Positions 1 through 43,015 of a stretch of 43,015 bases of DNA are shown in pieces; within the stretch, counting starts at the first letter, position 1, and every line of letters begins with the position of its first letter. Source of the stretch: Labilithrix sp. (GTDB lineage: Bacteria > Myxococcota_A > Polyangia > Polyangiales > Polyangiaceae); NCBI GenBank assembly GCA_019637105.1, contig JAHBWF010000060.1, forward strand, positions 1 through 43,015. The letters are read 5' to 3'. The notes beneath the pieces were generated by a model. That model made no database searches. It was not told where the DNA came from and saw only the letters and a list, made by a program, of their open reading frames with translations. The position numbers and the translations under genes were made by a program.

Positions 1-531
1 GCGGAGGACCTCGCGCGCCGGAGCGTCACCGGCGCCGAGAGCGTCGACGGGCTCCGGTCGACGGTCGGCGCGTCGAAGGGGGAGATCGGCCTCGCGCGGG
101 AGTCGAGCGAGGGCGCGTCGCACCAGACGCGCTCGAAGGGAGGCGCCGACGCCGCCGTCCTCGCGATCCTGTCGGGCCAGAACGCCGCCGGCATGTGGGA
201 GGCGACCGGGCGCGACGACGTGACCGTGACCGTCGAGGTGCTCCTCGCGCTGCTCCGCCTCGGCCTCACCACCGCGCACCCCGTCCACGGCGCGCAGATC
301 AAGAAGGCCGTAGACGCGCTCCTCGCGCGCCTCGGCGACGCGGCGGTCTCTCCGCGCGTGCGCGAGCTCGGGCTCGGCGCGGCGTGGCTCGTGGCGAGCG
401 GGCGCCGCACCCGTCACGCGATCGAGGACGCCGCGCGGACGGGCGGCGCCGATCTCTCCGCGCTCGCGGCGACGCTCGGCAGCGAGCCCGCGGTCCGCGC
501 GCGGCTGGATCTCCTCGCGCCGCCGCGCTGA
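1..531 (+). CDS. C-terminal part of a possible VIT/vWA-type protein (5' end outside window)
   Basis: The frame is open from base 1 to the TGA at 529-531, giving 176 residues with no start needed inside the window, so this is the 3' end of a longer gene. The last part (from about residue 65) is an Ala/Leu-rich helical segment with the words TTAHPVHGAQIKKAVDALL and AAWLVASGRRTRHAIED. I associate this arrangement with the C-terminus of VIT/von Willebrand A domain proteins of myxobacteria, but the diagnostic MIDAS motif would lie upstream and cannot be seen. Coding is supported by the uninterrupted frame and codon composition. The family assignment is a weak inference. Confidence 0.5.
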   Translation, partial: AEDLARRSVTGAESVDGLRSTVGASKGEIGLARESSEGASHQTRSKGGADAAVLAILSGQNAAGMWEATGRDDVTVTVEVLLALLRLGLTTAHPVHGAQIKKAVDALLARLGDAAVSPRVRELGLGAAWLVASGRRTRHAIEDAARTGGADLSALAATLGSEPAVRARLDLLAPPR

Positions 532-630
532 CGGCCGCGCTCACGCGGCTCGGCGTGTTCGCGTCGTCGCGCCGAGGGTCGCGGTTCATGGGGCGCGCGT
601 GGTCTGCTAGTGTCCTGCGTCCATGGATCG

Positions 631-681
631 TCGGACCGTCGCTCGGCCCGCCTCGCCCGTGAGGGCCTCGCGACGGTCCGA
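631..681. other. Long imperfect hairpin in the 532-817 intergenic gap
   Basis: A perfect 12-bp inverted repeat (631-642 with 670-681) encloses a second 5-bp stem (645-649 with 664-668), separated from the first by a 2x2 internal loop. A short CCGA/TCGG hairpin and a pyrimidine-rich tract (about 711-725) follow. No U-run directly follows the stem, so it is not a classic terminator. It could be a transcript-end structure for the upstream gene or a small structured RNA. The rest of the 286-bp gap holds nothing I recognise. Confidence 0.5.
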
Positions 682-817
682 CAAAGCCGAACGTCGGACT
701 GGGGACACGTTCCTTTCTCCTTCTCGTGCCCGAGCCCTTGCGGACTCGCGACACGAGACGACCGAGCGTGATCCGGAATCATGGCCGGCCCCGCCGATCC
801 GGACGGACGCGTAGACG

Positions 818-1684
818 ATGCGCGCGGCGATGATCCTCTGCGCCGGTCTCGGGACGCGGCTCCGCCCGCTGACCGACTGGCTCGCGAAGCCGATGGTGCC
901 CGTCGGCGACGCGCCGGCGGTCGGGCACGTCGCGTCTCGCCTCCGCGCGTCGGGGGTCGAGCGGCTGGTCGTGAACGTCCATCACCGGCCGGACGATCTC
1001 CGGGCGTGGGCCGCGGGCACGGGCGCGGCGATCTCCGAGGAGGCGGAGCTCCTCGGGACCGCGGGCGGCGTCGCGCGCGCCGCGCCGCTGCTCGGCGACG
1101 GCGACGTCCTGGTCTGGAACGGCGACATCCTGAGCGACCTCGATCCGCGCGCGCTCGAGCGCGCGCACGCGGCGTCCGGCGCGGCCGCGACGCTCGCGGT
1201 CGTGGCGCGCGCGGCCGGCGAGGGCAACGTCGGCCTCGGCGAGGGCGGGCGGATCGTCCGACTGCGCCGCGAGGCGTTCGGCGACGAGCGCGCCGGCGCC
1301 GACTTCGTCGGCGTGCACGTCGTCGGCGCCGGCCTGAGGGCGTCGCTGCCGGAGCGCGGCTGCCTCGTCGGCGACGTCTACCTCCCCGCGCTCCGCGCGG
1401 GCGCGCGCCTCGCGTCGCACGCCGTCACGAGCGCGTTCGTCGACGTGGGCAGCCTCGCGGCCTACGTCGACGCGAACCGCGCCTGGCTCGCGGCGCGCGG
1501 CGCCTCGTCGTGGGCCGCGCCCGACGCGCGCGTGTCGGCGAGCGTGGACGGCTCGATCGTCGGCGCCGGCTCCGTCGTCGAGGCCGCCGCGCTCCGCTGC
1601 GTCGTCTGGCCGGGCACCCACGTCCGCGAGCCCGTCGCGGACGCCGTCGTGACGCCCCACGGCGTGGCGCGCCTCCCGTCGTGA
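818..1684 (+). CDS. Sugar-1-phosphate nucleotidyltransferase (NDP-sugar pyrophosphorylase)
   Basis: This 288-residue protein belongs to the nucleotidyltransferase family that makes NDP-sugars from a sugar phosphate and an NTP, for cell-wall or polysaccharide synthesis in the cytoplasm. The signature loop GLGTRLRPLT lies at residues 10-19, followed by KPMVPVGDAP. LGTAGG follows in the nucleotide-binding region, and WNGDILSDLD carries the metal-binding Asp. After about residue 215 there is a short hexapeptide-like tail (SASVDGSIVGAGSVV) resembling a truncated left-handed beta-helix. The size fits MurU/HddC-type enzymes rather than full GlmU. The sugar specificity cannot be read from the sequence. 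No clear Shine-Dalgarno precedes the ATG. ATG 818 was chosen because the family starts a few residues before the Gly-rich loop. Confidence 0.88.
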   Translation: MRAAMILCAGLGTRLRPLTDWLAKPMVPVGDAPAVGHVASRLRASGVERLVVNVHHRPDDLRAWAAGTGAAISEEAELLGTAGGVARAAPLLGDGDVLVWNGDILSDLDPRALERAHAASGAAATLAVVARAAGEGNVGLGEGGRIVRLRREAFGDERAGADFVGVHVVGAGLRASLPERGCLVGDVYLPALRAGARLASHAVTSAFVDVGSLAAYVDANRAWLAARGASSWAAPDARVSASVDGSIVGAGSVVEAAALRCVVWPGTHVREPVADAVVTPHGVARLPS

Positions 1685-1703
1685 CGTCCGCCGCCGCTCT
1701 TCG

Positions 1704-1741
1704 AGCCAGGCTCGGCCCAGTCAGCCAGGCTCGGCCCAGTC
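1704..1741. repeat. 19-bp tandem duplication between convergent genes
   Basis: Two exact copies of a 19-bp unit (1704-1722 and 1723-1741) fill the gap between the convergent pyrophosphorylase and lipoprotein genes. The second copy runs into the stop codon of the minus-strand gene (1740-1742). A 5-bp stem (CGAGC-CAG-GCTCG) lies at the left edge. Confidence 0.9.
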
Positions 1742-3023
1742 AGTCGAGGTACTGCTCGATGCCCGCGGCCCCGCCGACGACGACGGGCGCGCCGATCGCG
1801 GTCGGGACGAGGCGGGCGCCGCGGCGGGGGACGCGGAGCGGGACCTCGCGCGCGCCGGCGGGCGTCGCGCGGTAGGCGCGGGTGGCGCCGGTCGCGTCGT
1901 CGCCGAGGATGAAGGCGGCGTCCGGCGCGAGGGCGTAGGCCTCGGCGCGCGCGAGCGGGACGGCGTCCGCCCAGGTCGCCGGCGCGCACTCGGCCGCGCA
2001 CGCGAGATCGAGGACGCGCACGGGCGCGTCGCCGCCGCCGGCCACCGCGACGTGCCCGTTGTCGAGCGCGGTCGCGCCGCAGCCCTTCACCGGATCCGCG
2101 GGGAAGGGGAGCGGCGTCGCGAGCGACGCGCCGGGCGCGAGCAGCTCGGCGCCGGCCGCGCCCGCGTCGCCGCCGACGACGACCAGGCCGCGCCCGGGCA
2201 CGAACGTCGCGCACGCGCCCTCGCGCGGCGCGGTGAGCGCCGCGAAGGAGCTCGCGCCCTCCGGATCGATCACGAGCACGCGCGCCGTCGGGCCGCCCGC
2301 TGCGCGCGTCGCGCCGACGACGTACTGCGTCCCGTCGGGGGCCGTCACGGTCGCGCCGCCGGCCACCTCGCCGAACGCGCCGCCCACCGGCGGGTCGAGG
2401 GGGTAGCTGGCGGCGTCGGAGAGGTCGAACGTCGTCGCGCCCTCGTCGTCGATGACGAGCACGGCCGTGCCGACGCTCGCGAGCGAGCGCGCCGACCGCG
2501 GCAGCACGGGCGGGCTCGCGAGCGGCTTCAGCGCGAGGAGGTCGTAGAGGATGGTCGCCGAGCCGTTGGCGGCGAGGATGAAGCGGCCCGAGACCACCGC
2601 GGTGACCGCGGGATCGAACGCCTCGGGCCCACGAGGCAGGCGCGCGAGCTCGCCGGTCCGTTGAACGAAGACCTCGAGCGTCGTGTTCTCGAGCGCGCCC
2701 CACTGGACGAGCAGCGTCTCGCCGCGGACGACCACCTGTCCGGTCGCGTCGAGCCCCGAGATCGCGAGGGCGCCCACCTCGGTGCGCTGCTGCGCGCCGA
2801 GCCGGACCGAGTCGACCGGGAGCTCCGCGCGGGCGATCTCGGTGCGCGCGCCGTCGAGCGCGACCTTCTCGGCGACGAGCGTGACCGCGGCGGGCGCGCG
2901 CGAGAACACGTCGACCTCGTCGCCGGTCACGAGGCTCACGGTCCCCTCCGGCGTGCCGCTGCACGCGGCCGCCGACGCGACCAGCGCCGCCGCGCCGAAC
3001 GTCTTCCTCCGGGCCCGACCCAT
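1740..3023 (-). CDS. Predicted lipoprotein, possible beta-propeller
   Basis: This 427-residue protein has an Arg/Lys-rich N-terminus, a hydrophobic Ala/Val stretch and a lipobox-like VASAAAC near residue 21, so it is probably a lipoprotein on the outer membrane or cell surface. The rest is rich in Gly/Ala/Val with repeated hydrophobic strands and short turns (for example VLVIDDEGATTFDLSD, YVVGATRAAGGPTARVLVIDPEG, GLVVVGGDAG and HVAVAGGGDAPVRVLDLAC). That pattern is what a kelch-like or YVTN-like propeller shows. Two Cys in LACAAECAP may pair. It is divergent from argS across a gap with a G11 run. I do not recognise a specific family or substrate. Confidence 0.75.
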   Translation of the reverse strand: MGRARRKTFGAAALVASAAACSGTPEGTVSLVTGDEVDVFSRAPAAVTLVAEKVALDGARTEIARAELPVDSVRLGAQQRTEVGALAISGLDATGQVVVRGETLLVQWGALENTTLEVFVQRTGELARLPRGPEAFDPAVTAVVSGRFILAANGSATILYDLLALKPLASPPVLPRSARSLASVGTAVLVIDDEGATTFDLSDAASYPLDPPVGGAFGEVAGGATVTAPDGTQYVVGATRAAGGPTARVLVIDPEGASSFAALTAPREGACATFVPGRGLVVVGGDAGAAGAELLAPGASLATPLPFPADPVKGCGATALDNGHVAVAGGGDAPVRVLDLACAAECAPATWADAVPLARAEAYALAPDAAFILGDDATGATRAYRATPAGAREVPLRVPRRGARLVPTAIGAPVVVGGAAGIEQYLD

Positions 3024-3079
3024 CGACGGTCCTCGTTAGCACGGCCGGGGCGTCGCCGAGGCGCGATTCACCGGCCGCC

Positions 3080-3090
3080 GGGGGGGGGGG
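3080..3090 (+). repeat. Homopolymeric G11 tract in a divergent promoter region
   Basis: Eleven consecutive G residues lie between the minus-strand lipoprotein (start 3023) and argS (start 3222). They are flanked by GGCCG on the left and CGGCC on the right. Such runs are prone to slippage and also to sequencing error. Confidence 0.9.
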
Positions 3091-3221
3091 CGGCCTCGAA
3101 GCTCGACCGCGGTCCGGTCGCGTGGAGAGGTCGGCGGGGCGGAGGGCCGGCCGCCGGGAGCCGCGCCCGCCGCCGCAAAGTTGGCCGCCGCCGCCGGCGC
3201 GAGATAGCCGGAAGGAGCCGC

Positions 3222-5069
3222 ATGAGCCTCGTGGAACGTGTCCGGACGTCGATCGACGACGCCCTCCGCCGCCTCGCCGAAGGCGGCGCCCTGGGCGAGG
3301 CCGGACCGCGCGCGCTCGCGGAGGCCGCGGGGGCGTGGAGCGTGGAGCGCCCGAAGCGCGCCGAGCACGGCGACTACGCCACGAACGCCGCCATGGTGCT
3401 GACGAAGAGGGTGGGGATCTCGCCGCGGGCGGTGGCGGAGAAGCTCGTCGCCGCGCTCGCCGGCGACGCCGTGGTCCAGAGCGCGGAGATCGCGGGCCCG
3501 GGCTTCGTGAACCTCCGGATCCACGCGCGCGCGGTCCACGAGGAGCTCGCCGCGATCCTCGCCGCGGGCCCGGCGTACGGGCGCGCCGCCGCGGCGACCG
3601 GGGAGCGCGTCAACGTCGAGTTTGTGAGCGCGAACCCGACCGGACCGATCACCGTGGCGGCCGCGCGCAACGGCGTCTTCGGCGACGCCGTCGCGTCGCT
3701 CCTCGAGCTCACCGGGCACCGCGTCACGCGCGAGTACTACATCAACGACTTCGGTAACCAGATACGGGCCTTCGCCGAGAGCGTGCGCCTCGCCCACGAG
3801 GGCGCGCCGCGCGGCGAAGGGCACTACCAGGGCGCGTACGTCGACGAGATCGCGCGCTGGCTCGAGACGCGCGCGCCGGATCCGTTCGCCGTCGACGACG
3901 CCGAGCTCGCGCGCACCTGCATCACGGCGATGCTCCACGGCGTCCCGGGCTCGAAGACGCTCCCCGGCATCCGCGAGACGCTCGCGGATCTCGGGATCCG
4001 CTTCGACGTCTGGTTCAGCGAGGAGTCGCTCCATCGCTGGGGCAACGTCGACGTCGCCGTCGAGAAGCTGCGCGCCGCCGGCTTCCTCGTCGACAAGGAC
4101 GGCGCGACGTTCTTCGTGGCCGGCGGCGCCGCCGCGGCCGCCGAGGACGGCGCCCAGGCCGGCCGCGAGAAGAAGGCCGAGGGCGACAAGGACCGCGTCG
4201 TCCGGAAGAGCGACGGCGCGTTCACGTATTTCGCGAGCGACGTCGCCTACCACTCGGACAAGCTCTCGCGCGGCTACGATCGCCTGATCGACGTCTGGGG
4301 CGCCGATCACCACGGCTACATCCCCCGGATGAGGAACGTCCTCGACGCGCTCGGCCTGCCGTCGTCGCGGTTCGAGGTCCTCCTCTACCAGCTCGTCAAC
4401 ATCCTGCGCGGCGGCGAGCTCGTCAAATCGAGCAAGCGCGCGGGCAACGTCGTCACGGCCGACGAGGTCATGGACGAGATCGACGAGGCGGCCGGGCGCG
4501 AAGGCGCGGGGCGCGACGCGCTCCGGTTCTTCTTCCTCTCGCGGAGCGCCAACACGACCGTCGACTTCGACCTCGAGATCGCGAAGAAGAAATCGCTCGA
4601 CAACCCCGTCTTCTACGTCCAGTACGGGCACGCGCGGCTCTCCTCGATCCTCCGCAAGGCCGAAGGGATCGGCGCCTTCCAGCCGGCGCCGGCGAGCCTC
4701 GACGGGTGGGCGAAGCTCGACCACCCCGACGAGCTCGCCCTCGGCATCCAGCTCGCGCGCTGGCCCGACGTGCTCGCCGAGGCCTCCGCGCTCCGCGAGC
4801 CTCACCGCGTCGTGTTCTACGTCCAGGACCTCGCGCGCGACTTCCAGAGCTACTTCACGCGCATGAAGTCCGACCCGGTCCTCCCGCGGGACTCGACGCG
4901 CGCGGACGCCGCGTGGGCCGAGACCTGGGACCACGAGAAGACCACCGCGCGGCTCGGATGGATCCGGGCCATCCGCGCGGTGTACGCCGCGGCGCTCGCC
5001 GCGATCGGGATCTCGCGGCCCGATCGCATGGACCTGCCGCAGGCGACCGAGGAAGAAGCGATCACGTAG
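3222..5069 (+). CDS. argS: Arginyl-tRNA synthetase
   Basis: The 615-residue enzyme charges tRNA-Arg in the cytoplasm. It has the N-terminal additional domain (residues 1 to about 125, with GPGFVNLRI), the class I catalytic domain starting at VEFVSANPTGP, the ArgRS-typical REYYINDFGNQI, the KMSKS-equivalent KSSKRAGN at 402-409, and a C-terminal DALR-type anticodon-binding domain ending GISRPDRM. ATG 3222 is preceded by GGAG; the frame stays open far upstream but that part has no family similarity. The HIGH motif is degenerate: after SANPTGP the residues are ITVAAARNG, so the usual His-X-Gly-His is TVAA (144-147). About residues 305-320 hold a charged insert (AAAAAEDGAQAGREKKAEGD). Confidence 0.97.
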   Translation: MSLVERVRTSIDDALRRLAEGGALGEAGPRALAEAAGAWSVERPKRAEHGDYATNAAMVLTKRVGISPRAVAEKLVAALAGDAVVQSAEIAGPGFVNLRIHARAVHEELAAILAAGPAYGRAAAATGERVNVEFVSANPTGPITVAAARNGVFGDAVASLLELTGHRVTREYYINDFGNQIRAFAESVRLAHEGAPRGEGHYQGAYVDEIARWLETRAPDPFAVDDAELARTCITAMLHGVPGSKTLPGIRETLADLGIRFDVWFSEESLHRWGNVDVAVEKLRAAGFLVDKDGATFFVAGGAAAAAEDGAQAGREKKAEGDKDRVVRKSDGAFTYFASDVAYHSDKLSRGYDRLIDVWGADHHGYIPRMRNVLDALGLPSSRFEVLLYQLVNILRGGELVKSSKRAGNVVTADEVMDEIDEAAGREGAGRDALRFFFLSRSANTTVDFDLEIAKKKSLDNPVFYVQYGHARLSSILRKAEGIGAFQPAPASLDGWAKLDHPDELALGIQLARWPDVLAEASALREPHRVVFYVQDLARDFQSYFTRMKSDPVLPRDSTRADAAWAETWDHEKTTARLGWIRAIRAVYAAALAAIGISRPDRMDLPQATEEEAIT

Positions 5070-5075
5070 CCGGCG

Positions 5076-5091
5076 CGCGCCCGCGGGCGCG
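5076..5091. other. 16-bp palindrome between argS and the SPOR gene
   Basis: A perfect GC-only palindrome sits in the 44-bp gap after the argS stop. It could form a 6-bp stem with a 4-nt loop. No U-run follows, so it may pause or process the transcript rather than end it. Confidence 0.4.
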
Positions 5092-5113
5092 GGGAGCCAA
5101 CACGAGGACGACC

Positions 5114-5929
5114 ATGATGGAGCAAGGGAGCGTGAGGAACCTCGAGCAGATCCAGGAGAGCGACGCCGGCGGCGGGACGCCTCGCGGCGTGACGATCCTG
5201 CTCGTCGCGCTCGGCGCCGGCTGCATCGTGTTCGCCGCGCTCGCGCTCGGCGGCAAGCGCGGCGGCGGGGCGGCGCAGAAGGTCGATCCGCTGGGCGAGC
5301 TCGTCACGCAGCAAGGCAAGAGCGGGCAGGGCGCGAAGGCGACCGATCTGTCGTCGCGCGACGTGACGTTCCCGGGCATCCTCAGCGACGAAGGGGCGCC
5401 TACGACCGCGCTCGCGGCGGTGAAGGGCGGATCGAAGGGTGGCGCGCAGGCGCCCGCCGAGCCGCCGGCGGCGATCGTCCTCTCGGCGCCGATGGGCGCG
5501 GGGACGGGCGGCGAGGCCTCGCCGCCCCCGCCGACGGATCGGCTGCCGGTCGTGCCGCTCCCGGCGCAGAACGTGCTCGAGGCGTCTCCGGTCGTCACGC
5601 GCCCGCGCGACTCGCTGACCCGCGCCGCCAACGACGCCGCTCAGATGGGCGCCGCGACGGGGCCGGCGGCGCCGCCCGGCAAGGAAGGCGGCTACCAGCT
5701 CCAGGTGAGCTCGTTCCGCTCGCAGACGGAGGCGGAGAGCTTCGCGGCTCAGCTTCGCGCGCGCGGTCACAAGGCGTACGTGCTCGAGGCGCGCGTGCCC
5801 AACCGTGGAACCTGGTACCGCGTCCGCATCGGGCCGTTCTCGAGCCAGCACGCGGCGGCGAGCTACCGGGTGGGCTTCGAGGGCCGCGAGCACGTCGTCC
5901 CGTTCATCGTTCAGCCCCAAGGCAAGTGA
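5114..5929 (+). CDS. SPOR-domain membrane protein (FtsN-like)
   Basis: This 271-residue bitopic inner-membrane protein has a short cytoplasmic N-terminus, one membrane segment at about residues 28-48 (VTILLVALGAGCIVFAALAL), a Pro/Gly/Ala-rich periplasmic linker, and a C-terminal SPOR domain from about residue 195 (GGYQLQVSSFRSQTEAESFA ... GTWYRVRIGPFSSQHAAASY). SPOR domains bind denuded septal peptidoglycan, so a role in division is likely. Placement directly after argS is seen in other proteobacteria-related genomes and supports co-transcription. ATG 5114 is preceded by GAGG; a second ATG follows immediately at 5117. Confidence 0.9.
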   Translation: MMEQGSVRNLEQIQESDAGGGTPRGVTILLVALGAGCIVFAALALGGKRGGGAAQKVDPLGELVTQQGKSGQGAKATDLSSRDVTFPGILSDEGAPTTALAAVKGGSKGGAQAPAEPPAAIVLSAPMGAGTGGEASPPPPTDRLPVVPLPAQNVLEASPVVTRPRDSLTRAANDAAQMGAATGPAAPPGKEGGYQLQVSSFRSQTEAESFAAQLRARGHKAYVLEARVPNRGTWYRVRIGPFSSQHAAASYRVGFEGREHVVPFIVQPQGK

Positions 5930-5994
5930 CGCCTGCGGTGTTCTCGCTCGCGTTCGACGCGGCGCGTGCATCGACTGCGTCCGTGTGCCAAGTT

Positions 5995-6000
5995 AAGGAG
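5995..6000 (+). promoter_or_regulatory. Shine-Dalgarno of the 53-residue membrane peptide
   Basis: AAGGAG ends 6 nt before the ATG at 6007, ideal spacing, and is the main reason for calling that small gene. Confidence 0.65.
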
Positions 6001-6006
6001 TGACCG

Positions 6007-6168
6007 ATGCGCGGCGCGATGTCTCTTCCGCTCTGGAGCGTCGCGCTCGTGCTCGCCGCGGTCGCGCCGTTCGTCGCGCGCGCGCTGGCCTCGGCGTTCG
6101 AGCGCCGTGCGCACGAACGGACCAAGCGCATACTTGCGCAGCGGCCGGCGCGACCCCAAACAGGTTGA
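6007..6168 (+). CDS. Small single-pass membrane protein (53 residues)
   Basis: An ATG six bases after AAGGAG opens a 53-codon frame ending TGA. The peptide begins MRGAMSLPLW, continues with a hydrophobic segment at about residues 7-24 (LPLWSVALVLAAVAPFVA), and ends in a basic amphipathic stretch (FERRAHERTKRILAQRPARP). This fits a one-pass membrane protein with a basic tail. It follows the SPOR gene by 77 bp and is followed by a hairpin (6207-6231) and the amidotransferase-like gene. It is unrecognised. Support comes from the ribosome-binding site, the membrane-segment pattern and the following terminator-like stem. Confidence 0.6.
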   Translation: MRGAMSLPLWSVALVLAAVAPFVARALASAFERRAHERTKRILAQRPARPQTG

Positions 6169-6206
6169 TGCAGCCGAGGCGTCCACGAGGCGAGAGCCGT
6201 CGTCCG

Positions 6207-6231
6207 CGGCTTCCATCGGCCGCCGAAGCCG
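6207..6231 (+). terminator. Terminator-like hairpin after the small membrane gene
   Basis: A 7-bp stem CGGCTTC/GAAGCCG with an 11-nt loop is followed by a comparatively AT- and T-rich stretch (ATTAACTTCTCTC). It lies between the small membrane gene and the amidotransferase-like gene. Confidence 0.45.
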
Positions 6232-6279
6232 ATTAACTTCTCTCTACGCTGAAGCGCTCCGCGCCGAGGAGATCGAACA

Positions 6280-7137
6280 ATGGCACGTCTGTTCGGATTG
6301 ATCGGAAATCGCGCAGACCTCGCGGGTCGCGTCCTCGGCTCGGAGAAGGACGCGCTCACGGTGCAGTCGCGCGGTGGACAGCTCGGTTGGGGCGTCGGCT
6401 TCTATCAAGGGGGCGAGGTCCTGATGCGGCGCCGCCCGATCGACGACCACGCGTCGGTGGACGTGGCGAAGGTCGCGAGCGACGTCCGCGCGGATCTGCT
6501 CGTCGGGCACGTCCGGAACGCGACCGTCGGATCGCTGCGCACCGAGAACACGCACCCGTTCCGCTACCGGCAGTGGCTCTTCGCGATGACGGGCACGCTC
6601 TCCTCGTTCGACGCGATCCGCGAGCGCCTCGTCGCGAGCGTGCCGGAGTTCTTGCGCTCGTCGATCCGCGGCGAGACGGACGCGGAGATCCTCTTCTACG
6701 TCTTCCTCTCGTTCTTGCACGACGCGGGCCGCTTGAACGACGCGCTGACGCCGCCGTCCTTCGTGCGCGACGCCCTCCGCTCGTGCGTGGCCGTCGTCGA
6801 CGGCCTGGCCGCGGAGGTCGGCGGCGCGCCTTCGCAGGTCAACGTCATGCTCTCGGACGGCGAGAACCTCTTCGCCCTCCACCGCGGCGCGGAGATGGGC
6901 ATCCACACGCTCTCCGGCAAGAGCGACGCGGACGCGCTCATCGGCGACGACCTCGCGCTGCGGCGCAAGACCCCCGAGCTCGCGCAGATGCACTTCACGC
7001 TCCTCGCCAGCGACTTCGACGAGCAGTGGTCGCTCGCCGCGTCCTCGCCGGCGGCCCAGTCGCGCTGGCAGGCGGTCCCGGAACGTGCGATCGTCACCGT
7101 CGAGCGTGGGCAACAACCGCACATCGAAGCGCTCTGA
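6280..7137 (+). CDS. Class II glutamine amidotransferase-like protein lacking the catalytic Cys
   Basis: The 285-residue protein has the fold markers of class II (Ntn) amidotransferases of the YafJ/EgtC type: N-terminal RLFGLIGN, LGWGVGFYQGGE, the HVRNATVG box (usual HxRxAT), ENTHPFRY and a late VNVMLSDGENLFALH. The two residues needed for glutaminase activity are altered. Position 2, normally the nucleophilic Cys exposed after Met removal, is Ala (MARLFGL). The usual HNG oxyanion motif reads MTG (103-105). It is therefore probably a non-catalytic relative with a structural or regulatory role. GAGGAG about 7 nt before the ATG gives a good ribosome-binding site. The 3' end overlaps the next gene. 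Confidence 0.85.
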   Translation: MARLFGLIGNRADLAGRVLGSEKDALTVQSRGGQLGWGVGFYQGGEVLMRRRPIDDHASVDVAKVASDVRADLLVGHVRNATVGSLRTENTHPFRYRQWLFAMTGTLSSFDAIRERLVASVPEFLRSSIRGETDAEILFYVFLSFLHDAGRLNDALTPPSFVRDALRSCVAVVDGLAAEVGGAPSQVNVMLSDGENLFALHRGAEMGIHTLSGKSDADALIGDDLALRRKTPELAQMHFTLLASDFDEQWSLAASSPAAQSRWQAVPERAIVTVERGQQPHIEAL

Positions 7138-7762
7138 GCGCCCCGGTCGAGCCCCGTCGCGCGTCGCGCTCGCGTCGCTGCTCGTCGCCGCGTGCGGAGG
7201 CGGCGCGTGGGAGACCGCGACCGAGCTGCCCAAGACCCCGCGCCGACCCGACGGCGTCGCCCTCGAGCCTCCCCCCGCGATGCCGCCTCCCGCCGACCGA
7301 GCGGAGGCGCGCGGCGTCGTCGCGCTCCGCGAGCCGCTCGCGGACAAGGACGTCGAGGAGGTGGTCCAGGCGTACATCCGCGCGTTCGAGCGCGAGGACG
7401 ACCAGGCGCTCGTCCAGCTCGTCGCCCAGGAGGCGGCGAGCCTCGGGCGGGCGGGGAGCAGCCGGCAGCAGCTCATCGACGTCTGGCGCACGAAGATGAA
7501 GAGCTTCGAGTACCAGCGGCTCGCGGGCCTCGAGGTCGCGCGCGTCTCGCAGATGGAGCGGCACACCTACGAGACGCTCGGCGGCCCCGACACGCCCGAG
7601 CGGCCCGCCGAGATGCGCCCCGGCGATCTGTACGTCCGGGTGCCGATCACCACGCCGCGGGTGGGCTCGGAGCAGCTCTTCGGTGACGTGCTCGTCCTCT
7701 TGCTCCGGCGCGAGGACGGGCGCCTGAAGATCGCCGGTCAGGCCGACGAGACCGACAACTGA
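7085..7762 (+). CDS. Small predicted lipoprotein (SnoaL/NTF2-like size)
   Basis: The 225-residue protein has a basic N-terminus, a short hydrophobic stretch and lipobox LVAAC (Cys at about residue 37), followed by a Pro-rich linker. From about residue 85 there is a compact domain starting VEEVVQAYIRAFEREDDQALVQLVAQEAASL and ending in strands (DLYVRVPITT, VLVLLLRREDGRLKIAG). An N-terminal helix with an acidic ED pair followed by strands resembles NTF2-like folds; this is inference. The GTG start at 7085 overlaps the upstream gene by 53 nt. GTG 7106 is an alternative, and neither has a good Shine-Dalgarno. Overlap suggests co-expression with the amidotransferase-like gene. Confidence 0.75.
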   Translation: MRSSPSSVGNNRTSKRSERPGRAPSRVALASLLVAACGGGAWETATELPKTPRRPDGVALEPPPAMPPPADRAEARGVVALREPLADKDVEEVVQAYIRAFEREDDQALVQLVAQEAASLGRAGSSRQQLIDVWRTKMKSFEYQRLAGLEVARVSQMERHTYETLGGPDTPERPAEMRPGDLYVRVPITTPRVGSEQLFGDVLVLLLRREDGRLKIAGQADETDN

Positions 7763-7782
7763 GCCGGCGCGCTTCCGCCGGC
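7763..7782. terminator. Hairpin between convergent genes
   Basis: A 7-bp stem GCCGGCG/CGCCGGC with a 6-nt loop occupies the 22-bp gap between the convergent lipoprotein and FHA-activator genes. No U-run is present, so its termination strength is uncertain. Confidence 0.45.
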
Positions 7783-7784
7783 GC

Positions 7785-9260
7785 TCACCGGTAGTGGCTG
7801 AGGTCGATGTTGTATCGCTTCAGCCAGCGGTGCACCTGCATGCGCTCCTTCCCGAGCTCGCGGCCGACGGCGGCGATGTTGCCCCGGTGCCGCTCGAGCA
7901 GGCCGCGGAGCTCCTCCTCCGTGGGCGCGCCGCGCCGGCCGCCCGGCGGGGCGGACACGGGCAAGAGCGAGCTCCGATCGGACGGCTCGGACGACACGTG
8001 ATCGATCATCGGCGTCGCGGGGAGGTTCGACGGCAAGGTCACGCGCGGACGCTCGCCGTAACCCTTCATGTGCTCGCTGATGGCGTCCGGCAGGTGCACC
8101 GTGTCGAGCTGCGCGCCGTCGGTGAGCGCGACGCCGCGCTTGATGCAGCTCTCGAGCTCGCGGACGTTGAACGGCCAGTCGTAGTGGAGCAGCGCCACGA
8201 TGAACGAGAACGTGAACTGGATGTTCGGGCGCCCGTAGCGCTCGCCGAAGCTCCGGGCGAGGAGCAGGATGTCCTCCTTGCGCTCGCGGAGCGGCGGCAG
8301 CCGCACGACGTGCTCGTTGAGGCGCGCGAGGAGGTCGCCGCGGAACTTCCCCTCCTTCACGTACTGGTAGAGGTCGCGGTGGGTCGCGCAGACGATCCGG
8401 ATGTCGACCCGCTCCGGGGTGGTGGCGCCGAGGGGGAAGACCTCGCGCGACTGCAGGACGCGGAGCAGCTTCGCCTGCGCGTCGAGCGGCATGTCGCCGA
8501 TCTCGTCGAGGAAGAGCGTGCCCTGATCGGCGAGCTTGATGAGGCCGGGTTTGTCACGGTCGGCGCCGGAGAACGCGCCGCGCCGGTAGCCGAACAGCTC
8601 GCTCTCGAGCAGGTTGTGCGGGATCGCGGCGCAGTTGATCGCCTGCAGCGAGCCCTTGCGGCCCGAGAGGCGGTGGATGCCGCGGGCGATGACCTCCTTG
8701 CCCGTGCCGGTCTCGCCGAGGATGACGGCCGAGAGCTCCTTCGGCGCGATGCGCTCGATGTCGGCCGCGATGTGATCGATCTGCGCGCCGCCGACGAGAT
8801 CGGTGAAGAGCTTCGCCTTGCGCTCGCCGGCGACGCGGCCGTCGATGCGGTAGGCGACGCACTTCTCGACGCCGGCGTCCACGAACTTGAAGATCGCGTC
8901 GCCGACGCGGATCTCGTGGTTCGGCTCGAGCTCGAGCTCCCCGACGTAGCCGCCGTCGACCATCGTCCCGTTGCGGCTGCCGAGGTCCTGCAGGATCCAG
9001 ACCTCGCGGCTCGTGACCGGATCCACGCGCGAGTAGATCCGCGCGTGCTGCCGGCTGACCGCCTGCTCCGGCACGCAGATCAGGTTCGACGCGTCGCGCC
9101 CGATCGTGAGCTCGGGCGACACGAACACGTAAGCCGGCGAGAGCTGCTCGAAATTCGGCGCGTAGAGGAGCACGAGCCCGGAGCGCTCCTTCGGCGCGGG
9201 CATCGAGTCACGAGCATCGTCCCCGTAGCTGGACGAGACGCCGGTGCGGTACCTGCTCAT
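7785..9260 (-). CDS. FHA-domain sigma-54-dependent transcriptional activator
   Basis: The 491-residue regulator has an N-terminal FHA domain (about residues 40-130) with the phosphothreonine-binding words IGRDASN, SRQHARI and LGSRNGTMVDG. A central AAA+ sigma-54 domain follows (about 165-400): Walker A GETGTGKE, loop GAFSGAD, Walker B GTLFLDEIGD, and a VRELESCIKR segment. A Fis-type HTH ends the protein (NIAAVGRELGKERMQVHRWL). Such proteins sense phosphorylated partners, typically Ser/Thr kinases, and open sigma-54 promoters. The loop that contacts sigma-54 reads GAFSGA instead of GAFTGA, a conservative change. The start is ATG 9260 with GAAGG upstream. Targets are unknown, but sigma-54-like promoters occur elsewhere in this window. 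Confidence 0.95.
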   Translation of the reverse strand: MSRYRTGVSSSYGDDARDSMPAPKERSGLVLLYAPNFEQLSPAYVFVSPELTIGRDASNLICVPEQAVSRQHARIYSRVDPVTSREVWILQDLGSRNGTMVDGGYVGELELEPNHEIRVGDAIFKFVDAGVEKCVAYRIDGRVAGERKAKLFTDLVGGAQIDHIAADIERIAPKELSAVILGETGTGKEVIARGIHRLSGRKGSLQAINCAAIPHNLLESELFGYRRGAFSGADRDKPGLIKLADQGTLFLDEIGDMPLDAQAKLLRVLQSREVFPLGATTPERVDIRIVCATHRDLYQYVKEGKFRGDLLARLNEHVVRLPPLRERKEDILLLARSFGERYGRPNIQFTFSFIVALLHYDWPFNVRELESCIKRGVALTDGAQLDTVHLPDAISEHMKGYGERPRVTLPSNLPATPMIDHVSSEPSDRSSLLPVSAPPGGRRGAPTEEELRGLLERHRGNIAAVGRELGKERMQVHRWLKRYNIDLSHYR

Positions 9261-9317
9261 CCTTCGTCCGGCTAGGTTAGCATCGTCCGCGCGGCGGAGA
9301 GCCAGCGTGTGCGCCGG

Positions 9318-9941
9318 TCACTCGTAGCGGTCGGCGTCGACGCCGAGGCGCTCGCAGATGGCCGCGAGGACGTCGTCCGTGCGGCGGTTCAGCTCGTCGA
9401 GCGTGCCGGTGTTCTCGATGACGAAGTCCGCGACGGCGACCTTCTCGTCGAGCGGCATCTGGGCGCGGATGCGCGCCCGCACCTCGTCCGCGGTCGCGCC
9501 GTCGCGCGCCGTGGCGCGCGCGACCTGGAGCTCCTCGGGGGCGGAGACGACGACGAGCGGGCGGAACGCGTCCGCCACGCCGTTCTCGACGATCAGCGCG
9601 GCCTCGTAGCACGCGAGCGCCTCGCCCTCGTCGCGGAGCCGCGAGGCGGCCTTGAACGTCAGCGTCGAGACGATCGGGTGGACGATCGCGTTCAGCGCGC
9701 GCCGCTTGTCGTCGTCGCCGAAGACCGCCGCCGCGACCTTCTTGCGGTCGAGCGAGCCGTCGTCGAGGAGCACGCCGTCGCCGAACAGCTTCACGACGGC
9801 GGCGAGGCCGTCCGAGCCCTTCGCGACCGCTTCGCGCGCGAGCAGGTCCGCGTCGATGATCGGGACGCCGCGCTCCGCGAGGCGCGCGGCGACGGCGCTC
9901 TTGCCGGAGGCGATCCCGCCCGTGAGGCCGAAGAGGTGCAC
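9318..9941 (-). CDS. coaE: Dephospho-CoA kinase
   Basis: The 207-residue enzyme catalyses the last step of coenzyme A synthesis, the ATP-dependent phosphorylation of dephospho-CoA. The P-loop GLTGGIASGKS is at residues 5-15, DADLLAREAV carries the conserved Asp, and NAIVHPIV and the lid-side VARATARDGATADEVRARI are typical. VADFVIENTGTLDEL near the end is also family-typical. The length matches the family. The start is GTG 9941, directly before the first beta strand. It lies downstream of nothing obvious in CoA synthesis; the neighbour on the same strand is the FHA activator, 57 bp away. Confidence 0.95.
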   Translation of the reverse strand: MHLFGLTGGIASGKSAVAARLAERGVPIIDADLLAREAVAKGSDGLAAVVKLFGDGVLLDDGSLDRKKVAAAVFGDDDKRRALNAIVHPIVSTLTFKAASRLRDEGEALACYEAALIVENGVADAFRPLVVVSAPEELQVARATARDGATADEVRARIRAQMPLDEKVAVADFVIENTGTLDELNRRTDDVLAAICERLGVDADRYE

Positions 9942-10118
9942 GCGGGCATCCTACTCGAGCCGGGCGCGGTCGCGTCCGGCGCTTCGACGCGACCGCGGGC
10001 GGCGCGTCGCGCGCCGCCGAGGCGCGGGCGGCTCACCTGAGCCGCCGAGGAGGACCCGCCGCGATCCACCTCCGGCCCCGCGCCGGCGCTTTCCTCGCGG
10101 AATCGCATGTAGGTAACT

Positions 10119-10135
10119 GTGGCACGACCGATGCT
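10119..10135 (+). promoter_or_regulatory. Sigma-54 (-24/-12) promoter candidate of the patatin-like lipoprotein
   Basis: TGGCACGACCGATGCT has GG and GC exactly 10 nt apart and matches the -24/-12 consensus at TGGCACG(A) and TGC(T). Transcription would start near 10146, only about 2 nt before the ATG at 10148, which implies a leaderless or nearly leaderless mRNA. Confidence 0.6.
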
Positions 10136-10147
10136 TGACGGCCGGGG

Positions 10148-11848
10148 ATGAAGGTTTCCGCCGGTCTCTCGAGCGTGCTCCTCATGGCGGGCGTGGCGGC
10201 CCTCGGCGCGGGCTGCTCCCACGGCGCGGACGACGACGCCGGCGAGGACGGCGCGGAGATCGTGGCCGGCGCGTCGGGCGCGCCCAAGCTCTGCGCCGCC
10301 GTCCGCGGCAACGGCCACTACATCGTCACCCACTTCGCCTCGCTGGCGCGGATCGTCGAGCACTACGGCGTCGTCGACGGGATCGCGGGCGGGAGCTCCG
10401 GGAGCCTCACCGCGTTCGTCTACGACAGCGTCCTGTCGAACCCCGCGGTCTCGCGCTGCGGCGGCGCGAAGCGGTGCGACGACGCCGCGCGCGCCGCGCG
10501 CGTGGCGCTCGCGCTGAAGAGCGTCGAGGGCTATGGCCTCGCGGTCGCGAGCAGCGAGGAGGGCGTCGCGATCGGCAACCTGGTCGGCGTCGCCGCGAAG
10601 CTGAAGCAGGAGGTCGACGCCCGCGGGATCGCCGCGCTCGCGTCGACGGACGCCGCGCGCGCGGCGGCGCAGCTGAAGGAGGTCCTCGAGATCCCGGAGG
10701 TCCGGGGCCTCGTGAACCCCGAGGTCTTCGCGATGCTCCGCGACACGGCGCGCCTCGCGTACAACGTGAAGGAGATCCACACGTCGATCGCGACGCTCGG
10801 CGCGTTCTCCGTCGACGACAACCGCCTGTTCTTCCGCCCCGGCGTCCTCGGCTGGGACTCGCTCGCGCTCCTGTTCGGGCGCGTCGCCGATTTCTACGCC
10901 GGCTACGGCGCCGCCGATCGCGACGCCCAGTCCGCGTGGCTCGACGCCTGCGCCGAGGCGTCCGTCGGCAAGGAGTGGGCGGAGGCCGCGGCGCTCCCGA
11001 TGCCCTCCGGGGGCACGTGCGGCGAGGCGTTCGGCAAGCTCGCGTCCGACTACCGCGCCGCCGCCCGCGCCGGCGGCGCGCCTCCCCGCCGACTCGAAGA
11101 GACCATCGGCGCGCCGAGCGCGCTGCGCAAGGTCGTCTCGACGAGCGTCCTCGAGGGCGAGGCCGTCGCGAGCTACGAGCAAGCGCGCGCGGCGTACCTC
11201 TCCGGCGAGCACGCGTCCGGCGACGTCCCCTTCGACGTCTCGTTCGACGACGTCAAGTTCGGCTACTGGGGCGCGGCCGAGGACCTCGCCGCCCTCGCGG
11301 CCGACGGCGCCGGCTTCGGCGACCTCAAGACGAGGAAGATGACGCCGCTCGGCGACGCCACCTGGAGGGAGATCCTGACCGCGTCGCCCGCCGAGCCGGG
11401 CCTCTCCCGCTTCGTCGAGCTGCCCGACGGACGCATCTCGGCCGGCGGCTGGAGCGACCTCGCGCCCACGCTCGTCCTCAAGAACCTGGGCTGCGAGCGC
11501 GTCGTCTACGTCACGCGCGAGGGCGACGAGTCGGGCTTCGCGACGAAGATCGCCAAGCACCTCGGGATGACCGAGGCGGAGTGGCAGAAGCTCTACGATC
11601 TCGGCGACGCGCGCAGCAGCTACAACGTCTCGCTCGAGGAGGCCGACGCCGTCTGGTGCACGAACTGGAACTCCTTCGGCGACCTCCAGCAGCGCGAGAT
11701 GGCCGCCGACTCCTGGCGCGCGCCGCTCGAGACGCGCGAGGGCTTCGCGGGCATCCGCGCGCTCGCGCCCTACGCCAACACGACCCCGCGGACCGGCAAG
11801 GTCGGCTGCACGCCGGGCGTCTCCGGCGGGGCGACCTACCCGCGCTGA
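10148..11848 (+). CDS. Patatin-like lipoprotein
   Basis: The 566-residue protein has a signal peptide ending in lipobox GAGC (Cys23). A segment like the patatin catalytic core follows: GIAGGSSGSLTAFVYDSV holds a GXSXG nucleophile elbow (probable Ser83), preceded by AAVRGNG, a possible oxyanion loop. LPDGRISAGGWSD near residue 430 may supply the dyad Asp. Patatin-like enzymes cleave acyl esters of phospholipids. Here the protein would sit in the outer membrane or outside the cell. It is about twice the usual patatin length, with a long helical middle part (residues 110-380) that I cannot assign. Cys residues late in the protein (NLGCERV, WCTNW, VGCTPG) may form disulfides. The start is ATG 10148 with a sigma-54-type box just upstream. 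Confidence 0.8.
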   Translation: MKVSAGLSSVLLMAGVAALGAGCSHGADDDAGEDGAEIVAGASGAPKLCAAVRGNGHYIVTHFASLARIVEHYGVVDGIAGGSSGSLTAFVYDSVLSNPAVSRCGGAKRCDDAARAARVALALKSVEGYGLAVASSEEGVAIGNLVGVAAKLKQEVDARGIAALASTDAARAAAQLKEVLEIPEVRGLVNPEVFAMLRDTARLAYNVKEIHTSIATLGAFSVDDNRLFFRPGVLGWDSLALLFGRVADFYAGYGAADRDAQSAWLDACAEASVGKEWAEAAALPMPSGGTCGEAFGKLASDYRAAARAGGAPPRRLEETIGAPSALRKVVSTSVLEGEAVASYEQARAAYLSGEHASGDVPFDVSFDDVKFGYWGAAEDLAALAADGAGFGDLKTRKMTPLGDATWREILTASPAEPGLSRFVELPDGRISAGGWSDLAPTLVLKNLGCERVVYVTREGDESGFATKIAKHLGMTEAEWQKLYDLGDARSSYNVSLEEADAVWCTNWNSFGDLQQREMAADSWRAPLETREGFAGIRALAPYANTTPRTGKVGCTPGVSGGATYPR

Positions 11849-11881
11849 TCGCCGCGGGCGCGCGACAAAGACAAAAGAAGA

Positions 11882-11911
11882 GCGCCGGCCTCCCGCGGGA
11901 GAGGCCGGCGC
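11882..11911 (-). terminator. Strong hairpin between convergent genes
   Basis: A perfect 11-bp GC-rich stem (11882-11892 with 11901-11911) has an 8-nt loop. On the minus strand it is followed by a T-rich tract (complement of 11860-11880, CTTCTTTTGTCTTTG). It is a good intrinsic terminator for the minus-strand lipoprotein gene and could also stop the plus-strand transcript. Confidence 0.7.
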
Positions 11912-11946
11912 GTTCACGCGAGGCGATCAGCCGCGCGTCGTGGCCG

Positions 11947-13023
11947 TCACTGGTCCGCGTTCTCGCACGGGTCCGGCGGCGCCTCGGTCTGCTGCACGGT
12001 CTTGGTCGGCGCCCCGACCTGCTTGGCCGTGAAGCCGAGGCCGACCGAGATGCCGTCGCAGTTCTTGGACGGGTCCTGCGAGCCGTCGGCGAGCATGTCG
12101 CTCGCCTGGCGGATGGAGCCCTTGATGCCCTCGACCGTCGAGCCCGAGCAGAGGTCGGTGCTGAAGCGCCCCGCGACCGAGCTGATGCCGTTGACGAACT
12201 CCTCGGTGTTGATGACGCCGGCGATCGTGCCCTCCTCGAGCGACTTCGTCGCCGGGTTGTGCTTGAAGGAGATGATCGCCTTGTTGATCGTGAGGCTCAG
12301 CGACTGGCCGCTGATCGAGAGGCTCAGCTTGACGGTGGCGCCGCCCGTGCCGTTCACGAAGACGCCCTTGTTGATGTAGGCGCCGGAGATCCCCACCTGC
12401 GGGTCCTGGATGTACGGCCAGTCGTCCGCCGTCGTGAACGTCGGGCGCGTGTTCTCGTCCTCGCTGAACTTGCCGCCGACGAGGAGCGTGCCCGACAGGC
12501 CCGTGTTCGTCTGCTCCGCGTCGTCGGTGAGCCCGACGATCTTGAGCATGATCGTGAAGTCGCCCGCCGCGATCGCGTCGTTCAGCGACTTGGACGGCGT
12601 CGGGGTGAAGGGATCGAGGAGCTTGAGGATCTCCTTGCCGAACGTGTTGTCCGTCCCCTCGTCGCCGTCCTGGTGGACCGTGGCGGGGGCGCCCTGCGCG
12701 CGCTTGCACACGCGATCGAGGTCGGGCGACGTCGCGCCGCTCACGTTCGTGATGAGGCCGTCGAGGTTGTAGCCGTAGCTCTTCCACGCGTCCTTGTTCT
12801 TGTTGCCCGCGCGGTCCGCCTCGCCGAGCGAGATCGTGTTGAGCGCGAACACGCGCTCCTCCGTCGCGGACGTCGGCTCGCCGTCCTCCGGCGGGACCGT
12901 CTTGCCGGTCTGGCTGCCCGTGCCGCCGTCGCCGTCCGAATCGCTGCTACAGCCCTGCGTGCCCGCGAGGGTCGCGATCCCCGCGCACAGGCCCATCAGC
13001 GTTAGCGCTGCTCCAAGCTTCAT
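11947..13023 (-). CDS. Predicted lipoprotein with Ser/Asp/Gly linker
   Basis: The 358-residue protein has a signal peptide with lipobox GTQGC (Cys25), a short SSDSDGDGG linker, and a mature domain rich in beta strands (FTIMLKIVGLTD, LSGTLLVGGKF, GATVKLSLSISGQSLSLTIN, KAIISFKHN) and paired Cys (VCKRA, DLCSGS, KNCDG, DPCENA). The excellent ribosome-binding site GGAGAGGAG, 8 nt before the ATG, fixes the start. I recognise the overall style as a myxobacterial lipoprotein of unknown function. An extracellular beta-sandwich is likely. It converges on the patatin-like gene with a hairpin between them, and is divergent from dnaE. Confidence 0.8.
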   Translation of the reverse strand: MKLGAALTLMGLCAGIATLAGTQGCSSDSDGDGGTGSQTGKTVPPEDGEPTSATEERVFALNTISLGEADRAGNKNKDAWKSYGYNLDGLITNVSGATSPDLDRVCKRAQGAPATVHQDGDEGTDNTFGKEILKLLDPFTPTPSKSLNDAIAAGDFTIMLKIVGLTDDAEQTNTGLSGTLLVGGKFSEDENTRPTFTTADDWPYIQDPQVGISGAYINKGVFVNGTGGATVKLSLSISGQSLSLTINKAIISFKHNPATKSLEEGTIAGVINTEEFVNGISSVAGRFSTDLCSGSTVEGIKGSIRQASDMLADGSQDPSKNCDGISVGLGFTAKQVGAPTKTVQQTEAPPDPCENADQ

Positions 13024-13434
13024 TGCTAATGCTCCTCTCCACTCAAGGATGCGCGTGACCCATCACGTTCCACGCGTCGCCCCGCCGCCAACGAGGCGGC
13101 GGCGGATGCTACGCAGGAAGCTCGAGCACGCGCAAGCCATCTACGGCGATCATGATGGCAGAAAAGCTCGGCAGAACGCGCGCTGTCGTGGATCTCGACT
13201 CGATCGAGACGAACGCGGGGGTGACGGTGATCCCCGACACGCGACGATGACGCACCACGACGTAGCCGCCGCGCCGCAGCCGGCCGGCGGGCGCGCGCCG
13301 GCGCGCTCGCGCGGGAGGGGCTCGTTCGTCGGGGGCGCGGCGTGGCTCGTCCGGCCGGCGGGGGGGCCGGGGAGCCGGCTCTTTCATCACGCGGCGAACC
13401 GGGGTAACCCAGGGCGCGCTGGGTCCTTGCCACC
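13024..13434. other. Intergenic region between the divergent lipoprotein gene and dnaE (411 bp)
   Basis: No gene is supported here: the open frames give Arg/Pro/Ala-rich translations with no domain and no ribosome-binding site. It must hold both divergent promoters. A G-rich stretch with several runs of 4-7 G lies at about 13350-13372, and a small hairpin lies just before the dnaE ATG. Confidence 0.6.
13407..13424 (+). other. Hairpin in the dnaE leader
   Basis: The inverted repeat ACCCAG/CTGGGT (6 bp, 6-nt loop) ends 10 nt before the dnaE ATG. No Shine-Dalgarno lies between it and the start, so the structure could affect translation initiation. Confidence 0.35.
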
Positions 13435-17061
<3,627 letters not shown>

Positions 17062-17195
17062 GCGAGGCGCCGGGCCGGATCCGCTCGACGCGCGCGGAAG
17101 GGGACGACGGGTAGGTAGCCGCATGTGCGGCCGTGGTCGTCGATCTGCCACCCGAAAAAGTGATCGCGCGTCACGCGACCTGCGGCGGAGGAAGA

Positions 17196-17223
17196 CGGAC
17201 AAAGCCTCGGACCCTGTTATGCT
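17196..17223 (+). promoter_or_regulatory. Extended -10 promoter candidate
   Basis: CGGACA, a 16-nt spacer, then TATGCT preceded by TGT, which gives an extended -10 element. The transcript would start near 17230, leaving a leader of about 38 nt before the ATG at 17268. It stands out in an otherwise GC-dense gap. Confidence 0.4.
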
Positions 17224-17267
17224 TCCAGGCGGAGCTTCGACTTGTGCGTGATGAAAGGTCCGGAGGG

Positions 17268-18903
17268 ATGAGCTCGCCGTCGCAGTTCCCCGACGGAAAG
17301 CCCGAGTCGATGAACGAACCCGAGAAGAAGAAGGCGGGATCTCCGGGCCGCTACTCGCTCGCCGACGAAGGCGACGAGGTGCCGCCGACGCGCATCGATT
17401 CCACGACCCGCATGCCCGCGGTGCGTCCCGACGGCGTCGTGCCCGCCAGCCCGTCCAGCGACGCGCTGCCCCGGAGCGCCTCCGGATCGCTGCGCGAGCC
17501 GCCGGCGAGCAGCGCCTCGATCGCGTCGTCGCGCGCCTCGATCGCGCGCGTCGAGCGCGACGCCGCGGACGCGAAGAAGAAGCCGCCCGTCGGGCTCCCG
17601 TCGCGTGCGACGCCGACCCAGCGCGCCGCGTCCGCGCCGGCGTCGAGGGAGCGCGGTCGCCGCCTGCCCAGCGCGTCCGACGCAGAAGGGCCCGACGAGC
17701 GGGCGCCTGCCCGACGTGCGACCGCCGGCGAAGTCGAGCGACTTCACCGCCGAGGCGAAGCCGCTCGACCCGCCGCCGTCGCGCGGCGCGGCTCCGAAGC
17801 CGAGCGGCGCCCGCGAGGGGGGTGCGTCCGCCGACGTCCCGCCGGCGGCGCGGGCCCCCGCGCGTCCGCCGTCGGTCGCGCCGCCCGGAGGCCGCCGCAT
17901 CAGCTCGCTCCGGCCGCCGCCGCCCGCGAAGGCGCCGTCGCTCCCGCCCGAGGCGCTCGTGCTCGACGGCTTCGACGAAGGCTCGATCGCCTTCGCGTTC
18001 GACGCGCTGGTCTCCGAGGATCGCGCGAGCCTCCCCGGCACCCACGAGTTCGACCTCGCGCCGGTGCGCGAGCTCTTCTCCGAGCTCGCCGCGAACCACA
18101 TGCGCCACGTCCGCGACTTCATGATCGACGTGAAGTGGGGGGAGGTGACGCGTGACTGGATCCACATCTGCGTTCCTCCGGTGCGCACGCTCCGCAAGGC
18201 GGCCGAGCGCCTCGAGCTCGTCGAGCTCGGCGCGTCGCTCGAGAAGCTCGGCGACGAGCTCGACGCCGCGAACGCGGTCGGCGGTCAGATGCTCGACGCG
18301 AACGAGAAGCAGCGGCTGCTCGACGCCTACGGCGAGCTCGTCGCGATCCTCCCGCAGGCCTTCGCGCTCGATCGCGACAAGACGCAGCGCGAGGCCGTGA
18401 TCGTGCAGGCGCTCCTCCTCCAGGTGCCGGACGTGCGCAAGGTCACGATCGACAAGCTGCACGCGGCCGGGCTGACGAGCCTCACGGAGCTCTTCGAGGC
18501 GAACGCCCACGACATCGCGCACGTCGCGGGCATCCCGCACGCGCTCGCGGCGCGGATCGTCGACCGCGTCCAGTCGTACCGCGCGGAGCTCAAGTCCTCG
18601 TCGCCCCAGGACGCGCGCGCGGCCGAGCGCGAGAAGCTCGCCGGGCTGAACGGACAGCTCAAGCGCCACCACGACGCGTACGAAGAGGCCGCGAACGCGT
18701 GGGGGCCGGAGGCCAAGAGCAAGAAGCGCGATCACTTCCGCGCGCGGGAAGAGACCTGGCTCGAGATCAGCGTCCTGCTCGCGCGGTTCGGCGAGGTCGA
18801 TCGCCTCCAGGGGATCGAGAAGGTGCCGTTCTCCCAGCGCATCGCGCAGCTCTCGGACTATCTCGAGGAGGCGCGCGACAAGTACCGGAGCCCCGAAGGG
18901 TGA
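17268..18903 (+). pseudogene. Helix-hairpin-helix protein split by a frameshift
   Basis: Two overlapping frames form one protein. The first starts at ATG 17268 (MSSPSQFPDGKPES) with a low-complexity Ser/Pro/Ala region typical of disordered linkers. The second carries the conserved part and ends at 18903. The natural reading leaves the first frame and enters the second between about 17640 and 17700, a net +1 shift. The C-terminal part has a compact helical domain (LVLDGFDEGSIAFAFDALVS onward), an HhH-like segment (KVTIDKLHAAGLTSLTELFE, HDIAHVAGIPHALAARIV) and a coiled C-terminus (EREKLAGLNGQLKRHHDAYE). Either a real lesion or a sequence error in GC-rich linker DNA could explain it. If translated alone, the 3' part would start at GTG 17605. 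Function is unknown. Confidence 0.6.
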
Positions 18904-19023
18904 GGCGCCGCGCGAACGCGCGTGCGCGCGGACGGCGGCCCGCCCGAGCTCGGCGCGCGAGCGCGTCGCCGGCGGAGCGAGCCGAGGAGCCACACCGAGC
19001 GCGCGCGCCTCGCGACTTCGCTG

Positions 19024-19052
19024 TCGACAAAGAATGAGAAACCGGGTTTAGT
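19024..19052 (+). promoter_or_regulatory. Sigma-70-type promoter candidate of the pentapeptide-bactofilin genes
   Basis: TCGACA (5/6 to the -35 consensus), exactly 17 nt, then TTTAGT (4/6 to the -10) lie in an unusually AT-rich island about 72 bp before the ATG at 19124. Confidence 0.45.
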
Positions 19053-19123
19053 TTTCTTCCCTCACGCGCGAGCTCGCGAGCGACGCGCGTGATCGGGTCA
19101 CTCTCTCGAAGGGCATCGTCAAC

Positions 19124-20419
19124 ATGGCCGAGCTCACAGCGGATGCCGTCGTCAGCAAAGTCAAACGCGGCGAGAAGATCGATCGCGCGGACCTGTCGGG
19201 GATCAACCTGTCGAACGCGATGCTCGAAGGCGCGAGCTTCCGTCGTTGCGACATGGTCGGAGCGAACCTCGAAGGCGCGAAGCTTCGCAACGCGAACCTG
19301 AAGAGCGCCAACCTCTGCGAGGCGTTCCTCTCCGGCGCGGATCTCCGGGACGCGAACCTCGACAACGCGGACCTGGAGGGCGCGAACCTGCAGCGCACGC
19401 TGCTCGCGGGCGCGAACCTCTCGCGCGCGAACCTCGAGGGCGCGAACCTCCAGGGCGCGAACCTCTCCGGCGCGCGGCTCACGCACGCCCAGCTCGATCT
19501 CGCGAACCTCGGCGGCGCGGACGTCGCCGGGGCCGTCCTCACGCACGCGGATCTCGGCGAGTGCTACCTCGGCGCCGTCAAGATGATGAAGGCGGAGCTG
19601 ACGAACGCCAACCTGAACGACTCGAACCTCGAGGACGGCGACTTCACCGGCGCCATCCTCGCGGACGCGCAGATGCGCGGGATCAAGGCGCGCGGCGCGA
19701 AGCTCGTCGGCGCGGTGCTCTCGAAGGCCGATCTCGGGAAGGCGAACCTCACGAACGCCGACCTGACCAACGCGGACCTCCGGAACGCGACGCTCGGCGA
19801 CGCGAAGCTCGAAGGCGCGAACCTCACGGGCGCGAAGGTCCACGGGCTCACGGCGAAGGGCGCTCAGCTCGCCGGCATCAAGGCCGACTGGCTCGACAAC
19901 AGCCCGAACGCCGACGGCTCGGTGCGCGTGCAGGCCGCGCAGGTCCAGGCGGTCCTCTCGGGCGAGGCGCCGATCGCGGCGGCGCGCGAGTCGTCGCGAT
20001 CGGCCAACCACCGCTACTTCGGGCGCGGCGACGTGCTCCGCAACGCGTCGCTCCAGTTCGACGAGGGCGCGACCGTCGAGATCGAGAGCCTCTTCGAGTC
20101 GTGCACGATCGCGCTCGGTCGCGGCACCGAGCTCTTGATCGGACCCGACGGCATCCTCGCCGGGTGTCAGATCACCGGCGCGGGGAACATCACGATCAAC
20201 GGCAAGTTCTTCGAAGCGACCGGCGGCCGCAAGAGCGGCCCCGCGATCGTCGGCGCCCATCAGCTCGTGGTCTCCTCGACCGGAGCGATGGTCGGCGCCG
20301 TCCAGCAGCCGCAGGAGCTCACGCGCTTCGCGTTCGAGCCCGGCTGTCAGCTTCGCGTGCGCATCACGACAGGGAACGGTTCGGGGAACGGGAACGGCGC
20401 AAAGGGCGGCAGGAAGTAA
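19124..20419 (+). CDS. Pentapeptide-repeat protein with bactofilin-like C-terminal beta-helix
   Basis: The 431-residue protein has two parts. Residues about 15-255 are pentapeptide repeats of the A(D/N)LXX type (for example ANLEGANLQGANLSGARL), which fold as a right-handed quadrilateral beta-helix. After a linker (about 260-300) comes a second repetitive beta region (GDVLRNASLQFDEGATVEIESL ... GPDGILAGCQITGAGNITINGKFFE ... VVSSTGAMVGAVQQ). Its short strands and turn Gly/Asn resemble bactofilin or DUF583 helices. The protein ends in a Gly/Asn-rich tail. No signal peptide is seen, so it is cytoplasmic. A bactofilin gene follows 21 bp later, which suggests that the two proteins assemble together. 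Confidence 0.88.
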   Translation: MAELTADAVVSKVKRGEKIDRADLSGINLSNAMLEGASFRRCDMVGANLEGAKLRNANLKSANLCEAFLSGADLRDANLDNADLEGANLQRTLLAGANLSRANLEGANLQGANLSGARLTHAQLDLANLGGADVAGAVLTHADLGECYLGAVKMMKAELTNANLNDSNLEDGDFTGAILADAQMRGIKARGAKLVGAVLSKADLGKANLTNADLTNADLRNATLGDAKLEGANLTGAKVHGLTAKGAQLAGIKADWLDNSPNADGSVRVQAAQVQAVLSGEAPIAAARESSRSANHRYFGRGDVLRNASLQFDEGATVEIESLFESCTIALGRGTELLIGPDGILAGCQITGAGNITINGKFFEATGGRKSGPAIVGAHQLVVSSTGAMVGAVQQPQELTRFAFEPGCQLRVRITTGNGSGNGNGAKGGRK

Positions 20420-20440
20420 GGTCAGGGAGGAGCGAGGGCT

Positions 20441-20881
20441 ATGAGCGATCTGAGAAACCCCATCGGCTCGGCGACGGAGAAACGCACGCTCGTCGAGGAC
20501 GGGACCACCTTCAAGGGATCCCTTTCATCCACGTGTCCCATCTTCGTGAAGGGCGGCGTCGAGGGCGACATCCAGGCGCCGTCGCTGACCGTCGCGGCGA
20601 GCGGCACGGTCTCCGGGAAGGTGAAGGCCGGCGAGCTCAAGAGCGAAGGCTCGATCGCCGGTGAGTTCGACGTCGACAAGGTGCAGCTGTCCGGCTCGGT
20701 CAAGGACAACACGGTCATCAAGGCGAAGTCGCTCGAGGTGAAGCTCACGACGTCGAGCTCGAAGATGCAGGTCGTCTTCGGCGAGTGCGAGCTCGAGATC
20801 GGCGATCAGCCCACGCGCGAGAAGGCCGCCGACAAGCCGCAGGAGAACGGCAAGAGCGTCCCGCCGCCCGCCGACACCTGA
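20441..20881 (+). CDS. Bactofilin family cytoskeletal protein
   Basis: The 146-residue protein is a bactofilin (DUF583): after a short N-terminus (MSDLRNPIGSATEKRTLVED) comes the polymer-forming beta-helix core with characteristic words GTTFKGSLSS, FVKGGVEGDI, VAASGTVSGKVKAGELKSEG and IAGEFDVDKVQLSGSV. A charged tail follows (QPTREKAADKPQENGKSVPP). Bactofilins form nucleotide-free filaments that place cell-wall or chromosome-segregation machinery. GGGAGGAG about 9 nt before the ATG is a strong ribosome-binding site. It is very probably co-transcribed with the upstream pentapeptide fusion, whose C-terminus is of the same structural type. Confidence 0.93.
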   Translation: MSDLRNPIGSATEKRTLVEDGTTFKGSLSSTCPIFVKGGVEGDIQAPSLTVAASGTVSGKVKAGELKSEGSIAGEFDVDKVQLSGSVKDNTVIKAKSLEVKLTTSSSKMQVVFGECELEIGDQPTREKAADKPQENGKSVPPPADT

Positions 20882-20890
20882 GGCCCGCCC

Positions 20891-20920
20891 GGCGCGACTA
20901 CCGTCTCCCCGAGTCGCGCC
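20891..20920. terminator. Hairpin across the stops of convergent genes
   Basis: A perfect 9-bp stem GGCGCGACT/AGTCGCGCC with a 12-nt loop spans the 16-bp gap and the last codons of the AcoR-type gene. It is a plausible bidirectional transcript end, without a U-run. Confidence 0.45.
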
Positions 20921-22919
20921 GCGCGAGCATGCGGTAGAGCGTGCTTCGCGCGACCCCGAGGGCCCGCGCCGCCTCGCTGACGTTGCCGCCGGCGCGGGCG
21001 AGCGCCTCCTCCGCGAGCGCGCGAAGGGCGCGCTTGCGCGACGCGGGCGGCTCGACGCGCGCGGCGGCCTCGCCGACGATGAGCGGCTCCGGGAAGTGCT
21101 CGCGTCGGAGCTCGACGCTCGCGCCGTCGTCCGCGGGCGGAGCTCCGTGCGCCGCGGCGGCCGCCGTCGCGAGCGCCAGCGCGTGGGCGAGGGCGGTCTT
21201 GAGCTCGCGCACGTTTCCGGGCCAGCGGTGGTCGAGCACCCACGCCTCGGCGCTCGCTCCGAGGTGCGCGCGCCGCGGTGGCGTCGCGCGCGGCGAGGAG
21301 GCGCGCGGCCGCGCGCTCGCGCGCGCCTCGGCGCTCGCGACGAGCCGATCGAGCAGCTGCCGCGCGAGCGGGAGGCGATCGGTCCGCTCCGCGAGCGTCG
21401 GCAGCCGGACGTTGCCGCCGTTGATCCGGTAGAAGAGGTCCTGGCGGAACGCGCCGGAGGCGACGAGCGAGGGGAGGTCGCGGCAGGTCGCGCAGAGCAC
21501 CCGCACGTCGGCGTGACGCGGCGTCGACTCGCCGACGCGGTGGTAGGAGCCGTCCTCGAGGAAGCGCAGGAGCATCGCCTGCGCCTGCGGCGACGTCTCC
21601 GCGACCTCGTCGAGGAAGAGCGTCCCGCCGTGGGCCGCCGCCAGCTTGCCCTCGCTCCCGCGCGGGTGCGCGCCGGTGAACGCGCCCGCGCCGTAGCCGA
21701 AGAGCTCGGTCTCGAGCAGCCCGCCCGCGAGCGCGCCGCAGTTGAGCGCGACGAACGGCTGCGCGGCGCGCGCGCTGGCCCGATGGATCGCCTGCGCGAA
21801 GAGCTCCTTGCCCGTGCCGGTGGCCGCCAGGAGGAGGATGGGCAGGTCGGACGGCGCGAGGCTGGCGGCGACGTGCTTGGCGCGAATGACGGCGGGATCG
21901 CTCGCGAGCACGTCGTCGAACGCGGAGAGCGAGGCGCTCGGCGCCAGCGCCGCGGGCGGCGCCGCCGCGGGCGAGAGCGACGCACGCGCGCGCGCCGCGG
22001 GCGACAGGAAGCACGCCAGCGCGAGCACGCGTCCGTCGGAGAGGACCGGCTCGAACTCGACCGCGTAGCGCCGGCGGCGCGTCTCGAACGACGCCGGGCC
22101 GGAGCGCGCGGCGCGGGCGAGCTCTTCCCACGGCATCCCGAACACGTGCTCGACGCTCGTGGGACCCGCCGGGAGCTCGAGCTCGGTGGCCGCCGCGACG
22201 TTGTGCGCGCGCACGGTGCCCGGCGCCTCGACGAGGAGCGAAGGCGCGGAGCACCGATCGATCATGCGCGAGAGCAGGTGGAAGGATCCCGCGTCCGTGC
22301 CGCCGTACGCGCGGGCGCGGAGCACCTCCTCGAGCGCGAGGGCCGCGCTCCGCACGGCGACGCCGATCGCGCTCTCGTCGAGCTCGACCGGGCCGGTGAC
22401 GTCGAGGATCGAGACGAGGTCGCCGAACGGATCGAAGACCGGCGCGGCGTAGCAGAAGAGCCCGTGGTTCACGAGCTCCCAGTGGGCCCGCCCGACCACC
22501 GCGACGGCCTGGCGTTCGACGAGCGCCGTCCCGATCGCGTTCGTGCCGCGCGCCGCCTCGTCCCAGCGCGCGCCCTCGATGAGGCGCGTGCGCGCGACCT
22601 CGCGGGGGAACGCGTCGCCGCCGCTGGACCGCACGATCACGCCGTGCGCGTCCGCGACCAGCGCGAGGAGGCCACGGCTCGCCGCCTCGCTCGAGAGGGC
22701 GTCGACGATCGTCCTCCCGTCGGCGAAGGCGTCGAGCGACGCGTCGCGACGCACGAGGAGATCGCCCGCGGCGACACCGTCGGGGGGCGCGGGCCCCTCG
22801 GCGCGAACGCCGAGCCGCGCGGCGCGCTCCCACCGCGGGACGACCGGCGCGCGCACGGAGGAATGGCCCCTTTGAAAGAGCTCCCAGAGTCCGTCGCGTT
22901 CTTCGGTGAGCCGCAGCAT
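20898..22919 (-). CDS. AcoR-type sigma-54-dependent regulator
   Basis: The 673-residue activator has a GAF sensory domain (about residues 60-220) with the AcoR-family words [11 protein letters not shown] and [30 protein letters not shown]-like linker follows (about 235-310). The AAA+ domain has Walker [10 protein letters not shown], the sigma-54 loop [10 protein letters not shown] and Walker [13 protein letters not shown] Fis-type HTH ends the protein ([20 protein letters not shown]). Members respond to acetoin, alcohols or aldehydes and switch on sigma-54 operons. ATG 22919 was preferred because family similarity begins there; the open frame further upstream is Arg/Pro-rich and has no similarity. 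It is divergent from the aldehyde dehydrogenase operon, its likely target. No clear Shine-Dalgarno is seen. Confidence 0.92.
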
Positions 22920-23060
22920 GGGAAGAGGGCAGGCCGCCCCACGCGGAGCGCGGGGCGGGGCCGGCGGCGCCTCGCGGGCGAGGAGCGGCGGCCGCGTCAC
23001 ATCTCCAGATGAGGAGCGTAGCGACCGTCGCCGCGTACGCCAGACGCAAACGACCGCCGC

Positions 23061-23088
23061 GTCGCGTCGGGCTGACTCGAAACGCGAC
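23061..23088. promoter_or_regulatory. Inverted repeat, possible regulator binding site
   Basis: GTCGCGT (23061-23067) and ACGCGAC (23082-23088) form a 7-bp dyad with a 14-nt gap, about 95 bp upstream of the weak -24/-12 element, a usual distance for an enhancer-type activator site. Confidence 0.35.
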
Positions 23089-23184
23089 AGTCGGAGACAG
23101 GCGGGGTGAAGCAAGCGCGTCACGTGTCGCCGGCGCGAGCGGCGAGCGCCGCTCCTTTTCGTCGACGCACGGCGGCGCGCGCGC

Positions 23185-23200
23185 GGGATCACGGCGTGCA
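23185..23200 (+). promoter_or_regulatory. Weak -24/-12 promoter element of the aldehyde dehydrogenase
   Basis: GG and GC exactly 10 nt apart with TGCA at the -12 side, but the -24 side lacks the full TGGCAC. The predicted start near 23211 leaves a leader of about 29 nt with AGGAGAAG, which is reasonable geometry. Confidence 0.3.
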
Positions 23201-23239
23201 GAGTGGAGCGCCGAGAAGACGAGAAGAAGAGGAGAAGCC

Positions 23240-24760
23240 ATGACCTACGTACCCCCGAACCATGACGGCGCGATCGTGCGGTTCCGTGCGCGCTACGAGA
23301 ACTTCATCGGCGGCGACTGGGTGAAGCCCGCGAAAGGACAGTACTTCGAGGACATCACCCCGGTGACCGGCCGCGCGTTCTGCGAGGTCGCACGCGGCTC
23401 CAGCGCGGACATCGAGACGGCCCTCGACGCGGCGCACGGCGCCAAGGCGGCGTGGGGCAAGACCTCCGCCGGCGATCGCGCCAGCGTCCTCTGGAAGATC
23501 GCCGATCGCATCGAGCAGAACCTCGAGAAGCTCGCCGTGGCCGAGTCGTGGGAGAACGGCAAGCCCGTCCGTGAGACGCTCGCCGCCGACCTGCCGCTCG
23601 TGGTCGACCACTTCCGCTATTTCGCCGGCTGCATCCGCGCGCAGGAGGGCGGCGTCTCGGAGCTCGACGGCGACACCGTCGCGTACCATTTCCACGAGCC
23701 GCTCGGCGTCGTCGGGCAGATCATCCCGTGGAACTTCCCGCTGCTCATGGCGGCGTGGAAGCTCGCGCCCGCGCTCGCCGCCGGCAACTGCGTCGTCATC
23801 AAGCCGGCGGAGCAGACGCCCGCGACCATGATGATGCTGATGGACCTCGTGGGCGATCTCCTCCCGCCGGGCGTCGTCAACGTCGTCAACGGCTTCGGCG
23901 TCGAGGCCGGCAAGCCGCTCGCCTCGAACAAGCGCATCGCGAAGATCGCGTTCACCGGCGAGACGACGACCGGCCGCCTCATCATGCAGTACGCGTCGGA
24001 GAACCTGATCCCGGTGACGCTGGAGCTCGGCGGGAAGTCGCCGAACGTCTTCTTCGAGGACGTCTTCGCGAAGGACGACGACTTCGCCGACAAGGCCCTC
24101 GAGGGCTTCGCGATGTTCGCGCTGAACCAGGGCGAGGTCTGCACGTGCCCGTCGCGCGCGCTCGTGCAGGAGTCCATCCTCGGTCAGTTCGTCGAGCGCG
24201 CCGTCGCCCGGACCAAGCGGCACGTCCCGGGCAACCCGCTCGATCCGAAGACGACCGTCGGCGCGCAGGCCTCAAACGATCAGCTCGAGAAGATCCTCGC
24301 GTACATCGACATCGGCAAGAAGGAGGGCGCCAAGGTCCTCACCGGCGGCGGCCGCGCCGAGCTCCCCGGAGATCTCGCCAAGGGCTACTACGTCCAGCCG
24401 ACGATCTTCCAGGGCACGAACGAGATGCGCGTCTTCCAGGAGGAGATCTTCGGACCGGTCGTCAGCCTCGCGCCGTTCCGCGACTTCGACCACGCGATCA
24501 AGACCGCGAACGAGACCCTCTACGGCCTCGGCGCGGGCGTCTGGACGCGCGACGGCAACACGGCGTACCGCGCGGGCCGCGCGATCGAGGCGGGGCGCGT
24601 CTGGACGAACTGCTACCACCTGTACCCGGCGCACGCGGCCTTCGGCGGCTACAAGCAGTCGGGCATCGGGCGCGAGAACCATCGGATGATGCTGGCGCAC
24701 TACCAGCAGACGAAGAACCTCCTGGTCAGCTACAGCCCGAAGGCGATGGGCTTCTTCTGA
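23240..24760 (+). CDS. NAD-dependent aldehyde dehydrogenase (AldB/ExaC type)
   Basis: The 506-residue enzyme oxidises aldehydes such as acetaldehyde to the acid with NAD+, in the cytoplasm. It has the N-terminal [12 protein letters not shown], the NAD-binding [27 protein letters not shown]-like [10 protein letters not shown], the general base Glu262 in LELGGKSPN and the nucleophile Cys301 in [11 protein letters not shown]. The C-terminal [18 protein letters not shown] is typical. The length and the GEVCTCPSR box fit the AldB/ExaC group. The start is fixed by AGGAGAAG close upstream. Together with the divergent AcoR-type gene and the following DUF779 gene this forms a familiar aldehyde/alcohol-response module. 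Confidence 0.95.
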
Positions 24761-24804
24761 TCGAGGCGGCCCCCTCCGAACGGCGAAAGACGAGCAGGTC
24801 TCCC

Positions 24805-25170
24805 ATGCCCGCCACGCGCGTGAGCTCCACCGAAGCCGCGGACCGGTTGATCCGGGAGCTCCGCGCCGAGCACGGCGAGCTCGTGTTCCACCAGTCCGGC
24901 GGTTGCTGCGACGGGAGCGCTCCGATGTGCTTCCCGCGCGGCGACTTCCGGATCGGAGGAGGGGACGTCCTGCTCGGCGAGGTCGCCGGAGTGCCGTTCT
25001 ACATGGGCGGCGCGCAGTTCGCGTTCTGGAAGCACACGCACCTCACCGTCGACGTCGTCCCCGGTCGAGGGAGCGGCTTCTCGCTCGAGGCGCCGCGCGG
25101 GGTGCGCTTCCTCGTTCGCTCGCGCGTCTTGACGACCGAGGAGCTCCGCGAGCTCGGCGAGCCGGTCTGA
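24805..25170 (+). CDS. DUF779 family protein
   Basis: The 121-residue protein shows the DUF779 hallmarks: FHQSGGCCDGSAPMCFPRGDF with the Cys pair, VLLGEVAGVPFYMGGAQFAFWKHT, and VDVVPGRGSGFSLEAPRGVRF. The family is found next to aldehyde dehydrogenases of the ExaC/AldB type, as here (44 bp downstream). The conserved Cys cluster suggests metal binding or a redox role, but its function is not established. No signal peptide is present. It is probably in one operon with the dehydrogenase, closed by the palindrome at 25175-25192. Confidence 0.9.
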   Translation: MPATRVSSTEAADRLIRELRAEHGELVFHQSGGCCDGSAPMCFPRGDFRIGGGDVLLGEVAGVPFYMGGAQFAFWKHTHLTVDVVPGRGSGFSLEAPRGVRFLVRSRVLTTEELRELGEPV

Positions 25171-25174
25171 GCCG

Positions 25175-25192
25175 CCGAGCCCGCGGGCTCGG
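25175..25192 (+). terminator. Palindromic hairpin after the aldehyde dehydrogenase-DUF779 operon
   Basis: A perfect 18-bp palindrome (7-bp stem CCGAGCC/GGCTCGG, CGCG loop) starts 4 bp after the DUF779 stop. Confidence 0.5.
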
Positions 25193-25325
25193 GTCGCCCG
25201 CGTGAAGCCCCGGCGTACGATATGTGTCGATTGGGATAGTTTGGAGCCCTCGGCGAGCCCGACCGGGCCGCGGATCGAACCGCAAACTGCGCAAGTCCGC
25301 GAACCCTCTGGTAGCTTAGGGGACG

Positions 25326-26582
25326 ATGTCCGATCGCGACGACCTGCTGCGCGTCGACGGAACCGGGACGGTGCACCCGGTCGGTCGCGCCGCGAGTCAG
25401 CTCTTGCGACCGCGGGCAGGCGAGTGGCGCCTCATCCCGAGCCCGCGCGAGCTGATCATCGCGCGCAGCATGAGCGGCGGCGACGCCGTGTTGAGGCTGG
25501 CCGGGGAGATCCGCACGCCGGGCGCGCTCTCGGACATCGTCGCGCTCGCCGCGCAGTCGCAGTGGACCGGCGAGCTGATCCTCCTCGCCGAGGTCGGGAC
25601 GCGCTCGTTCTACTTCGAGCACGGCACGATCATCCACGCGTCGACGACCGTCGCGGAGGAGCGCCTCGGCGAGACGCTCTATCGGTTCGGCGTCATCACG
25701 CGCGAGCAGCTCGACAAGATCATCACCGTCAGCACCGAGACCAAGAAGCGCCTCGGCGAGACCGCGATCGACCTCGGCATCGTCCCCGCCGACAGGCTCT
25801 ACGCGATGATGGCGCGCCAGGTCGAGGAGGTCTTCTACGCCGCCGTCCACGTGAGCGAGGGCTCGTTCTATTTCTTCGATCGCTACGAAGAGAAGAACAT
25901 CATCCGGCGCCACAACCTGAACGCCGGCGGTCTCCTCATCGAGGCCGCGCGCCGGATGGACGAGATGCGCTTCTTCCGCGAGAAGATCCCGAACGACGGC
26001 TTCATCCCGGTGCCGGTCCCGGGGAAGAAGCCGCCGGACGACCTCGTCGAGATGTTCTCGAAGATCGACGGGACCCGGAGCATCGCCGACCTCGGTCGCG
26101 CCCTCGGCCAGCTCGAGTTCGAGGTGACGCGCGGCGCCTTCCAGCTCGTCTCGAGCGGGTGCGTGTTCGTCGTCGCGCCGCGTCCGCGCGGCCCGGAGGC
26201 CATCGTCGAGACGTTCAACCCCGCGCTCGCCGCGATCCACGAGCGGTGCGACGGCGTCGGGAAGGGGGCCGAGCTTCGCGACGGGCTCTCCCGCTTCGCG
26301 ACCGGCGGGGGGATCTACGATCCGCTGTTCATGGGCGCGGGCCCGCTGCAGGACGGGACCCTCAAGCCGAACCGCATCGCGAACAACATCGCGGCGCTCG
26401 CCGGCGAGGAGCCCGACGCGTGGTTGGTCGGGCTCATGAACGACTACGTCGGATTTGCGCTCTTCCAAGCGGAGTCGCTCTTGCCACGGGACCAACAATC
26501 GAGCCTCATGGCGCAGGTGATGGACATACTCAAACCAGTCAGGCCCCTCCTCGAGGCGCCGTTCTCCAGAGGCGCAGCGTGA
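25326..26582 (+). CDS. DUF4388 (PATAN-type) domain protein
   Basis: The 418-residue soluble protein has a DUF4388 domain near the N-terminus (GEIRTPGALSDIVALAAQSQ WTGELIL, then FYFEHGTIIHAST and RLGETLYRFGVITREQLD). Two further stretches with the same helix-strand style follow (TKKRLGETAIDLGIVPADRLY, VSEGSFYFFDRYEEKN). DUF4388 proteins are frequent in myxobacteria and cyanobacteria and are linked to signalling and motility; this is family knowledge, not shown here. The last third (IADLGRALGQLEFEVTRGAFQLVSSGCVFV onward) is an unassigned helical domain. The stop codon overlaps the GTG of the following TetR gene (GTGA), so translation is probably coupled. Confidence 0.88.
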   Translation: MSDRDDLLRVDGTGTVHPVGRAASQLLRPRAGEWRLIPSPRELIIARSMSGGDAVLRLAGEIRTPGALSDIVALAAQSQWTGELILLAEVGTRSFYFEHGTIIHASTTVAEERLGETLYRFGVITREQLDKIITVSTETKKRLGETAIDLGIVPADRLYAMMARQVEEVFYAAVHVSEGSFYFFDRYEEKNIIRRHNLNAGGLLIEAARRMDEMRFFREKIPNDGFIPVPVPGKKPPDDLVEMFSKIDGTRSIADLGRALGQLEFEVTRGAFQLVSSGCVFVVAPRPRGPEAIVETFNPALAAIHERCDGVGKGAELRDGLSRFATGGGIYDPLFMGAGPLQDGTLKPNRIANNIAALAGEEPDAWLVGLMNDYVGFALFQAESLLPRDQQSSLMAQVMDILKPVRPLLEAPFSRGAA

Positions 26583-27253
26583 CCCCCGGGGGGGAGGACA
26601 CGCCGCCGTCGCGCCCGCCTGCGCTCCGCAAGCGGAAGAAGCTGCGGAAGGAGGAGATCGTCGCGGAGGCGACGCGCCTGTTCGCCGAGCGCGGCTACGA
26701 GGGCACGAGCATGGGTGACCTCGCGGAGCGCGTCGGGCTCCGCAAGGCGTCCTTGTTCCACCACTTCGAGTCGAAGGACGCGCTCTACGCGACGGTGCTC
26801 TCGCAGCTCATCGCGAGCGTGCAGGGGGCGATCGCCGCCGCGGCGACCTCCGAGGGCTCGTTCGTCGACCGGCTCGACGGGCTCACCGACGCGATCACCG
26901 CGACGCTCGGCGCGCAGCCGCACGCCGCGCGCCTGTTCATTCGCGAGGCGATGGACTGGGGGCCGGTGATGCGCGATCAGCTCGCGGAGACCGTGGAGGT
27001 CGTGCTCGCCGCCTCCGTCGAGTTCGCCCGAGCGGGGCAGCGCGAGGGCGTCTTCGACCCCGACCTCGATCCCGAGCACATCATCATCAGCCTGATCGGC
27101 GTCTACTTCATCCCGTTCGTGATCGATCGGACGATCGAGGGCTTCGCCCGCAGGTCGCCCTTCGACGCGCCGTTCATCGACGAGCGGCGGCGCGCGGTGC
27201 GCGAGCAGATCCGCAACCTGGTGCTGGTGCGCCGGAGGCCCGCCGAGACGTGA
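26579..27253 (+). CDS. TetR-family transcriptional regulator
   Basis: The 224-residue regulator has a basic N-terminal arm (LRKRKKLRKEEIVAEATRLF) and the TetR HTH (ERGYEGTSMGDLAERVGLRKASLFHHFESKDALY, described here in pieces: YEGTSMGDLAERVGL and KASLFHHFESKD). A helical ligand-binding domain with family-typical AARLFIREAMDWGP follows. The GTG start overlaps the DUF4388 stop by 4 nt (GTGA), which indicates translational coupling. That placement suggests the pair respond to the same signal. It converges on a crotonase gene. The ligand and targets are unknown. Confidence 0.92.
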   Translation: MTPGGEDTPPSRPPALRKRKKLRKEEIVAEATRLFAERGYEGTSMGDLAERVGLRKASLFHHFESKDALYATVLSQLIASVQGAIAAAATSEGSFVDRLDGLTDAITATLGAQPHAARLFIREAMDWGPVMRDQLAETVEVVLAASVEFARAGQREGVFDPDLDPEHIIISLIGVYFIPFVIDRTIEGFARRSPFDAPFIDERRRAVREQIRNLVLVRRRPAET

Positions 27254-27278
27254 CGCCTCGCGCGGTCGCGGGGCCTCC

Positions 27279-27327
27279 TCCGCGCGGTCGGAGAGGCCTC
27301 CGCGCGATCGGAGAGGCCTCCGCGCGG
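27279..27327. repeat. 20-bp tandem repeat between convergent genes
   Basis: Two 20-bp units (27279-27298 and 27299-27318, one mismatch) and a 9-bp partial third copy lie between the TetR stop (27253) and the crotonase stop (27336). Confidence 0.85.
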
Positions 27328-27335
27328 CCGCGCCG

Positions 27336-28100
27336 TCAGCCGAAGGCGCCGTGCCGGCCCTTGCCGGCGGCGAACGCGGCGGCGCCGCTCACGGCCTCGC
27401 CGGTCCCGAGGGACTCGAGGCCGATCGCGAACTCGTTCGCGAGCGCGTCCCCGAGCGAGAGGCCGGTCGACGCGTAGGCGCTCTTGCGGTCGCCGCGCAT
27501 CGTCGCTTGCGGGAAGCTCGCGATCTCGGCGGCGAGCGCCTCGGCCGCGCCGCGGGCTTCGCCCGCCGGGACGACGCGGTTCGCGAGCCCCATGGCGAGC
27601 GCCTCCTGGGCGCCGACCGGGCGGCCGGTGAGGATGAGGTCGAGCGCGCGCGAGAGCCCGACGAGGCGGGGCAGACGCACGGTGCCGCCGTCGATGAGCG
27701 GGACGCCGAAGCGGCGGCAGAAGACGCCGAAGACGGCCGTCTCGTCGGCGACGCGCAGATCGCAGAGCAGCGCGAGCTCGAGCCCGCCGGCGACGGCGTG
27801 GCCGGAGACCGCGGCGATGACGGGCTTCGACAGCAGCATCCGCGTGGGGCCGAGCGGGGCGTCGCCGTCGGCGGCGAGGCGGTTGCCTTCGCCGCGCGTG
27901 AAGGCGCGGAGATCGGCGCCGGCCGAGAACGTCCCGCCCTCGCCGAAGAGCACGGCGACGCGGGCGTTCGGGTCCGCGTCGAACTCGCGGAACGCGGCCG
28001 AGAGCGCGTCGGCGGTGGCGCGGTCGACGGCGTTCTTCACGTCGGGCCGCGCGAGGATGATGGTGGTGACGGATCCGTTCGTCTCGACGCGCACGCTCAT
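27336..28100 (-). CDS. Enoyl-CoA hydratase/isomerase (crotonase) family protein
   Basis: The 254-residue cytoplasmic protein has the crotonase oxyanion-hole words TFSAGADLRAF and SGHAVAGGLELALLCDLRVA, and the later FGVFCRRFGVPLIDGGTVRLPRL. The first acid used by hydratases (Glu in GGLELA) is present. The second (Glu164 of rat hydratase) is replaced by Cys in FGVFCRRFG, and an Asp precedes GGT instead. The protein may therefore be an isomerase or another crotonase activity rather than a standard hydratase. The usual length is kept. The start ATG 28100 directly precedes the first strand. Confidence 0.92.
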   Translation of the reverse strand: MSVRVETNGSVTTIILARPDVKNAVDRATADALSAAFREFDADPNARVAVLFGEGGTFSAGADLRAFTRGEGNRLAADGDAPLGPTRMLLSKPVIAAVSGHAVAGGLELALLCDLRVADETAVFGVFCRRFGVPLIDGGTVRLPRLVGLSRALDLILTGRPVGAQEALAMGLANRVVPAGEARGAAEALAAEIASFPQATMRGDRKSAYASTGLSLGDALANEFAIGLESLGTGEAVSGAAAFAAGKGRHGAFG

Positions 28101-28146
28101 GACGGCGAGGATACACCGCCCGAGCCGCGCTCGGTCGGCGCGTCGC

Positions 28147-28876
28147 TCAGCCCCGCGGTCGCCGGCGCAAGAGCTCGTAGAGCGCGATCCCGCCTGCGAC
28201 CGAGGCGTTGAGCGAGTCGAGCACGCCGCTCATCGGCAGGCGCGCGAGCTCGGTGCAGGCGCGCTTGACCGGCTTGCGGAGCCCCTTGCCCTCGGCGCCG
28301 ACGACGAGGACGACGGCGCCGTCCGCGTTCACGTCGCGGATGTCCTTGTCGGCGTTCGCGTCGAGCCCGACCACCGCGGCGCCCGCCTCGCCCAGGCGCT
28401 CGAGCGCGACCGTGAGGTTGCCGACCCGGCAGAGCCGCGCGTGCTCCACCGCGCCGGCCGACGCGCGGAAGGTCGCCGGCGAGAGCGGCGCCGCGTGGTG
28501 CTCGGGCCACACGATCGCGGTCGCGCCGAGCGCCACCGCCGAGCGGATGACCGCGCCGAAGTTCTGCGGGTCCTCGATCTCGTCGAGGGCGACGACGACC
28601 GAGTCGCCGCCGAGGTCTCTCACGAGCTCGTCGAGGCCGACGATCGCGAGGTCGGGCGCGTAGGCGATGGCCCCCTGGTGCGCGCGCCCTTCGATGCGCG
28701 GTCGAGCTCGCCGCGGGTGACGCGGGCGACTGGCGCGGTTGGCGATCGGTCGCGAAGCGCGCGACGGCCTCGATCTGCGGGCCGCCGCGCTCCTCGACGA
28801 GGACGCGCTCGAGGCGCTCGCCGTGGACGCGAATGGCCTCGCGCACGGGCTGGAGCCCGGTGACGAGCCGGCTCAC
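28147..28876 (-). pseudogene. rlmB: 23S rRNA (guanosine-2'-O)-methyltransferase RlmB-like, two frameshifts
   Basis: The SpoU-type methyltransferase is readable only by combining three frames. From GTG 28876 the N-terminal substrate-binding part runs RLVTGLQPVREAIRVHGERLERVLVEE ... FATDRQ. It then continues in a second frame as VARVTRGELDRASKGA, and in a third as HQGAIAYAPDLAIVGLDELV and the catalytic domain with ALDEIEDPQNFGAVIRSA, VVGAEGKGL and LNASVAGGIALYEL. The frame changes fall near 28735 and near 28683, the second in a GCGCGC run where two extra bases explain it. All knot motifs are intact, so sequence errors are as likely as real decay. The GTG overlaps the pyrF stop by 4 nt (GTGA), indicating an operon with pyrF. 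Confidence 0.8.
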
Positions 28877-29652
28877 GAGCCGCCTCGCGACGCCTGCGCC
28901 CCGGCGGCCTCGTCGCGGATGGCCTGGGCCGCCGCGAGCCGATCGGAGGCGTCGCGGATGGGGCGGCCGACGACGAGCCAGTCCGCGCCGTCGGCGATCG
29001 CCTGCGCGGGGGTCGCGGTCCGCTTCTGGTCGCCACGGTCGGCGGCCGCCGGCCGTACGCCCGGCGTGACGAGCACGGCGTCGGCTCCGAGCACCCGGCG
29101 GAGCGACGCGACCTCCGCCGGCGAGCAGACGAACCAGCGCACGCCCTCTTCGTAGGCGAGGCGCGCGAGGCTCTCGGCGGCGAGGCTGGTCTGCGGGCGG
29201 GCGATCGGCGCCTGGCGGTCGTCGCCCGGCGGCTTGAAGGTCGGGAGCCGGCGGGTGACGGTGATCCCGACGTCGTCGAGATCGGCGTCGTCGAGGGACG
29301 TCAGGATGGTGACCGCGCAGACCGCGAGACCTCCGCCCTCCTTCTCGGCGCGCTGCACCGCCCTCCGGAGCATCGCTCGTCCGCCGCTCGCGTGCACGGT
29401 GACGACGCGCGCGCCGAGGTTGGACGCCTGCGCGACCGCGCGCTCGACGGTCTCCGGGATGTCGTGGAGCTTCAGGTCGAGGAACACCGGGAGGCCGGCG
29501 TCGCGCCCGACGTCGAGGACCGCGGGGCCCGCGTGGATGAAGAGCTCGAGCCCGACCTTCAACATGCCGACCGCGGGCGCGACCGCGGCGGCGGCCTCGC
29601 GCGCGTCGTCGACCCCTGCGAAGTCGAGCGCGAACACGATAGGAGAAGCCAT
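28873..29652 (-). CDS. pyrF: Orotidine 5'-phosphate decarboxylase
   Basis: The 259-residue enzyme catalyses the last step of UMP synthesis, OMP to UMP. Strand 1 has Asp10 (FALDFAG), followed by MLKVGLELF, the catalytic DLKLHDIPETV (Asp59, Lys61, Asp64) and VTVHASGG. LVTPGVRP and WLVVGRPI form the phosphate-binding part. The length is slightly above the usual 230-245 because of an insert at about residues 125-155 (DDVGITVTRRLPTFKPPGDD). The start ATG 29652 lies just before strand 1. It is the first gene of a two-gene operon with the damaged rlmB-like gene. Confidence 0.96.
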   Translation of the reverse strand: MASPIVFALDFAGVDDAREAAAAVAPAVGMLKVGLELFIHAGPAVLDVGRDAGLPVFLDLKLHDIPETVERAVAQASNLGARVVTVHASGGRAMLRRAVQRAEKEGGGLAVCAVTILTSLDDADLDDVGITVTRRLPTFKPPGDDRQAPIARPQTSLAAESLARLAYEEGVRWFVCSPAEVASLRRVLGADAVLVTPGVRPAAADRGDQKRTATPAQAIADGADWLVVGRPIRDASDRLAAAQAIRDEAAGAQASRGGS

Positions 29653-29802
29653 CGGCCGCAGCCTAGTACCCGGACACCGCGAATTCGACCGGTTCGTTCC
29701 GCTCCCCCCGACGAGGTCGGAGCGGACCTCGCGCCGCCGCGTGGCCTTCGCCGCGCCGATGACGGGCCTCCGCGCGCGGCGGGAGCCGCAGGAGGCGCGA
29801 GC

Positions 29803-30579
29803 TCAGAGGCAGGAGCAGAGCGGGTCGCCGGCCTGGCAGGTGCACGCCGGACGCGGGGTGCCGCCGCCGGTCGACGCCTTCGAGCCGCCGCCGCCGCCGG
29901 CCTTCACGGCCGCGATGTTCGCTTGCGTCTTGCGCTGCTGCTCCTGCGCCGCGACGAGCTTCGCCTGCGCGGTGGCGCGATCGGCGTCGCTCTTCGCGCT
30001 CGCGATCTCGGCCTGCGCGGCGGTCATCGCCTCCTGCTGAGCCTTGAGGTCGCCCATCAGCTTGTCGAGCTGCGCCTGCTTCTCGGCGATCTCCTGGTCC
30101 TTCAGGAGCTGGATGCGCCGCTGCTCCTGCGCGCTCGAATAGAACGCGTAGCCGCCGCCGGCGCCGCCGAAGACGAGGACCGCGCCGATGCCGACGACGA
30201 GCCACGTGAGCTGCTTCTTCTTCTTGTCCTGCGAGAGCGCCGCGAGCTGACGTTCGTGGTCCTGCTGCTGCTGCATCGCGCGGAGGCGCGCCTGGTTCTC
30301 GGCTTCGTGGCGCGCGCGCTCGACCTCGCCCTGGCGGATCGCGTCGAGGCGGGTCTGCTCCTCCCGCTGGCGCTGCTCTTCCTGGCGACGACGCTCCTCT
30401 TCGGCGCGGAGGCGCATCTCTTCGGCCTCGCGGGCGCGGCGCTCGGCGTCGAGGCGCGCCTGCGCCTCCGCCTGTTCGCGCTGCTTCTTGTCGTCGTCCT
30501 CTTGCCGGATGCGGTCCTCCTCGAGGCTCATCAGCTCCTTGAGGGAGAAGAGAACGGAGGACTCTTTCTGTTCGGCCAT
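29803..30579 (-). CDS. Coiled-coil membrane protein with Cys-rich C-terminus
   Basis: The 258-residue protein has a long charged coiled-coil at residues 20-120 (Arg/Glu/Gln-rich, e.g. RRAREAEEMRLRAEEERRRQ), and one membrane segment at about 125-147 (TWLVVGIGAVLVFGGAGGGY). A second coiled-coil follows (150-225, AQLDKLMGDLKAQQEAMTAA). The C-terminal tail is Gly-rich and ends ACTCQAGDPLCSCL with four Cys. With a basic, charged N-half it is probably anchored with the N-terminus inside and the Cys tail outside. AAGGA before the ATG supports the start. It is unrecognised beyond its architecture, which suggests a scaffold in the envelope. A 28-bp dyad lies upstream. Confidence 0.8.
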   Translation of the reverse strand: MAEQKESSVLFSLKELMSLEEDRIRQEDDDKKQREQAEAQARLDAERRAREAEEMRLRAEEERRRQEEQRQREEQTRLDAIRQGEVERARHEAENQARLRAMQQQQDHERQLAALSQDKKKKQLTWLVVGIGAVLVFGGAGGGYAFYSSAQEQRRIQLLKDQEIAEKQAQLDKLMGDLKAQQEAMTAAQAEIASAKSDADRATAQAKLVAAQEQQRKTQANIAAVKAGGGGGSKASTGGGTPRPACTCQAGDPLCSCL

Positions 30580-30884
30580 GTCGTGGGTCCTTGGGGTCGT
30601 CGGGTCTCCCGAGGTTGCCTGGAAAACGTACCTGCCAGCGCCCAGGTTCGCAAACGATATCGCTCACGAACCGTTCATCGGCGCGCGAGGCTGTCTTCGA
30701 GAGGCGTGCCTTCGCCGGAGCGGAGGCTCGGGGTCTGCGATCGGGGAAGCATGAGGGGCGAGATCCGGCGGGGCGACCGGGAGTTCGACCCACTAGCAAA
30801 AAATGGCTTGGGACGCTTCGCGCGCGGCGTGACCGGGGTGAGAAATCGTTGCGCCGGCGCGCCCACCCGTGGACGATGCGCGCC
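30580..30884. other. Divergent intergenic region with an operator-like dyad
   Basis: This 305-bp gap between the coiled-coil protein gene and the biotinyl protein gene has no supported coding frame. Its main feature is the dyad at 30645-30672. An A-rich patch (AGCAAAAAATGG, about 30794) may be part of a promoter of the rightward gene. Confidence 0.5.
30645..30672. promoter_or_regulatory. 28-bp dyad-symmetric site (operator candidate)
   Basis: GGTTCG, 4 nt, the palindrome CGATATCG, 4 nt, CGAACC: outer and inner arms are symmetric about one centre. It lies about 65 bp upstream of the ATG of the coiled-coil protein, a usual position for a dimeric regulator. Confidence 0.5.
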
Positions 30885-31100
30885 ATGGCGACCAACGTGA
30901 ACGCGCACATCACCGGAACCGTCTGGAAAATCGAAGTCAAGGAAGGTGATGAGGTCACCGAGGGTCAGACCTGCGTGATCCTCGAGTCGATGAAGATGGA
31001 GATGCCCGTCGAGGCGCCGCAGGGCGGGAAGGTCGAGAAGATCGCCTGCACCGAGGGCCAGGCGGTCAACGAAGGCGACGTCCTCCTGACGATCGCGTAG
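30885..31100 (+). CDS. Single-domain biotinyl carrier protein
   Basis: The 71-residue protein is almost entirely a biotinyl domain: HITGTVWKIEVKEGDEVTEG, the modification motif ESMKMEMP with Lys37 as the biotin site, and KVEKIACTEGQAVNEGDVLL. Such free carrier domains serve acyl-CoA carboxylases such as propionyl-CoA carboxylase. No carboxylase or biotin carboxylase gene is visible nearby, so its partner is elsewhere. ATG 30885 was preferred over ATG 30876, three codons upstream, because family members start MATNV-like. Neither has a clear Shine-Dalgarno. Confidence 0.93.
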   Translation: MATNVNAHITGTVWKIEVKEGDEVTEGQTCVILESMKMEMPVEAPQGGKVEKIACTEGQAVNEGDVLLTIA

Positions 31101-31128
31101 GGCGCGGGCCCGGACGATCGCGTAAAAT
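31088..31128 (+). promoter_or_regulatory. -10-like element and 12-bp direct repeat
   Basis: A 12-bp direct repeat (31088-31099 and 31113-31124) overlaps a TAAAAT hexamer (31123-31128), which is close to a -10 box. Transcription would start within a few bases of the TTG start at 31138, so the next gene may be leaderless. No good -35 is seen. Confidence 0.35.
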
Positions 31129-31137
31129 AGCTCCACC

Positions 31138-31530
31138 TTGACGCGACTTCGCTTGCTCCCCGGGGCGCTTAGGCTCTCACGCAACCTCGCCGTGGGGCTC
31201 ACGGCGGCGCTCGGCGCGCTCGTCGTCGCGGCGGCGTGCGCGCCGGAGTCGAGCCGCGTGGGGCCGGGCGGGGAGTGCTTCCTCGCGACGGACTGCGAGC
31301 CGGGCCTCGTCTGCATCGAGCAGGCGAACAAGACGCGCATTTGCAGCGACGATCTGTCGCGCGTGTCGGGCCAGCCACCGGCGGGGGGCGATGGCGACGA
31401 CGACGGCGACGCCGCGAGCGAGGGCGGCGGGCCGCCGTCGCCGGACGGCGCCCCGGTCGAGGACACGGGGGCGCCGGACACGGCCGCGCCGCCCGACACC
31501 GGCGCGCCGTCCGACGCCGGCGAAGACTGA
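31138..31530 (+). CDS. Short Cys-motif lipoprotein with Pro/Asp/Ala-rich tail
   Basis: This 130-residue lipoprotein has a basic N-terminus, a hydrophobic core (LAVGLTAALGALVVAAAC) and a lipobox Cys at about residue 34. A small four-Cys module follows (GECFLATDCEPGLVCIEQ then RICSDDL), of the spacing common in myxobacterial surface lipoproteins, and a disordered Gly/Asp/Pro/Ala tail (VEDTGAPDTAAPPDTGAP). The start is TTG. The signal-peptide pattern supports it. It converges on the MlaD-like gene across a short tandem repeat. Confidence 0.7.
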   Translation: MTRLRLLPGALRLSRNLAVGLTAALGALVVAAACAPESSRVGPGGECFLATDCEPGLVCIEQANKTRICSDDLSRVSGQPPAGGDGDDDGDAASEGGGPPSPDGAPVEDTGAPDTAAPPDTGAPSDAGED

Positions 31531-31603
31531 ACGCGGAGGGCGGCCTCGCGGCGGCTCGGTGAGCCGGGCGGAGGACGCCCCGGCGCTCGGGCGTGCCCGG
31601 CGC

Positions 31604-31666
31604 TCGCGCCGGATCACTCGCGCCGGATCACTCGCGCCGGATCACTCGCGCCGGATCACTCGCGCC
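31604..31666. repeat. 14-bp tandem repeat, 4.5 copies, between convergent genes
   Basis: Four perfect copies of TCGCGCCGGATCAC (31604-31617, 31618-31631, 31632-31645, 31646-31659) and 7 bp of a fifth. The stop codon of the MlaD-like gene (31656-31658) is the one lying in the first copy read on the minus strand, so copy-number change would not alter the protein. Confidence 0.95.
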
Positions 31667-32678
31667 AGAGGAACTTCCAGGGGTTGTGCTTGAGGTCGCG
31701 CACCATCTCCTGGACGTCGTCGAAGATCGCCTCGTCCATCACGAGCGCGCCGACGGTGCCGTTGCCCTTCTTGATGTGCGAGACGATCGACTGCGCGTCC
31801 GCGGCCGTCGCGTTCGCGCGCGCCGCGAGCTGCGCGACGTCGTCGATCGTCTTCTTCAGCTTGGCCTGCTCCTCCTCGCCGCCGATCACCTTCGACGCGC
31901 GGTTGAGGTTCGCGACGGCCTCGCGCGCGTCCTTGATCATCGGGCCGCTGTCGCGCTGGAGCTCGGCCGTGAGCTTGTCGATGTTGTCGATCGTCCGCGC
32001 GATCTTCGGGTTGTCGACGTAGTTCGCGCGCGCGTGCTTCGTCAGCGTGTTCGCCTCCACCGAGAGCGCCTCGAGGTTCTCGACGATGCGGTTGATGCGC
32101 TCGCGGTTGTCGGTGAGCACCGTGTTGAGCCCCTTGAGGAGGCCCGCGGTGTTCGTCGCGATCTCGCTGATGAGCTCGCGGTTGTTCCGGATCCCGTTGA
32201 TCGTCGTGTCGAGGAGCTCGTAGGCCTTCGCGAGGAAGAGGTCGAGGCGCGGGGGGTCGATCCCCTTGACGATCGTGTTCTCGGCGAGGACCGGCTTCTG
32301 CGGCGAGCCCGGCTCGATCGCGAGGAACTGCTCGCCGAGGACGCCCTGCGTCGTGACGTAGAAGTCCGCGTCCTCGTGGATCGAGTCCTTCACCCGCTGC
32401 TCGATCGACACCTTGGCGCGGACGAGCGTGCGACGGTTCGTCCGCGGGTCGATCTTGCCGCCCATGAACGACAGCTCGGTGACCTTGCCGCACTTCACCC
32501 CGGCGACGCGGACGGGCGCGCCCGACTGCAGGCCGCCCGGGTTGTCGAAGTCGACGTAGACCGTGTACGTCTTCTCGAACGAGAGCCCGCCCATGACGAG
32601 GACGAAGGCGGCGAGGATTCCGAGGGAGACGAGGATGAGGATCCCGACCTTGACCTCGATCGATTTCTCCTGAGCCAT
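31656..32678 (-). CDS. MlaD-like MCE domain protein
   Basis: The 340-residue protein has one N-terminal membrane segment (about residues 9-31, VKVGILILVSLGILAAFVLV) and an MCE domain (about 36-120: YTVYVDFDNPGGLQSGAPVR, GVKCGKVTEL, VLGEQFLAIEPG). A long helical C-terminus follows (150-340), predicted coiled-coil, of the kind that forms a tunnel or needle. MCE proteins carry lipids between membranes with an MlaE/MlaF permease-ATPase. No such genes lie next to it here. AAGGAG about 12 nt upstream supports ATG 32678. The C-terminus WKFLWRE stops inside a 14-bp tandem repeat. Confidence 0.92.
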   Translation of the reverse strand: MAQEKSIEVKVGILILVSLGILAAFVLVMGGLSFEKTYTVYVDFDNPGGLQSGAPVRVAGVKCGKVTELSFMGGKIDPRTNRRTLVRAKVSIEQRVKDSIHEDADFYVTTQGVLGEQFLAIEPGSPQKPVLAENTIVKGIDPPRLDLFLAKAYELLDTTINGIRNNRELISEIATNTAGLLKGLNTVLTDNRERINRIVENLEALSVEANTLTKHARANYVDNPKIARTIDNIDKLTAELQRDSGPMIKDAREAVANLNRASKVIGGEEEQAKLKKTIDDVAQLAARANATAADAQSIVSHIKKGNGTVGALVMDEAIFDDVQEMVRDLKHNPWKFLWRE

Positions 32679-32837
32679 GGGAAGCGGTGTCTCCTTCGAG
32701 GCGACGGGCGCCGCTCGTGCGCGCCGCGTCGGACGCCCAACGTTACGGCATCCCGGGCCTCGAAGAAACGCGCTTCCGCACGCCTACGGCCGTGATCTCC
32801 CGCCGTGACCTCCGCGTCGGGCGAGCGCCGGACGCCG

Positions 32838-32862
32838 GCGCCTTCGCGGCGCGCGAAGGCGC
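32838..32862 (-). terminator. Hairpin downstream of the first heme lipoprotein
   Basis: A perfect 11-bp stem with a 3-nt loop starts 27 bp beyond the stop of the minus-strand gene ending at 32889. No T-run follows on the minus strand, but stem strength makes a transcript end likely. Confidence 0.5.
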
Positions 32863-32888
32863 GGCTCTGCCGGCGGCGACGGGCCGGA

Positions 32889-34322
32889 TCAGGGGCTGTC
32901 TTCGCGCGCGTAGACCTTCATGCGGTTCACGACCACGTCGTAGAGCCGGTCCTTCTGGTCCGGCGACGCCGGCGTCGCGAGCGCCCAGCTGTAGTCGGCC
33001 GGGAAGCCCGTGCGGATCTGCGAGCGGCCGGAGAAGGGGAACTTCGACTCGTCCGTGAGCACGCCGTCGAGCGCGTGGATGTCGCCCGCGTGCTGGTGGC
33101 AGCCGATGCAGTTCGTCTGCGCGTTGTGCTCGCCCTTCTCGATGAAGCCGTTCGAGCACCACGTCGTCTTGCCGTGCACGGCGGCGAGCGCGTCTCCGAG
33201 CGAGCCCTCGAACCCGCCGCGCGGATCCTCGTCCTTCTCCTCGAAGTCGGTGACGACGCACATCTTGTAGTTGCTCCAGGGAGCGCCCAGCGCCTTGATC
33301 TCGTCGGGGCGGTCCTGGCCGAAGTCCTCGTCGGGCGTGTCGGACCACCAGACGGTGACCCACACCCAGTGCCGGAGCTCCTTCGTCATGATGTGGAGAC
33401 CGACGAGCGAGTAGCCGGTCTGGTCGGACAGCGTGACCGAGTAGGCGTCCTCGGGGCCCGCGGGCTTCATCGGGACGCCCCGGAGGCTCCAGCCGCCCTT
33501 GTCGAGCTCGCCGCTCACGCGCTTCGACAGCGACTCGGCGCCGGTGTCGAGCGCCGGGAGGCCGGCGGTGACGAGGCCGTCGTTGCGGCGCCACGACGCC
33601 TTGATGACCGCCGCGTCGGCGTCGAACTCGCGCGAGAAGCAGTTGGTGAAGTTGGTCTCCTCCGACTTCGGCGGCGTCTCGACGGTGAGCTCGTCGAGCT
33701 TGCAGCTCGCGATGGTCGGGTAGTCGCCGAGGATGTGCTTCACGTAGCCGGGGCTGTACGCGACCCGGCCGTTGCCGCCGAGGCCGTCGACGCCCTGCTG
33801 GCTGTCGATCTGCGCCAGGCGCGCGAAGTACTCGGCCTCGCTGCTCGGCCCGAGCGCCTTCGCGTTCCAGTCGAAGATGGCGTCGATCTCGCGGTCGGTG
33901 GGGGCGTCGCCGGCGAGGCGGCGGTCCTTGCCGAGGTCGTGGTACATCTTCGCGAACATCCGCTCGATCTCGTCGCCGCCGAACCACGTGCGGAAGAGCG
34001 GCAGCGTCCGCTCGGCGACGGGGCGCGTCGGCGCGGGCGTCGAGCTCGTCTCCGGCTGCGCCGCGATGCGGACGGGCTGGAGCGCCCTCGCCAGCACCTG
34101 CCAGCCCAGCTCGCGCCGCGCCTTCTTCGACTTCGCGTAGCGCTCGGCGTCGGCGTCGGTGTAGCGCACGGCGGGGTAGTCCCGCGCGGGTCCGACCGCG
34201 CGCCGCTCGAGCTCGCGGATCTCCGACTCGCCCTCGGTCGCCTCGTCGGTCTCGTTCAAGGCGCAACCCGCGGCGACGCCGAGGACGCCGAGGAGGCACG
34301 CTGCTGCCGGACCGAATCTCAC
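32889..34322 (-). CDS. Lipoprotein with one c-type heme motif
   Basis: Reading from GTG 34322 the 477-residue protein begins VRFGPAAACLLGVLGVAAGC, a signal peptide with lipobox VAAGC. The frame also extends 28 codons upstream without signal-peptide character. The mature part is unrecognised except for NAQTNCIGCHQHAGDIHALD, a CXXCH c-type heme motif near residue 400. Other Cys (SCKLDEL, NCFSREFD, KMCVVTDF, TTWCSNGFIE) are probably disulfide partners. A Trp-rich stretch (ELRHWVWVTVWWSDTPDEDF) precedes the heme site. It would face the periplasm or the outside. Its neighbour to the right, in the same direction, is another heme-type lipoprotein, which suggests a shared operon or function. Confidence 0.78.
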   Translation of the reverse strand: MRFGPAAACLLGVLGVAAGCALNETDEATEGESEIRELERRAVGPARDYPAVRYTDADAERYAKSKKARRELGWQVLARALQPVRIAAQPETSSTPAPTRPVAERTLPLFRTWFGGDEIERMFAKMYHDLGKDRRLAGDAPTDREIDAIFDWNAKALGPSSEAEYFARLAQIDSQQGVDGLGGNGRVAYSPGYVKHILGDYPTIASCKLDELTVETPPKSEETNFTNCFSREFDADAAVIKASWRRNDGLVTAGLPALDTGAESLSKRVSGELDKGGWSLRGVPMKPAGPEDAYSVTLSDQTGYSLVGLHIMTKELRHWVWVTVWWSDTPDEDFGQDRPDEIKALGAPWSNYKMCVVTDFEEKDEDPRGGFEGSLGDALAAVHGKTTWCSNGFIEKGEHNAQTNCIGCHQHAGDIHALDGVLTDESKFPFSGRSQIRTGFPADYSWALATPASPDQKDRLYDVVVNRMKVYAREDSP

Positions 34323-34418
34323 GTCGTCACCGCTCCCTCTTCTCGGACACGTCGAACTTCGCTCGCCCGTCGAGGCCCCGCTCTCCGGCGGAGCCCCGAC
34401 CGTCACCGTCGCCCTCGC

Positions 34419-36305
34419 TCAGGGCGTGGGGTCCTTCTCCGCCGCGCGGATCGCCCAGTCCGAGGCCACCGTGTAGTACTTGCCCGTCTCGTGATCGACG
34501 ACGAGGAAGTAGAGCCAGCCGTCGGAGCGGAAGTGCGGGTAGAGGGCGAACTGGCCGGGGCCCATCTTCGTGACGATCTGCTTCTTCCCGGTGACGAAGT
34601 CGACCACGATGACGTCGGCCGAGCCCTTCTCGAGGTACGCCGGATCCGGCGACGCGCCGAAGTCCTCCGGCTCGTTGTAGTGGTGGGTCGAGAGGAAGCG
34701 CTCGTCGAACGAGAAGTTCGCCTTGTTGCCCTTGAGGCAGACGTTGCCGATCGTCGTCATGTCGAAGCGGTAGTGACCGTTGACGATCGAGCGATCGAGC
34801 TTCTCGATGGCGTACCCGGCGGCCGTCTTGCCGTCGGCGTCGGCGCCGTAGGCCCAGCGGCTCCCGATGAGCTGACCCGAGCGGCCCATCATCGTGTCGC
34901 CGCGGTACGGCGTCGCGATCTTCACCGGCTCGCCGGCGATCTGGTAGCCCTCCTCGACGTCGTTGCCGACGGCGACGGCCGTGTAGATGTTGATCGCCGC
35001 GTCCTCACCGCCGCGCGGGGGCGTGTCGCGCGCCGACGCGCTGTACTGGCCCGAGTCGCCCGCCCAGATGCTGTAGAGGATGAAGCGGTCGCTGATCGAG
35101 TTGTCGCCGACGACCTGACCGACGGTCTGGTAGAGGCCGCTCGCGGCGCTGAGGCTCGAGCACTCGGGCTCGCCGAAGGTGACGAGCTCGGTCGACGTCT
35201 TCTCGAGGAGGCTCTGGGCGCAGAACTTCGTGCCGCCCTGGAACATGAAGGCCTTGTTGTCCGGCCAGAAGTCCGGGTCGTAGCTCGCCTGCAGGCCGAT
35301 GTCGCGCGACTGGCCGTCGAGCGTCGCCTGGAGGTCGATCGCCTGCGCGCCGCCGGTGCGGCCGCCGCCCGTCGCGACGAAGCGACCGTCGGCCGAGGCG
35401 CGGACCCAGAACGAGTTCGGCGCCGAGAACTCGCGGAGGATGCGGATGTTCGAGCCGTCGAGCGGCCAGCTGCGCGAGAAGGCGTCGTCGACCGCGCGCG
35501 GGAAGATGTCCTTGCCGTCGCGTTGCTGCGCGAAGCAGTTCGTCGGGCTGACCGGGCTCTCCGGGTTCGGCGGCGGGCACGCGAACATCGGCATGCGGTT
35601 CGAGAAGTTCTTCGCCGCCCAGGTCTGGTTCTTCACCGAGATGGTGCGCGCCTTGAGCTGCTCGAAGTCGTCGACGCACTCGGTCGGGCGGTTCTCGCGG
35701 ATGATGTCGTTGACGTGCGGCAGGCCCTTCTGGAACCAGGTGAGGACCGTCTCGTACTGAGAGGCCGTGAGGCGCGGGTAGTCCGCGAGCACCGGCATCA
35801 ACATCTCGCGGCGGAACTCGGCGTACAGCTCCTCCTTGCCGCGGAAGATCTCGGCGAGGAGCTTGCCCTGCTTGAACGTCTCCGGGTGGCGGTTCTCGCT
35901 CACGTTCGCGCCGAGCGCGAGGTGCGCGCCGGCGGAGAGGATGCCCACGCGCTCCGGCGTGAAGCCCGTGCGCTCGTCGTTCGGGTTCTGCCGGAAATAG
36001 TTGATCTTCTCCTCGTTCGAGCGGTCGCTCTCGAGGACGTCGATGGCGCGGCGGTACTGGTCCTGCCAGCCCGAGAGCGTGATCGGGTTGATGCTGTGGC
36101 AGCCCGTAAAGCTGCAGGAGGACTGATCCCCCGACTCCCGGGGGATCTGGGGAGCCCCCATGATCTTGAGAGCGGCCTTCGCCAGATCCTCGTCGGTGAG
36201 GTCGTGGGCCGAGACCTCCGCGTCGTCCTCGACCGAGGAGGAGCACGCGAGGGCCGTCGCAGCGCCGAGGACAACGAGGAGAGCGGTCAAACCGAGCTTA
36301 CGCAT
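34419..36305 (-). CDS. Large lipoprotein with CX4CH motif and propeller-like domain
   Basis: From ATG 36305 the 628-residue protein has the signal peptide MRKLGLTALLVVLGAATALAC with lipobox Cys21. Early in the mature part SSCSFTGCHSINPITLSG carries a C-X4-C-H motif, a rare c-type heme spacing. Further Cys occur in TECVDDF, MFACPPPNP and TNCFAQQ. After about residue 270 come repeated strands (SFWVRASADGRFVATGGGR, FMFQGGTKFCAQSLL, RFILYSIWAGDSG, VIVVDFVTGKKQIVTKMGPG) that look like a beta-propeller of the TolB/PD40 style. It is divergent from another heme-motif lipoprotein and has a -24/-12-like box 15 nt before its ATG. Heme attachment is inferred from the motif only. Confidence 0.8.
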   Translation of the reverse strand: MRKLGLTALLVVLGAATALACSSSVEDDAEVSAHDLTDEDLAKAALKIMGAPQIPRESGDQSSCSFTGCHSINPITLSGWQDQYRRAIDVLESDRSNEEKINYFRQNPNDERTGFTPERVGILSAGAHLALGANVSENRHPETFKQGKLLAEIFRGKEELYAEFRREMLMPVLADYPRLTASQYETVLTWFQKGLPHVNDIIRENRPTECVDDFEQLKARTISVKNQTWAAKNFSNRMPMFACPPPNPESPVSPTNCFAQQRDGKDIFPRAVDDAFSRSWPLDGSNIRILREFSAPNSFWVRASADGRFVATGGGRTGGAQAIDLQATLDGQSRDIGLQASYDPDFWPDNKAFMFQGGTKFCAQSLLEKTSTELVTFGEPECSSLSAASGLYQTVGQVVGDNSISDRFILYSIWAGDSGQYSASARDTPPRGGEDAAINIYTAVAVGNDVEEGYQIAGEPVKIATPYRGDTMMGRSGQLIGSRWAYGADADGKTAAGYAIEKLDRSIVNGHYRFDMTTIGNVCLKGNKANFSFDERFLSTHHYNEPEDFGASPDPAYLEKGSADVIVVDFVTGKKQIVTKMGPGQFALYPHFRSDGWLYFLVVDHETGKYYTVASDWAIRAAEKDPTP

Positions 36306-36320
36306 GGTGCTCCGACCGTG

Positions 36321-36336
36321 TGCACCGCGTGTGCCA
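36321..36336 (-). promoter_or_regulatory. Sigma-54-like -24/-12 element (leftward)
   Basis: Read on the minus strand: TGGCAC, 6 nt, TGCA, with GG and GC exactly 10 nt apart. It ends 15 nt before the ATG at 36305. The transcript would start about 5 nt before the ATG, which would leave the GGAG near 36313-36316 outside the mRNA. Confidence 0.5.
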
Positions 36337-36536
36337 TGAAGCGCACAGGGTGGGATAACGTTCGCGTGCACTAGATCTCGAGGAGTTAGGTTCAACGCGA
36401 TCTCGGTGTGAGAAGATGTAGGCATGGGTAGTTTAGGGCCCGATGGATGACGAATGATCCGCTACCAGCGTTAGACGGGGGGATCGGAATCAAGCACTTA
36501 GCGTCGTTTGGACGTCGCTCGGAGGTTTTCTGGGCT

Positions 36537-36552
36537 TGGCATTGCGGGTGCA
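36537..36552 (+). promoter_or_regulatory. Sigma-54-like -24/-12 element (rightward)
   Basis: TGGCATTGCGGGTGCA with GG and GC exactly 10 nt apart, ending 15 nt before the ATG at 36568, the same spacing as the leftward element. The predicted leader is about 5 nt and there is no Shine-Dalgarno. Confidence 0.5.
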
Positions 36553-36567
36553 CCTACATCCACCGCC

Positions 36568-38334
36568 ATGCGTCCCATCAAGTCGACGACCCTCCTCCTC
36601 CTCGCGTCCCTGGCAGCCGCCGTCTCCTCGGCCGCTCTCGTCAACTGCGCTGCCCCCGAGGAAGACGACGAGGAGGACGTCTCGGAGGACGCGATCACCG
36701 GCGTCAACAACACGCTCGGATTGGGGCTCGTCTACGATAGCTCAACCAGTAAGGTGAAAGCGACTCTGAAGAAGCCGCTCGGCGCGGGGGAGCGGCTCTT
36801 CATCCGCGTCCGCCGCGGGACCATCACCCACGAGTCGCAGAAGAACCTCGATTGCGGGGCGCTCACCGAGGCCACCCCCGTCACCAAGGGTGACATGCTC
36901 TCGAACGGCAAGACGCTCTACGACGGCCCCTCCGTCGATCCGTCGCTCGTCGACCTCCTCACCATCTACAACGACGAGCGCTGGTACGGCGGCAACGAGA
37001 CCGCCGAGATGCGCGCCGAGGTGGCGAAGGGCGCCGACGCGATCGTCGAGGCGTGCGTCCTCCGCGGCGGCAAGGTCCGCGCGAAGCTCCTCACGAACCT
37101 CGCCTACGCCTGGGACCGCGGCGAGGACCTGAAGAAGGAGACGAGCACGCGGAGCCGCAACGGCTCGATCCGCTTCCTCGGCGGCGACGGCGGCGTCGAC
37201 GGCGAAGACGAGCCCGGCGACATCGACGACGGCCGCGACGGCGGCGCCGAGGAGCCCTCGGGCCTGCCGGAGGGTCCGGCCTACAACACGATCGACTACG
37301 CCAACCTCTGCACGCAGGAGCTCGGCGAGATCCCGTTCTTCAAGAAGCTCGGCGACGGCAAGTACGAGACGTTCGACTGCCGCGACTTCATCGGCTCGAA
37401 CGGCGACGAGCCCGGCGGCGCCATCGAAGGCGTCGAGGGCGCGGTCGTCCCGCTCACGATCGACGACCGGCCGCAGACCGAGTGCAGCGACGGGCGCACG
37501 TCCTCGCGCAGCTACGACTGCGTCGACAAGTGCGACAACGCGATGTGGCTCACGGCGTCGTCGCACACGGGCCTCGGCCGCAAGGCCGCCTGCCAGCCCG
37601 GCGTCACGGTCACGACCGCGAAGAACGCGCAGGGCACGCACTGGGTCCTGCTCTGCCGGAAGGTCGACAACAGCAACGGCGAATCGATGATGAAGACGAA
37701 GGTCTTCAACGACATCGCGATGATCGGGAGCAACCCGCAGACGGGCAAGACCTGCTTCTTCCAGAACAAGGAGAACATCGGCAACGACGGCTCGCGCGTC
37801 ACGCACCCCGGCGACGTCGCCCGGTCGAGCGCGATCTGGCCGGCGACCCCGTCCAGCTACTGCACCAAGAGCTGCCACGGCGCCGACGCCTTCGTCCACT
37901 CGCCGTGGATCGACCAGGCGCTCCGCTCGGACGGCAAGAGCATCGTCCCGAAGATGGGCGAGCTCCGTGACTTCCCGATCTCGAACCTCGAGCTCCCGTA
38001 CAGGCTGATCAACGGGCCGGCGCAGGGCTTCCAGGTGCCGAAGCAGCTCGTGAGCGAGGAGGCCGCGCCCTGCACGACCTGCCACCGCGTCGCCGGGACG
38101 GCGTTCGCCGAGTTCGCCGAGTGGTCGACGGGCGAGGGCGAGGCCTACTTCGGCAAGATCACCGACAGCTACAAGAGGTTCGAGAAGTCGCACTGGATGC
38201 CGCTCCGCCTCGACGGCCTCGACGCCGACAACTTCCCGACCTCGAAGTGGGGCGTCGCGGTGAAGCACATCCGCAAGTGCATGGACGACGAGCGCGCCGA
38301 GGGCTGCGAGTTCGCCGACGTCCCGCAGCGCTGA
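36568..38334 (+). CDS. Lipoprotein with CX3CH and CXXCH heme motifs
   Basis: The 588-residue protein has a signal peptide (RPIKSTTLLLLASLAAAVSS) with lipobox ALVNC and an acidic linker (EEDDEEDVSED). A first domain runs to about residue 190 (FIRVRRGTITHESQ, CGALTEA). An acidic Gly/Asp loop follows, then a Cys-rich half with YDCVDKCDN, KTCFFQNKEN, PSSYCTKSCHGADAF (C-X3-C-H) and AAPCTTCHRVAG (CXXCH). The two histidine-tagged Cys pairs suggest two c-type hemes, one with rare spacing. It is divergent from the CX4CH lipoprotein with matching upstream boxes, so the two are probably co-regulated. A longer frame upstream (to 36508) has no ribosome-binding site. No known family was recognised. Confidence 0.8.
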   Translation: MRPIKSTTLLLLASLAAAVSSAALVNCAAPEEDDEEDVSEDAITGVNNTLGLGLVYDSSTSKVKATLKKPLGAGERLFIRVRRGTITHESQKNLDCGALTEATPVTKGDMLSNGKTLYDGPSVDPSLVDLLTIYNDERWYGGNETAEMRAEVAKGADAIVEACVLRGGKVRAKLLTNLAYAWDRGEDLKKETSTRSRNGSIRFLGGDGGVDGEDEPGDIDDGRDGGAEEPSGLPEGPAYNTIDYANLCTQELGEIPFFKKLGDGKYETFDCRDFIGSNGDEPGGAIEGVEGAVVPLTIDDRPQTECSDGRTSSRSYDCVDKCDNAMWLTASSHTGLGRKAACQPGVTVTTAKNAQGTHWVLLCRKVDNSNGESMMKTKVFNDIAMIGSNPQTGKTCFFQNKENIGNDGSRVTHPGDVARSSAIWPATPSSYCTKSCHGADAFVHSPWIDQALRSDGKSIVPKMGELRDFPISNLELPYRLINGPAQGFQVPKQLVSEEAAPCTTCHRVAGTAFAEFAEWSTGEGEAYFGKITDSYKRFEKSHWMPLRLDGLDADNFPTSKWGVAVKHIRKCMDDERAEGCEFADVPQR

Positions 38335-38364
38335 CCCCGCGGCGCGAAGAGCGCCCGCGCGTGA

Positions 38365-38398
38365 ACGCCTCCGCGCCGCGAGCCGGCGTCGGAGGCGT
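38365..38398. terminator. Hairpin between convergent genes
   Basis: A 9-bp stem ACGCCTCCG/CGGAGGCGT continues with 5 more pairs (CGCCG/CGGCG) after a single bulge, with a CGAGC loop. It lies between the stops at 38334 and 38446 and may act on both strands. Confidence 0.6.
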
Positions 38399-38445
38399 CG
38401 TCGTGTCGGGGGGGCAGGCCTCCCCGCGTCGGTGGGCGCGCAGTC

Positions 38446-39501
38446 TCAGTCGTCGCCGGCGGGCGGCGCGGGCGCGCGCGTCGGCGGCGGCGGCGCCATC
38501 GCCTCGTCGGAGAGCGGCGCCATCGCCTCGTCGGAGAGCGGCGCCATCGCCTCGTCGGGGAGCGGCGCCATCGCCTCGCCGGAGAGCGGCGCGAGTGCGT
38601 CGTCGACGGGCGGCTCGGTCGCGCCGGTCGACGCGTCGGCCGGCGTCGACCAGGCCTCGACGAGCGGGGGCGGCTCCTCGAGCGGCGGCTCCACGCCGGG
38701 CGGCCGCGGCGCGTAGCGCGCGAACCCGCGCGTGTTCGAGACGTCGTCGACGAAGCCGAAGCTCCGCGGCGGATCGGGCGGCGTGGCTTCGGTGAAGCCG
38801 TCCGGGACCGTGTCCTCGGGCATCGTGCTCGGGTCCGAGCACGTCAACATGACGGCGCTGCTGCACTCGGCCACGCACTGCGCGGCGACCTTGGCCTTGC
38901 AGGTCGTGAAGCCGTCGACGGAGCATCGGATCTGGCAGGCGACGTGCGCCTCGACCGAGCAGGTCGCCTCGCAGGAGGCCTTGCAGGTGCCGTTGCACGA
39001 CGCGTCGACGCGCTTCTGGCAGTTCTGCCGGCAGCTCTGGTCGCACTGCCCCTCGCAGGTCTCGCGGCACTGCTCGGAGTTCCACGCGCCGGCGCAGAGC
39101 TTCCTGCAGTTGTCGTCGCAGCGCCCGTCGCACGAGACGTGGCAGGAGACGTCGCCGCTGGCGGCGCAGTCGATCCCGCAGTCGGAGTTGCAGCTGTCGA
39201 GGCAGGTGCCGGTCGCCTCCGCCCCGCACTGCCCGTCGCAGGCGGCGCCGAGGGTGGCGTCGCAGACGGCGTCGAAGTCGATCTCGGAGCAGCGGAGCGG
39301 GCAGTCGATCTTCGCCGTCATGAAGCAGCCCATCATCGGGCCGCCGCTCTGCAGCCCGGATCGGGCGTCGTTGTTGGGCTCGGTCGCGAGCGCGCAGCCG
39401 AGGACCCAGCTCGCGATGGTCACTCCCATCGCGGCGAGCGGTCTGACCGGACGCGCCGAGGGCCGGAGGTCCTCAGGGATCATGAGCTGAGACGAGTGCA
39501 T
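38446..39501 (-). CDS. Cys-ladder lipoprotein (CX3C repeats) with 8-residue C-terminal repeats
   Basis: From ATG 39501 (GGAG 6 nt upstream) the 351-residue protein has a signal with lipobox WVLGC (Cys36) and a Cys-rich region at about 55-220. It holds about 30 Cys, mostly three residues apart, as in CRETCEGQCDQSCRQNC and CNGTCKASCEATC. An acidic Pro-rich linker follows, then four copies of an eight-residue DEAMAPLS-type repeat (DNA repeat 38492-38587) and APAPPAGDD at the end. The even number of Cys and their regular spacing suggest a disulfide ladder in an exported rod-like domain. It lies downstream of, and on the same strand as, the Asn-rich repeat lipoprotein, so both may be expressed together. 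No known family was recognised. Confidence 0.75.
   Translation of the reverse strand: MHSSQLMIPEDLRPSARPVRPLAAMGVTIASWVLGCALATEPNNDARSGLQSGGPMMGCFMTAKIDCPLRCSEIDFDAVCDATLGAACDGQCGAEATGTCLDSCNSDCGIDCAASGDVSCHVSCDGRCDDNCRKLCAGAWNSEQCRETCEGQCDQSCRQNCQKRVDASCNGTCKASCEATCSVEAHVACQIRCSVDGFTTCKAKVAAQCVAECSSAVMLTCSDPSTMPEDTVPDGFTEATPPDPPRSFGFVDDVSNTRGFARYAPRPPGVEPPLEEPPPLVEAWSTPADASTGATEPPVDDALAPLSGEAMAPLPDEAMAPLSDEAMAPLSDEAMAPPPPTRAPAPPAGDD
38492..38587 (-). repeat. 24-bp coding tandem repeat, four copies
   Basis: Units at 38492-38515, 38516-38539, 38540-38563 and 38564-38587 with one or two mismatches. Each encodes eight residues of the DEAMAPLS type, so copy-number change would keep the frame. 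Confidence 0.9.
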
Positions 39502-39565
39502 GTGAAGCTCCGAGGTGGGCGGGCCGAGCCCGACCGAACGACGAGACCCGAGACGCGAGCGCCGA

Positions 39566-39600
39566 CCGCAGAGGCCGCGGACCAGCCACGACCTCTGCGG
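39566..39600 (-). other. Inverted repeat between the Asn-rich and Cys-ladder lipoprotein genes
   Basis: Perfect 9-bp arms CCGCAGAGG (39566-39574) and CCTCTGCGG (39592-39600) with a 17-nt loop lie in the 137-bp gap between two minus-strand genes. It could attenuate or process transcripts of the upstream gene. No T-run follows. Confidence 0.5.
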
Positions 39601-39638
39601 CGGCACGAGCTACGGACTTGCTACGAGAGCGGCGTCCG

Positions 39639-42125
39639 TCACTCCGGCTTCGCGACGCGGTCGCCGAGCGGCGCCGCCTCGACAGCCTCGACCGCGGCGG
39701 GCGCGATCACCGGGCCGACCACGGGGGCGATGACGCCCACGCCGCCGAGGCCGATGCCGCAACCGGGGAACGTCTGCGCGAAGCTCTGGTTCGCGGCGAC
39801 GTTGTTGGCCGAGTTGCCCGTGAACACGTTGAGGACCGCGTTCTGGTTGTTCGCCGTGGCGTTGACGGCGAGCACCATGTTGTTCGACGAGAACTGCTGG
39901 AGGTTCGTCATCGCCTGGTACTGCTGGGCGACCTGCTGGTTCATCGCGCGGGCCGTGCTCTGCGAAGCAGCGGTCTGGCTCGCGAGGTTGTTGCTCTGGT
40001 TGAGCGAGCCGGAGTTGAGCGCCGCAGCCGACGCGTTCCGGTTGACGCTGGCGAGGTTCCTGAGCGTCGTCGCGTTGTTCGCCACGTTCGCGAAGTCCGC
40101 GTAGCCGGTCGTGTTGCGCACGAAGTTGCCGGTGTTGTACGCGTCCTGCGTCAGGTTGTCGTTGTGCAGGTTCGCCTGGTTCTGGACCGAGTCGAACGAG
40201 CTCACGTTGTTGTACGAGTTCGACGTGACCGCGTTGCGCGAGTTCGCCGCGACCTGGTCGAACGCCGCCTGCTGCGCGTTGCTGAACACGTTCGAGTAGT
40301 TGTTGTCGAACATGTTCGCGTAGGCGCTGGTGTTCTGCGCCGCGGCGAGCTGATCGAACGACGCCGAGCGGGCGTTGCTGCCGAGGCTCGAGAAGTTGTT
40401 GTCGAACATGTTCGCGTAGGCGCTGGTGTTCTGCGCCGCGGCGAGCTGATCGAACGACGCCGAGCGAGCGTTGCTGGCGAGGTTCGAGAAGTTGCTGTCG
40501 AACATGTTCGCGTAGGCGCTGTTGTTCTGGATCGCGCTGAGCTGGTCGAACGACCCGGAGCGCGCGTTGCTGAACACGTTCGCGAGGTTGTTGTCGAACA
40601 TGTTCGCGTAGGCGCTGTTGTTCTGGATCGCGCTGAGCTGATCGAACGACCCGGAGCGCGCGTTGCTGAACACGTTCGAGAAGTTGTTGTCGAACATGTT
40701 CGCGTAGGCGCTGTTGTTCTGCGCCGCGAGGATGTTGTTGAGCGAGCTCGAGCGCGCGTTGTTGAACACCGAGTTCATGTTGAACGCGCCGACGTTCGCG
40801 ATGTCGCCCCAGCCGAAGCCGCCCCAGCCCCAGCCGACGGGGGCCGCGCCGATGCCGAACTGCGTCGCGAACGTGTTCGCGCCGTTGAAGGCGTCGGAGC
40901 TCTGGGCGGTGTTGGCCGCGTTGAGCGCGTTCGACGTCACGCCGGCGTTGCGCGCCGAGTTGGCGACGTTCGAGGCGCCCTGGGCCGCGTCCGCGTACTG
41001 CGCCGCGTTGGCCGAGTTCGCCACGTTCGTGGCGGAGCCGGCGTTGCGCGCCGAGTTGGCGATGTTCGAGGCGCCCTGGGTCGCGTCGGCGTACTGCGCC
41101 GCGTTGGCCGCGTTGGCCGCGTTGGTGGCGGAGCCCGCGTTGGTCGCCGAGTTGGCGATGTTCGAGGCGCCCTGGGTCGCGTCGGCGTACTGCGCCGCGT
41201 TGGCCGCGTTGACCGCGTTGGCCGCGGAGCCCGCGTTGCTCGCCAGGTTGGAGCCGTTCGCCGCGTAGGTGTTCGCGTCGCTGAACTGCGCCGCGTTGGC
41301 CGCGTTGAAGGCGTCCGTCGCCGAGCCGGCGTTGCGCGCCGAGTTGGCGGCGTTGGTCGCGTAGGTGTTCGCGTCGCTGAACTGCGCCGCGTTGGCCGCG
41401 CTGAAGGCGTCCGTCGCCGAGCCGGCGTTGCGCGCCGAGTTGGCGACGTTGCTGGCGCCCTGGGCGGCGTTCGCGAACTGTCCGGAGTTCGCCCAGTTGT
41501 TCGCCTCCGAGCTCGCCGCGTTGAACGCGCCGGCGTTGGCGGCGTTGGCCGACTGCGCGGCGTTGGCGGCGCTCGACCACGTGTTCGCGTCGTTCGACGA
41601 CCACACGTTGTTGTAGCCCGAGGCCTGGTTCCGCGCGAACTGCGTGCTGGTGCCCGTCGCCGCCGTGTTCGCGATGTTCGCGGTCGTCGCGATCGACGTG
41701 CTGTCCATCGTGTCGATGGCGGTGGCGTTCTGCCAGCTGGCCGCGTTCTGCTGCGCGAGCAGGTTCGCCTGCTGGTACGCGCTGGTGAAGTTCGAGACCT
41801 CGTCGAGCATCGAGGTGAACGAGCTGTCGAGCGCGCTCGAGTTCGCGGTGCTCGCGATCAGCGTCTGCTGGTTGTTCTGATCGAGCGCGAACAGCTGCGC
41901 GTTGACGTTCGAGAACGACGACTGGTCGAGGGCGACGAAGTCGATGAGGTTGTTCGAGTTGATGTCGAAGATGCCGGTACCGGTGCAACCGTTGACGGCG
42001 AAGCCACGCGACGTGATCGCAGACTTGGTCTGTTGCGGCGCGTTTGCCTGCTCGTCCCCACAGCCAGCCAGTGCGGCAGCGAGCATACCGAGCACAACAC
42101 CGCTCACAGAGAAATGCCTTTTCAT
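39639..42125 (-). CDS. Asn/Ala-rich lipoprotein with eleven 32-residue repeats
   Basis: From ATG 42125 (AAGGAG 8 nt upstream) the 828-residue protein has signal peptide MKRHFSVSGVVLGMLAAALA and lipobox LAGC (Cys22). Residues about 60-210 are Asn/Ser/Thr/Ala-rich without clear repeats. Residues 212-403 are six 32-residue repeats (type A: ANAAQYADATQGASNIANSA then RNAGSATNAANA). A hinge at 404-456 contains GWGWGGFGWGD. Residues 457-616 are five more 32-residue repeats (type B: ARSGSFDQLSAIQNNSAYAN then MFDNNFSNVFSN). The rest is Asn-rich and ends in a hydrophobic Gly/Val/Pro tail (GLGGVGVIAPVVGPVIAPAA). It is almost free of Cys and poor in charge. A repetitive surface fibre, adhesin or matrix protein is the best inference. 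No database family was recognised. Confidence 0.85.
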   Translation of the reverse strand: MKRHFSVSGVVLGMLAAALAGCGDEQANAPQQTKSAITSRGFAVNGCTGTGIFDINSNNLIDFVALDQSSFSNVNAQLFALDQNNQQTLIASTANSSALDSSFTSMLDEVSNFTSAYQQANLLAQQNAASWQNATAIDTMDSTSIATTANIANTAATGTSTQFARNQASGYNNVWSSNDANTWSSAANAAQSANAANAGAFNAASSEANNWANSGQFANAAQGASNVANSARNAGSATDAFSAANAAQFSDANTYATNAANSARNAGSATDAFNAANAAQFSDANTYAANGSNLASNAGSAANAVNAANAAQYADATQGASNIANSATNAGSATNAANAANAAQYADATQGASNIANSARNAGSATNVANSANAAQYADAAQGASNVANSARNAGVTSNALNAANTAQSSDAFNGANTFATQFGIGAAPVGWGWGGFGWGDIANVGAFNMNSVFNNARSSSLNNILAAQNNSAYANMFDNNFSNVFSNARSGSFDQLSAIQNNSAYANMFDNNLANVFSNARSGSFDQLSAIQNNSAYANMFDSNFSNLASNARSASFDQLAAAQNTSAYANMFDNNFSSLGSNARSASFDQLAAAQNTSAYANMFDNNYSNVFSNAQQAAFDQVAANSRNAVTSNSYNNVSSFDSVQNQANLHNDNLTQDAYNTGNFVRNTTGYADFANVANNATTLRNLASVNRNASAAALNSGSLNQSNNLASQTAASQSTARAMNQQVAQQYQAMTNLQQFSSNNMVLAVNATANNQNAVLNVFTGNSANNVAANQSFAQTFPGCGIGLGGVGVIAPVVGPVIAPAAVEAVEAAPLGDRVAKPE
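40278..40757 (-). repeat. 96-bp coding tandem repeat, five copies (type B)
   Basis: Five 96-bp units: 40278-40373, 40374-40469, 40470-40565, 40566-40661, 40662-40757. The segment spelling QNNSAYANMFD (or QNTSAYANMFD) recurs at exactly 96-bp spacing. Neighbouring copies are nearly identical, which indicates recent duplication or gene conversion. Confidence 0.97.
40917..41492 (-). repeat. 96-bp coding tandem repeat, six copies (type A)
   Basis: Six 96-bp units between 40917 and 41492 encode 32-residue blocks beginning ANAAQ(Y/F) or ANSGQF. They share NSARNAG with only local changes. A degenerate seventh copy (ANTAQSSDAFNG) borders the hinge. Confidence 0.95.
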
Positions 42126-42524
42126 GACGGTACTCCTTGGTCGTCTCACTATGGAGAGCCGCCTGCGTGCGATCGCAGGCGAGCCCACGTCCCCGCGTCG
42201 GGCGAGTCGCGGGTGGGCGTCGAGCAACCGACATGCCCCGGCTCGGCCACCTCGCGAGCGCGGACGCGAGGTCCTTTCGAGCGAATTTGACGCGCGGCGA
42301 ACGCTGTCGGGACGGAGCGCGCGGAGGCCGTCGAACGGCGGAGGCTGACGTCGCGCACAGCGATGGACTCAGCGCGAAGCGAAGATCTGCACAGTCTGAG
42401 AGCAGGGTAGGGAGGCGAGTGCCAGCGAGAGCGTTCGCCGCCGAACGCGAGCGAGGCATTCGTCACGGATGACGCCCGCTACCTCGCCTCTCCTGCATGA
42501 CTTCGGGCGCGAACGCTGAGCACC
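42126..42524. other. Intergenic region upstream of the repeat lipoprotein (399 bp)
   Basis: No coding frame is supported: translations are Arg-rich and unlike any family. It contains the ribosome-binding site of the lipoprotein, and an inverted repeat (GCCTGCG 42161-42167 with CGCAGGC 42174-42180) about 40 bp upstream of the ATG. No clear promoter was found. Confidence 0.5.
42161..42180 (-). promoter_or_regulatory. Inverted repeat in the leader of the repeat lipoprotein
   Basis: A 7-bp perfect stem with a 6-nt loop, 36 bp upstream of the ATG. It may be a regulator site or an RNA hairpin. Confidence 0.4.
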
Positions 42525-42740
42525 TCGCTCGACCGTTGCCTCGCTCGACCGTTGCGTCGCGACCGCGATTCCGCTCGACCGTTGCGTCGCGACCGTGAAT
42601 CCGCTCGACCGTTACGTCGCGACCGTGAATCCGCTCGACCGTTGCGTCGCGACCGTGAATCCGCTCGACCGTTGCGTCGCGACCGTGAATCCGCTCGACC
42701 GTTGCGTCGCGACCGTGAATCCGCTCGCCTGTTGCGTCGC
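42525..42740. repeat. 30-bp tandem repeat array
   Basis: A core CGCTCGACCGTTGCGTCGCG plus ACCGTGAATC recurs every 30 bp at 42542, 42572, 42602, 42632, 42662 and 42692, with a decayed seventh copy at 42722 and a half copy at 42526. Copies differ by zero to two bases. There are no unique spacers, so it is a satellite and not a CRISPR array. Both strands stay open because 30 is divisible by 3. Confidence 0.95.
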
Positions 42741-43015
42741 GCGGACCGTTTCGTCTCGTGGTTCGCTCGACCATGCATCGCTCGCTCAACCGTTTGTCTC
42801 GCTCGAGCGTGGGACGTCGCGGCTGTACGCTCGACCGTTCGGCTCGCCGCGCGAGGGATCGCTCGACCGTTGCGTCGCTCGACTGCTTCTTCGCGGACCC
42901 GTTTTGTTTCGGGGGATCGCTCGCCGCGCGTCGCTCGCTCGACCGTTCGTCTCGCTCGACCGTTTGACGTCACCGTGGTTCGCTCGACCGTGCATCGGTC
43001 GAACCGTCCCTCGTT
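42741..43015. repeat. Dispersed copies of TCGCTCGACCGTT running off the window end
   Basis: The core of the 30-bp unit recurs at irregular spacing (near 42762, 42784, 42827, 42859, 42937, 42953 and 42979) among degenerate sequence up to the last base. It looks like the eroded or seeding part of the adjacent array. No gene is supported here. Confidence 0.8.

Follow-up and report, generated by a model that had tools for sequence, protein, structure and literature searches.

The repeat-protein gene and its two arrays

The window, a 43,015-nucleotide stretch of DNA from Labilithrix (a genus classified in the Myxococcota, Polyangiales), was found to carry on its minus strand an open reading frame (42125..39639) with an ATG start, preceded by an AAGGAG motif, and a predicted product of 828 residues. 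By inspection, residues 1-22 (42060..42125, minus strand) form a candidate signal peptide ending in the lipobox LAGC, with Cys22 as the +1 residue, and by this pattern the product is a putative bacterial lipoprotein, as the initial annotation had read it. The chain then passes through the N-terminal half of a split head, a first arm, a Gly/Trp tip, a second arm, the C-terminal half of the head and a Gly/Pro-rich tail. Comparison of gene neighbours placed a Cys-rich putative lipoprotein gene, here termed CysL (38446..39501, minus strand), adjacent and downstream.

Arm 1 (residues 104-430; 40836..41816, minus strand), delimited by alignment and arm measurement, and arm 2 (residues 441-740; 39906..40805, minus strand) flank the tip GWGWGGFGWG (residues 431-440; 40806..40835, minus strand), which was located by alignment of relatives; arm 2 was measured from residue 440 in arm-length counts. 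TRF detected two 96-bp arrays, one at 40245-40769 with a score of 701 and the other at 40911-41480 with a score of 649. Copy scoring resolved the array of arm 1 into six 32-residue copies, termed A (residues 202-393; 40947..41522, minus strand; starts at 202, 234, 266, 298, 330 and 362), and that of arm 2 into five 32-residue copies of a second type, termed B (residues 456-615; 40281..40760, minus strand; starts at 456, 488, 520, 552 and 584). Degenerate edge copies follow the A array at residue 394 and the B array at residue 616. Self-identity at a lag of 32 residues reached 0.68 across the A array region and 0.73 across that of B, above the maxima over all lags of 1000 shuffles (0.32 and 0.27, respectively). 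Thus, the eleven exact 96-bp repeats (six A and five B), their coordinates and the strict 32-residue period described from the letters were all borne out. The arrays are also separated by an aromatic/Gly segment as described, but the length of 53 residues given for it depends on the phase chosen; in the present phase it spans 62 residues (394-455), the degenerate A copy included.

Consensus sequences were derived from six proteins and read AGSASNAANAANAAQFADANQGASNVANSARN for A (41 copies scored) and NARSSSFDQLSAAQNNSAFANMFDNNFSNVFS for B (36 copies scored). When the AR dipeptides are aligned by eye, the aromatic and Ile/Val positions of A and B nearly coincide, and descent of the two repeats from a common ancestor is plausible. 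Asn is conserved in A at position 8 (39 of 41 copies), position 11 (37/41) and position 27 (36/41). The near absence of charge and of Cys reported at the outset was also found, with charged residues making up 6% of arm 1 and 8% of arm 2, and Cys present only at positions 22, 47 and 789.

Relatives, the split head and matched arms

A whole-protein search matched five of 59 genomes, the window genome included, all of one genus. By use of a head profile at E <= 0.001, five of the 13 genomes of the genus were matched, again including the window genome, so that the protein is conserved in some related genomes. The same five were recovered from 109 genomes of the family, with none matched among the 96 family genomes outside the genus. 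A match in G005 (E 0.0056) was dropped as weak, as were dropped two on contig C332 of G000 (E 0.03 and 8). In a draw of 377 genomes across the phylum, with at most ten candidates scored per genome, the only match was the window genome; the four other carriers were probably not in that draw.

A single reading frame covers each of six array proteins (that of the window, two in G004, two in G007 and one, with an N-run, in G003), and three array-less relatives were detected, all in G010. Arms span about 295 to 487 residues in the array proteins. The array-less relatives of 382 and 357 residues have arms of ~90 residues and a Gly-rich turn with no A or B copies, and in the shortest, of 216 residues, ~67 residues separate the head motifs and the tip motif is missing. 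G007 carries parts of at least three copies; two different second-type paralogues were seen on separate contigs (L025 18453-18935; L026 777-3167), which implies at least three cassettes. The second paralogue of G003 (L023 8412-11555) changes frame across two N-runs (71 and 60 bases), for which a scaffolding artefact is the simplest account. A 783-residue open frame at L031 4294-6645 was noted to contain many repeats resembling YGNAFGATPFERNAF.

The initial description of a repetitive putative lipoprotein outside any recognised family stood up to the family searches. Eight members compared to Pfam at E <= 1 gave no match except one to an unrelated viral family (E3A, E 0.98), taken as chance. 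The window protein had no significant match in NCBIfam (LptM, at E 0.56 over the signal peptide, was taken as chance), and four members compared to PHROGs gave nothing beyond chance (phrog_28491, E 0.054; phrog_1589, E 0.94). Among PDB sequences, the full profile had no match and the head profile a single one at E = 6, also taken as chance. One profile searched against viral contigs found no relative.

Alignment revealed that the head is split to both ends of the protein in all nine proteins, that of the window included. The N half (residues 36-103; 41817..42020, minus strand), defined by alignment and the head profile, has in the array proteins the motifs GF-V-GC, FDI and FVALD, in that order, with the invariant Cys47. 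The C half (residues 741-792; 39750..39905, minus strand), defined by alignment, has VL-V, VFTGN and F-GC, with the invariant Cys789. Each half contains one Cys in 9/9 proteins, and beyond the lipobox Cys these are the sole Cys of those nine. The lipobox reads LAGC or LTGC in four of the nine; the other five, with AAGC or AAAC, depart from the strict Leu at -3. The Gly/Pro-rich tail ending LGDRVAKPE (39642..39749, minus strand) is common to all array-type copies with the end read and absent from the three array-less relatives.

Arm 1 was measured between a fixed motif of the N half and the tip, and arm 2 between the tip and a fixed motif of the C half. By this approach, the arms were found to be 327/301 residues in the window protein, 359/365, 295/301, 323/333 and 295/301 in four other array proteins, 487/476 in that of G003 (with the N-run inside arm 2), and 90/98 and 87/96 in two array-less relatives. 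The two arms are matched to within 11 residues in seven of these eight proteins (r = 0.996); those of the window protein differ by 26 residues, with one A repeat extra. When the lengths were re-paired, 24 of 40320 orders matched as well for the eight proteins, as did 12 of 720 when the array proteins were taken by themselves, counts to be read as a guide and not as true probabilities because the proteins are few and related.

The copy numbers of the relatives, a comparison that the initial annotation had proposed, were found to vary. Based on a shared alignment, nA/nB was 7/7, 5/5, 6/6 and 5/5, with 6/5 in the window protein, so that A and B are equal in four of the five gap-free array proteins. 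The count of 11/10 in G003 includes, among its ten B copies, two weak matches beside the N-run inside B. By score alone the second copy of G004 is 7/6, because a degenerate edge copy (396, 15.9 bits) just passes the threshold; this weak edge A copy was counted out there as in the other proteins, and a weak first A match (17.9) was kept in the second copy of G007. The second copy of G003, which two N-runs whose size is uncertain interrupt, has arms of about 420/427 as judged from positions. Repeats may be miscounted, as every assembly is a draft. Spacing around the arrays was 98 residues from the N half of the head to the first A and 157 from the last B to the C half in 6/6 array proteins, and 69 from the last A to the tip and 25 from the tip to the first B in five of the six.

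Constraint, periodicity and a proposed fold-back rod

The stalk is strict in its length. The first and second paralogues of G007, at 48% identity, align with zero stalk gaps, and the window protein and the second copy of G007, at 47-48% identity, with one stalk gap of 32 residues. In other pairs among the 15, the aligner divided or displaced gaps (13+19, 16+16, 9+23), and one gap of 4 residues and single-residue gaps close to the tip were also present; pairs with G003 had gap lengths such as 78, 174, 105, 37, 33, 47 and 6, at places where the N-run lies or where the alignment of many copies is ambiguous. Pro accounts for 6 of 4483 arm residues compared to 5.1% of 10697 residues in the other ORFs of the window, and by inspection all six adjoin the tip. 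The arms are under purifying selection, with dN/dS values of 0.20-0.27 vs G004, 0.37-0.52 vs G007 and 0.46-0.51 vs G003; values for the 23 codons of the tip were 1.34, 0.37 and 0.26 across the three comparisons. The arms of the window protein are unlike in composition, arm 1 having 38% Ala plus Gly and 13% large hydrophobic residues and arm 2 having 21% and 24%, a contrast that is not clear in the two array-less stalks.

Disordered linkers are not expected to show such keeping of length, scarcity of Pro and low dN/dS. These properties weigh on the reading of the protein as a functional amyloid or as a disordered matrix protein rich in Asn, Gln and Ala (curli- or Fap-like), in which the repeats would be polymerising units. 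Asn at 17-20% and Gln at 6-8% in the window arms, the low charge, the repeats and the lipid anchor are as this reading would have them, as are the Chou-Fasman means, of which turn is the highest of three in both arrays (1.06 and 1.08, compared to 1.03 and 0.99 for helix). However, disorder predicts neither the scarcity of Pro nor a gap-free stalk of 600 residues at 48% identity, amyloid does not predict matched arms, and Pfam, which presumably includes models of the curlin and Fap repeats, returned neither for the eight members. We consider it improbable.

Periodicity was analyzed on the repeat profiles. Hydrophobicity power at 90-112 degrees per residue amounted to 40% (p 0.030 in A and 0.034 in B), with peaks at 3.2 residues in A and 4.0 residues in B; an array-less arm (arm 1 of L028) peaks at 99 degrees. 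No excess was detected in the strand range (p 0.93 in A and in B), nor was there significant power at the coiled-coil frequency of nine turns per 32 residues (p 0.32 in A and 0.38 in B). A canonical coiled coil, heptad or hendecad, was rejected for the arrays, which have no 9/32 peak. The A array has a half-period, with a self-identity at lag 16 of 0.337 compared to a shuffle maximum of 0.316, and B has none (0.188). A straight helix leaves this weak 16-residue half-period of A unexplained. Helical arms are most likely, as judged from these profiles, and are the weakest step of the fold-back model set out below; the argument that the arms pair is independent of the helix.

The strict 32-residue period, the half-period of A and its conserved Asn at positions 8, 11 and 27 could also be accommodated by a continuous solenoid or fibre, with the A and B arrays stacked end to end (as an alpha- or beta-solenoid) and the tip as a kink. 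Solenoids show Asn ladders, to which the Asn positions of the A repeat may be likened. The solenoid or series of stacked hairpins put forward in the initial annotation, if continued through the A and B arrays alike, found no support in the relatives. Such a stack gives no reason for arms that are matched from 87/96 up to 487/476 residues, nor for a head split to both ends by the stalk with one Cys in each half; strand-type alternation is lacking, and no Pfam repeat family (TPR, pentapeptide, LRR and others) was matched at E <= 1. We regard this explanation as unlikely.

The arrangement that we favour, at a probability slightly better than one in two, is a lipid-anchored antiparallel rod that folds back on itself with the Gly/Trp tip far from the membrane. 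An antiparallel fold-back is proposed because the head is split, the stalk has a turn in its middle, the arms are matched and both share the 32-residue period. The lipid and the N half of the small head would start the chain at the membrane; arm 1, with its A repeats rich in Ala, Asn and Gly, would run outward, the chain would turn at the tip, and arm 2, with its B repeats richer in Phe, Tyr and Met, would return to the C half of the head. The head would be closed by contact of its two halves, with a Cys47-Cys789 disulphide as the probable link. The two arms would lie side by side and antiparallel, most likely as long helices, and the unlike composition of the arms in the array proteins (small vs large residues) suits such packing. 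As the lipid is beside the head, the tip would be distal, and as the arms would pair, repeats would be gained or lost in both. The window protein, one repeat off at 6/5, counts against this model, as do the lack of a coiled-coil peak, the Chou-Fasman means with turn slightly above helix, the missing compositional contrast in the array-less stalks and the tip dN/dS of 1.34 in one comparison.

In the fold-back rod, the stalk would act as a spacer with repeat copy number setting the distance from tip to membrane. Based on a helix rise of 1.5 A per residue, a fully helical rod would measure about 13 nm in the array-less relatives, about 45 nm in the window protein and about 70 nm in G003. The rod is predicted to lie on the outer surface, where the tip may touch a partner surface, the matrix or the neighbouring Cys-rich protein; a role as a fibre, matrix or adhesion protein, as initially suggested, may be of this kind. 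Tentatively, the two unlike arms may have been amplified in step, with repeat number serving as a ruler for the reach of a sticky aromatic tip, which a one-chain hairpin stalk would carry as far out as about 70 nm, in one genus so far and paired with a Cys-rich partner. If true, this would be an undescribed family in which two unlike arrays co-evolve in copy number because they pair, such that repeat evolution would be a direct read-out of structure. Loss of one A and one B would shorten the rod by about 5 nm (if helical) and loss of one alone would lead to misfolding, and the protein would represent a natural blueprint for an Ala/Asn rod of great length with hardly any Pro and little charge.

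Gene neighbourhood and known systems

A Cys-rich gene follows nine of the 11 copies that have downstream sequence, the window copy among them, including 8/8 in array-bearing genomes and 1/3 in G010. A single contig in G003, and likewise in G004, carries in order an MlaF-type ATPase gene, the second paralogue, a Cys-rich gene, the first paralogue, a Cys-rich gene and a convergent gene for a putative lipoprotein of 608 residues; G007 and the window genome fit this order on two contigs each. The 608-residue protein gene is also present in G002 (66-68% identity), with neither a stalk gene nor a Cys-rich gene within the 5 kb of contig beyond it. Relatives of CysL were detected in 34 of 59 genomes, its own and close genomes included. 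Distant ones sit in other surroundings in the stretches listed, and no stalk-protein partner was seen by eye near CysL genes in 12 such stretches (eight from other genera and four from this genus); in L075 and L077 of this survey, the ORF taken as Cys-richest was not the CysL gene. CysL (38446-39501) has 24-bp tandem repeats near its end, and several distant relatives have a hydrophobic stretch and an Arg-rich end, absent from the window copy, which we take to resemble MYXO-CTERM.

The MlaF-type ATPase gene adjoins a cassette in four array-bearing genomes, and MlaE- and MlaD-type genes are near the cassettes where the sequence extends that far. Of nine neighbour proteins compared to Pfam, five matched MlaD, ABC ATPase, MlaE, a kinase and, weakly, cytochrome c', and the other four matched nothing; there was no pump pair among them. 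This setting speaks for a periplasmic adaptor-like hairpin that would serve the neighbouring MlaF/MlaE/MlaD lipid-transport genes. However, Mla queries gave no match in the available sequence flanking the three array-less relatives, and arms of 300-490 residues, if helical, would exceed the width of the periplasm. Many periplasmic adaptors are lipoproteins, and the hairpin splits their head (lipoyl domain). In the efflux adaptors AcrA, EmrA and BesA, a small beta head bears a helical hairpin that differs in length among members and is absent in BesA (PMC4158417). The matched arms and split head found here by alignment may correspond to such a layout; the EmrA hairpin is given as 127 A, far shorter than the arms here. 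By contrast, no adaptor (MFP)- or HlyD-type profile of Pfam was matched by the eight members. To our knowledge, 32-residue arrays, a Gly/Trp tip and a Cys pair are not adaptor features. The residue after the lipobox Cys (+2) is Gly in the window protein, vs Lys in 8/12 inner-membrane lipoproteins of M. xanthus (PMC3222651), and by the M. xanthus rules, carried by analogy to Labilithrix, this Gly would not be an inner-membrane signal. Overall, service as an Mla adaptor appears very improbable.

For the fold-back rod, FibA and other matrix lipoproteins of M. xanthus offer a myxobacterial comparison; they are exported beyond the inner membrane, and Ala is found at +7 in 7/10 of them (PMC3222651). 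Both full-length second paralogues and a fragment from G000 carry this matrix signal; the window protein has Asn at +7 and the second copy of G003 has Val. Maxi, an antifreeze protein of winter flounder, is an Ala-rich repeat helix discussed as a hairpin, with a four-helix bundle and a water core (PMC5304152), and is an example of a stable hairpin that is both polar and rich in Ala. It differs in its 11-residue TX10 repeat and in being a fish plasma protein, and no PDB sequence matched the profile used here. We know of no head, lipid anchor or aromatic tip in Maxi. Hairpin stalks thus have precedents; no family of lipoproteins whose two unlike arrays are kept equal in size was found in the literature searched, which consisted of titles and the openings of abstracts, with subscription journals mostly outside its scope.

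Other repeats were observed in the window. A 30-bp tandem repeat (42542-42741; 6.7 copies, 96% matches) lies upstream of the repeat-protein gene near the contig end, and a 14-bp direct repeat (31603-31666; 4.6 copies, 100% matches) lies beside and partly under the end of the MlaD-type gene. An ORF at 19124-20419 contains tandem repeats that read as ANL-type pentapeptide-like.
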